Positions 1-64,000 of a stretch of DNA of 64,000 nucleotides are shown in pieces. The first letter of the stretch is position 1, and every line of letters starts with the position of its first letter. The notes under the pieces are model-generated. The model was not told where the DNA came from, did not search any database, and saw nothing but the letters and a program-made list of their open reading frames with translations. The stretch comes from Pseudomonadota bacterium. GTDB taxonomy: Bacteria; Pseudomonadota; Alphaproteobacteria; Dongiales; Dongiaceae. Made by a program: the position numbers and the translations under genes. Location of the stretch: NCBI GenBank assembly GCA_016183985.1, contig JACPDN010000005.1, positions 124,001-188,000 on the forward strand, in the 5' to 3' direction.

Positions 1-1
1 G

Positions 2-187
2 GGAGAGCTTGGTCTCGCCGACTACGCAGCCTATCCCTATGTCCGAATGGCGCAACGTGCCGAAGAGCGAGCCGCAGGTTTCGGCATCGCTCGGGCAGCA
101 ATGCCTGAAAAGATCCAGACCTGGCTCGGGGGCATTGAGGCCTTGCCTTACTACACCCGTACCATCCCTCCCCATTGGAAGGCTTAA
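2..187 (+). CDS. Glutathione S-transferase family protein, C-terminal fragment (5' end outside window)
   Basis: The reading frame is open from the window edge to the TAA at 185-187 and gives 61 residues. The segment L-A-D-Y-A-A-Y-P near its start matches the conserved N-capping/hydrophobic staple region of the GST C-terminal helical domain (usual form S-x-A-D-x-A-x-x-P). The remainder ends in a Pro-rich tail with an aromatic residue, common in bacterial nucleophilic GSTs. The glutathione-binding N-terminal thioredoxin fold lies outside the window, so substrate and subclass cannot be judged. The LemA gene starts 21 bases downstream on the same strand, but a shared function is not implied. Confidence 0.72.
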   Translation, partial: GELGLADYAAYPYVRMAQRAEERAAGFGIARAAMPEKIQTWLGGIEALPYYTRTIPPHWKA

Positions 188-208
188 TCTGGCCGCTGGA
201 GATAACTC

Positions 209-814
209 ATGCGTTTTGTTGGCTTAGGCATTCTCGGCCTCGTCGTCGTCCTGCTGATCTGGGGTTTCACCGGCATCAACAAAATTCCAACGCATGAAGA
301 AAGCGCTCATGCGGCCTGGGCGCAGGTGTTGAACCAGTACCAGCGCCGCGCCGAGTTGGTGCCCAACCTTGTTGCGACCGTCAAAGGCGCAGCGGATTTC
401 GAGAAGTCCACCCTGGAAGCGGTCGTTCAGGCCCGTGCCAAGGTCGGGTCCATGCAGTTGCCGGCCGATCTGCTGACCAACCCCGAGGCGATGCGGGCGT
501 TTGAGGCCAACCAGGGGGCTTTGACCTCGGCCTTGTCGCGGCTGATGGTGGTGGCTGAGCAATATCCCAATCTGAAGGCCACAGAGGGCTTCCAAACATT
601 GCAGGCGCAGCTCGAAGGCACCGAAAACCGAATTGCCGTGGCGCGAAAGGACTACATTGATGCCGTGCGGGTCTATAACACCGAACTGAAGACCTTCCCG
701 GGCGTCGTGTGGAAGAGTCTGCTCTATGCCGATCGCGAGCCAATGCAGCAATTGCAGGTCGATCCGGCCAAGCAGGAAGTACCGACAGTCGATTTCGGCA
801 CGAGCGGTAATTAA
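209..814 (+). CDS. lemA: LemA family protein
   Basis: The 201-residue protein has one N-terminal membrane segment (about residues 5-22) followed by a long helical periplasmic or extracytoplasmic domain. The segment Q-R-R-A-E-L-V-P-N-L-V at 45-55 is the signature of LemA proteins. Length is typical for the family. LemA proteins are membrane proteins of poorly defined function, often encoded beside TPM-domain proteins, and that is the arrangement here: three TPM genes follow on the same strand with gaps of about 12 bases or overlaps. The ATG at 209 is chosen because the membrane anchor begins immediately after it. A role in envelope maintenance is inferred from family context only. Confidence 0.9.
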   Translation: MRFVGLGILGLVVVLLIWGFTGINKIPTHEESAHAAWAQVLNQYQRRAELVPNLVATVKGAADFEKSTLEAVVQARAKVGSMQLPADLLTNPEAMRAFEANQGALTSALSRLMVVAEQYPNLKATEGFQTLQAQLEGTENRIAVARKDYIDAVRVYNTELKTFPGVVWKSLLYADREPMQQLQVDPAKQEVPTVDFGTSGN

Positions 815-825
815 TACGGTCATCG

Positions 826-1635
826 ATGCCCCGCTGGTTTGGCACCATTATTGGTCTCGCCTTCCTTGTCCTGGCGTCAGCATCTTGGGCTGGGCCACAG
901 GTTCCGGTGCTGACGGGGCGTGTCATGGACTTGGCCAATATACTTTCTGGCGTGCAGAAGAGGGATCTGACAGATCAACTGGCAAAAGTCCAAGCTCGGA
1001 CAGGAGTTCAGATGGTTTTGGTCAGCCTGCCGCATCTCGGTCGAGACTCAATCGAGACGTGGGGACTGACCCTCGGCCGTACGTGGAAAATCGGCCGCGG
1101 CGGCAAAGACGATGGCATCGTCATCGTCCTGGCACCAAATGACCGCCAAGTTCGCATCGAGGTTGGCTACGGCCTGGAAGACAAGATTACGGATGCGGTC
1201 GCCAGCCATATCATTCAGGCATATATGTTGCCAGCCGCGCGCAAGGGTCGCTACGCGGAAGGTTTGACCGCCACAATCGATGGACTGACAAAGGTCATTG
1301 TGCAGCCGAATGCATTGAGTTTTCTTGATCTCTCTCTCGACACCGAGCTCACAGTTGGGCTGATTGTTCTGCTCGGCGGCTTTGTCGTCATTTTCGTTGT
1401 CGTGATTGCCTATGTGAGCACTTTTCGAACTCGGGCAGCCTACCCACCGCTTCAAGATGAGCGAACAACGAGCGTTTTTGACGACAATCAAGGCGTGTAT
1501 CAAACCCTGCAGGCTGGCAGTCGAGATATCAGGCGCGACTCTCTCGCTGATGATTGGCGATCACCTTCCGAAGAGCGCGGCTTCAGTGGGATGGGGGGAT
1601 CATTTGGAGGCGGGGGAGCGACAGGAAAATGGTAA
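826..1635 (+). CDS. TPM domain-containing protein (YgcG-like), first copy
   Basis: The 269-residue product has an N-terminal signal peptide (hydrophobic core about residues 7-20), a TPM domain (about 29-155, with V-x-D-x-A-x-I-L near its start and the W-G-x-G-x-x-x-x-D-D-G-I segment), one transmembrane helix near 178-200 and a Ser/Gly-rich tail ending G-G-G-G-A-T-G-K-W. This is the usual architecture of exported TPM proteins anchored by the C-terminal half, with the TPM domain outside the cytoplasm. The gene follows lemA by 11 bases and its last codons overlap the next TPM gene. Biochemical function is not known with certainty; phosphatase activity has been reported for a plant TPM homologue. 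Confidence 0.88.
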   Translation: MPRWFGTIIGLAFLVLASASWAGPQVPVLTGRVMDLANILSGVQKRDLTDQLAKVQARTGVQMVLVSLPHLGRDSIETWGLTLGRTWKIGRGGKDDGIVIVLAPNDRQVRIEVGYGLEDKITDAVASHIIQAYMLPAARKGRYAEGLTATIDGLTKVIVQPNALSFLDLSLDTELTVGLIVLLGGFVVIFVVVIAYVSTFRTRAAYPPLQDERTTSVFDDNQGVYQTLQAGSRDIRRDSLADDWRSPSEERGFSGMGGSFGGGGATGKW

Positions 1636-2414
1636 CGGCAATCCAAATACTTCTACGGGTCACGATATCCATCCTATTGTTGCAATATTGCTTGGGTTCG
1701 GCTGCCTTGGCCGAAACTCCAAATCTCCCGGCGCTCAGCGGACGTGTTGTCGACAGCGCTGATATCCTCTCTGACTCGGTCGAAGCAGCACTTTCAGCCA
1801 AGATCGAGGCTCACGAAAAAGCGACCACAGACCAGATTGTTGTTGTCACCCTGCCGGATCTCATGGGGCGACCAATCGAAGATTGGGGGTTGATGCTCGG
1901 CCGAAGCTGGGGCATCGGGCAGAAGGGCAAGGATAACGGCATCGTTTTCTTGGTAGCGCCAAACGATCGCGAAGTGCGGATCGAAGTCGGATACGGGTTG
2001 GAGGGAGCCCTCCCGGACGCAACGGCCAACGAGATCATCCAATCTGACGTCATCCCGCACTTTAAGCAGGGCAATATGGAGGCCGGCGTTGCCGCAGGGC
2101 TCGATGCCATCCTTGCCGCCCTTGGCGGTACTTATGAGCCACCGGCCAAGCCCAACTACGCCTATGACAATACCCATGGCTTCACAATACCGGATGCTGT
2201 GGTTCCATTTGTCTTTTTTGGCGGGGCCGTGGCGCTCGGCTTGCTGATGAGCTTGCGTCGACGCTGGGACAAGAAGCGCAAACGCTACATCTGGTATGTT
2301 GCCAGGAGCACGGGGGGCTCTTCATCGGGGTCGAGTTCCTTCGGGAGTTCCGGTGGCGGGTTCTCCGGCGGAGGTGGTTCGTTCGGTGGCGGTGGTGCCA
2401 GCGGCAAATGGTAG
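1629..2414 (+). CDS. TPM domain-containing protein (YgcG-like), second copy
   Basis: The ATG at 1629 lies inside the last codons of the previous gene, an overlap that suggests translational coupling. The frame is open upstream to 1554, but starting at 1629 gives a clean signal peptide and a 261-residue protein. It has a TPM domain (about residues 35-160), a transmembrane helix near 195-212 and a Ser/Gly-rich tail ending G-G-G-G-A-S-G-K-W. Domain order and tail match the preceding gene, so the two are probably old tandem duplicates. The basic cluster after the helix (several Arg/Lys) predicts a cytoplasmic side for the tail. The next gene starts 12 bases downstream. Confidence 0.88.
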   Translation: MVTAIQILLRVTISILLLQYCLGSAALAETPNLPALSGRVVDSADILSDSVEAALSAKIEAHEKATTDQIVVVTLPDLMGRPIEDWGLMLGRSWGIGQKGKDNGIVFLVAPNDREVRIEVGYGLEGALPDATANEIIQSDVIPHFKQGNMEAGVAAGLDAILAALGGTYEPPAKPNYAYDNTHGFTIPDAVVPFVFFGGAVALGLLMSLRRRWDKKRKRYIWYVARSTGGSSSGSSSFGSSGGGFSGGGGSFGGGGASGKW

Positions 2415-2426
2415 GAGGGAGGCACC

Positions 2427-3038
2427 ATGATCGATGAAAAGGCTCAAGACCGGATAGAGGCTGCGATTATGGCAGCCGAGTTGCGCTCACGGGCGGAACT
2501 GGTAGCTGTCATTGCTGGTCGAGCTGGAGAGTATCGTGCGACCGGTATCGCTTTGGCGACGATTGGCGCTTTTCTGGCGGGAATACTGGTTTGGGCGCTG
2601 GTGCCCTGGTCAGATACGTCACGTGTATTGCTGGCGGAATTTGGGATATTTCTCGTTCTGCTGCTCTGCCTGGAATTGACACCCTTGGGAGATCGGCTGA
2701 CGCCGGGCCATGTTCTGCGCGGCTCGGCGCAACGGTTGGCCCACGCGATCTTCCTGGAACAGGGGCTCGCTTATACACCGGAACGCAATGCCGTCATGTT
2801 CTTCGTCAGCGTCGCTGAGAGGCATGTCGAGATCATCGCCGACGCTGCGATCGACGCAAAAGTCGATCAAGCGCAATGGCAGGGTATTGTTGACGCGTTT
2901 GCGGCAAAGGTGCGTTCGGGAGAGGTTGAAGCGGGTTACCACGGTGCAATCGACGTGCTATCGACGATTCTCGCCACCCACTTCCCGGCAAACGGCCAGC
3001 GACCGAATGCCGTCAGCAATCGCCTTGTGCGCCTATGA
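2427..3038 (+). CDS. Short TPM domain membrane protein
   Basis: The 203-residue protein lacks a signal peptide. An N-terminal amphipathic segment is followed by two membrane helices (about 37-60 and 67-87) and a C-terminal region with E-R-N-A-V-M-F-F-V-S-V-A-E-R and I-I-A-D-x-A-I motifs typical of the short TPM proteins found beside lemA and ygcG-like genes. It is the third TPM gene of the cluster and lies 12 bases after the second. Its stop codon overlaps by six bases the end of the convergent cyclase gene on the other strand. The family assignment is solid; the cellular role is unknown. Confidence 0.82.
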   Translation: MIDEKAQDRIEAAIMAAELRSRAELVAVIAGRAGEYRATGIALATIGAFLAGILVWALVPWSDTSRVLLAEFGIFLVLLLCLELTPLGDRLTPGHVLRGSAQRLAHAIFLEQGLAYTPERNAVMFFVSVAERHVEIIADAAIDAKVDQAQWQGIVDAFAAKVRSGEVEAGYHGAIDVLSTILATHFPANGQRPNAVSNRLVRL

Positions 3039-4133
3039 AGCCTCGGCAATCACGCGGTTCCGCCCTTCCTTCTTGGCGCGATAGAGGGCCTGGTCAGCGC
3101 GGACAATGAACTCCTCCAAAGGCTCACCGGCTTTATAGCGTGAAACGCCAATAGACACGGTCACCGCACCATAGACCTGACCGGTCGTTCGGTTCTTCAG
3201 CGAATGAGCCCCCAGGCTAGTCCTGAACTTGTCCGCCCGGTCGACCGCTTCGGGTATCCTGGTCTGGGGCATCAGCAAGGCGAATTCCTCACCGCCATAA
3301 CGTGCCGCGCTATCGCTTCCGTTAATCGCCTGCTTCAGCTTGCTGCCGACCAGCTTCAAGACCTGGTCGCCGACCCGATGGCCGAAGCTGTCGTTGAATT
3401 TCTTGAAATGGTCAATGTCGATGATCAGAAGGCAAAGCTCGCTCTGCTGCTCCGTCGCTTGTTGCGCCCGAAACTGGACTGCGAGATCGAAGCTCTTGCG
3501 ATTGCCGATGCCAGTCAAAGCGTCGGTCAGGGCATCGCGCCGCGCCGCTTCGAGCCGCGATTGCAGTCCCGTGATTCTTGTCGAGCTTTGCTTCAGTTGC
3601 GCCTCCAGCGCTTGATTGCGCTGGCCGATCAATTTGGTGGCGGCGATCAACTCACCCACCAAATCCTTCATTGCGCCAGCATCGATCCGCCCGGCACCAA
3701 GCGAACTGTTCGCTTTAGTCAGCGTCTTGCCAAATTCGTTCGCATCCAGCCCGGCCTGAGTGACCTGGCGAATGACGTCCGCCAGTGTATTTTGCAGTTC
3801 GTCGCCGGTTTGCTGTAGGCGTTCTTCTGCATCTGGCTCACGGAAGTATTTGTCAAAGAGATCCTGAATATTGCTGGCCGAAACGGTCTTGCCGCTCAGT
3901 AACAATGCGTCCAAGTCGCGCCGCAGCTCAGGCACCGATCCCGATATGTAATTGTACCAGACGCAAAAGTTACCCGGCGTCGGCGATATCTCGCGCATAG
4001 CCATCTCGGCAATGGCCGTGGCTGCATGCTGGGTCGCCGTATCGACGTCCTCAATCATGAAAATAGGTGCTTGTGCCATCGCGAGTCGTCGCCCCAATTC
4101 CTCACGGGCGGTGAGGATTTCACAAAGGCCCAT
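3033..4133 (-). CDS. GGDEF domain diguanylate cyclase
   Basis: The C-terminal ~170 residues form a GGDEF domain with D-A-L-T-G-x-x-N-R-K, D-I-D-H-F-K-x-x-N-D-x-x-G-H and an intact R-Y-G-G-E-E-F signature, predicting synthesis of cyclic di-GMP from GTP. The residues before the signature read N-G-S-D rather than R-x-x-D, so the allosteric inhibitory site looks degenerate. The N-terminal ~190 residues are helical, Gln/Arg-rich and probably coiled coil, with no membrane segment, so the enzyme should be cytosolic. The frame is open far upstream, but that part is antisense to the divergent mlrC-like gene; the ATG at 4133 is preferred, with a TTG three codons upstream or the ATG at 4079 as alternatives. 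Confidence 0.85.
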   Translation of the reverse strand: MGLCEILTAREELGRRLAMAQAPIFMIEDVDTATQHAATAIAEMAMREISPTPGNFCVWYNYISGSVPELRRDLDALLLSGKTVSASNIQDLFDKYFREPDAEERLQQTGDELQNTLADVIRQVTQAGLDANEFGKTLTKANSSLGAGRIDAGAMKDLVGELIAATKLIGQRNQALEAQLKQSSTRITGLQSRLEAARRDALTDALTGIGNRKSFDLAVQFRAQQATEQQSELCLLIIDIDHFKKFNDSFGHRVGDQVLKLVGSKLKQAINGSDSAARYGGEEFALLMPQTRIPEAVDRADKFRTSLGAHSLKNRTTGQVYGAVTVSIGVSRYKAGEPLEEFIVRADQALYRAKKEGRNRVIAEAS

Positions 4134-4214
4134 CCGCGCCAAGTATTGATTATCTTCCCAAAATGCTTTTGGGTGTGGCCGGTTTATGAAGGGGGCCCAA
4201 TTGGGCAATTGAGC

Positions 4215-5708
4215 ATGGCACGGATCGCGATTGGCGGCTTTCAGCACGAGACAAACACCTTCGCCCCGGTGCGGGCAAGCTATCAGGACTTCGAGCAGGC
4301 GGATGGCTGGCCTGGCCTCACGCGGGGCGACGCCATTTTTGAGACGTTCCAGGGTATCAACCTGCCACTCCCGGGTTTTATTGATCAGGCCAAAGCTCAG
4401 GGGCACGACCTCGTCCCATTGCTGTGGTGCTCGGCGTCGCCGTCCGCGCATGTGGAAAAGGATGCCTTCGAGCGCATCACTGCCGATCTGATCGAACTCA
4501 TCCGTCAACAACCGAAGCTGGACGGGCTCTATCTCGATCTTCATGGCGCCATGGTGACCGAACATCATGAAGATGGCGAAGGTGAATTGCTGGAGCGCAT
4601 CCGGGCGGTTGTCGGTCCTCAATTGCCAATTGTCGTCAGCCTCGATCTTCATGCCAATCTGACGCAGCGCATGTTGCGGCACGCGTCAGCACTGGTGGTC
4701 TGTCGCACCTATCCGCATGTTGACCTTGCCGAGACTGGCGGTCGTGCGGCCGAAATCATGGATCGTTTGCTGCGCCACGGTCCGTTAGCCAAGGCGATGC
4801 GGCGGGCGGATTTCCTGGTGCCGTTGCCATGGCAATGCACCCTGATCAATCCGGCGGCCGCACTTTATCGCGTGGTGGCGGAAGCGGAGGGGCAGGGGCG
4901 TGCTGCCAGTGCCTCTTTTGCTTTTGGCTTTCCGCCGGCTGACATCGCTGAATGTGGTCCTGCGGTCGTGGTCTATGCCGAGGATGCTGCGTTGGCCGAA
5001 GCTGAAGCGGACAGGCTGATAAGCGTGGTCAACGCGGCGGAACGAGAGTTCGCTGGCAAGATCTGGCAGAAAGATGAGGCCGTACGTTATGCCATGGCCA
5101 AAAGTGCTACGGCGAGCAGGCCGATCATTCTGGCAGACACGCAAGACAATCCGGGTGCCGGCGGCAACTCGGACTCCGTCGATCTGCTGGAGGCTCTGGT
5201 CAGCCTAAAGGCAGAAGGCGCTGTCTTTGCCAACCTCTATGATCCGGAGACGGCGCGCATCGCCCATGAGGTCGGATTGCATGGCAGCTTCGAGCGCGGG
5301 ATCGGCGCTTGGTGCGGTTCCCCGGGATTAGAGAAATTCCGGGGCCGGTTCCAAGTGCTGGCGTTGGGCGACGGCAGCTTCAAAGCGACCGGACCGTTCT
5401 ATCGCGGCAACCATATGCAACTGGGAGCGATGGCGTTGCTCGGCATTGGCGGCACGCGGATCGTCATCACCAGCCGCAAGCAGCAAGCAGCCGATCAGGC
5501 CATGTTGCGGCATCTGGGCGTCGAGCCCGCCGCGGCAAAGATTCTGGCACTGAAAAGTTCGGTCCATTTCCGGGCAGACTTTCAGCCTATCGCCGAGGAA
5601 ATTTTGATCGTGGCGGCCGCCGGCGACAACCCGGTCGATAACCGCGCTTTGCCTTATCGTCATTTGCGCAAAGGTTTGCGACTGATGCCGCTTGGCGAGG
5701 CTTTTTAG
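4215..5708 (+). CDS. M81 family metallopeptidase (MlrC-like)
   Basis: The 497-residue protein begins M-A-R-I-A-I-G-G-F-x-H-E-T-N-T-F, the classic start of the M81/DUF1485 family, whose founding member is the microcystin-degradation enzyme MlrC. Other family motifs are L-D-L-H-G-A-M, S-L-D-L-H-A-N-L-T and D-x-x-D-N-P-G-A-G-G-N-S-D, which include His/Asp residues likely to bind zinc. Most bacterial homologues are not linked to microcystin, and the substrate is unknown. The frame extends upstream to 4026, but the strong homology begins at 4215. The 3' end overlaps the convergent methyltransferase gene by three bases. Confidence 0.87.
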   Translation: MARIAIGGFQHETNTFAPVRASYQDFEQADGWPGLTRGDAIFETFQGINLPLPGFIDQAKAQGHDLVPLLWCSASPSAHVEKDAFERITADLIELIRQQPKLDGLYLDLHGAMVTEHHEDGEGELLERIRAVVGPQLPIVVSLDLHANLTQRMLRHASALVVCRTYPHVDLAETGGRAAEIMDRLLRHGPLAKAMRRADFLVPLPWQCTLINPAAALYRVVAEAEGQGRAASASFAFGFPPADIAECGPAVVVYAEDAALAEAEADRLISVVNAAEREFAGKIWQKDEAVRYAMAKSATASRPIILADTQDNPGAGGNSDSVDLLEALVSLKAEGAVFANLYDPETARIAHEVGLHGSFERGIGAWCGSPGLEKFRGRFQVLALGDGSFKATGPFYRGNHMQLGAMALLGIGGTRIVITSRKQQAADQAMLRHLGVEPAAAKILALKSSVHFRADFQPIAEEILIVAAAGDNPVDNRALPYRHLRKGLRLMPLGEAF

Positions 5709-6511
5709 CGCTTCTCTGCCACGAGCAGAACGTAATCGCCCAACGTATCTGAAAAGCTGGCGCGGGTCTCAGCAAAGCTACCGCTTTCGAGATCGGCATC
5801 GAGTTTTGCCAGCCCTTCGCCAATTTCCTGGCCAAGATCGAGCGCCGTGAAGGCGAAGATGTTGCCGCGCACTTTGGCGTCGAAATAGAGCTCCGGCCGA
5901 TGCTTGCCGCAATAGAGCACAAAGTCGACGGGCTTTTCCGGGACGTTGAAGGAGACGAGTTCGGAAAGGCGAAGGCCTGCCGTTGCCAGCGCGCTTTCGA
6001 TCCGCTGGCGGCTCGGCATGCGTTCGACTGCACGGCGCATTAGTTCCGGGAAATAGGCATTCAGCCAGAATTGCTGAGCCTGTTCGGGGAAGGCCGTGAA
6101 AGCAACAAAGCGGCCGCCCGGTTTGAGAATGCGGGCAATTTCCGAGAATACCGCGTCGAAATCCCGCAGGTGATGCAATGTCATGGTGCAGAACGCGCCG
6201 GCAAAGCTCCCGTCAGAGAAAGGCAGGGCCTCGGCATCGCCGGCAACCCATTCCAACCTCGGTTCCTTGACCCGCGCGCGGCGCAGCATCAGCGTCGATT
6301 GATCCAATCCGATCGTGACGACGCGGCGGTCGGCGACGGCGATCGTGTAATTGCCCGTGCCACAACCGATGTCGAGCACCGGCTCCGGGAACGGCACATC
6401 TAGCAGCTTGGCGATTTCGGCGGCGAGCGTGGGGTCGGCGCGACGTGTGCGGTCGTAACCGCTGCCGATGCGGTCATAGATTGCGCTGCTCGTGCGGGTG
6501 TAGTCGGTCAT
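5705..6511 (-). CDS. Class I SAM-dependent methyltransferase
   Basis: The 268-residue protein contains the SAM-binding motif V-L-D-I-G-C-G-T-G-N-Y-T (about residues 45-56), an acidic residue at the end of strand 2 (G-L-D-Q-S), A-G-D-A-E-A-L-P-F and the motif I-L-K-P-G-G-R, all typical of the UbiE/Methyltransf_11 type. The substrate cannot be predicted. The ATG at 6511 overlaps the TGA of the upstream esterase gene (ATGA), so the two are probably translationally coupled. The frame continues upstream into the neighbour's sequence but without homology, which is why the 6511 start is chosen. Confidence 0.88.
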   Translation of the reverse strand: MTDYTRTSSAIYDRIGSGYDRTRRADPTLAAEIAKLLDVPFPEPVLDIGCGTGNYTIAVADRRVVTIGLDQSTLMLRRARVKEPRLEWVAGDAEALPFSDGSFAGAFCTMTLHHLRDFDAVFSEIARILKPGGRFVAFTAFPEQAQQFWLNAYFPELMRRAVERMPSRQRIESALATAGLRLSELVSFNVPEKPVDFVLYCGKHRPELYFDAKVRGNIFAFTALDLGQEIGEGLAKLDADLESGSFAETRASFSDTLGDYVLLVAEKR

Positions 6512-7380
6512 GCGTGCAATAGCTCGGTCACGGCGGCAGTCAGCGGCGCTCGCGGGTCGCTTAGCTCCCGGGTGATTGAAAAGTGGTGTTTCTTCGGCGC
6601 GATCATCAACGCGCCATCCACGCCGGCGCCAATCAATTTCTGATGATAGCTGCGTGACTGCGCGATCCAAAGATCGGGCTCATCGGCGCCCGCAGCGACA
6701 AGGACACGCGCCTTAGATCGAACGGGAAGTTTCAGCGGCGAAAGATCGGTGACCTCCCGCTGTGTCAGGCGAACCTCTTGCTGGATGGGAAGACGCAGCA
6801 CGGGCGATAGCTCATATATCCCGGTAATAAGGGCGGCGGCGCGGATGCTCTCGGCAGGAAAGCTCTCGCCCGACCAGTCATGCTGCAGGGCCATGGCACA
6901 GATATGGGCGCCGGCGGAATTGCCGGCAAGCACGATCCGGTCGGGATTGCCCTGCATTTCTGGCGCATGCGCGCGCAGCCAATGCAGAGCGTCGCGGGTC
7001 TGGGCCAGCAACTCGGTCAAAGTCACGGCGGGACATAGATCATAGCCAACCAAGGCGACCGCTGCGCCAGCAGCGAGCAGGGGTGGCACGATGTTGGTAT
7101 AGTGCTCTTTTGACAGGGCCCGCCAATAGCCGCCATGGATCCAGACCACGATGGGTGCCGCCGGAGAGGCCGCTGGGAAGACGTCGATGAACTGGCGGCC
7201 ACCCGGCCCATAGCGACAATCGAGCCTGGCTCGTCCCTCGGCCGCGAGTTTCCGGCGGACCTGACCGGAAGTCGCCAGATCCTCATTGAGCCAGGTTTCG
7301 TGGTCGGGCACCGCGATTCTGGGCATAAAATGCTGGTTCAGCGTCTCGTCGGAGAGCGCCGCTAGGTCCACTTCAGGCAC
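6508..7380 (-). CDS. Alpha/beta hydrolase (kynurenine formamidase/esterase-like)
   Basis: The 290-residue protein has the H-G-G-Y-W oxyanion-hole motif and the nucleophile elbow G-N-S-A-G-A-H, with a late His in H-H-F-S, giving a Ser-Asp-His triad of the alpha/beta hydrolase fold. H-G-G-Y-W is characteristic of the arylformamidase branch (kynurenine formamidase), which hydrolyses N-formylkynurenine, but carbamate and aryl-ester hydrolases share it. No tryptophan-degradation gene is nearby, so the specific function is left open. It is coupled by ATGA to the downstream methyltransferase gene and is the first gene of this minus-strand pair. Confidence 0.85.
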   Translation of the reverse strand: MPEVDLAALSDETLNQHFMPRIAVPDHETWLNEDLATSGQVRRKLAAEGRARLDCRYGPGGRQFIDVFPAASPAAPIVVWIHGGYWRALSKEHYTNIVPPLLAAGAAVALVGYDLCPAVTLTELLAQTRDALHWLRAHAPEMQGNPDRIVLAGNSAGAHICAMALQHDWSGESFPAESIRAAALITGIYELSPVLRLPIQQEVRLTQREVTDLSPLKLPVRSKARVLVAAGADEPDLWIAQSRSYHQKLIGAGVDGALMIAPKKHHFSITRELSDPRAPLTAAVTELLHA

Positions 7381-7532
7381 CTTTCCCTACCTTAAGTGAT
7401 TGATTTCCAGCATAATTGACAGGCTGTCTAAAAATGTCCAGAACTCCATAAGCATGTGTAGTGGTATTTTGATACCGCACCTTAACTCATTGAAACTATT
7501 GACGAGAATTTAAACCGCCGATGACATTCTCG

Positions 7533-7561
7533 TTGACAGTCTCCGGCGCAGCCTTTATCAC
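7533..7561 (+). promoter_or_regulatory. Probable sigma-70 promoter of rplM-rpsI
   Basis: TTGACA at 7533-7538 and TATCAC at 7556-7561 are separated by 17 bases. Transcription would start near 7568, leaving a leader of about 52 bases. That leader contains a 7-base-pair hairpin (CGAAGGG at 7574-7580 with CCCTTCG at 7586-7592, loop GCGGT) ending 27 bases before the rplM ATG. The -35 is a perfect match; the -10 matches 4 of 6. Confidence 0.55.
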
Positions 7562-7619
7562 CCGCTGCGAGAGCGAAGGGGCGGTCCCTTCGACGGCAAT
7601 TACGCTTGAGTGAAGTGTC

Positions 7620-8084
7620 ATGAAGACCTTTTCCGCCAAGCCGGCCGAGGTGGTGAAGAAGTGGGTCCTGATCGATGCCGAAGGCGTCGTTTTGGGTCGC
7701 TTGGCGTCGATCGTCGCCAACCATCTCCGCGGTAAGCACAAAGTTACCTTTACGCCGCATGTCGATTGCGGTGACAACATCATCATCATCAACGCGGAGA
7801 AGGTCCGTGTCACCGGCAACAAGCTGGAAGACAAGATCTTCTATTACCACACCGGTCACCCGGGCGGTATCAAGGAGCGTGCCTGGGGCAAGATCCTTGG
7901 CGGCAAGCATCCCGAACGCCTGATCATCAAGGCCGTCGAGCGCATGGTCCCCCGTGGTCCGCTCGGCCGCGCCCAGATGAAGAACCTGCGCGTTTATGCC
8001 GGTTCGGCCCACCCGCATGAAGGTCAGTCGCCGGTGACGCTCGACGTCGCTGCGATGAACCCGAAGAACAAGAGGATTGCGTAA
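7620..8084 (+). CDS. rplM: 50S ribosomal protein L13
   Basis: The 154-residue protein is full length for alphaproteobacterial L13. Recognisable segments are W-x-x-I-D-A-E-G-x-x-L-G-R-L-A-S, the G-D-N-I-I-I-I-N-A motif, the Y-Y-H-T-G-H-P-G-G motif and V-x-G-M-x-P-R-style [12 protein letters not shown]13 is an early-assembly protein of the large subunit. rpsI begins two bases after its stop, the conserved bacterial order. A promoter and a leader hairpin lie upstream. The N-terminus M-K-T-F-S-A-K-P is the usual alphaproteobacterial start. Confidence 0.98.
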
Positions 8085-8086
8085 TC

Positions 8087-8596
8087 ATGGCGCAAGAACC
8101 GCAGAAGATCACCGATCTTAAGGATCTCCGCAGTGCAACGCGTGGCGTTGCTGCTGCTGGCGCCGCTGCGCCGGCCGCCGCGCCGAAGCACGAGCGCAAG
8201 GTCGACGCCCAGGGCCGCGCCTACGCGACCGGCAAGCGTAAGGACGCCATCGCTCGCGTCTGGATTAAGCCGGGTACCGGCAAGATCTCGGTCAACGGCC
8301 GCGACGTGACGGTCTATTTCGCCCGTCCCGTGCTCCGCATGATGATCAACCAGCCGTTCGGCATCGTGAACCGCGCTGGCCAGTTCGACGTCACCGTCAC
8401 CGTCGTCGGTGGTGGTCTCTCGGGCCAGGCCGGTGCCGTCCGTCACGGTATCAGCAAGGCGCTCACCTATTTCGAGCCGGACCTCCGTGGTCCCTTGAAG
8501 GCCGAGGGCTTCCTGACCCGCGACAGCCGTACCGTCGAGCGTAAGAAGTACGGCCGGGCCAAGGCTCGCCGCAGCTTCCAGTTCTCGAAGCGCTAA
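8087..8596 (+). CDS. rpsI: 30S ribosomal protein S9 with N-terminal extension
   Basis: The 169-residue protein carries the S9 core ([14 protein letters not shown] through the C-terminus) and ends in the basic tail F-S-K-R that reaches the P-site tRNA in the small subunit. The first ~45 residues are an Ala/Pro-rich extension absent from E. coli S9 (130 residues); extensions of this sort are common in Alphaproteobacteria. It is co-transcribed with rplM and followed by a strong intrinsic terminator at 8622. Confidence 0.98.
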
Positions 8597-8621
8597 GCGC
8601 GTCTGCCAGCCAGGTTTGGCG

Positions 8622-8654
8622 AAAAGGGGTGCGCATTGCGCACCCCTTTTTCTT
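8622..8654 (+). terminator. Intrinsic terminator after rpsI
   Basis: A perfect 13-base-pair stem (8622-8634 with 8638-8650, loop ATT) has a GC-rich core, and its 3' arm ends in TTTT followed by TCTTT. It separates the ribosomal operon from argC, which starts 35 bases further on. Confidence 0.9.
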
Positions 8655-8688
8655 TGGGCACAATCCGACCCCATTCACAGAGGGCGAC

Positions 8689-9609
8689 ATGGCGAAATCG
8701 GCGAAAATCTTCATCGATGGCGAAGCTGGCACGACAGGTCTCGGCATTCGTGAACGATTGCAGCATGTGCCGGGCATCGAGTTGAAGAGCCTGCCTGGCG
8801 ACAAGCGCAAAGATCCGGACGCACGCCGCGCCATCATGAGCGAAGTCGATCTGGTGGTGCTGTGCTTGCCCGATGATGCGGCAAAGGAATCCGTGGCGCT
8901 TGCCGACAGTCTTGGCGGCAACGCGCCGAAGGTCCTCGACGCCAGCACTGCCCATCGCGTGGCGCCGGGCTGGGTCTATGGCTTTCCGGAACTGGAGAGC
9001 GGCCACGCCGACAACATCGCGGCCGCACGTAAGGTCAGCAATCCCGGCTGCTATCCGACGGGCGGCATTGCTCTGCTGCGCCCGCTGGTCGACGCTGGCC
9101 TGATCCCGGCCGACTATCCTATCACCGTCAATGCGGTGAGTGGATATTCCGGCGGCGGCAAGTCGATGATCGAGGCCCACGACAAGGATGGTGGTCCGGC
9201 TTTCGAGCTTTATGCCCTCAGCCTTGCTCATAAGCATGTGCCCGAACTGATGGAGTTCGGCAAGCTCACACGGCGGCCGATCTTCGTGCCGTCGGTCGGG
9301 CATTTCCGCCAGGGCATGCTGGTTTCAATACCGCTTCACCTCGATACGCTGCCGGGCAAGCCCAAGGCCTCGGATCTGAAGGCGAAGCTCGCGGCCCATT
9401 TCGCCGGCGCCGCGCTGGTTTCAGTGCTGGATGCCGAGAGCAGTGGCAAGCTGGAGCCAGAAGCGCTCAATGATACCGACAAGTTGGAACTCCGGGTTTT
9501 CGCCAATGAAGCCGCGGGGCAGGCCGTATTGGTGGCGCGCCTCGATAATCTCGGCAAAGGTGCCTCCGGTGCCGCCGTCCAGAACATTCGCCTGATGCTG
9601 AGGCTCTGA
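8689..9609 (+). CDS. argC: N-acetyl-gamma-glutamyl-phosphate reductase
   Basis: The 306-residue enzyme reduces N-acetylglutamyl phosphate to N-acetylglutamate semialdehyde with NADPH in arginine synthesis. It has the nucleotide-binding start [12 protein letters not shown] and the active-site S-N-P-G-C-Y-P-T-G (Cys121). The length and start motif fit the shorter type 2 ArgC. The ATG at 8689 is preferred over the longer open frame because the upstream part overlaps the rpsI terminator. A gamma carbonic anhydrase gene follows after two bases. The rplM-rpsI-argC order is conserved in many Alphaproteobacteria. Confidence 0.95.
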
Positions 9610-9611
9610 CG

Positions 9612-10145
9612 ATGTCGGGGACCGTGATGCCCTATAAGGGCGTGCTGCCAAAGATTGCGGCGGATGCTTTCATTGCGCCGACGGCCGTCGTCATTGGTGC
9701 AGTCGAGATCGATGCCGAGGCGTCGATTTGGTTCGGCTGCGTGCTGCGCGGCGATTCCAACACGATCAAGATCGGTCCCCGAACCAATATCCAGGATGGT
9801 ACCGTTATCCACGTCAATCACGAGAGGGAAGGGGCAGCAGGCACGAAAACCACGATCGGTGCCGATGTGACGGTGGGCCATATGGCCTTGCTGCATGCCT
9901 GCACGGTGGAAGATGGTGCCTTCATCGGCATGAAGGCCTGCCTGATGGACGGTGTCCATGTCGAAAGCGGCGCCATGGTCGCTGCCGGCGCGCTAGTGAC
10001 ACCGGGGAAGCGCATTCGCAAGGGCGAACTGTGGGCGGGGTCACCTGCCAAACTGATGCGCCCGCTCACTGACAAGGAAATGGCGTACTTCGCCTATTCC
10101 GCCGAGCATTACTGCAGGGTCGCGGCGAACTATCGAGACGCCTGA
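9612..10145 (+). CDS. Gamma carbonic anhydrase family protein
   Basis: The 177-residue protein is a left-handed beta-helix (hexapeptide repeat) protein. Candidate metal-binding histidines are seen in V-I-H-V-N-H (67/70) and V-G-H-M-A-L-L-H (90, 95), the spacing of the Cam/CaiE/YrdA group. G-S-P-A-K-L-M-R-P near the C-terminus is also typical. Many members bind zinc, but carbonic anhydrase activity is demonstrated for only some, so the call stays at family level. It starts two bases after argC and is probably co-transcribed with it. Confidence 0.9.
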   Translation: MSGTVMPYKGVLPKIAADAFIAPTAVVIGAVEIDAEASIWFGCVLRGDSNTIKIGPRTNIQDGTVIHVNHEREGAAGTKTTIGADVTVGHMALLHACTVEDGAFIGMKACLMDGVHVESGAMVAAGALVTPGKRIRKGELWAGSPAKLMRPLTDKEMAYFAYSAEHYCRVAANYRDA

Positions 10146-10151
10146 CCTTTC

Positions 10152-11825
10152 CTACATCGCACGGATATTCTGCAGGAACTGCTCCACTTCCTGGCGTAGC
10201 GCCTTTGCCTCGCCGGAAAGGGCGCTGCTCGATGCCAGCATTTGCCCTGCCGCATTGCCGGTCTGGCCGGCCGCGTTAGTGACGGTGACGATGCTCGCCG
10301 ACATGTCGCGCGTGCCGCTCGCCGCCTGCTCGACACTGCGCGCGATCTCCTTGGTGGCGGCACTCTGTTCTTCGACTGCGGCCGCGACACCGGAGGTGAT
10401 TTGGTTGATTTCCTCGATCGTGCCGGCAATGCCTTTGATCGCCTGCACCGCCTGATCTGTCTCCGTCTGGATGCTGTTGATCTGCTGCGAGATGTCGTCC
10501 GTTGCCTTGCCTGTCTGAGTCGCTAGATTCTTGACCTCGGATGCCACCACGGCGAAGCCTTTTCCGGCCTCACCTGCGCGTGCAGCCTCAATGGTCGCGT
10601 TAAGGGCGAGAAGGTTGGTCTGGCTGGCGATGTCCGTGATCATCTGAACCACAGCGCCGATCTTCTGTGCGGCATCGGCCAGGTTCTGCACTTGGCTGTT
10701 GGTTGCCAGCGCCTGATTGGCGGCATCGCCCGCGATCTGGCGAGAACGCATCATCTGCGACCCGATCTCGCTGATCGATGCGGCTAGTTCTTCGGTCGCG
10801 GCGGCGACGGAATTGACGCTGCCCGAAGCGGCTTCCGAGGTGCTGCTGACGTGGTTGGCCTCGGCGGCCGCCTGCTCGGCGACGTCAGACATCGACTGAG
10901 CGGTCACTTCCATCTGTGCCACGGCGCCGCTCACCGTTTCCAAGCGTTTGGTGACCAGATGATCGAATTCGCGACATAGCGTTTCGATGTTGGCAGCGCG
11001 CTTCTCGCGGCGCTCGCGATCCTCAGCCTGCTGCCGACTGTTTGCCTGGGCGCGGATGGCATTAGCCTTGAAGACGTCGAGGGCACTTGCCATGGCACCC
11101 ACCTCGTCAGTCCGGCCGAGGGCAGGGATCTCGATATCGGCCTCGCCGTCGGCAAGGCGTCCCATGGCACCGCGCATCTCTGCAAGTGGCTTCACGATCG
11201 AGCGTGCCGTGAGGAACAGCATGATGCCTAGAACCAAGGCGGCGATCAGCGACACGCCGCCAGCGAGGAACAGCTGCCTACGATAGCCTGCATCGACTAC
11301 GGCGCCCGTCGATCGTGCTGCTTCGTCCAACTTTTCTGTCAGACCGACCATCTGCGTGCCGATCGTGTCTGATAGTTTCAGGAACGGCGCTAGCAGGTCG
11401 TTGGCCTTGTAGTTTTCGGTGAAGCTCTGGGTCACAAGAGCCTTCGCCTGGGCGCCGTAATCTGTGAGCGCCGCGACGGCCGCTTGTGCCTCGGTCTGAA
11501 GGTCGGCGGGCAGCTGACCGTTCCCGGCGAGCTCTTCCAGGCGCTTCGTGAGGCGGTCGAGATGTTCGGCTGTCACCGCTTCGAGCTTGGGCTGCATGTC
11601 TTTATGACCGGCGCGGCCCTCGCGCAGGGCGGCCAGCACGTCACCGCTCAACGCCGCACGCATCAAATCCGATTCCAACTGGCTGCGCAAAGCGCTTGCC
11701 ACGGTTGACACGTCAGTAGCACCGTCGCGGGTGCGGGTCATGCCGACGATGCCGACGGCACTCGCGATGATGACAAGAATGACAGCGACGACGCCCGAGG
11801 TGAGGAGTTTTTGTTTGATAGTCAT
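10152..11825 (-). CDS. Methyl-accepting chemotaxis protein (distal copy of a tandem pair)
   Basis: The 557-residue protein has a short cytoplasmic start, a transmembrane helix (about 9-30), a periplasmic helical domain of ~150 residues, a second transmembrane helix (about 185-205), a HAMP domain (about 206-260) and a long cytoplasmic signalling coiled coil. The hairpin tip reads I-A[19 protein letters not shown]. The C-terminus lacks the N-W-E-T-F CheR-tethering pentapeptide. It lies 57 bases downstream of a paralogue with a nearly identical signalling domain but a different sensor, so the pair arose by duplication followed by sensor divergence. The ligand is unknown. Confidence 0.93.
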
Positions 11826-11882
11826 GATAGCTACTCAGTGTGAAAGTGAAATTGACTTGCGCTGCTGATGGACCGGGCCAAT

Positions 11883-13565
11883 CTACATCGTACGAATAGC
11901 GGACAAGAATTGTTCGACCTCTTGGCGTAGCGCCCGCGCTTCGGCCGAGAGGGAGTTGCTGGAGCCCAACATCTGACCGGCGGCCGCACCTGTCTGGTTG
12001 GCGGCATCCGTAACAGTCTGGATACTGGCCGACATATCGCGTGTGCCGTTGGCAGCGCGCTCGATGCTCTCGGCAATTTCTTTGGTGGCGGAATTCTGCT
12101 CCTCGACTGCGGAGGCGACGCTACCGGTGATCTGGTTGATCTCTTCGATGGTGCCGGCGATGCTTTCGATCGCTTGCACAGCCTGACCGGTTTCGCTCTG
12201 GATGTTGTTGATCTGCAGCGAAATATCCTCGGTCGCCTTGCCGGTTTGATTGGCGAGATTCTTGACCTCCGATGCGACCACGGCGAAGCCTTTGCCGGCC
12301 TCGCCCGCGCGTGCTGCTTCAATCGTCGCATTGAGAGCGAGAAGGTTGGTCTGGCTGGCGATGTCGGTGATCATCTGCACGACCGCACCGATCTTCTGAG
12401 CGGCATCCGCCAGCTGCCGGATTTGTGTGTTGGTGGTCACGGCTTGACTGGCTGCCTGACCCGCGATCTCGCGTGAGCGCATCATCCGCGAACCGATCTC
12501 GCCTATCGATGCCGCGAGTTCTTCGGTGGCGGCGGCGACTGAATTGACGCTGGAGGAAGCGCTTTCCGCTGTCGTGGTGACGCGGCCAGCCTCGGTCGCC
12601 GTCTGTTCTGCGACTTGGGTCATGGATTGGGCCGTGCTTTGCATCTCCGCGACGGCGCCGACCACGGTTTCAAGCCGCTTCGTCACCTGCCGATCGAAAT
12701 CCTGGCACAGGGTCTCGATCTGCCGGGTTCGTTCTTCGCGGCGCTGTTGATCCTGTGCCTGCCTCTCGGCAAGCCCGTCGGCATGAATGGCATTTTCTTT
12801 GAACACCTGCACTGCTTGCGCCATCTGGCCGACTTCATCGCCGCGATCGAGGCCAGGCACGTCGGCATTGCGCTCGCCGCCGGCCAGACGCCTCATCGCC
12901 ATGATCATCCCGCGGATCGGCCCTGTGATGCTACCGGCGATGACCCAATTGACGGCAAGAAGAATGATGGTCGCTAGCACCGAGACAGCGGCAATGACAA
13001 TGACGAGCTTGGCATTGGTGCTCTGGGCTTCAGCGCCGGCACTGTTGCCGAACTGCTCGATCAATTCGCCCAGTGCTTCCATTCGACCCTCGAGATCGGT
13101 GAAGGCGACCATGAATTGCGGGAATTTCTCGCGCCCGGCCACGGTATCGGCAAGGGCGATGGGCACGATCTCCTTGGCTGCCGCAATGTATGCGTTGAGA
13201 GGCGAGACGACATCATCGACTGCTTTGCGGATTTCGGGGGCCAGTGGCAGAGCTTGAAGCTTGGCAATCGATTCCTCGAACGATGCCACGTGGTCGGCCA
13301 GATCCGACTTGATGGTCTGCTGGTCCTCCGGCGCGCCTTTGGGCCCGGTGACCAGGGCGAACAGCACGTCGGCGCGCAGGGCATCATGCATCATGTCCGC
13401 CTGCTTTTGATTGAGGACGGCGCTCGTCGATGTAATGGAGATATCGAGACCGGTGTTACTGCGGTCCATACCAAACAGCCCCAGCCCAGCCGTGATCGCT
13501 AGCCCAAGAACAGCCACGACACTGGCAATGAGGAGCCGTGTACGAAGTGACATCTTGTTCTTCAT
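11883..13565 (-). CDS. Methyl-accepting chemotaxis protein (proximal copy of a tandem pair)
   Basis: The 560-residue protein has the same plan as its neighbour: a transmembrane helix near 10-32, a periplasmic helical sensor, a second helix near 185-210, HAMP, and a signalling domain with the conserved tip sequence [16 protein letters not shown]. The ATG at 13565 is chosen; a TTG directly upstream is also in frame. The ribosome-binding GGGGG lies in the 3' arm of a 9-base-pair hairpin (13567-13595) ending one base before the ATG, so translation may be gated by RNA structure. The two receptor genes are probably one transcript. Confidence 0.93.
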
Positions 13566-13566
13566 C

Positions 13567-13595
13567 AATGCCCCCTGACAAACCTTGGGGGCATT
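13567..13595 (-). promoter_or_regulatory. Hairpin covering the ribosome-binding site of the chemoreceptor gene
   Basis: On the minus strand AATGCCCCC (13595-13587) and GGGGGCATT (13575-13567) form a perfect 9-base-pair stem with an 11-base loop. The 3' arm contains the only purine-rich Shine-Dalgarno candidate, and the start codon follows one base after the stem. Base-pairing would block ribosome access unless the stem is opened by temperature, a protein or an antisense RNA. The structure is read directly from the sequence; the regulatory role is inference. Confidence 0.5.
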
Positions 13596-13658
13596 GTGGG
13601 TGAATACAGTGAATTGTTCCTTAAGTTGCCACGGGGAATTATCTCCGTGTTGCGGCGC

Positions 13659-13687
13659 AAAAAAAGCGGCTGGGTTGCCCCAGCCGC
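13659..13687 (-). terminator. Intrinsic terminator after glnA
   Basis: On the minus strand GCGGCTGGG (13687-13679) pairs with CCCAGCCGC (13674-13666) around a four-base loop, followed directly by seven T residues (13665-13659). It lies 28 bases past the glnA stop codon. Confidence 0.92.
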
Positions 13688-13715
13688 ATTAGTTGGTACT
13701 GCCGCAAGGATTCTC

Positions 13716-15125
13716 TTAAGACGAGTAGTACATTTCGAATTCGATCGGATGCGGAGTGTGCTCGAGGGCGTAGACCTCTTCCCACTTCAGCTCGAGATAG
13801 GCATCGATGAAGTCCTTCGTGAAGACATCGCCCTTCAGCAGGAAGGCATTGTCGGCGGCGAGGGAGTCGAGCGCTTCGCGCAAGCTGCCGCACACGGTCG
13901 GAACCTGCTTCAGCTCTTCCGGCGGAAGGTCATAAAGGTTCTTGTCCATGGCATCGCCCGGATGGATCTTGTTGGCGATGCCGTCGAGGCCCGCCATCAC
14001 CATCGCCGCGAAAGCGAGGTAGACGTTGGCGGTCGGATCCGGGAAGCGGACTTCGACGCGTTTGCCCTTCGGGCTCGCCGTATAGGGGATGCGGCAGGAA
14101 GCCGAACGGTTGCGCGACGAATAGGCAAGGAGCACCGGCGCCTCGAAACCCGGAATCAGGCGCTTGTAGCTGTTGGTCGACGGGTTGGTGAAGGCGTTCA
14201 GCGCCTTGGCGTGCTTGATGATACCGCCGATATAGAACAGCGCCATTTCCGAGAGATCCGCATAGCCGTTACCGGCGAAGAGCGGCTGGCCGTTCTTCCA
14301 GATCGACTGATGGACATGCATGCCCGAACCGTTGTCGCCTTTGACCGGCTTCGGCATGAAGGTCGCGGTCTTGCCATAGGCATGAGCGACGTTCTTCACG
14401 ACATACTTATACTTCTGCATGGCGTCGGCGCATTCGACGAGGGTGCCGAACTTCACGCCGAGCTCGTGCTGCGACGGGGCCACTTCGTGGTGATGCTTTT
14501 CGACTTCGACGCCCATGGCGGCAAGCGTCGTCAGCATTTCGGCACGCAGGTCGCCGGCGGAATCCAGCGGCGCCACCGGGAAGTAGCCGCCCTTCACCCG
14601 CATGCGGTGACCGTGGTTGCCTTCTTCGAAGCGCTTGTCGGTGACATAGGGGGCTTCTTCCGACGTGAACTCGACCGAGGTCTTGTTCATCGAGACCTTG
14701 TAGCGCACATCATCGAAGACGAAGAATTCGGCTTCCGGGCCGACATAGATGGTGTCGCCGATACCCGAGCTCTTCACGAAAGCTTCGGCGCGCTTTGCGA
14801 TCGAGCGCGGATCGCGAGCGTAGTTCTGGCCAGTCAGCGGCTCGAGCACATCGCAATAGATGATGAGCGAGGTCTGCGCAGCAAACGGGTCGAGCACGGC
14901 GGTGCCAAGATCGGGTGCCAGCGTCATGTCGCTCTCGTTGATGGCCTTCCAGCCGGCGATCGACGAACCGTCGAACATCACGCCTTCGGTCAACAGATCC
15001 TCATTCACCGTCGAGATATGGTGGGCGAGGTGATGCCACTGGCCGAGCGGGTCGGTGAAGCGGAAATCGACGTATTTAACGTCTTGTTCCTTAATGAGAT
15101 CGAGGATTTTCTTAACGTCGGACAT
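13716..15125 (-). CDS. glnA: Glutamine synthetase, type I
   Basis: The 469-residue enzyme makes glutamine from glutamate, ammonia and ATP and forms a cytosolic dodecamer. Family signatures visible are F-D-G-S-S-I-x-G-W-K, the metal/ATP segment [25 protein letters not shown] and N-L-Y-D-L-P-P with Tyr398, the expected adenylylation site of GSI-beta enzymes. glnB is 41 bases upstream on the same strand and a sigma-54 promoter precedes glnB, so expression should follow nitrogen limitation through NtrC, and activity should be tuned through GlnE and PII. A strong terminator follows. Confidence 0.98.
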
Positions 15126-15166
15126 GGGAGTTTCCTTGCGTTTCGAGGTGATATTTTGCGTTTCTA

Positions 15167-15586
<420 letters not shown>

Positions 15587-15724
15587 TTAACCCACTGTAA
15601 ATCCTAGCTACTGCTTGGCCGATCTCGGCTTGCTGCCCGGATTCGAGGCAGGACTGCACAAATATTGTGCAGTAGTAAAATTAGACCCTTGAGCCGTGCC
15701 AGATGGCCGGGCAGGATCCGCCTC

Positions 15725-17005
15725 ATGCAAACGGAGATTCTCATTATAGGAGCCGGCCTTGCCGGTGCCTATGCCGCCGAAAAGCTAGGGCTTGCCGGCC
15801 GTTCGGTGCTCATTGTCGAGGCCAAAGACCATGTCGGTGGCCGCGGCTATACCCGAGGTTTTGGCAATCAGGCGCCGATGCTGGAATTTGGCGGATCCTG
15901 GATCACACCCTGGCACCCCCGCATGCAGGACGCCTGCCGGCGGCATGGCGTCGATCTGGTGCCGACAGTCCCGGTCGCAGATCGCCGCTGGCATGACGGC
16001 GCAATGCTGCGCTCGGATGGTCCCGTCGGCCGGGCAGATCGCGCCGACTACGACCGCGTGATTGCAGCCATTGTTGCCGACGCCAAGCGCTTGAAGGAGG
16101 GGCACGATTGCGATAGCAGCGGAGCGCCGCTTCTGGCGATCGCCCTCGATGAATATATGGCCCGCCACCGTTCCAACCGCGCAACGGACGCGCAGGTCAT
16201 GGCCTGGTGGACGATTTCCGGCTCCGGTGATCCGGCAACCGTATCGGCTGGCGAGTTCCTGGCATCCTGCGGCTATATCGACGGCACGCCGGAGGGGATG
16301 ATGCAGGCTTTGACGCATACCCTGTCGCCAGGCGTTTCGATCCTTGTCGAACGCATGATTTCAGCGTCTGGCGCCAAGCTTCAGCTTGGTTTTCCTGTGG
16401 CGAAGGTTGAGGAACTGGCTGACAGCGTCCGTGTGACGGCGCGGGACGGCCGGTCATTGGAAGCGCGCGGTGCCATTTTCGCGCTGCCGTTCAACGTCCT
16501 TCGGGATATCGATTTTGGTGGCACGATTTCCCCACAGCAGCAGAGTGCGGCCCATCGAGGCCACGACGGTCGTGCGGTGAAATTGTGGCTCCGCCTCAAA
16601 GGCCCTCGGACAGGCTATCTGGCGACGGGCGGCCTTGAATCTCTGCAGTGGCTGTTTGTGCCATATCAGGCCGAAGGTGGGGCCGTTCTCGCTGTCGGCT
16701 TCGGTCTTGATGACGGTCGTTGGCATCCGGACCGGCGCAGCGATGTCGCCGCGGCCGTCGAGCGATTGGCTCCTGGCGCGGAGTTGGTCGGCTGGGATTG
16801 GCATGACTGGTGCGCTGACCCATGCGCACGCGGGACATGGCTATCGGCACCAGCACGTGGCGCGGATCTGACGCCCCAAACCTGGGGCCTAACGGGACGG
16901 TTGGCCTTTGCAAGCTCGGATATCGCGCCAGAGGCCGCTGGATGGTTCGAGGGCGCCATGTCGAGTGCGGAAGCCGCCGCTGCCGCTATGGCCGAAATTC
17001 TCTAG
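15725..17005 (+). CDS. Flavin monoamine oxidase family protein
   Basis: The 426-residue protein begins with a Rossmann dinucleotide-binding motif (I-L-I-I-G-A-G-L-A-G-A-Y-A-A, about residues 5-18), the acidic end of strand 2 (I-V-E-A) and the G-G-R segment characteristic of FAD amine oxidases. The C-terminal part ends with the second FAD-contacting region, W-F-E-G-A-M-S-S-A-x-x-A-A. The substrate (amine, polyamine or amino acid) is not predictable. The ATG at 15725 places the FAD motif at the expected distance. The gene diverges from glnB and is convergent with the next oxidase, with three bases between the stop codons. Confidence 0.83.
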   Translation: MQTEILIIGAGLAGAYAAEKLGLAGRSVLIVEAKDHVGGRGYTRGFGNQAPMLEFGGSWITPWHPRMQDACRRHGVDLVPTVPVADRRWHDGAMLRSDGPVGRADRADYDRVIAAIVADAKRLKEGHDCDSSGAPLLAIALDEYMARHRSNRATDAQVMAWWTISGSGDPATVSAGEFLASCGYIDGTPEGMMQALTHTLSPGVSILVERMISASGAKLQLGFPVAKVEELADSVRVTARDGRSLEARGAIFALPFNVLRDIDFGGTISPQQQSAAHRGHDGRAVKLWLRLKGPRTGYLATGGLESLQWLFVPYQAEGGAVLAVGFGLDDGRWHPDRRSDVAAAVERLAPGAELVGWDWHDWCADPCARGTWLSAPARGADLTPQTWGLTGRLAFASSDIAPEAAGWFEGAMSSAEAAAAAMAEIL

Positions 17006-17008
17006 CGA

Positions 17009-18331
17009 TCAGTAACGCGTCGTCGAACGGCCGATTTTGCCATTGGCATAGCGACTGAAGCGGAAGGCCGTGAGATCGAGGCTTGGCTTGCCGTCGGCGA
17101 TAACTTCGCTCGTCAGCTTGCCAACGATCGGCCCCATGCCGAAGCCATGACCGGTAAGGCCGGTGGCAAGGACGAGACCCGGCACTTGCGCAACCGGGCC
17201 CAGTACGGGGATGCCGTCCGGCATAAGATCGACGTTGCCGGCCCAGCTCTCCACGGCTTGTACACCGACCGCCGTCGGGAACAGCCGCGCGAGCTGTGCA
17301 AGTGCATTGCGGACCCGCCGCATGTTGGCTGGGATCACCGGGTCGCGATCATGGACCCAGGGAATACGCGCTTCGGGGCGCCAGGGCAGGCGATGCAGCA
17401 GGTCACGGACCGTCACACTATTGACGCAGAAAGTCGTGGCGCTGCGGTTATCCCATAGTGAGGGCAGGAACGAGCGGAGCGCACGAAAGCGGTCAAGGGT
17501 CAGGTCGACATCGACCTTGAGTTCTTCCGCGAGGTTGAGGCTGCCATCCGGCCGCTGCCGAAAGCCGATATGATGGCCATAGAAGGCGATCCGGCTGAGC
17601 GGCGGCAGCGGGTTGGTCCGCGAGCAAGTGAAGCGCGCCAATTGCTGCGGTAAGAACAGCCCCAGACCATGCATAACGCGGAAGGAGGATGCTCCGGCGG
17701 CCAGCACGACATTCTTGGTCCGTATCGTTCCGGCTTCGGAAACCACGGCCGCAACCGCGCCGGCTTGGCGATCGATCGCCACGGCACCACAGCCTTCAAA
17801 GAAGAGGGCGCCCAGCTCAGTGGCTTTCCGGGCAAAGGCGGGTGAAACCTTGCGTGGCTCGGCCTGGCCTTCCTTCGGTCCCCAAAGGCCGCCTGGCCCG
17901 GGATCCACCAGTCCGGGAATGAGCGCAGAAACTTCTTGCGGCGTGATGACCTTGGTATCTATACCAAAAATACGATCGCGCGCTGCGCCGATCTCGAACC
18001 GTGCAAGTTCTGCCTCGTCACCGGCCAGGAACAGGTTGCCGTCCTGCCGCCATTCCAAATCGGTGCCGAGCTCGCTCTCCAGCTCTTGCCACAGCTTCAG
18101 CCCGGCAATCATCAAGGGCGTCTCGGCAGGATCCCGATCCATCGCACGGACGAAACCCCAGGCACGCCCGGATTGCTGTCCAGCGATACGCGATTTTTCC
18201 AGGACGACAACCTTCAAACCCCGCTTGGCGAGGTAATAGGCGGATGCGCAACCTTGGATCCCGGCACCGATAATGACCGCGTCAGCTTCGGTCGGCATGG
18301 GCAACTGGCTGAACGTCGAAAGCACTGGCAT
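17009..18331 (-). CDS. FAD-dependent oxidoreductase (DAO/glycine oxidase-like family)
   Basis: The ~440-residue protein has an N-terminal FAD motif V-I-I-G-A-G-I-Q-G-C-A-S-A-Y-Y-L-A and the C-terminal DAO-type segment L-A-T-G-L-T-G-H-G-F-G-M-G-P that closes the flavin site. Such enzymes oxidise amino or N-methyl groups of small substrates; the substrate here is not known. The ATG at 18331 or the ATG at 18298, just before the FAD motif, are both possible starts. The longer open frame upstream overlaps the CHAT gene region and shows no homology. No partner subunit genes (as in sarcosine or opine oxidase operons) are adjacent. Confidence 0.85.
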   Translation of the reverse strand: MPVLSTFSQLPMPTEADAVIIGAGIQGCASAYYLAKRGLKVVVLEKSRIAGQQSGRAWGFVRAMDRDPAETPLMIAGLKLWQELESELGTDLEWRQDGNLFLAGDEAELARFEIGAARDRIFGIDTKVITPQEVSALIPGLVDPGPGGLWGPKEGQAEPRKVSPAFARKATELGALFFEGCGAVAIDRQAGAVAAVVSEAGTIRTKNVVLAAGASSFRVMHGLGLFLPQQLARFTCSRTNPLPPLSRIAFYGHHIGFRQRPDGSLNLAEELKVDVDLTLDRFRALRSFLPSLWDNRSATTFCVNSVTVRDLLHRLPWRPEARIPWVHDRDPVIPANMRRVRNALAQLARLFPTAVGVQAVESWAGNVDLMPDGIPVLGPVAQVPGLVLATGLTGHGFGMGPIVGKLTSEVIADGKPSLDLTAFRFSRYANGKIGRSTTRY

Positions 18332-18440
18332 GCCCAAGACATACCGAACGGGGGCGGCACTGTGAAGCGGCCAGTGCGAGATGATTGCATTCCGGGGGCT
18401 TATCCTGCACGTTTTTGTTGCCGCAACCGGAAGGGGAGCC

Positions 18441-21400
18441 ATGCTGCGCCGCTGCTTGATATGCCTGTGCCTGTGCTGGCTGCTGGTCTCTAAGCCGGCC
18501 CTGGCACAAGGCACGGATATTTTGGCGACGGCGGACAATGCGATCGCCGCTGGCGACCTTGTTGGAGCACAGCAACAACTGTTATCTATCCTGGCCGCAG
18601 CCAAGGAGCCGGACATTGTCGGCGCCGCATCGATCCGGCTGTCCCATATCGCACAGCTGCGCGGTGACCTGGCAGCCGCTGAAACACCATTGCGCGAGGC
18701 ACTCAAGAGATTGCCGGCGGGAGCACCCGCCGCCCAACCGGCCTCCGCGGCCATCTATCTCCAACTTGGGGCCATCGCCCTGGCGCGCGGCGATACCTCG
18801 CGGGCGCAGCTGGCGCTGATGAAGGGCATTGCTATCGGCAAGCGCGTGGCTCCGAACGATCCACTGCTGCTTGAGGCCGAGCTGACGCTCACCACGGCTG
18901 AGATCCGAGCCTTTCTCTTAACCGAGGCGACAGCGCGCCTTGCCGGTCTCGAGCTGAGCCTAGACGCCTCTTCGCCACGACTGAACGCGCTCTATCAGTC
19001 GGTCAAAGGCGAGTTGTTTTTTCGCCAATATGATTACGAGCCCGCATTGGCGGCGCAGCGGAAGGCACGCGAAATCTTTTCGGGTCTTTATGGGCGCAAT
19101 CATGCTGAGACGGCGCGCGTCGAGACAGCGTTGGGCAGCAGTCTTTTTAGTGCCGGGCAATACGCTAAGGCCACGACCATGTTGCAGCACGCTGTTGCAA
19201 TTTATGACCAGGATCCCCGGTTTTATGCACCGGCCCTCGCGGTCACCCTGGTCAATCTTGGTCAGGTCTATTATGCGACCGGTCGCACGTCCATTGCCAT
19301 AGCAGCGCTCGATCGTGCCGTCACGTTGGCGCAACAAAGCTCCGGCCAAGGTGGGCAAACAGAGGCAACAGCGCTTTTGCATCGTGGTTACGCGAAGCTG
19401 CGGCAGAACGATCTTGCGGCCGCGTCCACAGATCTGCGGGCAGCTATGAACATCTGGAGCAAGCCCGAAACGGGCAATCGCCGCGCCATGGCGGGGGCCG
19501 GCGTCTGGTTGGCGGAGGTTGAGCGACGCACCGGCCGGTTTGCCGACGCGGAGTCGGTTCTCGATCAATCCGCCACCATTCTGACAGATATCTTCGGCGC
19601 TGAGAGCTATGCGATGAGCGATGTCCTGCTGGGGCGGGCGGAACTCGCCATGGCGAACAAGCAGCCGCAGCAAGCGATTACCTTGCTGGATCACGCATTG
19701 GGGATCCGGACGGCGGCGCTGGGATCAAACCACATCGCTAGTCTCGACGTCCGTAGTATCCGTGCCATGGCGCTAGCCGAGCGCGGAGACGTCGGCGACG
19801 CCCGCCAGCAAATTGAAACTGTTACGGCCGTCATGCGTCAGCGCATAGCCATGCAATCCCTCGGCGGCGGCATGCCGATCGACGAGGTCGAAGCAGCTCG
19901 ACGTTTGCTTGGCCGCCACGTCGTCATCCTCGACCAGGCACAGCAAACAAATGCTGGCGATAATGCCGATATCGTGGAGGAAGCCTTTGCCGTCGGTCAA
20001 TTGGCGCGTGCCTCAGCTGCCGGCCGAGCGATTTCTGATCTAGGACAACGGCAAAGCATTGATAACGCCGAAGCAGCAAAGGCGCTCCGCCTCGTTCAAG
20101 AGGATGTGTTGCGATGGCAAATGGCGGAGCGCGCCTTGTCTGCCCAGGTCGTTGCAGCGGATTCCCATGCCGATCTCCTGGCCGCCCAGCGGGACGTCGA
20201 GCGGCTACGCGTTGCCGCGGCCAGCGCAACCTCGTCATTTGCAGAATCCTATCCGGCACAAGCGGCGAAGACGGCCGGCTCATCAGCAAGTGTTGCCGAG
20301 ATACGCGAGGCGCTTCATGGCAAAGAGGTACTGCTGTCCTATCTCACACTCGAAGACAAATCGTTTTTATGGGTGGTCACTAAGCAACGTGCCACTTTTG
20401 CCTCCATTGACCACGATGATTTCTGGTTCGGCGAACGCATCCGCGCGTTGCGGGCAACGGTCAATCCAAAGGCGGTCACTGATCTCTCCGATATCCTGCC
20501 TTTCGCTACCGACGCTGCTGCCGACCTCTATGCCGGTCTGATCGCGCCAGCCCATCTTGGTCCCGACGAGGCGCACCTGATCATCGTGCCGGATGGCACG
20601 CTGCAGAGCTTGCCATTTGCAACCTTGCTAAGCCGCCAGGTAGCGCCGCCGGAGGATTTTGCCGGTTACAGGGAATTGCCCTGGCTCATTCGCGATCATG
20701 ACATCGCCATTCTGCCCGAAGTCGGCGCCTTGTTGACGTTTAGAAGCGGCATACGGCCCAGCGCGGCGAAGGAGCCATTTCTGGGCATTGGAGATCCGCT
20801 TCTGGCCGGGACCGCGACACCGGAGGCAGCCGACGCCACGACCGCGGAACTGCTCCGCTCGCTGCCGCCACTACCGGAGGCCGCGGATGAACTCAGCACC
20901 CTCGCCGCGGCTTTGCAGGCACCGCCAACCGCTGTTGTGACGTCGACCGCCGCAACTGAGGCCATGGTTAAATCAACGGCGCTGCAGAACTATCGGGTGA
21001 TTGCTTTCGCAACACATGGGCTGGTCGCGGGCGATTTCGGCCGTTTGCGGGAGCCCGGCTTGGTATTGACGCCGCCCTCTACGGCGGAAGGTCCAGATGA
21101 CGGTCTACTTACGGCAGGCGAGATTGCAGAACTCAAGCTCGATGCGGATTGGGTGATTCTGTCTGCCTGCAATACTGCTGCAGCTGACGGCACACCAGGT
21201 GCCGAGGGGCTTTCCGGCCTGGCGCGGGGATTCTTCTTTGCGGGATCGCGCGCGTTGCTGGTCTCACAATGGGAGGTTCTGTCAGTGGCGGCGGTTCAGC
21301 TCACGACCGGCGCTCTGCAGCATCTGGCGCGCGAGCCGCAGATTGGCAAGGCGGCGGCCCTGCGTCTGTCAATTCTTGATCTGCTGGCGCCGGAACAAGA

Positions 21401-21485
21401 AGATTATCTTGCCCATCCGATCTTCTGGGCGCCCTTCGAATTGGTAGGGGAGGGCGCAGCGCTTCTTAGCCGAAGGGCTGAATGA
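18441..21485 (+). CDS. Exported TPR-repeat protein with C-terminal CHAT protease-like domain
   Basis: The 1014-residue product starts with a signal peptide (L-C-L-C-L-C-W-L-L core, cleavage near A-L-A-Q) after a strong ribosome-binding site (AAGGGGAG). Residues ~25-580 are helical tetratricopeptide-like repeats. The last ~330 residues form a CHAT domain with the order L-L-S-Y-L (strand), I-I-V-P-D-G-x-L-x-x-L-P-F, F-A-T-H-G with catalytic His859, S-A-C-N-T with catalytic Cys910, and L-V-S-Q-W-E-V. CHAT domains are caspase/separase-like cysteine peptidases. Here the enzyme should act outside the cytoplasm. Its stop region overlaps by 20 bases the convergent calcium-repeat gene, a candidate partner or substrate (inference). 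Confidence 0.9.
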   Translation: MLRRCLICLCLCWLLVSKPALAQGTDILATADNAIAAGDLVGAQQQLLSILAAAKEPDIVGAASIRLSHIAQLRGDLAAAETPLREALKRLPAGAPAAQPASAAIYLQLGAIALARGDTSRAQLALMKGIAIGKRVAPNDPLLLEAELTLTTAEIRAFLLTEATARLAGLELSLDASSPRLNALYQSVKGELFFRQYDYEPALAAQRKAREIFSGLYGRNHAETARVETALGSSLFSAGQYAKATTMLQHAVAIYDQDPRFYAPALAVTLVNLGQVYYATGRTSIAIAALDRAVTLAQQSSGQGGQTEATALLHRGYAKLRQNDLAAASTDLRAAMNIWSKPETGNRRAMAGAGVWLAEVERRTGRFADAESVLDQSATILTDIFGAESYAMSDVLLGRAELAMANKQPQQAITLLDHALGIRTAALGSNHIASLDVRSIRAMALAERGDVGDARQQIETVTAVMRQRIAMQSLGGGMPIDEVEAARRLLGRHVVILDQAQQTNAGDNADIVEEAFAVGQLARASAAGRAISDLGQRQSIDNAEAAKALRLVQEDVLRWQMAERALSAQVVAADSHADLLAAQRDVERLRVAAASATSSFAESYPAQAAKTAGSSASVAEIREALHGKEVLLSYLTLEDKSFLWVVTKQRATFASIDHDDFWFGERIRALRATVNPKAVTDLSDILPFATDAAADLYAGLIAPAHLGPDEAHLIIVPDGTLQSLPFATLLSRQVAPPEDFAGYRELPWLIRDHDIAILPEVGALLTFRSGIRPSAAKEPFLGIGDPLLAGTATPEAADATTAELLRSLPPLPEAADELSTLAAALQAPPTAVVTSTAATEAMVKSTALQNYRVIAFATHGLVAGDFGRLREPGLVLTPPSTAEGPDDGLLTAGEIAELKLDADWVILSACNTAAADGTPGAEGLSGLARGFFFAGSRALLVSQWEVLSVAAVQLTTGALQHLAREPQIGKAAALRLSILDLLAPEQEDYLAHPIFWAPFELVGEGAALLSRRAE

Positions 21486-24252
21486 GGTCGTTTGCGATAG
21501 CTACAGTCAAATGGACCGTGTTGCCGTTAACGACAGCGTCCGCCTCATAGCGCACGCAATCGACACCTCCAGGGTCCGGCGACGCCATGGCGCCAGTCCG
21601 AGTCCAATTCGCATTGTCCTGGAAATAGACTTGGTCAATCGCGTCTCCATCGTGATCGCCGACGATGAAGAGAACATCGCTGCCGGAAAGACGCGCGACG
21701 GCTTCAACATCGAGCTGCAGCTTGCTCGTTGTACCATTGTGCAGATCGATAAACTCGATATCCGACGGGCCCTGAGCATCCATCTCGGCCAAATCGATGA
21801 GGCCTGCAAAATCCTCATTCTTGCCGAGGATTTGCAGGCGATCAAATCCATCGCCGCCATCTATATTGAGCGGGATACTCTCGGTGACGCGCAGAACGTC
21901 GTCACCGGATGTCGGGTGCAATGTTGTCAGCGGTTCAATAATGTCGGTCTGCACGCGCAAGGTGACGTCACTGCCGACCCCATCGTGGCCGGTATAGAGA
22001 TAGAAATCCGGTGCGCCATTGGCCCCGCGTTCGACCCCATCCAAGGCCCAGTGATCAGGGTCGGCGAATGTGACGACGTCGTAGGGATCGTCCGTGACGA
22101 TACTGATCTTGCCATCCGCACCCGCGAACTCGCGCGCATCATCGAGCGAAAAGGTGAAGGATTTTGAGAACGTGCCGGTTCCGAAATCTATGAGATCGAG
22201 ATCCGCCACGAAGGCTGGTGGGGGTAGCGCGACGACACCGTCATACCAAATAGACCAGGTATTGAGATGGCTTGTATCAAGAGTCAGCGGCAGTTCGATG
22301 CCGGCGGAAACGAAGAGGGTCACCGTCTCATTGCCAATGTTGGCCGTAAAGACCGCGCCGGTTCGGTGCGTGGGGTTGTTGGAACTGGTGTCGGTGATCA
22401 ACGATACATAGCCAAGTGACTGCCATAGAGCCACGTCGGTCATCAGTAGCTTGCCGGCTGCAGGTAATTCCTCGATAGCGAAGTCGGACGTGACCCACAG
22501 CGTGTTGCGCGCATCTGTGACCGCCGCAACAGAACCGGCGGATAGGCTCATCTGATCGCCGGCCACCAACTGAATGATCTCGATATTTTTGAAGATCGGC
22601 GTGTCCGGACCAACAAGATCGAAAACTCCGTGGCTCGCCGGGGCCGTAGCATATGGCGTGAGTTTGCTGGTGATCGTGTCGTCGCCGCCGCCGCCGTCAT
22701 AAGTTGTCAGGCTGCGCATCGCCCAAACGAACTCATCATTATGACTTGTGCCGCTGATGATGTCGGCGATCGGCTGCTCAACAGTGTCGGCGATCGCAAG
22801 GGACACCACCTGTCCGTTATATTGCGCAGCATAAAGAGTGTATCCGGGCTTTGCCGGATCATCCGGCAGCTTCGTCCATATCTCGAGATCGGCCAGATGC
22901 ACACGGCCGAATGCTGCGTTGACCGTGAGGGTGCCGCCCCAATCGGCAATGACCCCAGCATCGAGAACGATCACCGGCGGATAGCCTTCCAGAGCGAAGC
23001 CCCGCGTATCGGTAACAAGGAAGGGCGGAACACCGAGATCATCCCGATAGATGGAGATTGTCAGAGCCTCAATGCTGGTAATTCCGCTTGGATAGAGGCG
23101 CGGGTCGATCAGGTAGCCGCCATCCATCAACTGAATCACAAGAGTGTCATATCCGTCGCCACCGTCGATTTGGGTTAGCGGCAGGTAGTCTCCATTGTGA
23201 ATGTCGGCCGTCGTGACGGGCTGAGTAACGATAAATGTATCGTTGCCATCGCCACCGTCGAGATAGTTCAATCCGTTATAAGCGACAATGACGTCATTGC
23301 CGCCGTAACCCGAAAGCACATCAATGTTGTTCGGATAGCTGGTCGTGCTTGTGCCGAAAATGACATTGTCAGCGCTGAAAAGCGTAGCCGAACCCTCGCC
23401 CGGCCCGGCATTTCTGTGCATGCCGTCCGTCTCAGCGAATCCGATCCACACATCGCGCCCTGCGACATAATCCACAAACTGCTGATAGAGCACTTTGTAA
23501 TAATCGAACACGCCTTGACCGTAGACCGGATCTGCTGCGGCCGGGAACAGCTGCTTCAGAGTCTCGAAGTCATAGGCCGCCCCAATCTTCAACAGGTGAA
23601 CGAGGCCCGGAAAGCGGTTGTCATAGGTGTGGTCATCTAGTTGGTGAACATTCACCAGGTCTTGAAGATTCATAGCGAATGCAAAGGACGGCGAGGCGAG
23701 AGATCCAGCCGACATCGAAATGCTGCCGATCGGCGCAAGCCCGCCGCCGCCGAAGCGGTGAAAGACCGAGGTCGAACCCGCAGCCTGATGCGTGTCACCC
23801 GTATCGGTGTCGTTGTCGAAGCGGTGCAGTGGCTTGCGGAGCGTGGCACTCTGGCCGGCCCCGTCATTCCCCTCGCCAAACCCCTCGCTTTGTGGTGCGG
23901 TGCGCCCGGTGAGTGCTGGGCCGCCGGCTGCCGCAGCATTGTCGAATTGAATAAACCCGGCACCGCTGCTTTCGGGGGCTGCAGGTGTGTCGGGCCCGGC
24001 GGCGGTATCCAAATCCTCAGCGCCAAGAAGGAGATCGGCGATGTCGCGGTCAAGCTGGATGGCGCCGGGGAGGGGAGGCTGGCCATCTCCGGACTCATCT
24101 GCCGCAAAGAAGCCGTCAATATAGAAGACCCGGCCATCGGGCAGGCGTAGGACGAGGTCGTCGCCAACCTGATCCGGTACGGCCGCCTTCAGCGCCGCCA
24201 GAAGTGCCGGCTCAATATTGGCGGCGGAAACGATCGCCGGGTCTGTTGCCAT
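21466..24252 (-). CDS. Large calcium-binding-repeat protein, probable type I secreted adhesin or enzyme
   Basis: The 928-residue acidic protein (very few Cys and Lys) has no signal peptide. Residues ~33-50 read L-V-L-R-L-P-D-G-R-V-F-Y-I-D-G-F-F, a pattern seen at the start of large secreted proteins. A central cluster at 311-350 contains nonapeptide-like Gly/Asp repeats (D-V-L-S-G-Y-G-G-N-D, L-D-G-G-D-G-N-D-T-F), and single degenerate copies occur later (T-Y-D-G-G-G-G-D-D-T-I, I-D-G-G-D-G-F-D-R-L). Such repeats bind Ca2+ after secretion through type I systems. No ABC exporter or TolC gene is in the window. No catalytic domain was recognised. It is convergent with the CHAT gene. Confidence 0.78.
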   Translation of the reverse strand: MATDPAIVSAANIEPALLAALKAAVPDQVGDDLVLRLPDGRVFYIDGFFAADESGDGQPPLPGAIQLDRDIADLLLGAEDLDTAAGPDTPAAPESSGAGFIQFDNAAAAGGPALTGRTAPQSEGFGEGNDGAGQSATLRKPLHRFDNDTDTGDTHQAAGSTSVFHRFGGGGLAPIGSISMSAGSLASPSFAFAMNLQDLVNVHQLDDHTYDNRFPGLVHLLKIGAAYDFETLKQLFPAAADPVYGQGVFDYYKVLYQQFVDYVAGRDVWIGFAETDGMHRNAGPGEGSATLFSADNVIFGTSTTSYPNNIDVLSGYGGNDVIVAYNGLNYLDGGDGNDTFIVTQPVTTADIHNGDYLPLTQIDGGDGYDTLVIQLMDGGYLIDPRLYPSGITSIEALTISIYRDDLGVPPFLVTDTRGFALEGYPPVIVLDAGVIADWGGTLTVNAAFGRVHLADLEIWTKLPDDPAKPGYTLYAAQYNGQVVSLAIADTVEQPIADIISGTSHNDEFVWAMRSLTTYDGGGGDDTITSKLTPYATAPASHGVFDLVGPDTPIFKNIEIIQLVAGDQMSLSAGSVAAVTDARNTLWVTSDFAIEELPAAGKLLMTDVALWQSLGYVSLITDTSSNNPTHRTGAVFTANIGNETVTLFVSAGIELPLTLDTSHLNTWSIWYDGVVALPPPAFVADLDLIDFGTGTFSKSFTFSLDDAREFAGADGKISIVTDDPYDVVTFADPDHWALDGVERGANGAPDFYLYTGHDGVGSDVTLRVQTDIIEPLTTLHPTSGDDVLRVTESIPLNIDGGDGFDRLQILGKNEDFAGLIDLAEMDAQGPSDIEFIDLHNGTTSKLQLDVEAVARLSGSDVLFIVGDHDGDAIDQVYFQDNANWTRTGAMASPDPGGVDCVRYEADAVVNGNTVHLTVAIANDLIQPFG

Positions 24253-24540
24253 GTGTGGCTTTCCGATCCGAAATGCCCCGATCGGGACTATGGAGCATAA
24301 ACGTAAAATTCAACGCGCTTCGTCCCGGGAGTCGGGCTTTTTTTGTGATGCGCACACGTAATAGTGAGATAGAGACCAGATCCGGCCAGCGAATTAAGAC
24401 CGATACTTATTTGCATCCCACCCCGGCTGCTTCTCTGCCTCCGATCCGCGGCGATGCGGGAGATCGCGGCCAGGATTGCATTTGAAATGGCCTTTCGGCA
24501 TCGTGCCTCCGGGGACGTTCATCAATAGTGGGGGGAGTCA

Positions 24541-24942
24541 TTGTCGAATTGGCAGTCGATCTATCTCAGCAGCCAGGGGCGACTCGCCCGGTTGCCTTAC
24601 TTTGGTTACTCGCTCTTGCTCGGCGTTCTTTATTTCGCCGTGGTGGCCGTGCTTGGCATGGTTCTGGGCGTCGCCGGCCTGTTCATAGGCGTCGCGCTCT
24701 ACCTGGTGCTTGTGCTGCCGTTCTACAATCTGATGGCAAAGCGCCTGCAGGATTTCGGTAAGCCCGGCAAATACGCCTGGGGTGTCATCGCCATCGGCGT
24801 GCTTGGCATGTTGCTGTCAATGAGCGCTTCAATGACGGGGATTGGCAGCCTGTTCAGCCTGCTGCAGTTGCTGCTTGCACTGCTCATTCTTTTCCTGCCG
24901 GGCACGGCTGGCGAAAACGAATACGGCCCACAGCCGGCCTGA
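24541..24942 (+). CDS. DUF805 family membrane protein, first copy
   Basis: The 133-residue protein begins with TTG, supported by a strong GGGGGGAG ribosome-binding site seven bases upstream. The N-terminal motif G-R-L-A-R-L-P-Y-F-G-Y is the DUF805 signature; four hydrophobic helices follow, with the internal A-K-R-L-Q-D-F-G-K-P loop and a C-terminal L-P-G-T-A-G-E-N-x-Y-G-P. DUF805 proteins are inner-membrane proteins of unknown function. A second DUF805 gene follows 157 bases downstream with the same motifs. Confidence 0.9.
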   Translation: MSNWQSIYLSSQGRLARLPYFGYSLLLGVLYFAVVAVLGMVLGVAGLFIGVALYLVLVLPFYNLMAKRLQDFGKPGKYAWGVIAIGVLGMLLSMSASMTGIGSLFSLLQLLLALLILFLPGTAGENEYGPQPA

Positions 24943-25099
24943 GCCAGCTCACGAAGGATATCGGAGCGGAGGAAGCTCATGTTTTCTCCGCTCTTTTTTT
25001 ACCCAGCTTTTCGTGAACCTTCTGCTGTGCAGCCACGACACAACCAGCATATCCACGGCGCACCCTGATGGTCCGCCGACCCTATGCAAGGAAATGTCC

Positions 25100-25513
25100 A
25101 TGGACCTGCGCAGCATCTACCTCACCGATCAGGGGCGCATTGCCCGCTTGCCGTATTTCGGCTTCAGCCTCGCGCTGACTGTGCCGTATATGGTCGTGGC
25201 CTATCTGCTCGCCAGCTTGCTCGGGCCGTTTGGCGGCGTTTTCGTTCTCGCGCTCTATGCGATCGTCGCCTATCCCTATTACTGCCTCATGGCCAAGCGC
25301 CTGCAGGATTTCGACAAGCCGGGCAAGTTCGCTGCCGTCGTGATCGGTGTCGGCGTTGTCGCCGCGCTGCTACAATTCGTCGAAGCGCTGCATGGCGTGG
25401 CATTGGCAATCAGCGCTATTCAAGGGATCGTCGGCTTGTTGATCCTGTTTATGCCGGGTACTGCAGGCGACAACAGCTACGGCGCGCGCCCGGCCAAGTT
25501 GGCGACGGCTTGA
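25100..25513 (+). CDS. DUF805 family membrane protein, second copy
   Basis: The 137-residue protein aligns along its length with the preceding gene: S-I-Y-L-x-x-Q-G-R-x-A-R-L-P-Y-F-G, A-K-R-L-Q-D-F-D-K-P-G-K and L-P/M-P-G-T-A-G-x-N-x-Y-G. Four membrane helices are predicted. Of two nearby ATG codons (25094, 25100) the second is chosen, because AAGGAA at 25088-25093 is correctly spaced for it and the N-terminus then matches the paralogue. Tandem duplication is clear; function is unknown. A terminator follows. Confidence 0.9.
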   Translation: MDLRSIYLTDQGRIARLPYFGFSLALTVPYMVVAYLLASLLGPFGGVFVLALYAIVAYPYYCLMAKRLQDFDKPGKFAAVVIGVGVVAALLQFVEALHGVALAISAIQGIVGLLILFMPGTAGDNSYGARPAKLATA

Positions 25514-25538
25514 CGCAACAGTCAGTCAGCAGCAAATG

Positions 25539-25577
25539 AAAAGGGCGGGTGAGGCTTTAAGCTCCACCCGCCCTTTT
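25539..25577. terminator. Bidirectional intrinsic terminator between DUF805 and aminotransferase genes
   Basis: AAAAGGGCGGGTG (25539-25551) pairs with the complementary CACCCGCCCTTTT (25565-25577) around a 13-base loop region. T runs occur at the end on both strands, as expected for a shared terminator between convergent genes. Confidence 0.85.
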
Positions 25578-25600
25578 CGCTTGCGTCGGTCTAAGCCGCG

Positions 25601-26785
25601 TTAGGCCGCCTTGCGCTTCTCCAGGAAGCTGCCGATCCGCTTGATCGCCTCGCCAATATTCTCGATCGAGTTGGCATAGGAGATGCGAAGATACCCTTCG
25701 CCGTATGAGCCGAAGCTTGTGCCGGAAATGCTGGCAACACCAGCCTCATCGAGCAGAGCCACTTCGAGCGCTTTTGATTTGAAGCCCGTGCCCTTGATGT
25801 TCGGGAAGGCATAGAACGCACCATAGGGCGTGATGCAGGAAACGCCCGGCAGCTTGTTGAGTTCGGCGACCGTGAAGCGGCGGCGCTCGTCGAAGGCCAC
25901 CATCATCTTCGCGACCTCGTCCTTCGGGCCGGTGAGGGCGGCGAGGCCCGCCCACTGGGCCGAAGCGTTGACACAGGAATGGACATTGATGCACAGGCGC
26001 GTTGCATGCTCGATCAGGCTCTTCGGCCAGACCGAATAGCCCATGCGCCAGCCGGTCATGGCATAGGTCTTCGACCAGCCATCAAGCATGATCAGGCGGT
26101 CGGCGATCTGCGGATACTTCAGGAAGGAGGTGTGGACCTTCCCGTCATAGAGCATCTCGGAATAGATCTCGTCCGACATGATGGCGACGTTCGGGTGCTT
26201 CTCGAGGCCCTTCACCAGCTTGTCGATCTCGTCCTTCTCGACGATGCCGCCGGTCGGATTGGCCGGCGAGTTGACGATGATGAGGCGCGTCTTCGGGGTG
26301 ATGCGCGAGAGCACGTCCTCTGCCTTGAAGCCAAAACCGTTCTCCTCAAGGAGCGGCAGCGGCACCGGGGTGGCCCCTGAGAACTTGATGGTCGATTCGT
26401 AGATCGGGAAACCCGGATTCGGGTAAATGATCTCCGCACCCGGCTCGCCGAACATCATGATGGCGAAATACATGGTGACTTTGCCGCCCGGCACGATCAG
26501 CACATTGTTGGGGTCGACCGAGTTGATGCCGTGACGGCGATTGAGGTCGTCGGCGACGGCCTGGCGCACTTCGGGGATGCCATTGGCCGGGGTATAGCCG
26601 TGATGGCCGTCCCTGAGCGCCTTGATGCCGGCTTCGACGATATGGGCGGGGGTCTGGAAGTCCGGCTGGCCGATGGATAGGGCGACGATGCTGCGGCCTT
26701 GGGCGCGGAGCGCATTGGCGCGGGCCAGCACCTCGAAGGCGGATTCGGTTCCAAGGCGGCTCATACCGCTGGCAAGTTGAAGCAT
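25601..26785 (-). CDS. Pyridoxal-phosphate aminotransferase, class I/II (aspartate aminotransferase-like)
   Basis: The 394-residue protein has the fold type I landmarks: S-I-G-Q-P-D-F-x-T-P, Y-T-x-x-x-G-I-P-E-V-R, N-S-P-A-N-P-T-G-G (Asn176), S-D-E-I-Y (Asp205, Tyr208), the Schiff-base lysine in G-W-S-K-T-Y-A-M-T-G-W-R (Lys239), and the C-terminal R-I-S-Y-A. It transfers an amino group between an amino acid and a 2-oxo acid in the cytosol. Several subgroups (aspartate, alanine, aromatic, methionine) share these motifs, so the substrate is not assigned. The ATG at 26785 is preceded by GGGGAAAG. Confidence 0.9.
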   Translation of the reverse strand: MLQLASGMSRLGTESAFEVLARANALRAQGRSIVALSIGQPDFQTPAHIVEAGIKALRDGHHGYTPANGIPEVRQAVADDLNRRHGINSVDPNNVLIVPGGKVTMYFAIMMFGEPGAEIIYPNPGFPIYESTIKFSGATPVPLPLLEENGFGFKAEDVLSRITPKTRLIIVNSPANPTGGIVEKDEIDKLVKGLEKHPNVAIMSDEIYSEMLYDGKVHTSFLKYPQIADRLIMLDGWSKTYAMTGWRMGYSVWPKSLIEHATRLCINVHSCVNASAQWAGLAALTGPKDEVAKMMVAFDERRRFTVAELNKLPGVSCITPYGAFYAFPNIKGTGFKSKALEVALLDEAGVASISGTSFGSYGEGYLRISYANSIENIGEAIKRIGSFLEKRKAA

Positions 26786-26943
26786 TGGTCTTTCCCCGGG
26801 TAAAAAGTCTTACCAGCCATGGCTCTTCCAGGCTGGAACGGGTTGGCAGTTTAGGTCTGGCGGCGGCCCTTGAGAGGCTCTACGCGACGGATTGTTATAC
26901 CTGGGCGACAGCAGGGTTTTACCCCCTGCGGCCCTGCAAATCC

Positions 26944-26972
26944 TTGACGGCGGGGGTAGGGTCGTTTACATC
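26944..26972 (+). promoter_or_regulatory. Possible promoter of tRNA-His
   Basis: TTGACG (26944-26949) and TACATC (26967-26972) are 17 bases apart, about 40 bases upstream of the tRNA. The -35 is good (5/6) but the -10 is weak (about 3/6). Confidence 0.3.
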
Positions 26973-27013
26973 GCTGCCCGCGTGCCGGGCCATTGCCCGG
27001 ACATGCCCCCGGT

Positions 27014-27091
27014 GGCGGGTGTAGCTCAATTGGTTAGAGCGCCGGATTGTGATTCCGGAGGTTGCGGATTCAAGTTCCGTCACTCGCCCCA
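27014..27091 (+). tRNA. tRNA-His (GTG)
   Basis: The cloverleaf folds completely: acceptor GCGGGTG (27015-27021) with CACTCGC (27081-27087), anticodon stem CCGGA/TCCGG with loop TTGTGAT giving anticodon GTG, and T arm GCGGA-TTCAAGT-TCCGT. The extra G at 27014 faces C at 27088, the G-1:C73 pair that is unique to histidine tRNAs. CCA is encoded (27089-27091). Confidence 0.97.
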
Positions 27092-27226
27092 TTTTTCCAT
27101 ACACTTAACAGGTCTTTTGCAAGGTCTCCTCAGGCCGCGCGGTGTCGCATTTGGCTCAAATCTCAAAAGTTGCGTAAGCGCTGCGCTCCGCTATGGTTAA
27201 GCAACCTTTGGCTGAGCGGGAATCAT

Positions 27227-28468
27227 ATGCGTCGATCTTCATCGTTCCGTGGGCGTCTCATTGTCCTGATGCCATTTCTGCTCGCCGGTCCGATCGCTGG
27301 CCTTGCACAGGCGCAGACCGACTATCTGTCGCTGTGCCGAGCGCAAGACGCGACGGACCGCCTACGGGTCGAGGCCTGCGGTTTTGTCGGGCGCGATGAG
27401 GCCTTGGCGCCGGAGGTCCGCGCCGATGCCTTGGCTCATCGGGCTCAGGCCATTTCCGGACAGTTGAAAGGGGACGGGGGCAGTCTGGTGCTCCGCAAAC
27501 TCGCCCAGGCCGATTTCGAGGAGGCCTTGCGCCTGGCCCCGAACGACCTCGACATCAAGCGGCGCTATCTCGCCTTTAACAATCACTGGACCGGCAAAGC
27601 GGACGAGCAAGTGGCGACAGCGAACGCCCTGCTTGCCGAGAATGCCGACGACCCAGACGCGCTACTGCAGCGCGGTCTTGCCTATGTGCGCAAAGGCGAC
27701 AATGAGAGGGCTCTGGCTGATGTGATCAAAGCGTCCGAGCTCGATCCGAAGAGCGTCGAGGCCTTCGCCACGATGGGACAAATCCTCACCAACATGATGC
27801 GCAATGAGGAATCTTATCAAGCTTACAGCAAGGCGCTGGAACTGGCGCCTACGCGCGATGAAATCAGACTGTGGCGCATGGGGCCGGCGTTAGTCTCGCA
27901 GCATTTCGAGGCCGCTCGCGAGGACGGTAAGGTGGCGCTTGGTGGTCAGTATGCGACGGCACATTTATGGGATGTTCGGGGTGCCGCCAATTATGTGCTG
28001 CAGGATTACAAGGCGGCTGCCGGCGATTTCTCCGAGCAGCTGAAGCTCGACCGGCTGGGCGTTCGCGCATTGGTTTGGCGATTTCTGGCGCAGTATCGCG
28101 ATGGGGCGGCTGACAAAGGCGAAGCGGCGGAAAAGGCCAAGGAATTGAATAAGAACTGGCCGTCGGCAGTCTTTGCATTCTTTGCCGGCACGGCGACGGA
28201 AGCCGACATCTTCACCCAGATCGAACAGGCACCTGTCGAATTGCAGGCGACGCGCATTGCACAGGCGCACTTCTACATCGCCGAGTGGGGGCTTGCGACA
28301 AGCGCGCCGGCAACGTCCATCAAAGCTCATCTTGTCGCCGTGCGCGATGCGGGCCTTGCTTTCGGCATGGCGCAGACCACACTCTTGGGCGAACCCGCCG
28401 TTGTGAACGACAATGACATCCTTGAAATGGCGGTCGGTGCCGCGAGATTGCAGGAGATGGCGCCGTGA
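27227..28468 (+). CDS. Exported tetratricopeptide-repeat protein
   Basis: The 413-residue protein starts at ATG 27227 with a GAGCGGGAA ribosome-binding site and a signal peptide (R-R-S-S-S-F-R-G-R then a hydrophobic core, cleavage near L-A-Q-A-Q). The mature part contains several TPR units, most clearly residues ~135-215 with A-L-L-Q-R-G-L-A-Y-V-R-K-G-D-N-E-R-A-L-A-D and S-V-E-A-F-A-T-M-G-Q. TPRs are protein-binding scaffolds, so a periplasmic scaffolding role is likely but the partner is unknown. The last codon overlaps the GTG start of the next TPR gene (GTGA), implying coupling. Confidence 0.85.
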   Translation: MRRSSSFRGRLIVLMPFLLAGPIAGLAQAQTDYLSLCRAQDATDRLRVEACGFVGRDEALAPEVRADALAHRAQAISGQLKGDGGSLVLRKLAQADFEEALRLAPNDLDIKRRYLAFNNHWTGKADEQVATANALLAENADDPDALLQRGLAYVRKGDNERALADVIKASELDPKSVEAFATMGQILTNMMRNEESYQAYSKALELAPTRDEIRLWRMGPALVSQHFEAAREDGKVALGGQYATAHLWDVRGAANYVLQDYKAAAGDFSEQLKLDRLGVRALVWRFLAQYRDGAADKGEAAEKAKELNKNWPSAVFAFFAGTATEADIFTQIEQAPVELQATRIAQAHFYIAEWGLATSAPATSIKAHLVAVRDAGLAFGMAQTTLLGEPAVVNDNDILEMAVGAARLQEMAP

Positions 28469-30394
28469 GGGGATCGCATCTTCTCATTGCGGTGGCCTTC
28501 GTTCTCGCGGTTGCGGTTGGCGCAATCGCCGGCTACGTCTCAGTGGATCCGGTCGCACCACAAATTTCTGCGGCTGAGCCCACGCCATCAACTACCCCGC
28601 CGCAGGAGTTGACCGAAGGCGACTATGGCCCGGATTGGCCGGTTTGCCGCGACATGTCGAACGATCCGATCGTCCGCTTCAAGGCCTGTGACAGTCTGCT
28701 TGCCAAGGGCGGGATGATGAAAGCGCACCAGTCCTGGGCACTGAATAACCGGGGCACGGCAAATTTGGGGATGAGCAATGTCGATGCTGCGATGAAGGAC
28801 TTTGCCGCGGCGTCAAAGATCGATCCGACGAATACCTCGCCCTATATCAATCTTGCCAATCTCGCCAGGAGCTATGGCCGGCTCGCCGACGCATTGGAAC
28901 TCTCGGACAAAGCGATCGCGCTCCGTCCCAGCGAATACGCCTATTGCTCGCGGGCCGCGACTTTGCGGGATCTTGGGCGGGCCGCGGAAGGTCTTGCGGC
29001 AATTGAGGCAGCTGAGAAACTGGGGCCGCTCACCGATTGCTCAAAAGCGGTGCGCGCCGACCTTTTCGAAATGCGTGGGCAAAAGGAAAAGGCACTTCTG
29101 GCTCTTGCAGACGTGGGTGAAGACGACAAGACAGCCAGCCGCGCCGCCTGCCAGCGAGCGCGCCTGAAGGCCGAAGACGGGAAATACCGCGAGGCCTTTG
29201 ATCTCTATGCCGAAGGTATGCGCCTCGATCCCGACAACAACTGCGCTGCCCGCAATGCGGCCACTTATGCACCCTATGTGATGCCGTTCGACGAAGCTCT
29301 GTCCTTCGTCAAGGAAACGATGCGAACCCACCCCAAATTGCGGACACTGAACTGCGATCTGGGCCGGATCTACGAAATGCAGGGCGAGCAGCGTCAGGCG
29401 CTCAGCGCCTACAACACAGCCATCGAGGGCGCACCAAGGGGATCTGACGGCGGCTTTGAAGGATTACGAGATGGCCAGCCGTCTGCCACCGGAAAGGACA
29501 GATATCTGGAAGGGGCGCGCCAAAGTCATGGCAAGGCTCGGCCGCAACCAGGAGGCCCTCGCCAGCTACGACCAGGCGCTTTTACAGGGGCCCGAAGATG
29601 CCGAGGCACTGCAGGAGCGGGGTGATTTGAGAATGGCCCTGCAATTCTATCCGCAGGCGATCGAGGATTTTGGCAAACTGGTGACGTTGCACCCGGACAT
29701 GACCTATGCGCGATATCGCTTGGCTTTGGCCAACTTCGCCGCCAAATCGGCGGAGGCAGCGATAGAGGCCTGCGGCGGGCTCCCGATGAACGATGACTGG
29801 GAAGACAGCTGCCGGCTCCTTGACGCCGAGGCGACTCTGCTGGGCGGTGATCTTGATTCTGCCATCGCCAAGCTCAAGGCCATGCCGCAGCAATCGCCGA
29901 TACGTCGCCACAGCGAACTCTTCGAGGCCGGCCTTCTGCTAATGAATGGGGAGAGCGATGCCGCCAGCGCAGCTATCGGCCGATACCGCGCCACCTATCC
30001 TGACCAGCTATACGGAGCTCTCTGGGCCGCATTCATTGCCCAGGCGTCAAACGCGCCGATTCCAGCTGACATCGCCATTCTTGCTGACGCCAACGATATC
30101 TGGCCCACACCCGTTCTAAGATGGCTGGTGCGTGGCGGAAAGCCGACCGATCTGCTGGCGGCGGCAGACACGCCTGATCCGAGGCTGTCGCGGCAAAGAA
30201 TGGCCGAAGCGGAATTTTACCTAGGCCTTGGCGCCATGCTTGCTGGCGACGAGAGAAACGCTTCCAGGTACTTCGCCGAAGCAGCCAAGATCGGTTATGC
30301 CGAGCCGGACAAAGACTCTTATCCGGCGGCCTACAGTTTCTCCAACGGACGGGAATTTGCGCTCGCAACCTGGGCAGCTTCCGATCGCCGTTGA
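28465..30394 (+). pseudogene. Exported or membrane-anchored TPR protein gene, interrupted by a +1 frameshift
   Basis: A GTG at 28465 overlaps the previous stop codon. The first frame gives a signal/anchor (about residues 7-28) and TPR units up to S-A-Y-N-T-A-I-E-G-A-P near 29436, then turns into unrelated Arg/Gly-rich sequence and stops at 29625. From 29435 the next frame reads Q-G-D-L-T-A-A-L-K-D-Y-E-M-A, a perfect TPR continuation, and stays open to 30394. Removing one G from the GGGG run at 29438-29441 joins both parts into a ~642-residue protein. The rest shows no decay, so a sequencing or assembly error, a phase-variable run or a very recent mutation are all possible. The intact protein would be a second TPR scaffold partnering the preceding gene. 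Confidence 0.82.
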
Positions 30395-30754
30395 AGCCAC
30401 GGCACCGTAACGTAGAGCGAATTTGTTGCGCCGCAACATTTCATGTACGCGGAACCATCGATTGAATCCGCTTGCTTCTATTTCACCGGGTCTTTCGTTT
30501 CGTTTTCATTTTGGCGTGCGACCCGGCCGCTCTCGCCAAACGCCTGGCTCCATAAAAGCCACCGTGACTTCCGTTTGAAATTTGGTTAGGGTTCTGTCCG
30601 CCGGCTGGGGAGTCGGCGGATAAAAGAGCTAATAGAGACCGCACGGTCCAAGTTCTGGGACGACCAAAGGTTCAAAAGTTCGGTGGGGGAGGGACCTCTT
30701 CTTCAGGTCCGTAAAGAGGCAGATCCGGATAGGATCTGCCTCTTTCCATTTGGC
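30395..30754. other. Intergenic region with a row of hairpins, possible small RNA
   Basis: No reading frame with coding character was seen. On the plus strand from about 30600 there are consecutive inverted repeats: CCGCCG with CGGCGG (the arms flank CTGGGGAGT), GACC-GCAC-GGTC, GTCC with GGAC, GGACCT with AGGTCC (loop CTTCTTC), and the terminator-like hairpin at 30713-30745. This density of stems exceeds that in other gaps of the window, so a structured RNA of ~150 bases transcribed rightward is possible. It could not be matched to a known RNA family by eye. Confidence 0.35.
30713..30745. terminator. Terminator-like hairpin between TPR and tag genes
   Basis: AAAGAGGCAGATCC (30713-30726) pairs perfectly with GGATCTGCCTCTTT (30732-30745) around a five-base loop. 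It lies nine bases past the stop of the minus-strand tag gene and could serve both strands; T tracts are short (three or four). Confidence 0.7.
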
Positions 30755-31312
30755 TCAGTATTTCATCCCGCTTTTGGCCGCCTTCAACCAGGGCGGGCCA
30801 AGCTTGGCGATCTTGGCAAAGACGGGGCAGGTTTCGGCATGCGTCCCGGGCAGGTAGCCGATCGACATCAGGAACTCACCGACGATCTCCCCGCCCGTGA
30901 AGACAAACTCGCGTTTGAAGAGCTTCACCCATTCCGCCTTGGTGAGCGGATGATGTGCCGCGAGCCAGGCGGCGAAGGAGCCATGGTTCTTCTGCAATGT
31001 CTGAATGCGTTTGGCATTCTCGATCGCGGCATTCACTTTGAGCTTATTGCGAATGATCCCGGGATCGTTCAGCAAGCGCTCGCGCTGCTTGTCGCCATAA
31101 CGGGCCACTTTGGCGATGTCGAAGCCGCTATAGGCCGCGCGAAAGGCTGCTTGTTTCTTGAGGACCGTGAGCCAGGAAAGTCCGGCCTGATTGATTTCCA
31201 GTACCAGGCGCTCAAACAGCTCATTGTCGTCCGCAATCGGGAAGCCGTAATGATGCTCGTGATAGGGGCCGTGAAACTCATGGCCCGGCGCCACCACGCA
31301 ATAACCGCTCAT
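30755..31312 (-). CDS. tag: DNA-3-methyladenine glycosylase I
   Basis: The 185-residue protein matches the Tag family: L-F-E-R-L-V-L-E-I-N-Q-A-G-L-S-W-x-T-V-L-K-K near the N-terminus, F-D-I-A-K-V-A, and G-I-I-R-N-K-L-K. Cys5 and a His in Y-H-E-H-H-Y-G together with H-x-x-x-C near the C-terminus correspond to the structural zinc ligands of E. coli Tag. It removes 3-methyladenine from alkylated DNA and leaves an abasic site. DUF1467 and methylmalonyl-CoA epimerase genes lie upstream on the same strand with gaps of 12 and 10 bases, so the three may be one operon. Confidence 0.92.
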   Translation of the reverse strand: MSGYCVVAPGHEFHGPYHEHHYGFPIADDNELFERLVLEINQAGLSWLTVLKKQAAFRAAYSGFDIAKVARYGDKQRERLLNDPGIIRNKLKVNAAIENAKRIQTLQKNHGSFAAWLAAHHPLTKAEWVKLFKREFVFTGGEIVGEFLMSIGYLPGTHAETCPVFAKIAKLGPPWLKAAKSGMKY

Positions 31313-31324
31313 GTCGCCGCCCTC

Positions 31325-31582
31325 TCAAAAACCGAACCTGTCGATCAGTTCCAGCAGCGTGAAGCCATAGACGCGGAAGAACAAAAAAGCAACACCCCAG
31401 ATGATCGCTGCGATCACGGTCGTGATAATCGCCTTCTTCAGCAGCATCGGATTAGCGGGAGCGCCGGGATCATGGCCAGCTTCGTTCTGCTCCGTGCGGC
31501 GGATGCCCCAGGGCAAGACGGCAAACAGCGTCAGCCACCAGATCACCAGGAACATAAAAATCTGCGTCATTATTCCTGACAT
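31325..31582 (-). CDS. DUF1467 family small membrane protein
   Basis: The 85-residue protein has two membrane helices (about 6-27 and 48-70) and the sequence W-W-L-T-L-F-A-V-L-P-W-G-I-R, then G-A-P-A-N-P near position 43, which is the DUF1467 pattern. The family is alphaproteobacterial and of unknown function. Its position immediately after the methylmalonyl-CoA epimerase gene is conserved in the group as far as I know. Confidence 0.88.
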   Translation of the reverse strand: MSGIMTQIFMFLVIWWLTLFAVLPWGIRRTEQNEAGHDPGAPANPMLLKKAIITTVIAAIIWGVAFLFFRVYGFTLLELIDRFGF

Positions 31583-31592
31583 ATTTACGCAC

Positions 31593-31997
31593 TCACGCCT
31601 GTTCGAGCTCGATCAACGTTCCTAGGAAATCCTTGGGGTGCAGGAACAGCACCGGCTTGTCGTGGGCGCCGATCTTTGGCTCGCCATCGCCCAGAACCCG
31701 GGCGCCGGTTGCTTTTAGCTGATCGCGGGCCGCCAGGATATCATCGACCTCATAGCAGATGTGGTGGATGCCGCCGGCCGGGTTCCGGCCGAGAAAGGCC
31801 GCGATCGGCGAGTCCGCGCCCAGTGGATGCAGCAATTCGAGCTTGGTGTTGCCGAGATCTACAAAAATGACGGTGACGCCGTGCTTCGGCTGGGGCACCG
31901 CGCCGGAAACCTTGGCACCCAGCGTCTTGCGATAGAGGTCTGCAGCCTGGTCCAGGTCCGGAACGGCTATGGCGACGTGGTTGAGGCGGCCGATCAT
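31593..31997 (-). CDS. mce: Methylmalonyl-CoA epimerase
   Basis: The 134-residue protein is a glyoxalase-fold enzyme with L-N-H-V-A-I-A-V-P-D-L (His7), K-L-E-L-L-H-P, G-x-H-H-I-C-Y-E-V and a C-terminal L-I-E-L-E, supplying the His/Glu metal ligands of the family. It interconverts (2S)- and (2R)-methylmalonyl-CoA in the propionyl-CoA to succinyl-CoA route. Mutase and propionyl-CoA carboxylase genes are not in the window. The length matches the family closely. Confidence 0.93.
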   Translation of the reverse strand: MIGRLNHVAIAVPDLDQAADLYRKTLGAKVSGAVPQPKHGVTVIFVDLGNTKLELLHPLGADSPIAAFLGRNPAGGIHHICYEVDDILAARDQLKATGARVLGDGEPKIGAHDKPVLFLHPKDFLGTLIELEQA

Positions 31998-32280
31998 GGC
32001 GGATCCTTATTTGGGTGGCTGCTTGAGTCGCGCGATGTTGCGGCGCAGCGCCAAAATGGTCAAGGTGAGGGCGAGGCGCGGCCAATTCGCCACAGGCGAT
32101 CCTAAAAGATTATGAAACGATCCCTCACTGGTCGTTTAGCTACAAATAAGTGTGGGGCCAGAGCTTGCCTGCCCTGGATTTTCAGCCGGCCCTTAGCTAA
32201 AATTCGTTATCAATTCGTTAAAAATTGGAACGCATCGCGTGGCATTGCCCGCGTGCCCTGTCAGGATGGAAGGTAGCGAA

Positions 32281-33210
32281 ATGACCCGTATTCCGGGAAC
32301 CATGGCGAATGCCCGTAAATCAGCGCTCAAACGAGCGTTGACGCCGGGAACCCTGTTTCTTGCTTTCACCAGCTTCGCCACGATGCTGAGCTCGACTGCA
32401 TCGGCCGACGTCATCGGCCATGTGATCCTGCAGGACTATCGCGGCGCGACGGCCACTCCCGACGGGCTGCCGGACAGCAAGGAAATCCATTACCAGGATC
32501 AGGTATCCGCGCTCGATACCGTTGCGACAGGTGAGGGCGGCGCCACCCAGATGCAGTTCCTGGATGAAACGCGCTTCGACGTCGGTCCGAACGCGATGGT
32601 GAAGCTCGATGATTTCGTCTTCGACCCGACCAGCACAGAAGGTGCCGGCAAGATCTCAATGGCGGTCGGTGCCTTCCGTTATGTCGGCGGCAAAATGAAG
32701 AGCGACGAGAACGTCAAGCTCGTCACGCCGACGGCGACCATGACCATCCGCGGCACCGAACTTGTCATCTATGTCGGTATCGACGGCACGACCGAGGTCA
32801 ACGTCGTAAGCGGCGCTGTCGACGTGGCGCCTTGCAACAAGCCAGATGCGGTTCCTGCCGTTGCCGGCCAGCGCGTGATTGTGCCGGTGAGCTGCACGGC
32901 CAGCGTCACGGTGGCCCGCGTGGTTCCGGAAGATCTCGCCGCCCTTGATGTGCCAGACGATCTCGGCGAATTCTCGACGGCCGCCGGTGGCAATGATGAC
33001 GGTGGTGGTTCGGGTGAAGGTGGCCCCGGCGGCGGCGGTGACAATGATCGCGGTGGTCGCGCGAACGACAAGGATCATGATCCGAAAGACCCTCCCGCTG
33101 CGGATCCAGGCCCTAGCGCGGATCCAGAGCCTGATCCCGACACCGGCGGTTCAGGCGACTCCCCGGGCGATCCGACCGAGGGTGGTGAGGACGGAGGCGT
33201 GCTGAATTAA
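32281..33210 (+). CDS. FecR domain-containing exported protein with acidic Gly/Pro-rich tail
   Basis: The 309-residue protein has a long positively charged N-terminus and hydrophobic core ending in S-T-A-S-A-D (signal peptide), then a FecR-like beta domain (about 60-190) with L-D-T-V-A-T-G-E-G-G-x-x-x-M-Q-F-L-D-E-T-x-x-x-V-G-P-N and the signature T-P-T-A-T-M-T-I-R-G-T-E-L. The last ~90 residues are low complexity, rich in Gly, Asp and Pro. Unlike classical FecR there is no sigma-factor gene, TonB receptor or membrane anchor nearby. A paralogue lies at 34411, with a PEP-CTERM-like gene between. The ATG at 32281 follows GGAAGG. A strong terminator follows. Confidence 0.87.
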   Translation: MTRIPGTMANARKSALKRALTPGTLFLAFTSFATMLSSTASADVIGHVILQDYRGATATPDGLPDSKEIHYQDQVSALDTVATGEGGATQMQFLDETRFDVGPNAMVKLDDFVFDPTSTEGAGKISMAVGAFRYVGGKMKSDENVKLVTPTATMTIRGTELVIYVGIDGTTEVNVVSGAVDVAPCNKPDAVPAVAGQRVIVPVSCTASVTVARVVPEDLAALDVPDDLGEFSTAAGGNDDGGGSGEGGPGGGGDNDRGGRANDKDHDPKDPPAADPGPSADPEPDPDTGGSGDSPGDPTEGGEDGGVLN

Positions 33211-33231
33211 TCGGCGTGCCAGTTAGCGTTG

Positions 33232-33266
33232 CATCGGCGCGGAGCATTCCGCGCCGATGTTTTTTT
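33232..33266 (+). terminator. Intrinsic terminator after first FecR-like gene
   Basis: CATCGGCGCGGA (33232-33243) and TCCGCGCCGATG (33248-33259) form a 12-base-pair stem with loop GCAT, followed by seven T residues. Confidence 0.95.
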
Positions 33267-33435
33267 GAGCAGAATTCGGCTTTCGTTGCTGGAGCGCCAC
33301 ACTGCGACCGGTGTCGTGCATCTGACGCTTAGGCGTTGCTTGACCTCCACACTGCTGCTACCTATCGTTGCTGACCATCACAAATTCGCGTCGTGTTATT
33401 CGGAAATTCCCGAGCCTGCCGGCAGGAGGAGGTCG

Positions 33436-34077
33436 ATGATGTTTGGCGGTGGTCTGCGCGGCCTATTTGCCGGCGTTTTCCTTCTAGCTTCGGCCGCGAT
33501 ATTTCCTTTCGCAGCGACGGCTGCGACGCTCGACTTTGAAAGCGTCGGCACACCTGGCGCACAGGTGGAGGTTCCGGATGGTTATGGCGATTTGAATTGG
33601 ACGAATTTCTACGTCCTCGACGGCGCCGAGCGATATCCGCAATATCCGGGCAATGGTTACGACAACGGCGCATCCTCGGGGCAATATGTAGCCTTTAACG
33701 GGTTCGCCAACCCAGCGTCGCTCAGCAGCAGCTCGACATTCGACTTCATCAGCGCCTCACTCACGGCCGCTTTTAACGAGGGGCTGAAGCTAGATATTGC
33801 CGGCTACCGCAATGGCGCGCAGCTCTATGCCACGACCGTGACCCTCTCTACCGCACTCTACGCGACCTTGTTGTTCAACTGGTCTGGCATCGACCAGCTG
33901 ACATTCAAGTCATATGGCGGGGTGCCCGTTTTCGGTGTCAGTGGGCATCAATTTGCCTTGGACGATCTCACTGTCGTTCAAACGCCGATCCCTCCTGCCT
34001 TGCCGTTGCTGGCGACCGGGCTGGTCGGGCTTGGGTTCGCCGCTCGCCGCCGCCGGGAAGCTCGAAAAGCTGGCTAA
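33436..34077 (+). CDS. PEP-CTERM/VPLPA-type sorted exported protein
   Basis: The 213-residue protein is preceded by an ideal ribosome-binding site (GGAGGAGG, three bases from ATG). It has a signal peptide cleaved near T-A-A-T-L, a beta-rich middle rich in Gly, Asn, Ser and Tyr, and a C-terminal tripartite signal: I-P-P-A-L-P-L-L motif, hydrophobic helix A-T-G-L-V-G-L-G-F-A and an R-R-R-R cluster. This is the PEP-CTERM/VPLPA sorting signal processed by exosortase and linked to exopolysaccharide surfaces. No exosortase gene is in the window. The middle domain starts T-L-D-F-E-S-V-G-T-P-G and resembles surface or carbohydrate-associated domains, without a firm match. Confidence 0.8.
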   Translation: MMFGGGLRGLFAGVFLLASAAIFPFAATAATLDFESVGTPGAQVEVPDGYGDLNWTNFYVLDGAERYPQYPGNGYDNGASSGQYVAFNGFANPASLSSSSTFDFISASLTAAFNEGLKLDIAGYRNGAQLYATTVTLSTALYATLLFNWSGIDQLTFKSYGGVPVFGVSGHQFALDDLTVVQTPIPPALPLLATGLVGLGFAARRRREARKAG

Positions 34078-34196
34078 TCGCAATCGTTAACCTGCGCCCT
34101 CACTGAATCGATACCGGCTGTGGCCCCGATCACAGTCGGAATCGCCTCGGCAGCCTAAATTGAGTCCATTCACCTTGATAGAACTGGACTCCGATC

Positions 34197-34337
34197 ATGG
34201 CGCGCTGCGTTGCCGCTTTGGCTCTCATCACTTGTACAATCGCCATTCTGGTGTTCAACCACTGGCCAGCAGAAGCGCCGGCTGCGGTTGCGTCGACCGG
34301 CGCAGATCTGGCCAATTTGCCGGTCATGTACGACTGA
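34197..34337 (+). CDS. Small hypothetical membrane protein (46 residues)
   Basis: A short frame from ATG 34197 encodes a basic start, one hydrophobic helix (A-A-L-A-L-I-T-C-T-I-A-I-L-V-F) and a short polar tail ending L-P-V-M-Y-D. Codon choice favours G/C at third positions as in neighbours, and it lies in an otherwise empty 333-base gap. No convincing ribosome-binding site is visible. It could be a real small exported or membrane protein or a chance frame. Nothing else was seen in the gap 34078-34410. Confidence 0.35.
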   Translation: MARCVAALALITCTIAILVFNHWPAEAPAAVASTGADLANLPVMYD

Positions 34338-34410
34338 TATCAAAGGGTTGAACCAGTCGGCCGGATTGCGCGACGAACCCATGGGACAGATTTGAGCCGG
34401 TCGGATAACC

Positions 34411-35178
34411 ATGAAGCATAAGACACGCTCCACGCTTTCGCTCTCCGTCGTCACGCTCGCGTTGATGACGCAGACGCATGCCGCCGAACCGCGCATCGGT
34501 GAGGTCGTGCAGCGCGAGTACAAAGGCGCCGTTGCCGAACCGCAAGGTGTGACCACTTCGCACGCCATTCTTTTCTCCGACAGCGTCTTTGCGCTGGACA
34601 CGGTGAAGACCGATGCGAACGGGTCGACGGCGCTGCAATTCCTTGACGATACGACGGTCCAGATTGGTGGTGGCGCCGAAATACGCCTCGACAGTTTCGC
34701 CTACAACCCTTCGACAACGGTTGGCGCGGCGCAGATATCGTTCGCCGTCGGGGCTTTTCGCTATATCGGCGGCAAGATGACAACTGAGGAAAACGTCCGG
34801 TTGCATACGCCGACTGCCACAATGGTGATCCGCGGCACCGAACTCGTTATCTATGTCTGGCCAGATGGCCGAACGGAAGTAAACGTGGTCTCCGGTGCGG
34901 TCGAAGTTTCCGGCTGCGCTGGCAAGAAATCCGCTTTGGCCATGACCGGCATGCAGGTCACCGTTCTGCCGAACTGCATCACTCAGGTTGCCGCGGCACC
35001 AGTTCTGCCCGCCGGTTTCGATGCTCTGAGCTTACCCGACCGCAGTGCCAGCGATACTGGCGAAGGTGGCGACGACGACCGCAATGGCCGTGGCGGGCGT
35101 GAACCGTCGAGGGAACCGAAAGGTTCGTCGAATTCAGGTGGTGGCCGCTCGGGCGGCACGTCAACCCGCGGCAACTAA
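34411..35178 (+). CDS. FecR domain-containing exported protein, second copy
   Basis: The 255-residue protein has a signal peptide ending T-H-A-A-E and a FecR-like domain that parallels the gene at 32281: L-D-T-V-K-T-D-A-N-G-S-T-A-L-Q-F-L-D-D-T, F-A-V-G-A-F-R-Y-I-G-G-K-M and H-T-P-T-A-T-M-V-I-R-G-T-E-L-V-I-Y-V. The tail (~60 residues) is Gly/Arg/Ser-rich with acidic patches, differing from the first copy's Asp/Pro tail. It was probably duplicated from the same ancestor and separated by the PEP-CTERM-like gene. Function is unknown; a scaffold or sensor in the envelope is plausible. Confidence 0.87.
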   Translation: MKHKTRSTLSLSVVTLALMTQTHAAEPRIGEVVQREYKGAVAEPQGVTTSHAILFSDSVFALDTVKTDANGSTALQFLDDTTVQIGGGAEIRLDSFAYNPSTTVGAAQISFAVGAFRYIGGKMTTEENVRLHTPTATMVIRGTELVIYVWPDGRTEVNVVSGAVEVSGCAGKKSALAMTGMQVTVLPNCITQVAAAPVLPAGFDALSLPDRSASDTGEGGDDDRNGRGGREPSREPKGSSNSGGGRSGGTSTRGN

Positions 35179-35250
35179 ACAGAACGGACGCCCCATCGAC
35201 GCGATGCGGCACTTGGATTATGCATGATATCCTCCGAACAGAGGATGCCG

Positions 35251-35664
35251 ATGCCGATCCCAAATGCGTTCGAGGCTGCCAATGCGGCCTTCTATCAGGC
35301 CTTTGCAAGGGCCGATTTTGATGCCATGCGCCGCCTTTGGGCGGCCAAGCTGCCGGTATCCTGCCTTCATCCAGGTGCGACACCGCTCCTCTCCAGGATC
35401 GATATCCTGGATTCCTGGCGCCAGATCTTCCTCCATGGCCATCCCAGCGAGATCGCTTTCGTGCCACGGCAAATGAGTCTGGTCGGCGGCATAGGCATCG
35501 CCTGCGGGCTGGAGGTCATTGGCGGCGGCCAAATCGCCTGTACGAACCTTTTTGCCGAGGAAGATGGCACCTGGCGGATAATTCATCACCAGGGCGGCCC
35601 GGTCATTCCCGCCGATATGCGCCAGCCGGCCCGGCCGGACGCCGCCCCCGTCACTCGACACTAA
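35251..35664 (+). CDS. NTF2/SnoaL-like family protein
   Basis: The ~137-residue cytosolic protein starts with a helix A-F-E-A-A-N-A-A-F-Y-Q-A-F-A-R-A-D-F-D-A-M, followed by W-A, C-L-H-P-G, I-L-D-S-W-R-Q-I-F and W-R-I-I-H-H-Q-G, the order found in the DUF4440/SnoaL-like proteins of the NTF2 fold. Such proteins are small cone-shaped barrels with varied enzymatic or binding roles; no specific activity can be named. ATG 35251 is preferred because AGAGGA precedes it at the right distance; ATGs at 35224 and 35245 are in the same frame. Confidence 0.8.
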   Translation: MPIPNAFEAANAAFYQAFARADFDAMRRLWAAKLPVSCLHPGATPLLSRIDILDSWRQIFLHGHPSEIAFVPRQMSLVGGIGIACGLEVIGGGQIACTNLFAEEDGTWRIIHHQGGPVIPADMRQPARPDAAPVTRH

Positions 35665-35714
35665 TCCTCACCCGGCACTAGCCCCGGCAGCGACCGGACG
35701 GCATATTAACAGTC

Positions 35715-37343
35715 ATGAAGCTGAGTCGGACCCTTCGGCGTCGCCTGCTGGCGACCACACTCTGTGCCGCGTTCCTCTGGAGCGCTGGCGCCGATCTGGC
35801 GCGTGCGGATTACAAGAGCGGCCTCGACGCTTTCAATGCCGGGGCCTTTGAGCAGGCCCTGGTTGAATGGAAGAAGGCGGCGCTGGAAGGCGACAAGCGC
35901 GCCCAGCACGCGCTCGGCCTATTGCTGCAAAGCGGGCGCGGTACCAAGCCAGATATTGCCCAAGCGCTGAAATGGTATGAGGCGGCGGCGGAGCAGGGCT
36001 TTGCGCCGGCCATGAATAATCTGGCCATGCTCTATGCCGACGGCCTCGGGGTGAAGAAGGACCAGAACAAGGCGATCGCCTATTGGACCAAGGCGGCCGA
36101 GGCAGGCAACGCCACGGCCCAGTTCAACCTCGGCGTCCAGTACATGCTGGGCAATGGCGTGCCTTCGGACAAGAAACAGACCGTACAGCTTTGGACCAAG
36201 GCGGCGGAGTCAAAGCATGCCCAGGCGCAATACAATCTGGGTCTGCTCTTTGATCGGGGCGACGGGGTCGATAAGGACGAGAAACAGGCGGCTCACTGGA
36301 TCGCCCAGGCGGCCGAGAACGGGCTCGTGGAAGCGCAGATTGACCTGGCAGAGTTCTACCGAACTGGGCATGGCGTCGCCAAGAATCCCGATCAAACCTA
36401 TATGTGGCTTGAAAAGGCTGCCGCTGCCGGCAGCTTGAAGGCCAAGCAGAAGCTGACTGAATTGCCCAAGCCGGCGACGGCGACTGCAGAGGCCGAAGCC
36501 CAGGCGTCTGCCGGCGCCGGAACGGAAGCCGAGGGCCATTCGACTGAGGCCAGCCAGCAAGCCGAAACTGCCGAGCCCCCGGCGCCCACAGAGAAGACCG
36601 GGCACAGTGCTGAGCCGCAAGCGGCCGAAGGTGCCGCGGCAGAAGCGCCCTCCGGTGAGGGCGACGCAGCACTGACCGAAGAGCCCGCGGCCGCGCCGAG
36701 CGGCGAAACCGGGCAAGTGGCTGCGAGCAAGGCGACAGAGAGTGAGGCCGCAGAGAGTGAGGCCGAGCCCACTCAGACGGCCGAGGCGCCGGCGGAAGGC
36801 GGGCAGGCCGCCAGCGAAGCGGCTCCGGCTGAAGAGCACGCCGAAGAAGCGCCCGCTGCAGACGAAACAACGCCAGCATCGGAGGCTGCCGAAAGCGCAA
36901 CCGCGCATGTTGCGGAAGATGCGCCTGCTTCGGAAGCCTCTACTGCCGAATCCTCCGCCACTGAAACCACTGGTACAAGCGAAGCTGAAGCCGCTGATCA
37001 CGGCGAGGCGGCATCGGCCGCTGACGAGAGCATCGGCGCGGATGGCGTCCAGCCGGAGGCTCCCGTCGCGGAGACTCTGTCGCCTCGTGAAAAGGTATTC
37101 CATATATGGCTCGACGAACGCGGTACGAGCCCATCGGCGCAAACGCAGTTTGCAAATCTCAAGCTGCAGCTGCGGCCCAATCTGGACAAGGCCGAGCTGA
37201 CCGTCAGGCCCTTTGTCAGTGCATCCGGCACGGTCTATCGGATCTATGTCGGCCCCTATCCGACGCTTAAGGACGCCCAGGAGATGTGCGACAAGATCCA
37301 CGAACGGATGAGCGGGCAGTTCTGCCGCACCGTCATCAACTGA
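35715..37343 (+). CDS. Exported Sel1-repeat protein with C-terminal SPOR domain
   Basis: The 542-residue protein has a signal peptide (cleavage near A-R-A-D), about six Sel1-like repeats (residues ~30-250, e.g. A-x-Q-G-F-A-P-A-M-N-N-L-A-M-L-Y-A-D-G-L-G-V), a ~190-residue Ala/Glu/Thr/Ser linker of low complexity, and a C-terminal SPOR-like domain (~455-540; R-P-F-V-S-A-S-G-T-V-Y-R-I-Y-V-G-P-Y and a final F-C-R-T-V). SPOR domains bind denuded peptidoglycan at division sites, so this is likely a periplasmic protein recruited to the septum or cell wall. The linker may span the periplasm. nnr follows three bases after the stop. Confidence 0.9.
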   Translation: MKLSRTLRRRLLATTLCAAFLWSAGADLARADYKSGLDAFNAGAFEQALVEWKKAALEGDKRAQHALGLLLQSGRGTKPDIAQALKWYEAAAEQGFAPAMNNLAMLYADGLGVKKDQNKAIAYWTKAAEAGNATAQFNLGVQYMLGNGVPSDKKQTVQLWTKAAESKHAQAQYNLGLLFDRGDGVDKDEKQAAHWIAQAAENGLVEAQIDLAEFYRTGHGVAKNPDQTYMWLEKAAAAGSLKAKQKLTELPKPATATAEAEAQASAGAGTEAEGHSTEASQQAETAEPPAPTEKTGHSAEPQAAEGAAAEAPSGEGDAALTEEPAAAPSGETGQVAASKATESEAAESEAEPTQTAEAPAEGGQAASEAAPAEEHAEEAPAADETTPASEAAESATAHVAEDAPASEASTAESSATETTGTSEAEAADHGEAASAADESIGADGVQPEAPVAETLSPREKVFHIWLDERGTSPSAQTQFANLKLQLRPNLDKAELTVRPFVSASGTVYRIYVGPYPTLKDAQEMCDKIHERMSGQFCRTVIN

Positions 37344-37345
37344 TC

Positions 37346-38824
37346 ATGCCACCCGACGTACAACCCCTCGTCACCTCGGCAGAGATGCGCGCGGCGGAGC
37401 AGGCTTATTTTGCGCGTGGCAATGACAGCTATGGCTTGATGCGCCTGGCCGGCGCCGCCGTGGCCGATGCCATTCGCTTGGCGCATCCGGCTGGGGCCGG
37501 TCCTGTGCTTGTCCTTTGCGGACCCGGCAATAATGGCGGCGATGGCTTCGTCACTGCCGAACTGTTGCGCCAGGCCGGCTACGAGGTCGGCGTTGCAGCG
37601 ATGCGCCATCCTGAGGATTACGATGGAGACGCGGCCCGGGCTGCCAAGACCTGGATCGCCGCCGGCCAATTGCTGCCTTTCGATACCGGCGCGTTTCCAA
37701 GGCCAGCCCTGGTGGTCGACGCCTTGTTTGGCATCGGCCTTGATCGAAAGCTTGAGGGAAAAGCGGCCGAGGCAATCGACTGGATCAATCGATCCGGCGC
37801 CGAGATCTGGGCGGTCGATATTCCAAGCGGGATTTCAGCCGACGATGGCCGCGTCCTGGGAATGGCGGTCCACGCGTCGCATACCGTCACGTTCGGCTGG
37901 GCCAAGGCGGGGCACGTCCTTTTTCCGGGCCGGCACCATAGCGGCGCCCTCGATGTGGCGGGGATCGGCCTCGATCGGGATCTCCTGCCATCCGGTCAAA
38001 TGACGTTCCGAAACAACCCGGCGGCCTGGCGCAATGTCTTGCCGAAACCCGGGCCGTTCGACCACAAATACAGCCGTGGCCATGCCTTGGTGATCGGCAG
38101 CAGCGAGATGCCCGGAGCAGGGCGTCTCGCGGCGCTGGCCGGCCGGCGCATTGGCGCAGGCATGCTCAGTGTTGCGGCACCTGCTGCAACACTGCCGCTC
38201 TACATGGCCGACCAGCCGGGGATCATCGCCAAGCCAGCGGCTCGGCCGGAGGATCTGGTTGAAATCCTGATGGATCGCCGCATCTCAGCGGTTTTAGTGG
38301 GTTCGGGGCTCGTTCCTGATGCCGCCGCCCGGGAGGCCGTCATAACCGCTTTGTCTGCCGGACGGGCTGCTGTGGTGGACGGTGGGGGCCTGACGGCCTT
38401 TGCGGATCGCCCAGACGATCTCTTCACCCTTGGCCGGGGCGATATCGTGCTGACGCCACATGAAGGTGAGTTTGCACGCCTGTTTCCCGACCTCGGGCCG
38501 GAGCTGGGCAAAGTGGAGCGGGTCAAGCGCGCCGCGCGCCGTGCCAAGGCGGTGATCGTGCTCAAAGGGGCGGATACCGTCATCGGCGCGCCGGATGGCC
38601 GCGTCCTCATCAACGATGTCGCCAGCCCCTACCTCGCCACGGCCGGATCGGGCGACGTGCTGGCGGGCCTCACCCTGGGGCTGCTGGCGCAAGGAATGCC
38701 GGCCTATCAGGCGGCCGGTGCGGCGGTCTGGTTCCATGGCAAGGCGGGCCTTGCCCTGGGCGCCGGCCTGATCGCCGAAGACCTTCCTGGCACCGTACCC
38801 GGCCTTTTGCGGGAGTTGGCATGA
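37346..38824 (+). CDS. nnr: Bifunctional NAD(P)H-hydrate epimerase/ADP-dependent dehydratase
   Basis: The 492-residue protein joins a YjeF-N epimerase domain (about 1-210, with G-P-G-N-N-G-G-D-G-F-V-T-A) and a carbohydrate-kinase-like dehydratase domain (about 230-490, with G-A-D-T-V-I, T-A-G-S-G-D-V-L-A-G-L). It repairs damaged NADHX/NADPHX in the cytosol: the N domain epimerises the hydrate and the C domain dehydrates the S form. The ATG at 37346 begins at the conserved N-terminal region, and the frame upstream lies in the SPOR gene. The next gene overlaps by ATGA. Confidence 0.94.
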   Translation: MPPDVQPLVTSAEMRAAEQAYFARGNDSYGLMRLAGAAVADAIRLAHPAGAGPVLVLCGPGNNGGDGFVTAELLRQAGYEVGVAAMRHPEDYDGDAARAAKTWIAAGQLLPFDTGAFPRPALVVDALFGIGLDRKLEGKAAEAIDWINRSGAEIWAVDIPSGISADDGRVLGMAVHASHTVTFGWAKAGHVLFPGRHHSGALDVAGIGLDRDLLPSGQMTFRNNPAAWRNVLPKPGPFDHKYSRGHALVIGSSEMPGAGRLAALAGRRIGAGMLSVAAPAATLPLYMADQPGIIAKPAARPEDLVEILMDRRISAVLVGSGLVPDAAAREAVITALSAGRAAVVDGGGLTAFADRPDDLFTLGRGDIVLTPHEGEFARLFPDLGPELGKVERVKRAARRAKAVIVLKGADTVIGAPDGRVLINDVASPYLATAGSGDVLAGLTLGLLAQGMPAYQAAGAAVWFHGKAGLALGAGLIAEDLPGTVPGLLRELA

Positions 38825-39258
38825 CCGTAACGGTCCGGCGTGCCGAAGCAGCTGATCAGCCGGCCTGCGCGTGCATCTTCATCGAGACGGTGACTGCGAC
38901 CTTCGCCAATGAGCCCGCGGAGGGCAAAACCGCTACCGCCTATGCCGATAGCATCATCGGCGAAGAGCAATGGGTCGCCCTGATCGACGGCAAAATTGTC
39001 GGATATATATCAGTATATTGGCCGACGAACTTCATCCATTCTCTTTACATCCAACCGGCCTGGCAGGGGCGGGGAGCCGGGCGAGCGCTCCTGGCTGAAG
39101 TCCGGAAGCTTGTGAAGGGCGATTTGGAGCTGAAGACTGACAAGGCAAACGAGCGTGCATTTGCCATTTATCGGCGCCTGGGCTGGCGGGTGGTGGGCGA
39201 GGGGATGGCCGCCACCGGGCCCTGGTGGCGGCTTCGCTGGGCCGGCGGGGTTCTCTAG
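38821..39258 (+). CDS. GNAT family N-acetyltransferase
   Basis: The 145-residue protein has the acetyl-CoA binding motif A of the GNAT fold, L-Y-I-Q-P-A-W-Q-G-R-G-A-G-R-A-L-L, preceded by a beta strand V-G-Y-I-S-V and followed by N-E-R-A-F-A-I-Y-R-R-L-G-W motif B. The acceptor substrate is unknown. It is translationally coupled to nnr (ATGA overlap), but a link between the two reactions is not established. Confidence 0.88.
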   Translation: MTVTVRRAEAADQPACACIFIETVTATFANEPAEGKTATAYADSIIGEEQWVALIDGKIVGYISVYWPTNFIHSLYIQPAWQGRGAGRALLAEVRKLVKGDLELKTDKANERAFAIYRRLGWRVVGEGMAATGPWWRLRWAGGVL

Positions 39259-39406
39259 CGGCATCCCTGACCGTCATCCTCCGGGCCGATTAGGGCTTTT
39301 TCGCTTGTCGCTCCGGCTCGGCTGGGCTACACCCCCGGCCCGGAACCGGTGCGAACCGGGGCCGACGGGCGTGCTTCGGCGCCGCTCGAAGCGACCTTGT
39401 TGAAGA

Positions 39407-39491
39407 GCGGGCGTGGCGAAATTGGTAGACGCGCGGGATTTAGGTTCCCGTGACGCAAGTCGTGGGGGTTCAAGTCCCTTCGCCCGCACCA
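39407..39491 (+). tRNA. tRNA-Leu (TAG)
   Basis: The acceptor stem GCGGGCG (39407-39413) pairs with CGCCCGC (39481-39487). The anticodon stem CGGGA/TCCCG has loop TTTAGGT giving anticodon TAG, followed by the long variable arm of class II tRNAs and T loop TTCAAGT. CCA is encoded (39489-39491). It sits ~120 bases upstream of tig, a common alphaproteobacterial arrangement. Confidence 0.97.
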
Positions 39492-39608
39492 ATCCAGGCC
39501 CCGTCCAATCCGTGGGGATGGTCGTTTCGTGCATGGCGCTGCATGCCTTTGGGCTCCGGCGATTCCACCACAACGCATTTTTGAACCCAAGTCTGAAAGA
39601 GTGCTGCC

Positions 39609-40949
39609 ATGCAGGTTACCGAAACCCTCAACCAGGGTCTGAAGCGGGAATACAAGATCGCCGTCCCGGCCGCCGCGTTGCGTGAGAAGGTCGACGGCAA
39701 GCTCCACGAGCTCAGCCACAAGCTGAAGATCCCCGGCTTCCGCCCCGGCAAGGTGCCGATGACGCTCCTAAAGCAGCGTTATGAGAAGGACGTCATGGGC
39801 GAAGTGCTCAATGAGAGCGTCCAGCAGAGCTCGCAGCAGCTCCTCACCGAGCGCAAGCTGCGCCCGGCCGGCCAGCCCAAGGTCGAGCTGGTGGGCGAGT
39901 TCAAGGAAGGTGCCGATCTCGAATTCTCGGTCGCCATGGAAGTCATTCCGGAAGTGACGCCGATGGACTTCACCACCATTTCGCTGGAGCGCGTCGGTGT
40001 CGATGTGCCGGAAACCGAAGTGGACGAAAGCCTGAAGCGCATCGCCAAGCGCCAGCGCGCCTCGGACCCGGTCGATGACACGGCCGCCAATGGCGACATC
40101 ACCGTGATCGATTTCGTGGGCTCGATCGACGGCGTCGAATTCGAAGGTGGCAAGGCCGAAGGTCACTATCTGGAGCTCGGCTCGGGTCAGTTCATCCCGG
40201 GCTTCGAAGAGCAGCTGGTCGGCTCGAAGAAGGACGACAAGAAGACCGTGAAGGTGACCTTCCCGGCTGAATACGGCAATTCGGATCTCGCCGGCAAGGA
40301 AGCAAGCTTTGCCGTCACCGTGCAGGAAGTCCGCCGCCTGAAGGACGTGCCGGTCGATGACGAACTGGCAAAGTCGCTGGGTCTCACCGATCTTGCCGAG
40401 CTGAAGAAGCAGGCCCGCGAACGGATCGAAAAGGAATACGGCGCCGTCGCCCGTGCCCGCGTGAAGCGCAAGCTCCTTGACGTTCTCGCCGACAATCACA
40501 ATTTCACTCTTCCGGAGAGCCTGGTTGAGGCCGAGTTCGGCGCCATCTGGCAGCAGATCGAAGCCGACATGAAGGCCGACCGCCTCGATGAGGAAGACAA
40601 GGGCAAGTCGGAAGAGGTGCTGAAGAAGGAATACCGCGACATCGCCGAACGTCGCGTGAAGCTGGGCCTGCTTCTGTCGGAAGTCGGCCAGCAGAACAAC
40701 ATCCAGGTGCCGAACGAGGAATTGAGCCGCGCTCTCATTCAGGAAGCGCAGCGCTACCCCGGTCAGCAGCAGCAGGTGATCGAGTACTACCAGCGTTCGC
40801 CGGAAGCCCTCAATCAGCTGCGCGCGCCGCTCTATGAGGAAAAGGTCGTCGACTTCATCCTCGAGCGTGCGAAGGTCAGCGAGCGCAAGATTTCGCCCGA
40901 GGCATTTGCCGCCGAAGGCGAAGCGGAGCTCAAGGGCCGCCGCGACTAA
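39609..40949 (+). CDS. tig: Trigger factor
   Basis: The 446-residue protein starts M-Q-V-T-E-T-L and has the ribosome-docking motif I-P-G-F-R-P-G-K-V-P, a central FKBP-type prolyl isomerase domain (about 150-240; G-D-I-T-V-I-D-F-V-G, F-I-P-G-F-E-E-Q-L) and a long helical C-terminal chaperone domain. It binds L23 at the exit tunnel and shields nascent chains. It is followed by clpP and clpX, the usual protein quality-control cluster. Confidence 0.98.
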   Translation: MQVTETLNQGLKREYKIAVPAAALREKVDGKLHELSHKLKIPGFRPGKVPMTLLKQRYEKDVMGEVLNESVQQSSQQLLTERKLRPAGQPKVELVGEFKEGADLEFSVAMEVIPEVTPMDFTTISLERVGVDVPETEVDESLKRIAKRQRASDPVDDTAANGDITVIDFVGSIDGVEFEGGKAEGHYLELGSGQFIPGFEEQLVGSKKDDKKTVKVTFPAEYGNSDLAGKEASFAVTVQEVRRLKDVPVDDELAKSLGLTDLAELKKQARERIEKEYGAVARARVKRKLLDVLADNHNFTLPESLVEAEFGAIWQQIEADMKADRLDEEDKGKSEEVLKKEYRDIAERRVKLGLLLSEVGQQNNIQVPNEELSRALIQEAQRYPGQQQQVIEYYQRSPEALNQLRAPLYEEKVVDFILERAKVSERKISPEAFAAEGEAELKGRRD

Positions 40950-40960
40950 GTGAATGCGAC

Positions 40961-40998
40961 TCTGGCAAGCCGTCCCCAGTTTGGAACGGTTTGCCAGA
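40961..40998 (+). other. Hairpin between tig and clpP
   Basis: TCTGGCAAGCCGT (40961-40973) pairs with ACGGTTTGCCAGA (40986-40998), 13 pairs including one G-T, with a 12-base loop. No T tract follows, so it is not a standard intrinsic terminator; it may stabilise the tig message end or cause partial termination before clpP. Confidence 0.5.
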
Positions 40999-41091
40999 AT
41001 CCCGCCACTCGCTAAGATCGCGCTTCATAAGCTTCGGGTGAGTCGCCATTCGCGCCCCGCGGATGACCGCTTAGCCCCATCTTGAGAGTGG

Positions 41092-41742
41092 ATGATGAGA
41101 GATAGAGATCCCGTCGAGATCTACAACAATTACCTCGTGCCGATGGTGGTCGAGCAGACCAATCGCGGCGAGCGCTCCTACGACATCTATTCGCGCCTCT
41201 TGAAGGAGCGCATCATTTTCCTGGTCGGCCCGGTGAATGACGGCATGGCGAGCGTTGTCTGTGCTCAGCTGCTGTTCCTTGAATCGGAAAACCCGAATAA
41301 GGAAATCTCGATCTACATCAACTCGCCGGGTGGCGTCGTTTCCTCGGGCCTCGCGATGTACGACACCATGCAGTACATCCGCCCCGAAGTCTCGACCGTG
41401 TGCATCGGTCTCGCCGCTTCGGCCGGCTCGCTGCTGCTGACTGCCGGCGCCAAAGGCAAGCGCTTCAGCCTGCCGCATTCGAACATCATGATCCATCAGC
41501 CCTCGGGCGGCTATCAGGGCCAGGCGACGGATATCGAAATCCACGCCAAGGAAATCCTCAGGACGCGCGATCGCCTCAACAAGATCTATGTCCGCCACAC
41601 GGGCCAGGATCTTGCCACGATCGAGAACGCCATGGAGCGGGACCGCTACATGACGCCGGAAGAGGCCAAGGAATTCGGCCTGATCGACGAGGTGGTCAAC
41701 GAACGCCCGCCGATGCAGGACGGCAAGGACAAGGCTGCCTAA
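41092..41742 (+). CDS. clpP: ATP-dependent Clp protease proteolytic subunit
   Basis: The 216-residue serine protease has its triad in L-A-A-S-A-G-S (Ser110), M-I-H-Q-P (His135) and E-R-D-R (Asp184), with the hydrophobic-pocket motif Y-D-I-Y-S-R-L-L. It forms the 14-subunit chamber that degrades substrates unfolded by ClpX or ClpA. Two adjacent ATG codons begin the frame; the short pro-region before I-Y-N-N-Y-L-V-P is typical. A terminator-like hairpin follows and clpX lies 274 bases downstream. Confidence 0.98.
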
Positions 41743-41780
41743 GCACTGAAACGCGAAGGCCCCGTTCTCGTTATGGTCAT

Positions 41781-41824
41781 GGCCCGGTCTGTCGGATTTT
41801 CCGCCAGCCGGGCCTTAACCTTTT
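41781..41824 (+). terminator. Probable terminator after clpP
   Basis: GGCCCGGTCTGTCGG (41781-41795) and CCGCCAGCCGGGCC (41801-41814) form a long stem with one bulge and one mismatch and a loop ATTTT, followed by TTAACCTTTT. The T tract is interrupted, so read-through into clpX is possible. Confidence 0.6.
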
Positions 41825-42016
41825 GTGGACGAAGCTATGCGCAAAATGGCCTTGTGAAACGTATTCCGGGTGCTGATTTGTTCCCGGTAAGTGCTCAAAT
41901 CCCTGTTCTATTGCAAAATGACGTTGTAAGGGCCTGGAACGGGGGGCTACATTGACCAATGACCGGGCGATTCAGCCAATTGAATCAATGCTGCCCGCAG
42001 CTCGAATGGATCGGAA

Positions 42017-43285
42017 ATGAATAAATCCGCCAGCGGTGACTCCAAAAATACCCTCTACTGCTCCTTCTGCGGCAAGTCGCAGCATGAGGTTCGCAAGCTC
42101 ATCGCCGGCCCCACGGTGTTCATCTGCGACGAATGCGTCGAACTGTGCATGGACATCATCCGTGAGGAGCACAAGACCACCCTCGTGAAGTCCCGCGACG
42201 GTGTGCCGAGCCCCAAGGATATCTGCAAAGTCCTCGACGATTATGTGATCGGCCAGGGCCACGCCAAGCGCATCCTCTCGGTCGCGGTTCACAACCACTA
42301 CAAGCGCCTCGCTCATCTCGGCAAAAATAACGACGTCGAATTGGCGAAGTCGAACATCTTGCTGGTCGGCCCCACGGGGTGTGGGAAAACTTTGCTTGCG
42401 CAAACGTTGGCGCGCATCATCGACGTGCCCTTCACCATGGCCGATGCGACGACGCTCACCGAAGCCGGCTATGTCGGCGAGGATGTCGAGAACATCATCC
42501 TGAAGCTGTTGCAGGCCGCGGACTACAACGTCGAGCGGGCGCAGCGCGGCATCGTCTATATCGACGAAGTCGACAAGATCAGCCGCAAGTCCGACAACCC
42601 GTCGATAACCCGCGACGTGTCGGGTGAGGGCGTGCAGCAGGCCTTGCTGAAGATTATGGAAGGCACCGTTGCCAGCGTTCCGCCGCAGGGCGGCCGCAAG
42701 CATCCGCAGCAGGAATTCCTCCAGGTCGACACGACCAACATCCTCTTCATCTGCGGCGGCGCCTTTGCGGGCCTCGAGCGCGTCATCAGCCAGCGCGGCC
42801 GGACCGGTTCAGCGATCGGCTTCGGTGCCGATGTGCGTGGTCCGGACGAGCGTGGCACGGGTGAGATCCTGAAAGAGGTCGAGCCCGAGGATTTGTTGAA
42901 GTTCGGTCTCATCCCCGAATTCGTCGGCCGTCTGCCGGTCGTGGCGACGCTCGAGGATCTCGATGAACCGGCGCTCATCAAAATTCTGACCGAACCGAAG
43001 AACGCGCTGGTGAAGCAGTATCAGCGCCTGTTCGAAATGGAAGACGTACGCCTGGAATTCGCCGAAGACGCGTTGGGCGCCATCGCCCGCCGCGCAATTC
43101 AGCGCAAGACCGGCGCCCGCGGCCTGCGCTCGATCATGGAAAGCATTCTGCTCGAGCCCATGTTCGATCTGCCGGGTCTCGACGGCGTCGAAGCCATCGT
43201 CATCAGCCGCGAAGTGGTCGATGGCAAGGCAAAGCCGCTCTACATCTACACCGACCGCCGCAGCGACGCGACGACCGGCGCCTAA
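42017..43285 (+). CDS. clpX: ATP-dependent Clp protease ATP-binding subunit ClpX
   Basis: The 422-residue AAA+ unfoldase has an N-terminal C4 zinc-binding domain (Cys15, Cys18, Cys37, Cys40), Walker A G-P-T-G-C-G-K-T (118-125), a pore loop with G-Y-V-G-E-D, Walker B V-Y-I-D-E-V-D-K (~180-187), the I-G-F-G loop that docks ClpP and the sensor [10 protein letters not shown]. It feeds tagged proteins into ClpP. The upstream gap (41825-42016) may hold its own promoter. In many relatives lon follows clpX; here a terminator and a repeat follow instead. Confidence 0.98.
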
Positions 43286-43306
43286 GCAGCAACATCACCG
43301 AGATGC

Positions 43307-43339
43307 AAAAGGCCGGGCAAGTGCCCGGCCTTTTGTTTT
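43307..43339 (+). terminator. Intrinsic terminator after clpX
   Basis: AAAAGGCCGGGCA (43307-43319) pairs perfectly with TGCCCGGCCTTTT (43322-43334) across a two-base spacer, then GTTTT. Confidence 0.93.
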
Positions 43340-43349
43340 GAAGCACCAC

Positions 43350-43442
43350 CTGTCATGCCCCGGCTTGGCCGGGGCATCCACGAGTTAGGTCTTACGCTGC
43401 AAAGGAACTCGTGGATGGCCCGCCTAAAGCGGGCCATGACAG
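43350..43442. repeat. Dispersed palindromic repeat, family B, copy 1
   Basis: The element has terminal inverted CTGTCATG/CATGACAG and internal arms ACGAGTT/AACTCGT, plus CCCGCC...GCGGG-type hairpins at each end. A second copy with the same internal arms and the sequence AACTCGTGGATGGCCCGCC lies at 56440-56529. Both are strictly intergenic. It resembles REP-like or miniature palindromic elements. Confidence 0.8.
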
Positions 43443-43443
43443 A

Positions 43444-44295
43444 TCACTTGGTTATCGCCAGCGTCAATCGCTCGCCACTCACCACATGCTCGAACCAGTC
43501 AGGCACGACGCGCGGGGCACGGCCGTCAACGTTGGGGGCGGTGAGGCCGGTGCTGACATGGGCGAGGCTCACCGTGCGGCTTTCGACGCTGAAGCGTGTC
43601 GCTGACGTATCGGTGGCGATGCTGCCGTGGAGGTGCTGGCCGGAAAAGGCCAGCATGTCGCCAGGCTCAATGACCACTGCCTCTGCCGCATCCGCCGGCA
43701 GTGTTTCCGTGAGAACCGGCAGCACGGGATACTGCTCGGCCTTGCCCTCGCTCATCAGCCGTTTGAGCGTGTCGAAATCCCACTCCGCGCTGCTATTGGC
43801 CACGGGCCGATCGAAGTAAGCCGGATAGAACAGGATCGTGCGCCCCTCACTCACCGGATAGAGCGGCGACCACCAATTGATCTGCTGGCCGATATTGGAG
43901 CCCCAATTGTCGCGATGGGCCGGCAGCGGCATGATGCGCCGGCCGTGATGCGACCCTTGCGCGGGCACCACGCGCAATTGCAACGGATCCCAATAGCAAT
44001 CGCCGGCACCAAGGCCTGTCTCGGTCAGCGCCCGCTTGAAGGCCACATTGATGACCTCATCAGCCCGGAAGATCGCCCGCAGGCGCCGCACGCGCTTCAG
44101 ATATTCATCGGGTGCAAAGCGTTGCTCAGCGGTCAGGGGATCGCCTTCGAACCCCGTGCGCAACAACGCATCGGCCCGAGCGCAAAGAGAGACGAGGGCA
44201 GGGAGACGCCGCCAAACCAGCAACGCACCACCCAAGGCAGCACGGCCGATGGCGAGACTATCGCGGGGACCAAGTGTCAGCGTCGCAAGGCTCAT
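43444..44295 (-). CDS. Putative Fe(II)/2-oxoglutarate dioxygenase (phytanoyl-CoA dioxygenase-like)
   Basis: The 283-residue protein lacks signal or membrane segments. It contains P-L-P-A-H-R-D-N-W (a His-x-Asp pair), G-D-M-L-A-F-S-G-Q-H-L-H-G-S with a distal His, and R-F-S-V-E-S-R with a candidate 2-oxoglutarate-binding Arg, the order of the double-stranded beta-helix dioxygenases. The assignment is by motif order only, and the substrate is unknown. No biosynthetic genes are adjacent, so a specific pathway is not proposed. A palindromic repeat lies immediately after its stop codon. Confidence 0.55.
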   Translation of the reverse strand: MSLATLTLGPRDSLAIGRAALGGALLVWRRLPALVSLCARADALLRTGFEGDPLTAEQRFAPDEYLKRVRRLRAIFRADEVINVAFKRALTETGLGAGDCYWDPLQLRVVPAQGSHHGRRIMPLPAHRDNWGSNIGQQINWWSPLYPVSEGRTILFYPAYFDRPVANSSAEWDFDTLKRLMSEGKAEQYPVLPVLTETLPADAAEAVVIEPGDMLAFSGQHLHGSIATDTSATRFSVESRTVSLAHVSTGLTAPNVDGRAPRVVPDWFEHVVSGERLTLAITK

Positions 44296-44393
44296 GCATC
44301 ATTCTTGCGGGTCGCACATCCGCAAAACAGGCAGAAGCCGTCATCGACATGCCTTAAAACGTCATCGCTCCTGCGACATAGCGCGCTCTTTGC

Positions 44394-44726
44394 TCAGTCC
44401 TCGATTTTGTAGCTCACCTGAATGTCGTCGCGATAGGCGAAGACCAGGCATTCCTTGCCCCAGCGCTTGCAGCCGTCGAGAGCACCCTTGCGATAGCTGA
44501 CCCCGGCCATGCACAAAATGTCGGTGCAATAGTAGTAATAGGCATTGTGCCCATCGACCGAGACCGCGAAAGCACCCGGCTTGTTGGGCTGAATATCGCG
44601 CAGATATTCCTGATAATAGCCCCAGACTTCATTTGTGATGGTGACTTGGCCGACCGATTTCCCTTCGGTGGCGCAGCCGGCCGCGAGCCCCAGCATCAGA
44701 GCGGCTGCAACGATCTTCTTGAACAT
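44394..44726 (-). CDS. Putative lipoprotein, hypothetical
   Basis: The 110-residue protein has a short basic start, a hydrophobic core and the lipobox L-A-A-G-C with Cys18 as the lipidated residue, so it should be anchored to a membrane from outside the cytoplasm. The mature domain is rich in Tyr (a Y-Y-Y-Y run) and contains four further Cys residues (C-T-D-I-L-C, G-C-K-R-W, E-C-L-V-F), suggesting two disulfides. I do not recognise a family. It is isolated, with gaps on both sides. Confidence 0.7.
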   Translation of the reverse strand: MFKKIVAAALMLGLAAGCATEGKSVGQVTITNEVWGYYQEYLRDIQPNKPGAFAVSVDGHNAYYYYCTDILCMAGVSYRKGALDGCKRWGKECLVFAYRDDIQVSYKIED

Positions 44727-44994
44727 ACCTAACCTATGTTTCGTGTTCCAATAGCTACTACCTGGCAGAGATATGAAGTATAGAAAAACCCGTATCGTTT
44801 GTCATCGGTTATGGCGTGCTGGGTGCGGTCATTGCGTCTGCACCAACGCCGCGCAGTCGCCCGAGAATGGGAAGACGACGTGTGCCTGCATCCCGCGCCC
44901 GGCAACCGAACTCTATCCGGCGTTTACTTGTTGAGGCGCGATGGGGGCGCTATAAGGCGGGGAATCACCGCAATTGCTGGCCAGGAGCCGACAC

Positions 44995-45210
44995 ATGGAA
45001 GACGTCAAGGACTGCAACGGAGCCATCCTCAAGGACGGCGATTCCGTCACGCTTATCAAGGATCTCAAAGTGAAGGGCAGCTCCATCACCTTGAAGCGCG
45101 GCACGCGCGTGAAGAGCATTCGTCTCACCGACGACCCGGCCGAAATCGAATGCAATGTCGAGAAGGTGAAGGGTCTCGTGCTGCGCACGGAGTTCCTGAA
45201 GAAAGCCTGA
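44995..45210 (+). CDS. PhnA/YjdM-like alkylphosphonate utilisation domain protein
   Basis: The 71-residue protein corresponds to the C-terminal PhnA domain: V-K-D-C-N-G-A-I-L-K-D-G-D-S-V-T-L-I-K-D-L-K-V-K-G-S, K-R-G-T-R-V-K-S-I-R-L-T and L-R-T-E-F-L-K-K. The N-terminal zinc-ribbon part of full YjdM is absent, as in many short homologues. Despite the historical name, a role in phosphonate use is doubtful. The ATG at 44995 is preceded by CAGGAG. The 268-base gap upstream (44727-44994) shows no clear gene. Confidence 0.88.
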   Translation: MEDVKDCNGAILKDGDSVTLIKDLKVKGSSITLKRGTRVKSIRLTDDPAEIECNVEKVKGLVLRTEFLKKA

Positions 45211-45287
45211 GACGGGTGGACCTTCTTCAAAGGATTGCCGCGATCATGGACGGCGCCGTTTGGTCAGCCGGGAACGGGTGAGGGGGC

Positions 45288-45836
45288 ATGCCGCTTTGGC
45301 CGGATTTCGGTGCCGCTACGTCGGCGAAGATCAACGATCTTCGTCGCTGGTGGGAGGCTAAGCGCGGCGCCAGGACAATGCCCGACCGCGCCGATGTCGA
45401 TCCAATCGAGCTGAAGGCGCTCCTACCTTACCTGCTCATCTCGGAATGCCTGCAGGATCCGTTCAACGTGCGCTATCGCCTGGTGGGCACGGTCGTCGCC
45501 AATATCACCGGCTTCGATATCACGGGCCGCGATCTCGCCTCGCTTCTGCCGCCCGATCCGACCGAAGACTGGATGGGGCACTACGCTCGCGTTTATAGTA
45601 CGCGCCTGCCGGTCTTCGGATATACGACCGTGCCGACGATTCATGGCGACCCCTTCACCTATGAATTCGCGATCTTTCCGCTGAGCAAGGGCGGCGATGC
45701 CGCAGACCAGTTCATCGCACTCGAAGATTATGGCAGGATCGAACCCAGGCTCTCGCCATCAATGGGCGACCTCACGCCATGGGCGTCTCAGCACGCCCGC
45801 GTCGCTGCAACGAAGAAAGATTGGAACGACAAATAG
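45288..45836 (+). CDS. PAS domain (PAS_5-type) protein, first copy
   Basis: The 182-residue protein contains a single PAS-like domain: R-R-W-W-E-A-K-R near the N-terminus, M-P-x-R-x-D-V-D-P-I-E-L-K-A-L-L-P-Y-L-L, then F-N-V-R-Y-R-L-V-G-T-V-V and I-T-G-R-D-L. This matches the short alphaproteobacterial stand-alone PAS family. It has no output domain and no membrane segment, so it may act by binding a ligand or another protein. A related gene lies at 46278. GTGAGGGGGC precedes the ATG. Confidence 0.8.
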   Translation: MPLWPDFGAATSAKINDLRRWWEAKRGARTMPDRADVDPIELKALLPYLLISECLQDPFNVRYRLVGTVVANITGFDITGRDLASLLPPDPTEDWMGHYARVYSTRLPVFGYTTVPTIHGDPFTYEFAIFPLSKGGDAADQFIALEDYGRIEPRLSPSMGDLTPWASQHARVAATKKDWNDK

Positions 45837-45843
45837 CGGGCGC

Positions 45844-46131
45844 TCACTCCGGCATGTCGAGATGCGGCGCCACCACCTCGCGCGTGTCTTTGCTGGGCAC
45901 CACCGGCACGATCTCGAAGGTGACGCCAAGGCCGCGCCAGCCCAGCACCCATGCTTGCAGCAAGCGCGCATCATCGGTTTCCATCAACTGAAAACAGCGG
46001 CCGAAATTCGGCTCGACCCAGCTGTCGACATAACGCAGGCCATCAGGCAACGACCGGCCGCTTTCACGCACCCGGCGATAGACCGGGACCATGTCATTGT
46101 CCTTGAACCGCTCGATCACCATGAAGAGCAT
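45844..46131 (-). CDS. DUF3303-like small protein
   Basis: The 95-residue cytosolic protein starts M-L-F-M-V-I-E-R-F and contains G-R-S-L-P-D-G-L-R-Y-V-D-S-W-V and R-C-F-Q-L-M-E-T-D-D, then W-x-L-G-W-R-G-L and F-E-I-V-P-V, a pattern of the DUF3303 ferredoxin-fold proteins. Function is unknown. It lies between two PAS-domain genes on the opposite strand, with seven bases between its stop and that of the first PAS gene. Confidence 0.8.
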   Translation of the reverse strand: MLFMVIERFKDNDMVPVYRRVRESGRSLPDGLRYVDSWVEPNFGRCFQLMETDDARLLQAWVLGWRGLGVTFEIVPVVPSKDTREVVAPHLDMPE

Positions 46132-46277
46132 ATCCGGACCTGTAATCCATTGGTGCCGGCGCCGACTGTGCCGGAAAAGACGGTCGCTGTCAGCCAGCAG
46201 CGGCGATAAATGCTTGCCGCTTCCGGCATTTCCCTGCCAGTCTGCCAGGACAGTTTGCGCTGAACCGCATAGGTCAG

Positions 46278-46793
46278 ATGGCCGCTCTCAGGGACCACGC
46301 CGACATTCCCAATATCCACCGGCTGCACGCCTATTGGCTCAGCTTGGCCAATGGGGCCGCGCCGGAGCGCGCGCTGATCGATCCTGCCGCAATGCGGGAG
46401 CTGCTGCCTTATCTCTGTATCGTCGAGTTCGAGCCAGGGCCGTTCCGCGTGCGATATCGCCTGACGGGTACCAAGGTCGATGAGATCAATGGCTTCACCC
46501 TGGTCGGCACCTATCTCGACCGGTTCATCAAGACGGACGAAAGTGGCGGCGCCGCGGCGCATCTCCAGGCGCATTATCGGCGCTGCTGGGAGACCGGACA
46601 GCCTTGTTTCAGCGCCTATCTGTGGCCGACACGCTCGGGCAATTTCCTTGAGGTGAAGTTCGCCATGTTCCCGCTTACGGTCGACGGTGCCGTTCGCCAG
46701 GCGATCGCCATCGAGGATTGGGAGTATTCGGACGAGCCGATCGCAACGGAGGCCATGCCGCTCGCCGCCGACATGCTGCGACTGCCGGAGTAG
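46278..46793 (+). CDS. PAS domain (PAS_5-type) protein, second copy
   Basis: The 171-residue protein has the same plan as the gene at 45288: a W near the N-terminus, A-L-I-D-P-A-A-M-R-E-L-L-P-Y-L-C, F-R-V-R-Y-R-L-T-G-T-K-V and I-N-G-F-T-L-V-G-T-Y-L. Sequence identity between the two is modest outside these segments. No effector domain is attached. The pair brackets a DUF3303-like gene. Confidence 0.8.
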   Translation: MAALRDHADIPNIHRLHAYWLSLANGAAPERALIDPAAMRELLPYLCIVEFEPGPFRVRYRLTGTKVDEINGFTLVGTYLDRFIKTDESGGAAAHLQAHYRRCWETGQPCFSAYLWPTRSGNFLEVKFAMFPLTVDGAVRQAIAIEDWEYSDEPIATEAMPLAADMLRLPE

Positions 46794-46799
46794 CCAGCG

Positions 46800-46987
46800 C
46801 CTGAGGCCGGAAGCGAGGCGGGCGGTGATGACGCCGTGCGAGAGTTCGTGGGCCGGGTATTGGCATGCTTCATCTCTTCGCCGGTATAGGTCGTGTCCGC
46901 CTCGAAGATGATGGGGCTGGCGCCGTTGAAATAGTTGAAGGCTGGGCGCAGCGGCCGCTCTGCGAGAGCGACCGATTTGGCGCCCAT
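46800..46987 (-). pseudogene. Possible broken small gene
   Basis: From an ATG at 46987, preceded by GAGAG, about 45 codons have strong G/C third-position bias and protein-like content (F-N-Y-F-N-G-A-S-P-I-I-F-E-A-D-T-T-Y-T-G-E-E-M). Near 46855 the frame turns into Ser/Pro-rich text, while the neighbouring frame offers A-H-E-L-S-H-G-V-I-T-A-R-L-A-S-G-L-R-R-W-L-L, a plausible amphipathic continuation. A small frameshifted gene is possible. The rest of the gap (46988-47155) is AT-rich and contains the palindrome ATAATATATATTAT at 47081-47094 and a weak hairpin ACCCAA/TTGGGT at 47116-47132 past the TetR gene. Confidence 0.3.
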
Positions 46988-47155
46988 GGCAGCGATCTCT
47001 CGTCACTCAGACAGGGTGGCTGGATTCGGGCCAAGCTGTTAAAAGCCAGACGCCGCCAGATCACCCATCCAATATTTTCCATAATATATATTATGCGACT
47101 CTCTGATATATGGAAACCCAAGTGAATTGGGTCTAACTTTGCTGCCTGGGTATGA

Positions 47156-47791
47156 CTAGCGCCGCGTCACCGACGCTGCCACCAGCCCGTCCCAGGCCAG
47201 CATGGCGGCATCTCCGGTCGCTCGCACGGTGGCGCGGTTCGGGTTGTCGCGGGCCTGCAGCGACATGCCTTGCTGCACGGTGAAATAGAAGCTGGCGACG
47301 GCGCGCGCATCGAGCCCCTCTGGCAACAGCCCTGCCCGCACATCCTGCTCGATGCGCTCCGTGAGCTGGTCGAGCCCTTCGGCGCGGCGCGCGGCGAGGC
47401 TTGCCACAACGCTGTCACCCGGGTCGCCGCCGATGATCGCCCCCAGCACCACCAGGCAGCCCGGTGGGTTCTTGGGATCGGTATAGGCGATCGCAGAGGC
47501 GTCGAGCAGCCGCCGCACCGCTTCCTTCGCCGTCGGCGCCTGGGCGAGATGCCCCCACAGGATCGGTCCTTCAGTCGCTGCATATAGATCGACCGCCGCC
47601 TCAAACAGTTCCTCCTTGGTCCCGAAGGCGGCATAGAGGCTGGGCGCATTGATGCCCATGGCGGTGGTGAGATCGCTGAGCGACGCGCCGGCAAAGCCCT
47701 TGGTCCAGAAGACTTCCATTGCACGACGCAAGGCAGAGTCCCGGTCAAAAGCGCGGGGCCGCCCGCGGCGCGTGGTGGTGGCATCAGCCAT
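47156..47791 (-). CDS. TetR/AcrR family transcriptional regulator
   Basis: The 211-residue protein has an N-terminal helix-turn-helix (about residues 10-60; F-D-R-D-S-A-L-R-R-A-M-E-V-F-W-T-K-G-F, L-T-T-A-M-G-I-N-A-P-S-L-Y-A-A-F-G-T-K-E-E-L-F) and an all-helical ligand domain. The P-P-G-C-L-V segment near residue 110 is seen in a TetR subgroup controlling oxidoreductases. It diverges from an SDR gene. A 12-base inverted repeat pair in the shared gap probably contains its operators, giving autorepression and SDR control relieved by an unknown ligand. Confidence 0.92.
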   Translation of the reverse strand: MADATTTRRGRPRAFDRDSALRRAMEVFWTKGFAGASLSDLTTAMGINAPSLYAAFGTKEELFEAAVDLYAATEGPILWGHLAQAPTAKEAVRRLLDASAIAYTDPKNPPGCLVVLGAIIGGDPGDSVVASLAARRAEGLDQLTERIEQDVRAGLLPEGLDARAVASFYFTVQQGMSLQARDNPNRATVRATGDAAMLAWDGLVAASVTRR

Positions 47792-47815
47792 GAAGAGCGA
47801 CGATCTCTATTATTG

Positions 47816-47883
47816 TAGTGATCGATAAATAATTCACTTGCCTTCATTTGGCAAGCGGACCATTAAATATGTATCGATCACTA
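47816..47883. promoter_or_regulatory. Probable TetR operator pair in divergent promoter region
   Basis: TAGTGATCGATA (47816-47827) and its exact inverse TATCGATCACTA (47872-47883) flank the centre of the 110-base gap between the TetR and SDR genes. Each lies within about 30 bases of one start codon, fitting repression of both genes. Confidence 0.65.
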
Positions 47884-47901
47884 AATAAAAGGGCATGAAA
47901 C

Positions 47902-48660
47902 ATGAGCAATACAACGCAAGAACCTGTTCTGGCGGGAAAAGTTGCCATCGTCACAGGTGGCAGCCGTGGTATCGGTGCGGCCATCGCCGAACGTCTCGCA
48001 GCTGACGGCGCCGATGTCGCCTTCACTTATGCGGCAAGCGCCGACGCCGCCGAAAAGATCGCGGCAAAAATCCGGAAACTGGGCCGCAAGGCCTTGGCTT
48101 TGAAGGCCGATAGCGGTGACGCGGCCGAGATTGCGGATGCGGTCGGCAAAGTCCATAAGGAGTTCGGGCGGCTCGATATTCTGGTGAATTCCGCCGGTAT
48201 GGTTATTCACAAACCCTTTGCCGAGCTTGAGGTTGCGGATTACGACCGAGTGATGGATGTGAATGTGCGCGGTGTCTTTCTGGCCTCGCAGGCTGCGTCC
48301 AAGCTGCTCAGCGAGCATGGGCGCATCATCTCGATCGGCAGCAATCTCGCCGAGCGTTCCGCCTTCCCCGGCCTCACCCTCTACACCATGAGCAAGACCG
48401 CTTTAACAGGCCTTACCAAGGGCTTGGCGCGTGATCTTGGGAGCCGTGGCATCACCGTCAATCTGGTTCAGCCAGGCTCGACCAATACCGACATGAATCC
48501 GGAGGACGGTGCGATGGCGGATGGGCAGCGCAACCTGATGGCGATCCCGCGTTTCGGGACGCCGCAGGATGTAGCCGGGCTGGTGAGCTACCTCGCCGGC
48601 CCCGAGGCGCGGTCGATCACTGGCGCATCCCTCACCATGGACGGCGGCTTCAACGCCTGA
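47902..48660 (+). CDS. Short-chain dehydrogenase/reductase
   Basis: The 252-residue enzyme has the classical SDR motifs: V-T-G-G-S-R-G-I-G cofactor loop (about 17-25), N-S-A-G (96-99), catalytic Ser near 145-147, and Y-T-M-S-K (Tyr161, Lys165). The loop and following residues are compatible with NADP(H) or NAD(H). Homologues reduce 3-oxoacyl or other carbonyl substrates; this one is likely part of a TetR-controlled stress or detoxification response, as judged from the divergent regulator. Confidence 0.93.
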   Translation: MSNTTQEPVLAGKVAIVTGGSRGIGAAIAERLAADGADVAFTYAASADAAEKIAAKIRKLGRKALALKADSGDAAEIADAVGKVHKEFGRLDILVNSAGMVIHKPFAELEVADYDRVMDVNVRGVFLASQAASKLLSEHGRIISIGSNLAERSAFPGLTLYTMSKTALTGLTKGLARDLGSRGITVNLVQPGSTNTDMNPEDGAMADGQRNLMAIPRFGTPQDVAGLVSYLAGPEARSITGASLTMDGGFNA

Positions 48661-48687
48661 TCCCGAATGGCTCAGCTAATCGTTTAG

Positions 48688-49713
48688 CTAAACGTTTAGC
48701 TGGGCCCCTTTTTGACCCTTTTGGGGCCGAAGGTGGTCGAGCCCCTCGAACTCGACGAACTTCATCATCGCGTCCCACACCAGATCGCCATAGAGGAAGA
48801 GTTCGAAGTTGCCACCCAAGGCCGGGATCGGTGCGATCAGTGCATCGACAGCCGGTTCGAAGAAGAACGGAACGGAGTGGCGCGCCTGCCCTGCTCCCCG
48901 ACCCGCGCCGACCACCCGATGCATGGTCGCCTTGATGCGTCCGCCGGTCCAACGCTCGAGCAGTTTGCCGAAATTGATGACCAGGCTGTCGGGCCGCGGG
49001 GGCACGTCGATCCAGTCGCCCGTGCGGCCGAGGGCTTGAAGGCCTGAGACCCCATGTTGGCGCAGGAGGGTAATAAAACCTGAGTCTATGTGCGGGGCGG
49101 CCACCAGATCGACCTCGCGGCCCTGGTGCTTGACCCAGATCTTCTCAGCCTCGACGCCGATGAAGGAATGAGCCGGGCGGATCGGGTAGTGCAGCAGCCG
49201 CAGGGTCGAGATGCCGCCCGCAAAGGCCGGGGTGAAGGTCTCTTCCGGTAGTTTCAGGCCACGGGCAATGCTGCGCAGCAAATTGAGGCCGAGCACCTCC
49301 ATCGCCGTGTAATAGCGGCCCATATCAGCGCGCCATCCCGGCAGCGTTGCCTCGGGCGGCGATGGTGTCGCCTCGGTCAGCGGATCGCCAAGCTGAATCC
49401 GTGCCGATCCATGCGCGATGTCCGGACCGCTATCCAGGCCTTCCTTGTAAGTCGGACGGCCATCTTGCAGCGGAAACCAGCCGCGATAGACATTGGCATT
49501 GGCGGGTTCGAATTTCTGGCGCCACAGGCGACGGGTTGTCTCGGCCGGGAGATCGAAGAGGCGAAGCAGACGCTCGACCGGCACAGGTGACGGCAGATGG
49601 TCGAGGATCATGAAGCCGCTATCGGTCGCCGCCGACAGGATTGCGGCATCAGTTGCGTTGCGGCTGGGGCCGGCAGGACCGAAAAGCGGGCGCGCATCGA
49701 TGATCGGAATCAT
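48688..49713 (-). CDS. Isopenicillin N synthase-like Fe(II)/2-oxoglutarate oxygenase
   Basis: The 341-residue protein shows the N-terminal non-haem dioxygenase domain (I-P-I-I-D-A-R-P) and the catalytic core with A-P-H-I-D-S-G (His and Asp ligands), a distal H in T-M-H-R-V-V and R-H-S-V-P-F-F (the Arg-x-Ser 2-oxoglutarate contact). This is the iron-binding facial triad of the IPNS/ethylene-forming superfamily. Substrate is unknown. The palindrome CGTTTAGCTAAACG (48681-48694) overlaps the stop codon. It is convergent with the SDR gene. Confidence 0.9.
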   Translation of the reverse strand: MIPIIDARPLFGPAGPSRNATDAAILSAATDSGFMILDHLPSPVPVERLLRLFDLPAETTRRLWRQKFEPANANVYRGWFPLQDGRPTYKEGLDSGPDIAHGSARIQLGDPLTEATPSPPEATLPGWRADMGRYYTAMEVLGLNLLRSIARGLKLPEETFTPAFAGGISTLRLLHYPIRPAHSFIGVEAEKIWVKHQGREVDLVAAPHIDSGFITLLRQHGVSGLQALGRTGDWIDVPPRPDSLVINFGKLLERWTGGRIKATMHRVVGAGRGAGQARHSVPFFFEPAVDALIAPIPALGGNFELFLYGDLVWDAMMKFVEFEGLDHLRPQKGQKGAQLNV

Positions 49714-49821
49714 GGGTAAGGAGGCTAAGGCTTTGGGTCTGCGTCACAAGTGCCAAATGTCGATCGGCCTATCCAATTTGGCTATAGTGCCGCCCCGCCT
49801 CACTTTGCCGGATGACCGCCG

Positions 49822-50634
49822 ATGACCACCGCCGCTGCCGAACTCGACAAACTGCTCGCCATCATGGCGCGGTTGCGCGACCCCAAATCCGGCTGCCCGT
49901 GGGATCTGGAGCAGAGCTTCCGGACCATTGTGCCACATACACTTGAGGAGGCTTACGAGGTTGCCGAGGCGATCGAGACCAATGACATGCCGGCTTTGGT
50001 GAGCGAGCTAGGCGACTTGATGTTCCAGGTTGTGTTCTATTCGCAGATGGCATCCGAGGCCGGCGATTTCGCCATGAGAGATGTTCTAGAATCCATTAAT
50101 AACAAAATGATAGAACGTCATCCTCATGTATTTTCCAGCACTGAAATCAAGACAGCCGCAGCCCAGACCGTGGCCTGGGAGGCTCACAAGGCGGCGGAAC
50201 GGGCCAAGCTCGCCACCGCGTCCGGGCGCGAGCCATCTGCCCTCGACGGTGTGATCGCCGCCCTTCCCGCTTTGGCTCGGGCCGAGAAATTGCAGAAGCG
50301 CGCCGCCCGGGTGGGCTTCGACTGGCGCAATGCCGCCGAGGTGCTGGAGAAGGTCGAGGAGGAAATCGCGGAGATCCGCGCCGAACTCACCGACGATGCC
50401 GATCAGGCGGCGATCGAGGAGGAAGTCGGCGACCTACTTTTTGCCGTTACCAACCTCGCCCGGCATCTGAAGGTCGAGCCGGAGGGGGCGCTGCGGCGGG
50501 CCACTGTCAAATTCGAGCGCCGCTTCCGCCGTGTCGAGGCGATCCTGAAAGCCGCCGGCACGGAGCCGGCCACGGCCGGTCTCGAGCGCATGGAGGAAGC
50601 CTGGATCCAGGTCAAAGCCGAGGAACGTGCCTGA
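49822..50634 (+). CDS. mazG: Nucleoside triphosphate pyrophosphohydrolase MazG
   Basis: The 270-residue protein carries two MazG domains. The first has E-E-A-Y-E-V (Glu42, Glu43) and S-E-L-G-D-L (62-66), the E-E-x-x-E and E-x-x-D metal-binding residues; the second repeats the pattern as V-E-E-E-I-A-E-I and E-E-V-G-D-L-L-F. It hydrolyses non-canonical or excess NTPs to NMP and pyrophosphate. In several Alphaproteobacteria mazG lies near hfq-hflX; here it is 7 kb away. The gap from here to 50643 is short. Confidence 0.95.
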   Translation: MTTAAAELDKLLAIMARLRDPKSGCPWDLEQSFRTIVPHTLEEAYEVAEAIETNDMPALVSELGDLMFQVVFYSQMASEAGDFAMRDVLESINNKMIERHPHVFSSTEIKTAAAQTVAWEAHKAAERAKLATASGREPSALDGVIAALPALARAEKLQKRAARVGFDWRNAAEVLEKVEEEIAEIRAELTDDADQAAIEEEVGDLLFAVTNLARHLKVEPEGALRRATVKFERRFRRVEAILKAAGTEPATAGLERMEEAWIQVKAEERA

Positions 50635-50642
50635 TGGCCCGG

Positions 50643-50864
50643 TTACGGCGCTTGCTGAGCGACGAACCAGCGGCTGCCATGACGTGCCTGCTTTCCGAGC
50701 TTCTGGCTTTTCCGCCCGCCGTCCAAACCGCCCGATGCGGCTGATGCCGTATCGGGCAAATCGGCCCCTGGCCTTTCGGTCGAACGGAACGGGCGTGGCA
50801 GTTTCGGATAGAGCAACCCCGCGATGATCGCTTCAACGGCTGCGGCGAAGGCAAGATGTCCCAT
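50643..50864 (-). CDS. Small hypothetical protein with N-terminal hydrophobic segment
   Basis: An ATG at 50864 with an excellent AGAGGAG ribosome-binding site starts a 73-residue frame: M-G-H-L-A-F-A-A-A-V-E-A-I-I-A-G-L-L-Y-P, one possible membrane helix, then a Pro/Arg/Gly-rich polar tail. I do not recognise a family. It lies downstream of the MarR gene in the same direction, with 94 bases between, and might be a third member of that transcript. The rest of the 50635-50958 gap shows nothing else. Confidence 0.45.
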   Translation of the reverse strand: MGHLAFAAAVEAIIAGLLYPKLPRPFRSTERPGADLPDTASAASGGLDGGRKSQKLGKQARHGSRWFVAQQAP

Positions 50865-50958
50865 GGCAGATTCTCCTCTGCGCTAGACGCCTAAAGGGGA
50901 TGTAGGTCGTAAGGGGTCGGATTACTTGGCAGCTATTGCGCCATATCCGATCACTTTC

Positions 50959-51480
50959 TTAGGCCGCTTTCGGGCAGCCCGGTGTCAGCGGGCAGCGCTC
51001 CTGCGGGCAAGCGTGGTCGTCGCACAGGCGACAGGCGGTATCGGATGCGGCTTCGTCGGTGACGAGGCTCTGCAACATCTTTTCCATCAGATGTTCGAGG
51101 GTGCGCCGCTCATCGGGCGACAAGGCATCGAGCGGTCCACGCAGCACTTTCTCGCGCCCGAGCAGCATGGCGCGCACCATGCGCTGGCCCTCGGCCGTCA
51201 GCCCCAAGGGCCGCGCCCGGCGATCGACACCCGTTTGGCGTTCCACCCGGCCCTCTTCCACCAGGCGGTTGATCATGCGCACCGCGCCGGGTTGCGACAG
51301 GCGCACGATCTTTGCCAGGCGGTCGACGGTGATGCCCGGGTTCTGCTCGATGACAATGAGGGCGGCGCAATCGCTGTCGCAAATGTCGGTGAGGCCACCG
51401 AGTTCGTCGGTCATGGCGTCACTCATCATCAGTGACAAAGCACCCAAAAGATTGGCAGTGCGCGTGTCGGCCTTGTTCAT
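50959..51480 (-). CDS. MarR family transcriptional regulator with Cys-rich C-terminus
   Basis: The 173-residue protein has a winged helix (about 40-115; I-T-V-D-R-L-A-K-I-V-R-L-S-Q-P-G-A-V-R-M-I-N-R-L-V and a D-R-R-A-R wing) flanked by dimerisation helices. The tail contains five cysteines (150, 153, 158, 163, 169) in a C-x2-C-x4-C-x4-C-x5-C arrangement, suggesting metal binding or redox control. It starts two bases after the arginase-like stop, so the two are co-transcribed. It probably represses the promoter at 52425, whose spacer holds a palindrome. Confidence 0.9.
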   Translation of the reverse strand: MNKADTRTANLLGALSLMMSDAMTDELGGLTDICDSDCAALIVIEQNPGITVDRLAKIVRLSQPGAVRMINRLVEEGRVERQTGVDRRARPLGLTAEGQRMVRAMLLGREKVLRGPLDALSPDERRTLEHLMEKMLQSLVTDEAASDTACRLCDDHACPQERCPLTPGCPKAA

Positions 51481-51482
51481 GA

Positions 51483-52391
51483 TTACCTGTCCCCAAGTGC
51501 GTCTACGACCAATTCAGCGAGCCTTTTACCGTCGCGCAGGCCCGAATCCTTTTCGGGATTATAGCAGGCGAACGAAACGCCCAAGAGCTGAGGAGATCGC
51601 GCCAAGCCTTTGAAAAGAATCGCGAAGCTTTCCCAGCTCAACCCGCCCGGCATCAGGTAGTCGGTCGCGGGAAAGGCCGCCTGGTCGATAATGTCGACGT
51701 CGACGGCCAGCCAGAACGGCCGGCCGGCGGCTTCGAAGCCATGGGCCACTTCACCGGCCACCTTGGCCGGTCCTTCGTCTGCGATGTCGAGATTGGTCCA
51801 AAGGGGGATGGCGGGCTGGAAATCCTCGGGCAGGAGTGAGCCGCGGCTGGCGGCGTCTTCAACGTCGCGCGGCCCCAGCAAGGCGACATCCGCGGAGCTG
51901 ACGCTGGCACCACCCGCTGCGGCAATCCAGGGGGCAGCCCCACGGCCGAGGATGGCGGCAAGCGGCATATCGGCGGCCTCCCCCGTTGGCGAGGTCTTGC
52001 CGTCATAGAGGTCGAGATGGCCATCGAGATAGGCGATGCCGACACGACCCAAAGCATCGCGGGCGCCGGCGACGGCCCCTACGACCTGGGTGCAACAGCC
52101 ACCGAGCAGGATGGGCCGATAGCCGTCATGGAGGCAGCGCGCGACTTCGTGGCGGAGAATTTCGGTCGTGCGGATAACGTCAGCCGAACCAATAATGCCG
52201 GTCCCCGGATCCCGCACCCGGTCGCGAATGCGAACAGCAAGATCGCCCCGATCATCGGCGACAACACGGCTCCAAGCGGCTTGAGAGCGCAGGCTGGCCG
52301 GACTCAGCTCCGTGCCGCCAACCCCGCCCACTGAATCGATCGGCACCCCGATCAGGGCAAAAGGAGCATGGGGTGAAAGGGGGGATAACAT
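51483..52391 (-). CDS. Arginase-family protein with altered first metal motif
   Basis: The 302-residue protein follows the ureohydrolase fold, with D-G-H-L-D-L-Y-D (Asp123, His125, Asp127) and D-V-D-I-I-D (Asp231, Asp233) at the positions of arginase metal ligands (human arginase Asp124, His126, Asp128, Asp232, Asp234). The G-G-D-H-S motif is replaced by G-G-C-C-T, so the ligand equivalent to His101 is Cys100. It could bind a different metal, act on another substrate or be inactive. Arginase, agmatinase and formiminoglutamase are all too specific to assign. Co-transcribed with a MarR regulator. Confidence 0.85.
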   Translation of the reverse strand: MLSPLSPHAPFALIGVPIDSVGGVGGTELSPASLRSQAAWSRVVADDRGDLAVRIRDRVRDPGTGIIGSADVIRTTEILRHEVARCLHDGYRPILLGGCCTQVVGAVAGARDALGRVGIAYLDGHLDLYDGKTSPTGEAADMPLAAILGRGAAPWIAAAGGASVSSADVALLGPRDVEDAASRGSLLPEDFQPAIPLWTNLDIADEGPAKVAGEVAHGFEAAGRPFWLAVDVDIIDQAAFPATDYLMPGGLSWESFAILFKGLARSPQLLGVSFACYNPEKDSGLRDGKRLAELVVDALGDR

Positions 52392-52424
52392 GGCGTCCTC
52401 GCCTGTTTGACTGCTTTGCGTTCA

Positions 52425-52453
52425 TTTATATGCATGACGCATGCAATTGTCAA
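52425..52453 (-). promoter_or_regulatory. Sigma-70 promoter with palindromic operator in the spacer
   Basis: On the minus strand TTGACA (52453-52448) and TATAAA (52430-52425) are exactly 17 bases apart. The spacer contains the palindrome TGCATGCGTCATGCA (52445-52431, arms TGCATG/CATGCA). Transcription would start near 52418, 27 bases before the arginase-like ATG. A repressor bound here would block RNA polymerase; the MarR protein two genes on is the natural candidate. Confidence 0.85.
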
Positions 52454-52535
52454 GCGAGTTTCAAATCGAGATATTGATTTATATCTATTATTTAATATCA
52501 ATAAACTATAGCACTTTAGTGATCTAACTTATTAT

Positions 52536-53240
52536 CTAAACATCAATTTCACTAATCAACGCATGTAACTGACCGAGATGGTCAAGCTGACGAAAGCGCT
52601 GCGCATCCGTCGGTGCCTCGCTGTGCTCCAAGGCCCAGGTCAGCTCATGCGGGATGTGGATTGCCCAGCTGCCGGCAGCGATGGCCGGCACGATGTCCGA
52701 CTTGAGGGAATTGCCGATCATCATCGCCCGCTCCGCCCCGTCGCCGTGCCGGGCGAAAATGTTCCGATATGTGGTGGCCGACTTTTCCGAGACGATTTCT
52801 ACCGCCGTGAAGAAGTCGCCGAGACCCGATTGGGCGAGCTTGCGCTCCTGGTCGAAGAGATCGCCCTTGGTGATCAGCACCAGCCGGTAGGCGCCATGGA
52901 GCCGTTCGAGCGTGTCCCGTACATGTGGCAAGGTCTCGACGGGGTGGGTCAGCATCTCGCGCCCGGCGGAGAGGATCTCGGCAATCGCGGTCGTCGGCAC
53001 CTTGCCCCCGGTCAGGGTCAAAGCCGTCTCGATCATCGAGAGGGTGAAGCCTTTGATACCGTAGCCGTAGAATTGAAGATTGCGCCGCTCGACCTCCAAG
53101 AGGTGGCTGGAGATCGTCTCAGGAGGCGCATGGTCGGCGAGCAGGGCAGCGAAGCGATGTTCGGTGAGGCGGAAGAATTGCTCATTCTGCCAGAGCGTGT
53201 CGTCGGCATCGAAGCCAATGGTGGTGAGGTGGCGACCCAT
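52536..53240 (-). CDS. HAD family hydrolase
   Basis: The 234-residue protein starts with motif I F-D-A-D-D-T-L-W (nucleophile and acid/base aspartates), motif II L-I-T-K-G (Thr), motif III with a Lys, and motif IV G-N-S-L-K-S-D. The cap is helical. Such HAD phosphatases act on small phosphorylated metabolites such as nucleotides or sugars. The ATG at 53240 overlaps the TAA of the LysR gene (TAATG), giving coupling. The open frame extends 34 codons upstream, but without homology. Confidence 0.9.
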   Translation of the reverse strand: MGRHLTTIGFDADDTLWQNEQFFRLTEHRFAALLADHAPPETISSHLLEVERRNLQFYGYGIKGFTLSMIETALTLTGGKVPTTAIAEILSAGREMLTHPVETLPHVRDTLERLHGAYRLVLITKGDLFDQERKLAQSGLGDFFTAVEIVSEKSATTYRNIFARHGDGAERAMMIGNSLKSDIVPAIAAGSWAIHIPHELTWALEHSEAPTDAQRFRQLDHLGQLHALISEIDV

Positions 53241-54214
53241 TACTTGACCTGCTTCCTGCTCAACGCCGCCTCTTGTCCGATCCAGCGCAGGAAGGCGCGG
53301 ATGCGCGGTTCCTTGGCGCGGGCAGCGGCGTAGACCAGCCAATAGGTGAAGGGGTCGGGTATCGCAATCGGAAACGGCTGAATGAGACGAACCGCAGCGA
53401 GGTCATCCGCCACCAGAATGCGCGGCGCCAAGGCAAGGCCACGTCCAGCGAGTGCGGCATCGATGGCAAGATGTGATGAGCCGAAAAGCGGCCCCCGCAG
53501 CGTCTTGGGCGGGATAGCCGCAGGATCGAGCCCGGCGGCCGCCAGCCAAGCGACCCAGCCCCCGAATTCGTCCTGGCCGGTACCCTTCCCTGCCCGGCGC
53601 CGTGCTGCTGGCATGGCGGTACGCAACAACGGATGTTTCGTCACCTCCGCCACCTTGCCGATGGGTGCCAAGGTTGGGGCACAGACGGCAATGATGCTGC
53701 CTTGCGGCCACAGCCGGTCCTCGGCCGTGCCGGCGCCGTATTTGCCGGCGCCATAGCGCAAGGCAATGTCGACCGTGCCGGCAGTGACATCTGCCAGGGT
53801 ATCGCCGGATTGCAGGCGCAGTTCGATATCGGAATGGGCTGCCTGAAAGCCGTGGAGACGCGGGACCAGCCATTTGGCGGCGATCGACGGCGCGCTGCTG
53901 ATCGTCAATGTCGCGGCACCCGCGACCACGCCGGCGCTCTCGAGTGCGCGCAAGCCGCGCTCAAGCCGACCGAAACTATCTGCCGTCACCCGGGCAAGAC
54001 GCCTGCCCGCAGAGGTCAGGCGCAGAGCGCGATTGAGCCGGTCGAAGAGCGTGACGCCAAGGCGCGCCTCCAGTGCCTTCACCTGGTGGCTGATGGCTGC
54101 GGGCGTCACGGCCAATTCGCCGGCAGCGTCCTTGAAGCTGCCGAGGCGCGCTGCGGCATCGAAAGCACGCAAGGCGGAAAGCGGCAGGCCGGTTAGGCGT
54201 GATCGGTTTGGCAT
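53240..54214 (-). CDS. LysR family transcriptional regulator (GcvA-like)
   Basis: The 324-residue protein has the LysR helix-turn-helix (P-L-S-A-L-R-A-F-D-A-A-A-R-L-G-S-F through L-T-S-A-G-R-R-L, residues ~10-70) and a periplasmic-binding-like effector domain. The start L-P-L-S-A-L-R-A-F and S-A-P-S-I-A-A-K-W-L-V-P-R-L are typical of the GcvA/AmpR branch. The target is unknown, though the flavoprotein gene diverges 129 bases upstream and is a candidate. Confidence 0.9.
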   Translation of the reverse strand: MPNRSRLTGLPLSALRAFDAAARLGSFKDAAGELAVTPAAISHQVKALEARLGVTLFDRLNRALRLTSAGRRLARVTADSFGRLERGLRALESAGVVAGAATLTISSAPSIAAKWLVPRLHGFQAAHSDIELRLQSGDTLADVTAGTVDIALRYGAGKYGAGTAEDRLWPQGSIIAVCAPTLAPIGKVAEVTKHPLLRTAMPAARRRAGKGTGQDEFGGWVAWLAAAGLDPAAIPPKTLRGPLFGSSHLAIDAALAGRGLALAPRILVADDLAAVRLIQPFPIAIPDPFTYWLVYAAARAKEPRIRAFLRWIGQEAALSRKQVK

Positions 54215-54343
54215 CGATATCGGCGCGCTCAGATTTCAGATGAGCAAAACTAACCCGAAACGCAAGGATTGTCGTTTGTCATTTGTGGCGCCGGGGGCGA
54301 GGCTCAAGGCATAGGCAGCCTACACTAAGCGGAGTTCACGACC

Positions 54344-54901
54344 ATGACCGAGCCACGCCATTTTCTGTTTCTGTCCTCCAGCAGCCGTAGTAACGGCAAT
54401 ACCGAAGCGCTGGCGCAGGCCGCGGCCAAGCATTTGCCAACCGGCGCCAAGCAGACTTGGTTGCGCCATGCGGATCTGCCCCTGCCCGCCTTTGCGGACA
54501 TCCGGCATAGCGGTGACGGCATCTATCCGGTGCCGGAGGGAAATGCCCGCCGGCTGCTTGAGGCGACACTGGCAGCGAGCGACATCGTCTTTGTGGCGCC
54601 GGTCTATTGGTATGGTCTGCCTGCCGATGCCAAGCTCTATCTCGACCATTGGAGCGGCTGGATGCGCGTGCCGGGTTATGATTTCCGCAGCCGCATGGGT
54701 GGCAAGACGATGTGGGCGGTCACCATGCTGAGCGATCTGGATACCGCCCAGGCAGAACCCTTGCTGGGTTGTCTGCAATGGACGGCAAAATACCTGAAGA
54801 TGAATTGGGGCGGATCGCTGCTCGGCTACGGCAACAAACCGGGTGACGTGCAGGTGGATAACGGTGCGCTGGAACGGGCGAAGCTGTTGTTCGCGGCCTA
54901 G
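54344..54901 (+). CDS. Flavodoxin-like NAD(P)H-dependent oxidoreductase
   Basis: The 185-residue protein has an FMN-binding loop S-S-S-R-S-N-G-N-T (residues ~12-20) and the second phosphate-edge segment A-P-V-Y-W-Y-G-L-P-A-D-A-K, as in NADPH-dependent FMN reductases and WrbA/KefF-type quinone reductases. It is expected to reduce FMN, quinones or similar acceptors in the cytosol. It diverges from a LysR gene that may regulate it. A GC-rich dispersed repeat follows the stop codon. Confidence 0.85.
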   Translation: MTEPRHFLFLSSSSRSNGNTEALAQAAAKHLPTGAKQTWLRHADLPLPAFADIRHSGDGIYPVPEGNARRLLEATLAASDIVFVAPVYWYGLPADAKLYLDHWSGWMRVPGYDFRSRMGGKTMWAVTMLSDLDTAQAEPLLGCLQWTAKYLKMNWGGSLLGYGNKPGDVQVDNGALERAKLLFAA

Positions 54902-54905
54902 AAGT

Positions 54906-54948
54906 CCCCTCACCCCAACCCCTCTCTCCGCTATCGCGGGGCGAGGGG
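54906..54948. repeat. Common GC-rich palindromic repeat (terminator-like)
   Basis: CCCCTCACCCCAACCCCTCT followed by an inner stem and GAGGGG, with CCCCTC/GAGGGG as outer arms. This pattern recurs in many proteobacterial genomes between convergent genes, and here it also separates convergent genes. Confidence 0.6.
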
Positions 54949-54950
54949 CT

Positions 54951-55439
54951 TTAGATCTGCTGGGCCAGAAATTTGCTCAGCGCCTCGACGGCCAAGGCGT
55001 GGTCGTCAGCCTGAGCGAGACCAGAGATGGTGAGCGTTCCCACCGGACCGGTGCCGGCGATGATGATCGGGAAGCTGCCACCTTGCGGGGCATAGCGCAT
55101 GGGGTCGAGATAATAGCGTTCGGTGAAGACCACGCCTTTGGCCGCGCAGGAACGCCCCATGTAATAGCTGGAATGGCCGAAGCGCCTGACGGTTTCGACC
55201 TTGCGCTGAATCCAGGCGTCATTGTCGGCCGAGGAACCAGGCATGGCGACATGGAAAAGCTGCTGTGCCCCACGTGTGATGTCGATGACGATAGCGAGCG
55301 CGCGGTCCCGTGCCATATCGACCAACAGCAGGCCCAAGGCAATGGCCGTCTCGTTATCGAATTGCTTGAAGGCCAGGCTTTTTTCCTGATCGAGCAGGCC
55401 GGCGAGGAATTCGGGGCTGGTGTCGGGTTCGATCGTCAT
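54951..55439 (-). CDS. UPF0303 family protein (heme-degrading-domain type)
   Basis: The 162-residue protein matches UPF0303: A-I-A-L-G-L-L-L-V, Q-Q-L-F-H-V-A-M-P-G-S-S-A-D-N-D-A-W-I-Q-R-K, Y-L-D-P-M-R-Y-A-P-Q-G-G-S-F-P and I-S-G-L-A-Q-A-D-D-H. The fold is related to GlcG/HbpS-like domains, some of which bind heme. No function is established for bacterial UPF0303 proteins. A palindromic repeat lies between it and the dehydrogenase gene. Confidence 0.88.
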   Translation of the reverse strand: MTIEPDTSPEFLAGLLDQEKSLAFKQFDNETAIALGLLLVDMARDRALAIVIDITRGAQQLFHVAMPGSSADNDAWIQRKVETVRRFGHSSYYMGRSCAAKGVVFTERYYLDPMRYAPQGGSFPIIIAGTGPVGTLTISGLAQADDHALAVEALSKFLAQQI

Positions 55440-55459
55440 GGGCTGGCTCCTTCTTATTT

Positions 55460-55538
55460 CGTCATGCCCGGACTTGTTCCCGGCATCCAGTCCCTCAACT
55501 GCAACAGTGGATCACCGGGACTTCGCCCGGGGATGACG
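55460..55538. repeat. Dispersed palindromic repeat, family A, copy 1
   Basis: The element reads CGTCATGCCCGG...CCGGCATCCAGT...GTGGATCACCGGG...CCCGGGGATGACG. A second copy is at 60995-61075 with the same ends and the same internal CAGTGGATCACCGGG and CTTCGCCCGGGGATGACG. Confidence 0.85.
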
Positions 55539-55548
55539 ATGGAGAAGA

Positions 55549-56415
55549 TCAAGGCTCACTCAACGGCTGCATAAGCGATGAGGTATCCCAGCGGCCACCG
55601 CCGCGTTTCTGAACGCGGGCGTAGAACTGGTCGACCAGTGCCGTCACGGGAAGCTGGGCGCCGTTGCGCTTGGCCTCGGCGAGGCAGATGCCGAGATCCT
55701 TGCGCATCCAGTCGACAGCGAATCCGAACTCGAATTTGCCTTCTAGCATGGTGCGGCCGCGATTTTCCATCTGCCAGGATTGGGCGGCACCCTTGGAGAT
55801 GACGTCGAGCACCTTGTTGCCGTCGAGACCAGCCTTCTGGGCGAAATGCATGCCCTCAGCCAAGGCCTGGACGAGACCGGCGATGCAGATCTGGTTGACC
55901 ATCTTGGCAAGCTGGCCAGCCCCAGCCGGCCCCATCAGCTCGCAAGCACGGGCGTATGAATCGATGACGGGACGGGCCCGGTCGAAATCCTTTTGCGCAC
56001 CGCCCACCATGACGGTGAGCTTGCCGTTCTCGGCACCCGCCTGGCCACCGGAGACCGGCGCATCGAGGAAGCCAAAGCCGGCTTTGGCAGCCGCAGCATC
56101 AATCTCGCGCGCCACTTCCGCCGAGGCCGTGGTGTGGTCAACGAAGAGCGCACCCTTGTTCATGCCGGCGAAGGCACCATCCGGACCGAATACCACCGAC
56201 CGCAGATCGTCATCATTACCGACGCAGGCAAAGACGATCTCGGCACCCTTGGCGGCCTCGGCCGGCGTCGGTGCGGATATGCCGCCATGGGTCTCGACCC
56301 ATTTGGCAGCCTTCGCCGCGGAGCGGTTATAGACCGTGACCTCGTGGCCGTTGCGCTTCAGATGGCCGGCCATGGGAAAGCCCATGACGCCGAGGCCGAG
56401 GAAGGTGAGTTTCAT
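55549..56415 (-). CDS. NAD(P)-dependent beta-hydroxyacid dehydrogenase (3-hydroxyisobutyrate dehydrogenase family)
   Basis: The 288-residue protein begins with L-G-L-G-V-M-G-F-P-M-A cofactor motif, then F-L-D-A-P-V-S-G-G and the catalytic-lysine segment G-A-G-Q-L-A-K-M-V-N-Q. These are the markers of 3-hydroxyisobutyrate dehydrogenase, tartronate semialdehyde reductase and related imine reductases; which applies cannot be decided. Repeats flank it on both sides, so it is probably monocistronic. Confidence 0.92.
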   Translation of the reverse strand: MKLTFLGLGVMGFPMAGHLKRNGHEVTVYNRSAAKAAKWVETHGGISAPTPAEAAKGAEIVFACVGNDDDLRSVVFGPDGAFAGMNKGALFVDHTTASAEVAREIDAAAAKAGFGFLDAPVSGGQAGAENGKLTVMVGGAQKDFDRARPVIDSYARACELMGPAGAGQLAKMVNQICIAGLVQALAEGMHFAQKAGLDGNKVLDVISKGAAQSWQMENRGRTMLEGKFEFGFAVDWMRKDLGICLAEAKRNGAQLPVTALVDQFYARVQKRGGGRWDTSSLMQPLSEP

Positions 56416-56439
56416 TGATGATGCTCCCTGAGTGTTACC

Positions 56440-56529
56440 CTGTCATCCTCCGCGCTGGCGGGGGCTCCACGAGTTGCTTTTGTCAGCTACCTTAAACTCG
56501 TGGATGGCCCGCCTGCGCGGGCCATGACA
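56440..56529. repeat. Dispersed palindromic repeat, family B, copy 2
   Basis: It shares CCACGAGTT, AACTCGTGGATGGCCCGCC and GCGGGCCATGACA with the copy at 43350-43442, while the left hairpin and loop have diverged. Located between two minus-strand genes. Confidence 0.8.
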
Positions 56530-56543
56530 AATGAAAATTCACC

Positions 56544-57368
56544 TTACCCTTCCCCAAACAGCGTCTCGTGGATGCTGCGCCAGGTGCTGCTGCTGGTGGC
56601 GGAAAGGATACCGGCGGCAGACAGCGCCAGACTGGGGCGATAGGTTTCGTCGCCCTTGATATAGGCGATATGGCCGCCGAGTTCGCGGATGATCATGGCG
56701 CCAGGAGCGTGGTCCCAGGGCATGATGCCGCTGAAGAAGGTGAAGTCGATCTCACCCTTGGCCATGCGGACGTAATCGATGCCGGCCGCTCGTGCGCTCT
56801 TGACCTGGTTCAAGCGGTCGCGGCGCTTATCGACCTGGGCCGCGATGCCGGGCGCACCACGCACGCCGTAAGCCAGGATGCCTTTTGGCGCATCGGTTGG
56901 CGTGAAGCGGTCGATCTTGCGGCCGTCGATGGTGACGCCGCCACCTTTCTCCGCGATCGTCATCTCGCCCGTGATCGGGTGATAGATCCAGCTTGCCAGA
57001 ATATCGTCGGCCTGGATAAGGGCCAGCATGGAGACGAAGCCCTCGCGGCCAGCGGCGAAATTGCCGGTGCCATCGATGGGATCGACCACCCAGACCGGTG
57101 CCTCGGCAGCCAGCGCATGCATGACGGCGGCATCCTTGGCCGTTGCCTCCTCACCCACCACCACGGAACCGGGCAGCAGGTCCAGCAGGCGGGGAGTCAA
57201 GGCGATCTCGGCGGATTCATCGGCGATGGTCACGAAGTCGCCGGGGGATTTCTGGCGCGTATCGCCGTCCTTCAGATTGCGAAAGCGCGGCAGGATTTCG
57301 ACCGCCGCCACCTCGCGGACGAGATCGGCAACCTTCACAAGGTCGATTCGCGGCGGCGTTGCACTCAC
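56544..57368 (-). CDS. Inositol monophosphatase family protein
   Basis: The 274-residue protein has the two metal-binding motifs of the family: W-V-V-D-P-I-D-G-T-G-N-F and P-W-D-H-A-P-G, plus G-E-E (V-V-G-E-E-A-T). Members hydrolyse inositol phosphates, histidinol phosphate, PAP or fructose-1,6-bisphosphate; the substrate is not assigned. A GTG at 57368 is chosen because it overlaps the upstream TGA (GTGA) and is preceded by GAGGG; the ATG at 57386 is the alternative. It is the last gene of the hfq-hflX run. Confidence 0.9.
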   Translation of the reverse strand: MSATPPRIDLVKVADLVREVAAVEILPRFRNLKDGDTRQKSPGDFVTIADESAEIALTPRLLDLLPGSVVVGEEATAKDAAVMHALAAEAPVWVVDPIDGTGNFAAGREGFVSMLALIQADDILASWIYHPITGEMTIAEKGGGVTIDGRKIDRFTPTDAPKGILAYGVRGAPGIAAQVDKRRDRLNQVKSARAAGIDYVRMAKGEIDFTFFSGIMPWDHAPGAMIIRELGGHIAYIKGDETYRPSLALSAAGILSATSSSTWRSIHETLFGEG

Positions 57369-57622
57369 TTGCGACCCTCGATCCATTCGCGGACGTCGTT
57401 CTCGCTGTGGAGATAGTCGGACCCAGATTTGACATCGAGCGAAGCCGTGAGGCGCAGCAGGTGCCACATTTCGGGGTCGACGGCTTCGGGATCCTCGCTC
57501 TCGATATTCTCCTGCACCTCAACCGCCCATTCGGCGGCAGCGAGACGGCTGCTGGTGCCGTCGAGCACGGCCTCGAGCACGTTCACGACCTCCGCGCGGG
57601 TGGGAACGGGAATCGTGCTCAT
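57365..57622 (-). CDS. Small acidic hypothetical protein
   Basis: The 85-residue protein is acidic and helical with no membrane segment or Cys. Recognisable features are R-L-A-A-A-E-W-A-V-E, D-P-E-M-W-H-L-L-R-L and D-Y-L-H-S-E-N-D-V-R-E-W. I do not recognise a family with confidence. Both junctions are overlapping: its ATG overlaps the hflX TGA (ATGA) and its TGA overlaps the IMPase-like GTG (GTGA), so it is certainly translated within this operon if hflX is. Confidence 0.75.
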   Translation of the reverse strand: MSTIPVPTRAEVVNVLEAVLDGTSSRLAAAEWAVEVQENIESEDPEAVDPEMWHLLRLTASLDVKSGSDYLHSENDVREWIEGRK

Positions 57623-58986
57623 TGTGGCTCTCCTTCGTATTTTGTGGCGCTCTGGAACTGGCGTTCGAAGCGCTGGATATCCTCCGGCGCGAGACGCACG
57701 GTCATTTCGGTATATTGCTCGGTATCGGCGCGGGCGACAACTTCGCCATGGGCATGGAGCCAGGCCATGGCGGCGCCGTCTTCGTGACGCAGGCGATACT
57801 GGGCGATCTGACGCTGCGCCGAGAGGCGCTGGTCGACGGCGGCGAGCAGATCGTTGAGGCCCGCACCGGTGATTGCGGAAATAGGCTTCAGCCGCGCATC
57901 GCGCGAAGCCTGGGCCGCCAAGGCGTCGCGCCGGGCATCATCCAGAAGATCGGTCTTGTTCAAGACCTCGAACATCGTGTCGGTCACTTCATGACTGATG
58001 CCGAGGCCGGCCAGAACCGCCTCGACATCGGCCTTCTGCCCGTCGGTCTCGGGATGCGCCACATCGCGGACATGGAGGATGATATCGGCTTCCAACACTT
58101 CTTCCAGCGTCGCCCGGAAGGCTGCGACCAACTCGGTCGGCAGATCCGAGATGAAACCCACCGTATCGGAGAGGATGATCTCGCGCCCAGAAGGCAGAGT
58201 GACGCGCCGCATGGTGGGATCGAGCGTCGCGAACAGCAGATCGGCCGCCATCACGGTGGCGCGGGTCAGGCGGTTGAACAATGTCGACTTGCCGGCATTG
58301 GTGTAGCCGACGAGGGCTACCACCGGATAAGGCACGCGCTTGCGGGCCTGGCGATGCAGCGCGCGGGTGCGCTTTACGTCCTCGAGATCCTTCTTGATGC
58401 GTACGATGCGCTCGTCGATCAGACGGCGATCCATTTCGATCTGGCTTTCGCCGGGACCGCCGATGAAGCCGAAGCCGCCGCGCTGACGCTCAAGGTGCGT
58501 CCAGGACCGCACCAGGCGCGATCGCTGATAAGAGAGCGCCGCGAGCTCGACCTGCATCTGGCCTTCACGCGTGCGGGCGCGCTCGCCGAAGATCTCGAGG
58601 ATAAGGCCGGTGCGGTCGATGACCTTCACCTTCCATTCAGTCTCAAGATTGCGCTGCTGCACGGGTGTCAGCGATGCGTCGAAGATGACGACCTCGACCT
58701 CTTCCGTCTGGATCAATTCGGCAATGCGCGCCACGTTGCCCAGCCCCAGCAAAGTGCCGGGCTTGGGATCGTTGACGCGCACGACCTCTCCCGCCACGAC
58801 GTTGAGATCGATGGCGCGAGCAAGGCCGCAGGCTTCCTCAAGGCGTGTTTCCGGCGAACGGCCGCCGCTATATTGCGCGCGGGGGCCGGTCTTGAAGGCC
58901 GGATGAATGACCAAGGCGCGATCGCCATGGCGGATGCCGTCGACGTCAGTATGCGCGCCGCCGGTCTGATCAATTGTTGCAGTCAA
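57619..58986 (-). CDS. hflX: GTPase HflX
   Basis: The protein has the HflX N-terminal domain (P-G-T-L-L-G-L-G-N-V, V-V-I-F-D-A-S-L-T-P-V-Q-Q-R-N-L-E), the glycine-rich G-G-F-G-F-I-G-G-P-G-E-S-Q-I-E and a GTPase domain with G-Y-T-N-A-G-K-S-T-L, D-T-V-G-F and N-K-T-D. HflX splits stalled ribosomes after stress. No ATG is available in a suitable place; the TTG at 58986, just after the hfq stop, gives 455 residues and is the most reasonable start. The open frame to 59109 overlaps hfq out of frame. Confidence 0.94.
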   Translation of the reverse strand: MTATIDQTGGAHTDVDGIRHGDRALVIHPAFKTGPRAQYSGGRSPETRLEEACGLARAIDLNVVAGEVVRVNDPKPGTLLGLGNVARIAELIQTEEVEVVIFDASLTPVQQRNLETEWKVKVIDRTGLILEIFGERARTREGQMQVELAALSYQRSRLVRSWTHLERQRGGFGFIGGPGESQIEMDRRLIDERIVRIKKDLEDVKRTRALHRQARKRVPYPVVALVGYTNAGKSTLFNRLTRATVMAADLLFATLDPTMRRVTLPSGREIILSDTVGFISDLPTELVAAFRATLEEVLEADIILHVRDVAHPETDGQKADVEAVLAGLGISHEVTDTMFEVLNKTDLLDDARRDALAAQASRDARLKPISAITGAGLNDLLAAVDQRLSAQRQIAQYRLRHEDGAAMAWLHAHGEVVARADTEQYTEMTVRLAPEDIQRFERQFQSATKYEGEPQ

Positions 58987-59014
58987 ATTCCAACTTTCGT
59001 GGCTTGCGCCCCGA

Positions 59015-59266
59015 TCAGGCCTCGTCGCCCTCTTTCTGGGGCTCGAAGAGCTGGATGGGGGTACCCGGCATGATGGTCGAGATCGCGTGCTTGTAGACCA
59101 ACTGGACATGAGAGTCGCGGCGCAGCAGCACGGAGAAATTGTCGAACCATGTGACGATGCCCTGCAGCTTCACGCCGTTGACCAGGAAGATCGTAACCGG
59201 GATCTTGTTCTTGCGGATATTGTTGAGGAAGACGTCCTGGACGCTTTGCGATTTTTCGTTTGCCAT
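59015..59266 (-). CDS. hfq: RNA chaperone Hfq
   Basis: The 83-residue protein has the Sm1 motif ([24 protein letters not shown]) and Sm2 motif (Y-K-H-A-I-S-T-I). Hfq forms hexamers and pairs small RNAs with mRNAs. AGGATAGGA precedes the ATG. hflX follows after 28 bases. The 181-base gap upstream (59267-59447) probably contains its own promoter in addition to read-through from the ntr genes. Confidence 0.98.
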
Positions 59267-59447
59267 CGTCCTATCCTTTTCTCATTGGGCCCGTTTTGAG
59301 CCGTTTCGTTATTTTGTGCCTGCTCACGATCCGCCATTCCCGACCGGGACCATGACCCAGGAATTCACCCTGTGGCCCGATAGAGTGGTTAACACAGAAC
59401 TTGACAGAATGAAACTTCTGTCCCGCGTGAATCGGCCGGGATGGGGC

Positions 59448-60098
59448 CTAAAGGGCCGCGAGGGCTGCCTGAAGTCCTGAAAGGGCAGGAAAATAGTGCT
59501 GTGGCGGCGCTTCGCCGAACTCCCCGGCGTGAGGTGGTTGTGGGCGAACCAGGACCGGCACGCAACCGTTGTTATGCCCGCAAATGAGGTCGATATCGGT
59601 GTCGCCGATGAACCACACATGCTTGCCGGGCTGGAGCTCACCCGGGTCGAGCGCCTTCTGGACATGTTCGCGGGCGGGCTTGTCATGGGCGGCATCCCCT
59701 GCCCCGGCAAGCGCCGTGAAGTATTTGTTCCAGCCGAGATGGGCCGCTTCCTTGCGCAAATAGGGCCCGCGCTTATTGCTCACGACCCCCATGTAGAAGC
59801 CAGCACCCGACGCCCAGCGCAGGAGATCTTCGGCACCGGCGAGCGGCTGGAGTTCCAGAAGATGGAGGCGCTCGAAGGCTGCATAGAAGATCTTCTCGGC
59901 CTCCTTCCAGCGTTCGCCGAAGAGGCTGGGGAAGCTGTCGCGCAAACTGGCGCGGATGCGGTTCTCCGCCTCGGACCTCGACCAGCGCGGATGTCCCATC
60001 TCCTCAAGCGTCGTGTTCATGGCGGCGTGAATGACGCCCCAGGAATCGACCAGGGTGTTGTCCCAGTCGAAGAGCAGGACGGTCGGACGCCGGTTCAT
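59448..60098 (-). CDS. HAD family hydrolase (phosphoglycolate-phosphatase-like)
   Basis: The 216-residue protein has HAD motif I F-D-W-D-N-T-L-V, motif II V-V-S-N-K-R, a lysine in H-D-K-P-A and motif IV I-G-D-T-D-I-D. The cap is the helical type of the Gph/PGM group. The substrate is unknown. Its ATG overlaps the stop of the interrupted aminotransferase gene (ATGA), so its translation normally depends on the gene upstream. Confidence 0.9.
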   Translation of the reverse strand: MNRRPTVLLFDWDNTLVDSWGVIHAAMNTTLEEMGHPRWSRSEAENRIRASLRDSFPSLFGERWKEAEKIFYAAFERLHLLELQPLAGAEDLLRWASGAGFYMGVVSNKRGPYLRKEAAHLGWNKYFTALAGAGDAAHDKPAREHVQKALDPGELQPGKHVWFIGDTDIDLICGHNNGCVPVLVRPQPPHAGEFGEAPPQHYFPALSGLQAALAAL

Positions 60099-60958
60099 GA
60101 CGCGGCCTTCACCTGGCGGGCGACATTCTCGACATAGATCTGGCGCAACTGCTGGGTCACCGGTCCCGGCCTGCCGCTACCGACCTTCTGCCCGTCGATT
60201 GTGGTCACCGGCAGGATGAAGGCCGAGGACGATGTCAGGAAGGCTTCGTCGGCGGCAAGCGCTTCCTGCAGCGTGAAACTGCGCTCGACCAGCTTCACCC
60301 CTGTCTTGGCGGCAAGTTCCAGCAGCGACAGACGCGTAACGCCGCCCAGGATGTCGTGGCCTTTGGGATAGGTGATGACGGCGCCGTCCTTCACGATCCA
60401 GGCATTGGTCGAGGAACCTTCGGTCACAGTTCCATCGGGCCCTACCAGCCAAGCCTCGAAGGCCTTTGCTTCAGTCGCTGCCTGCTTGGCAAGGATGTTG
60501 GGGAGCAGTGAAATCGATTTGATATCGCGTCGCGTCCAGCGGATGTCCGGTTGGCTGGAAACGGCAACGCCGTCGCGCAGCATGGCTTCGCTCGGTGGAT
60601 TGGTGCGCTTGGTGGTCATCACCAGCGCACTTTTGGCGCTGGCCGGAAATTTGTGATCGCGCGGCGCGACGCCGCGGGTCACTTGGAAATAGACGAGGCC
60701 ACGCCGCAAACCGTTCTTCGCCATCAACTCGCGCAGAATGAGCTTCAGCGCCGACCGAGTGACAGGCCAGGCGATGCGCAATTCCTGCAGCGAGTAACCG
60801 AGGCGGTCGAGATGCGGCGCTTCATCGACCAGCACGCCGTCGATCACCGGCACCACTTCATAGACACCATCGGCAAATTGCTAGCCGCGGTCCTCGATAT
60901 GGACCATGGCTTGAGCATGCGGCACATAGCGGCCGTTGACATAGGCGAGACGGCCCAT
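60095..60958 (-). pseudogene. dat: D-amino-acid aminotransferase gene with in-frame TAG
   Basis: Translation from ATG 60958 gives M-G-R-L-A-Y-V-N-G-R-Y-V-P-H and I-E-D-R-G, then TAG at 60883-60881 (codon 26), and in the same frame Q-F-A-D-G-V-Y-E-V continues the conserved fold type IV aminotransferase sequence to 60095. The rest is intact: Y-F-Q-V-T-R-G, the lysine in D-I-K-S-I-S-L-L, V-T-E-G-S-S-T-N. Without the stop it would be a 287-residue enzyme transaminating D-amino acids. The stop occupies a position that is usually Tyr or another aromatic in this motif, so one base change explains it. It could be a real nonsense mutation, a sequencing error, or a gene read from internal GTG codons. 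Confidence 0.88.
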
Positions 60959-60994
60959 TTTTCAGCATTTCCTCATGATGATATTTCCCCAAAG

Positions 60995-61075
60995 CCGTCA
61001 TGCCCGGGCTTGATCCGGGCATCCAGTCTTGCCGACCAGGCAGTGGATCACCGGGTCTTCGCCCGGGGATGACGG
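60995..61075. repeat. Dispersed palindromic repeat, family A, copy 2
   Basis: Ends CCGTCATG/GATGACGG and internal GTGGATCACCGGG are shared with the copy at 55460-55538. It lies in the gap between ntrX and the interrupted aminotransferase gene, where it may act as a partial terminator. Confidence 0.85.
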
Positions 61076-61101
61076 TATCGTAATTTCAAGCCCGGCAAAC
61101 A

Positions 61102-62508
61102 TCAGGCGCCCTCGGGCTTCAGTCCCTCGGCACGCTCATTGGTGTTGATACCGAGCGAGCGCAGTTTGCGGTGAAGCGCCGAACGCTCCATGCCGACGAA
61201 ATTGGCGGTGCGGGAGATATTTCCCCCGAAGCGTGCCACCTGGCTTTCGAGATAACGCCGCTCGAAGATCTCGCGCGCCTCGCGCAGCGGCAGCGACATG
61301 ACCTCGGTACCATCGGCAAGCGATGTCGGTGCAATGGAGACGGAACCGATATCCGGCGGCAGCATATCGGCGCGTATGGCTTCGTCCGGTGCGCCACCAG
61401 TCATGATCAGAATCCAATCGATGACATTCCGGAGCTGGCGGACGTTGCCCGGCCATTCATAGGCTTGCAGCACGGCAATCGCATCCTCGGCGAGACGTCG
61501 CGCCGGCAGGCCGGTCTGTTCGGAGGCGCGGGCCATGAAGTATTCGAGCAGATCAAAGATATCGTCGCGCCGCTCTTTCAGCGGCGGCAGGCGCATCGGC
61601 ACCACATTGAGGCGGTAGAAGAGATCCTGCCGGAAGCGGCCGGCCGTCATTTCGGCTTGAAGATCGCGGGCGGTTGAGGCGATCACACGGACGTCGACCT
61701 CGACCCGGGTCTTGCCACCGACGCGCTCGAAAGTCTGTTCCTGCAGGACGCGCAGGATTTTGCCCTGGGTCTCGAGCGGCATGTCGGCCACTTCGTCGAG
61801 CAGCAAGGTGCCGCCATGCGCCTGCTCCAGGAAACCAATCTTGGCAGCCCCTTCCCCGTCCCGTTCCTGGCCGAAGAGCTCGATCTCCAGGCGGTCGGGA
61901 TGCATGGTGGCGCAGTTCAGCACGACGAACGGCCCGGTAGCGCGCTTCGAACGCTTGTGCAGGAGGCGGGCCGCCACCTCCTTGCCGCTGCCCGGAGGGC
62001 CGGAAAAGAGCACGCGGCTCCCCGTCGGTGCCACGCGTTCGATGGCGAGACGGAGCTGCAGAATGGCCTGAGATGAGCCGATAAGCTCACCCTCTGCGCC
62101 GGCGCGGTGTTTCAGTTCCTCGACCTCACGGCGCAGGCGCGCCGCTTCGAGCGCACGCTCGATCGTCAGCAGCAGGCGGTCGGACTTGAACGGCTTTTCG
62201 ATGAAGTCATAGGCGCCATTTTTAATGGCTGTCACGGCCGTCTCGATATTGCCGTGGCCGCTGATCATGATGACGGGAATGTCTGAAAACTCGACCTTCA
62301 GGATCTCGAGCAGTCCCATGCCATCGAGAGCGGAATTGTTCAGCCAGATATCGAGGACGATGAGATTTGGCCGCCGGGTGCGCAATTGCGCCAGGGCCGC
62401 ATCGCTGTCCCCTGCCTCGCGTGTCTGGAAGCCTTCATCGCCGAGAATGCCGCTGATGAGCAAGCGGATGTCCGCCTCGTCATCGACGATGAGAATGTCC
62501 CGCGCCAT
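61102..62508 (-). CDS. ntrX: Nitrogen-related response regulator NtrX
   Basis: The 468-residue protein has a receiver domain (Asp53 in V-L-D-I-W-L), an AAA+ domain with Walker A G-P-P-G-S-G-K-E and Walker B L-L-L-D-E-V, and a Fis-type helix-turn-helix at the end (N-I-S-R-T-A-N-F-V-G-M-E-R-S-A-L-H-R-K-L). The sigma-54-contacting G-A-F-T-G-A loop is replaced by D-G-E-G-A-A-K-I-G, as in other NtrX proteins, so it likely regulates without activating sigma-54. ntrY lies 30 bases upstream on the same transcript. Confidence 0.95.
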   Translation of the reverse strand: MARDILIVDDEADIRLLISGILGDEGFQTREAGDSDAALAQLRTRRPNLIVLDIWLNNSALDGMGLLEILKVEFSDIPVIMISGHGNIETAVTAIKNGAYDFIEKPFKSDRLLLTIERALEAARLRREVEELKHRAGAEGELIGSSQAILQLRLAIERVAPTGSRVLFSGPPGSGKEVAARLLHKRSKRATGPFVVLNCATMHPDRLEIELFGQERDGEGAAKIGFLEQAHGGTLLLDEVADMPLETQGKILRVLQEQTFERVGGKTRVEVDVRVIASTARDLQAEMTAGRFRQDLFYRLNVVPMRLPPLKERRDDIFDLLEYFMARASEQTGLPARRLAEDAIAVLQAYEWPGNVRQLRNVIDWILIMTGGAPDEAIRADMLPPDIGSVSIAPTSLADGTEVMSLPLREAREIFERRYLESQVARFGGNISRTANFVGMERSALHRKLRSLGINTNERAEGLKPEGA

Positions 62509-62538
62509 ACGTCACTGCCCCATTCTGTCTTCTGGTGA

Positions 62539-64000
62539 CTATCTGCTGGCAATCTGCAGGCCGGGGGCCGTATCGGCACTGTCCGGCGACCGCATTTGCG
62601 GTGCATCGAGTGGAAAACTCAACGTCACCACCGCCCCGCCACCCGGACGGTCTGCCAACGACAAACGACCACCATGGTCCTCCATGATCTTCTTGACGAT
62701 AGCTAGCCCCAGACCGGTTCCCTTGCTGCGCGTCGTCACATAGGGTTCAGTCAGGCGCTCGCGGCCTTCCTTCGGCAAACCTTTGCCGTTGTCGGCAACA
62801 CTGAGAAGCAATGCATCGCTCTCGCGTCTTATCCATAAATGGATATGCCCCGGCGTCAAGAGGCCATCCCGGCCAGTCGCGTCCCCCTCTTCCATGCGAC
62901 CTTCGATCGCATCGGCGCCGTTCTGGAGCAGGTTTGTCAGTGCGCGATTGAACTGGCTCGAATCGCATTGGATCATGACCGGAATCTCGGGCAGGTCGAG
63001 CGAGTATTCGATTCCGGGATGCGCACTCTGCTGCAGGAAGACCAATTCCTTTGCCAGGGCGACAGGGCTTTCCGGATTGAGCACCGGCGCCGGCATGCGA
63101 GCGAAGGCGGAGAATTCATCGACCATCCGCCCGATGTCGCCAACTTGCCGGATGATGGTGTCGGTGCAGACCGTGAAGGTCTCGGGATCCTCGGTAATCT
63201 GCTTCAGGTATTTCCGTTTCAACCGCTCGGCTGACAGCTGAATTGGGGTTAACGGATTCTTGATCTCGTGGGCAATGCGCCGGGCGATATCGGACCAGGC
63301 CGCCTTGCGCTGCGCCGACAGCAGCTCCGTAACGTCATCGAAGGTGATGACCAGGCGCATGTGACCGTCCTCGCTCCGTTCGGACACCACGCGGACATGG
63401 AAGGTGCTGGTGGCACCATTCCGGTTCAAAGAAATCTGGCCATCGGCGACGCCTGAACTGCGATGCTGTGCTTGTCCCAACAACTCAGCCATTTCAGGAA
63501 CCAAGGCCGCAATAGGCTGTCCGATGCCCTGCTCCAGATCCTGACCGACAAGCGTCGACGCCGAGCGGTTGGCAAAGTCGACAATGCCGTTTTCGGTAAC
63601 ACCGATCACGCCCGCAGAAACGCCGGACAAAATGAGACCGGTGAGGCGGCTGCGGTCGTTGAGATCGCGGTTGGCCGCGATGAGGGCCGCCTGCTGGCTT
63701 TGCAATTGCGACGCCATGACATTGAATGTCCGACTGAGCGCCGCAAATTCGTCATTGCGCGACCCTACCCTAACACGGGCCGACATGTCGCCGTCGCCGA
63801 TCTTCTGGGCTGCCGAGGCCAAGCGCGAAACCGGTTTCACCAGCTTGCTCGCCGAGATGATGGCGTACCAGACTGCACCGAGCAACATCAACAGCGCCAA
63901 GACGGCATAGATGACGCCAGACGTGATCTGCAATGAGGAGCGATCTCGTTCCAGTTTATGATACAGCCGGGCTGCATCTTCCGTGCCCCGAACGGCGCTC
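62539..64000 (-). CDS. ntrY: Sensor histidine kinase NtrY (N-terminal part outside window)
   Basis: The frame runs open from the window edge to a stop at 62539-62541, giving 486 residues. Visible parts are a transmembrane helix near the edge, a HAMP domain (V-K-P-V-S-R-L-A-S-A-A), a PAS domain, the H box R-I-A-H-E-I-K-N-P-L-T-P-I-Q-L-S-A-E-R, N box N-L-L-Q-N-G-A-D-A-I and G boxes V-A-D-N-G-K-G-L and G-T-G-L-G-L-A-I-V. NtrY phosphorylates NtrX in response to nitrogen or redox state. The typical ~750-residue length implies ~270 residues are missing beyond 64000. Confidence 0.95.
   Translation of the reverse strand, partial: SAVRGTEDAARLYHKLERDRSSLQITSGVIYAVLALLMLLGAVWYAIISASKLVKPVSRLASAAQKIGDGDMSARVRVGSRNDEFAALSRTFNVMASQLQSQQAALIAANRDLNDRSRLTGLILSGVSAGVIGVTENGIVDFANRSASTLVGQDLEQGIGQPIAALVPEMAELLGQAQHRSSGVADGQISLNRNGATSTFHVRVVSERSEDGHMRLVITFDDVTELLSAQRKAAWSDIARRIAHEIKNPLTPIQLSAERLKRKYLKQITEDPETFTVCTDTIIRQVGDIGRMVDEFSAFARMPAPVLNPESPVALAKELVFLQQSAHPGIEYSLDLPEIPVMIQCDSSQFNRALTNLLQNGADAIEGRMEEGDATGRDGLLTPGHIHLWIRRESDALLLSVADNGKGLPKEGRERLTEPYVTTRSKGTGLGLAIVKKIMEDHGGRLSLADRPGGGAVVTLSFPLDAPQMRSPDSADTAPGLQIASR

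Follow-up and report, generated by a model that had tools for sequence, protein, structure and literature searches.

D-amino-acid aminotransferases (DAATs) are class IV aminotransferases (PF01063), and the best solved relative of the dat gene described here is 1daa. Residues 25–274 of 1daa align with the part of dat that lies past an internal stop. The DIKS segment of 1daa, containing Lys145, which we take to be the PLP lysine, aligns with a DIKS segment in dat, and the lysine is kept. The gene differs from D-amino-acid aminotransferases in its reading frame, which is not continuous but carries an in-frame TAG at codon 26.

In-frame stops of this kind have been described elsewhere. Belinky et al. 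2021 report in-frame stops within bacterial genes whose dN/dS is below 1, suggest read-through, and state that such stops tend to last a short evolutionary time (PMC7918605). The stops kept in that survey are common to at least two species, whereas the dat stop is confined to a single genome. Young pseudogenes created by a private nonsense mutation also resemble this locus, with a single stop, no other decay and the low dN/dS seen in dat. Among the matches listed for literature on Dongia genomes, stops and read-through, DAATs, and palindromic repeats, the dat stop is not described.

We consider it probable that the dat stop is a recent null mutation, caused by a real point mutation in a gene that is probably dispensable and whose loss is tolerated. 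In the sequenced strain, or in ancestors of recent date, a conserved aromatic codon (Tyr in near relatives) would have been changed to TAG. The normal start would then give a product of 25 residues only, and no useful DAAT would be made. We infer the correctness of the TAG base, the absence of a dat product and the tolerance of its loss.

The dat reading frame and its internal stop

The dat gene occupies positions 60095–60958 on the minus strand of the window (the whole 64,000-nucleotide stretch analysed), as judged by its open reading frame (ORF) and profile match. Its ATG lies at 60958–60956 and its terminal stop at 60097–60095. The in-frame TAG at codon 26 is at 60881–60883 on the minus strand (CTA on the plus strand), and the open stretch past it (60095–60880, minus strand) encodes 261 aa. 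This part scores 338.2 bits against the NCBIfam D-amino-acid transaminase model NF005209, over the curated cut-off of 320, and matches profile positions 27–283 of 286. Against TIGR01121 this part, in which the first 25 residues are missing, scores 249.4, below the cut-off of 277.45. The 25 residues ahead of the stop are 96% identical to those of the nearest relative, G006, and 92% identical to those of G002. Its conservation in 101 relatives, and the entry of the post-stop part into the NF005209 profile at position 27, are the grounds for taking this segment as real coding sequence. The preliminary description of a TAG at codon 26 of an otherwise intact gene thus holds, with 25 codons before and 261 after the stop intact and family-like.

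A second start within the frame could in principle rescue the gene. Ribosomes are known to reinitiate after early nonsense codons, and dat has two in-frame GTG codons beginning nine codons past the stop, the first being codon 35 (60854–60856, minus strand). A restart at this or a later GTG would yield a shortened active enzyme, an outcome we regard as extremely improbable. Such a product would lose codons 1–34 and with them all that aligns with 1daa as far as residue 32, in a segment conserved across the family. Tyr31, presumably an active-site residue, falls within the lost part. By eye, there is also no clear ribosome-binding site upstream of the GTG. The restart proposed earlier is therefore unlikely to be functional. 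When ORFs are listed mechanically, a 253-aa protein at 60095–60856 is predicted from the internal GTG. Automatic annotation might likewise list this protein and so mask the interruption of dat.

Distribution of the stop and selection on dat

To place the stop among relatives, we sought the motif around it in three sets: the top 30 loci from a longer list, the best 80 of 524 matches, and six neighbourhoods. The motif was found in 25, 80 and five of these, respectively, giving 110 rows and 102 distinct sequences; L015, L023, L025, L030, L034 and L164 lack the motif and are not counted. The codon-26 site is Tyr in 86 of the 102 distinct sequences, Phe in 15, and a stop only in the window's genome (G000). 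This agrees with the earlier placement of the stop inside a conserved segment, and with one stop in 102 sequences a conserved or programmed stop is rejected. The genus comparison comprised seven genomes including the window's own, each of the others from a different species than the window's. Five of the six others cover the site; all five have Tyr and an intact dat, which answers the earlier call to check the same locus in relatives. In the sixth, G003, dat is cut by a contig end. Within the best 80 of 524, an uncultured Dongia sp. is the closest named match, at 81% identity; its sequence at the site is identical to that of G002, in the same genus as the window. The window's genome belongs with Dongia. 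A putative second stop-bearing relative, G009 (listed with one TGA), was discarded, as its match to residues 2–255 aligns without a stop. Separately, a distant G009 match (28% identity) was listed with one TAG.

The interrupted gene retains the signature of purifying selection. Against G006, dat has a dN of 0.068, a dS of 0.792 and a dN/dS of 0.086, similar figures being found for the HAD-family hydrolase gene (0.076) and hflX (0.083) downstream; at a dS of ∼0.8, synonymous changes are partly saturated. When changes were polarised with G002, the ratio of nonsynonymous to synonymous changes in dat was 18:49 on the G000 branch and 21:39 on the sister G006 branch (Fisher p 0.34), so dat is no less constrained on the G000 branch than on its sister. 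Counts of this kind differ from gene to gene, since intact hflX shows relatively more nonsynonymous change on the G000 branch (28:52 vs 17:76). We also applied a crude two-phase model, with a neutral nonsynonymous-to-synonymous ratio of 2.2 computed from dat and transitions weighted four to one. In this model the chance of 18 or fewer nonsynonymous changes among 67 is 0.03 with an assumed constrained ratio of 0.45 and 10% of the branch unconstrained, 0.05 with a ratio of 0.3 and 15% unconstrained, and 0.03 with a ratio of 0.54 and 5% unconstrained. The model would thus disfavour unconstrained evolution of dat over more than roughly 5–15% of the G000 branch, depending on the assumed constraint. 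An older pseudogene under relaxed selection is not supported by the low dN/dS and the branch counts. Because dat is under purifying selection, the stop is young, unreal or harmless. The preliminary reading of the event as recent or an error is borne out by the restriction of the stop to one genome and the unrelaxed constraint.

Decoding of TAG and accuracy of the assembly

Low dN/dS would also be expected of a functional read-through gene, and to that extent does not single out a null mutation. A near-cognate tRNA might read through the TAG at a useful rate, leaving low DAAT activity from a leaky or regulated gene. The bacterial in-frame stops for which PMC7918605 suggests read-through, in genes of dN/dS below 1, offer a precedent, but such stops are there described as tending to be short-lived in evolution. 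Moreover, a very young mutation would give an equally low dN/dS, and the stop occurs in no relative examined. The decoding machinery also speaks against read-through. The Rfam model detected 44 tRNAs, none of which has a CUA anticodon when typed by ARAGORN; this tRNA set is incomplete, as the expected Ile GAT and Ala TGC types, the usual companions of rRNA operons, are missing from it. The genome also encodes release factor RF1 in an open frame (contig C5, 8243–9310; 502.8 bits against a cut-off of 423.25). We therefore judge near-cognate read-through improbable. TAG is moreover an ordinary terminator, ending 59 of the 290 gene-like ORFs of the contig, and recoding of TAG is not supported. The read-through raised in the preliminary description, if by a suppressor or a changed code, accordingly finds no backing in the CUA count, RF1 or the relatives.

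Alternatively, the TAG may have arisen through a mistake in base calling or assembly, or as a variant acquired in culture, with the dat of the organism itself intact. A single-base difference, found in one genome only and in an otherwise constrained gene, is what such an origin would leave. We nonetheless consider this rather unlikely, given the quality of the assembly (16 contigs, completeness 100, contamination 0) and the scarcity of comparable interruptions. The latter were counted by taking a 400-kb stretch of G006, comparing its gene-like ORFs with their counterparts on the window's contig, and flagging any stop between locally similar flanks after antisense shadow ORFs had been filtered out. 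Seven of 282 ORFs were flagged with a stop in G000 and, in the reverse comparison, six of 292 with a stop in G006. In five of the six flagged G000 ORFs other than dat, Pfam first matches the G006 protein past the stop position (from residues 56, 154, 152, 78 and 43, with stops near 16, 56, 63, 11 and 25), as expected if their starts are over-extended; for one G006 counterpart, the Pfam scan reached only the end of the fetched piece. For the sixth (137 aa), the G006 counterpart matches nothing in Pfam. Pfam alone does not separate dat from these ORFs, as PF01063 starts at residue 31 of the G006 dat protein, likewise past the stop position. The distinguishing feature of dat is the conservation, among relatives, of the residues ahead of and surrounding its stop. 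With no other convincing interruption in 282 ORFs of the contig, the error rate looks low. These counts argue against an error-rich assembly, without proving the TAG base. One frameshift-like case, a LysR-type regulator by our reading, has its frame intact from a GTG.

Gene neighbourhood, palindromic repeat and alternative routes to D-amino acids

The minus-strand gene order is ntrX, dat, HAD hydrolase, hfq, hflX. The nitrogen assimilation response regulator ntrX (61102–62508, minus strand) matches NF051870 with 711 bits. The HAD-family hydrolase (59448–60098, minus strand) and hfq (59015–59266, minus strand) were assigned by profile match and ORF. hflX (57619–59109, minus strand) scores 442 bits against TIGR03156 over residues 86–429, and its true start may lie inside the ORF. 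The ORF beyond ntrX (62539–63933) has no NCBIfam match at E 1e-60. Thus, of the earlier placement of dat between ntrYX and hfq-hflX, NtrX, Hfq and HflX are matched, while the name ntrY remains that of the preliminary description only. The ATGA coupling it noted is confirmed, as the HAD start at 60098 overlaps the dat stop. This HAD gene is itself intact, with 91% identity to its G006 counterpart; the dat stop could possibly lower its expression. Scans of 58900–61150 found no promoter and one terminator, on the plus strand, which is fewer than the mean of shuffles.

Here ntrX and dat are separated by a spacer of 143 bases, against about 30 to 50 in G006, G002, G005, G004 and G001. Its ∼110 extra bases, private to G000 and absent in the five relatives, contain a palindromic repeat (core used as query, 60995–61078, minus strand). 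The spacer folds with −56.7 kcal/mol (z −2.86), and one of 200 shuffles is as stable. No T run follows the hairpin, and we claim no terminator role for it. The repeat is dispersed in the genome, with at least 46 rows and at least 42 distinct places including the ntrX–dat copy (E up to 0.001); these counts are lower bounds, as 40 of 131 candidates were scored. Similar stretches occur at about three places in 400 kb of G006. Four copies (L230, L231, L235 and L244) lie one after another within ∼600 bases at G000:C2:453173–453759. It is speculation that insertion of the repeat made dat less needed. A still more elaborate scenario is that a leaky stop, allowing a trickle of DAAT, and the new repeat together loosen the tie of dat and HAD-hfq-hflX to ntrX transcription in a stepwise re-wiring of the conserved operon; we regard this as very improbable.

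A null mutation in dat would be tolerated if D-Ala and D-Glu were supplied by other enzymes, and alanine and glutamate racemases are alternative routes to these. The genome has an alanine racemase gene (alr; TIGR00492, 211.1 bits against a cut-off of 168) and one resembling glutamate racemase, which scores 143.8 bits against TIGR00067, just below the cut-off of 146.65. Because these two enzymes can supply D-Ala and D-Glu, the loss of dat would be tolerated. From pathway knowledge, we conjecture that the racemases suffice in its place. Three further class IV aminotransferases are present. Two score 134.6 and 121.3 bits against NF005209 (cut-off 320), the third has no match to this model at E 1e-30, and two of the three exceed the cut-off of branched-chain aminotransferase models.

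As what is probably a young nonsense mutation, set in a conserved gene cluster, the dat stop is a clean example of its kind. It is of little import alone, but may be useful for gauging the dispensability of DAAT where alanine and glutamate racemases are present.
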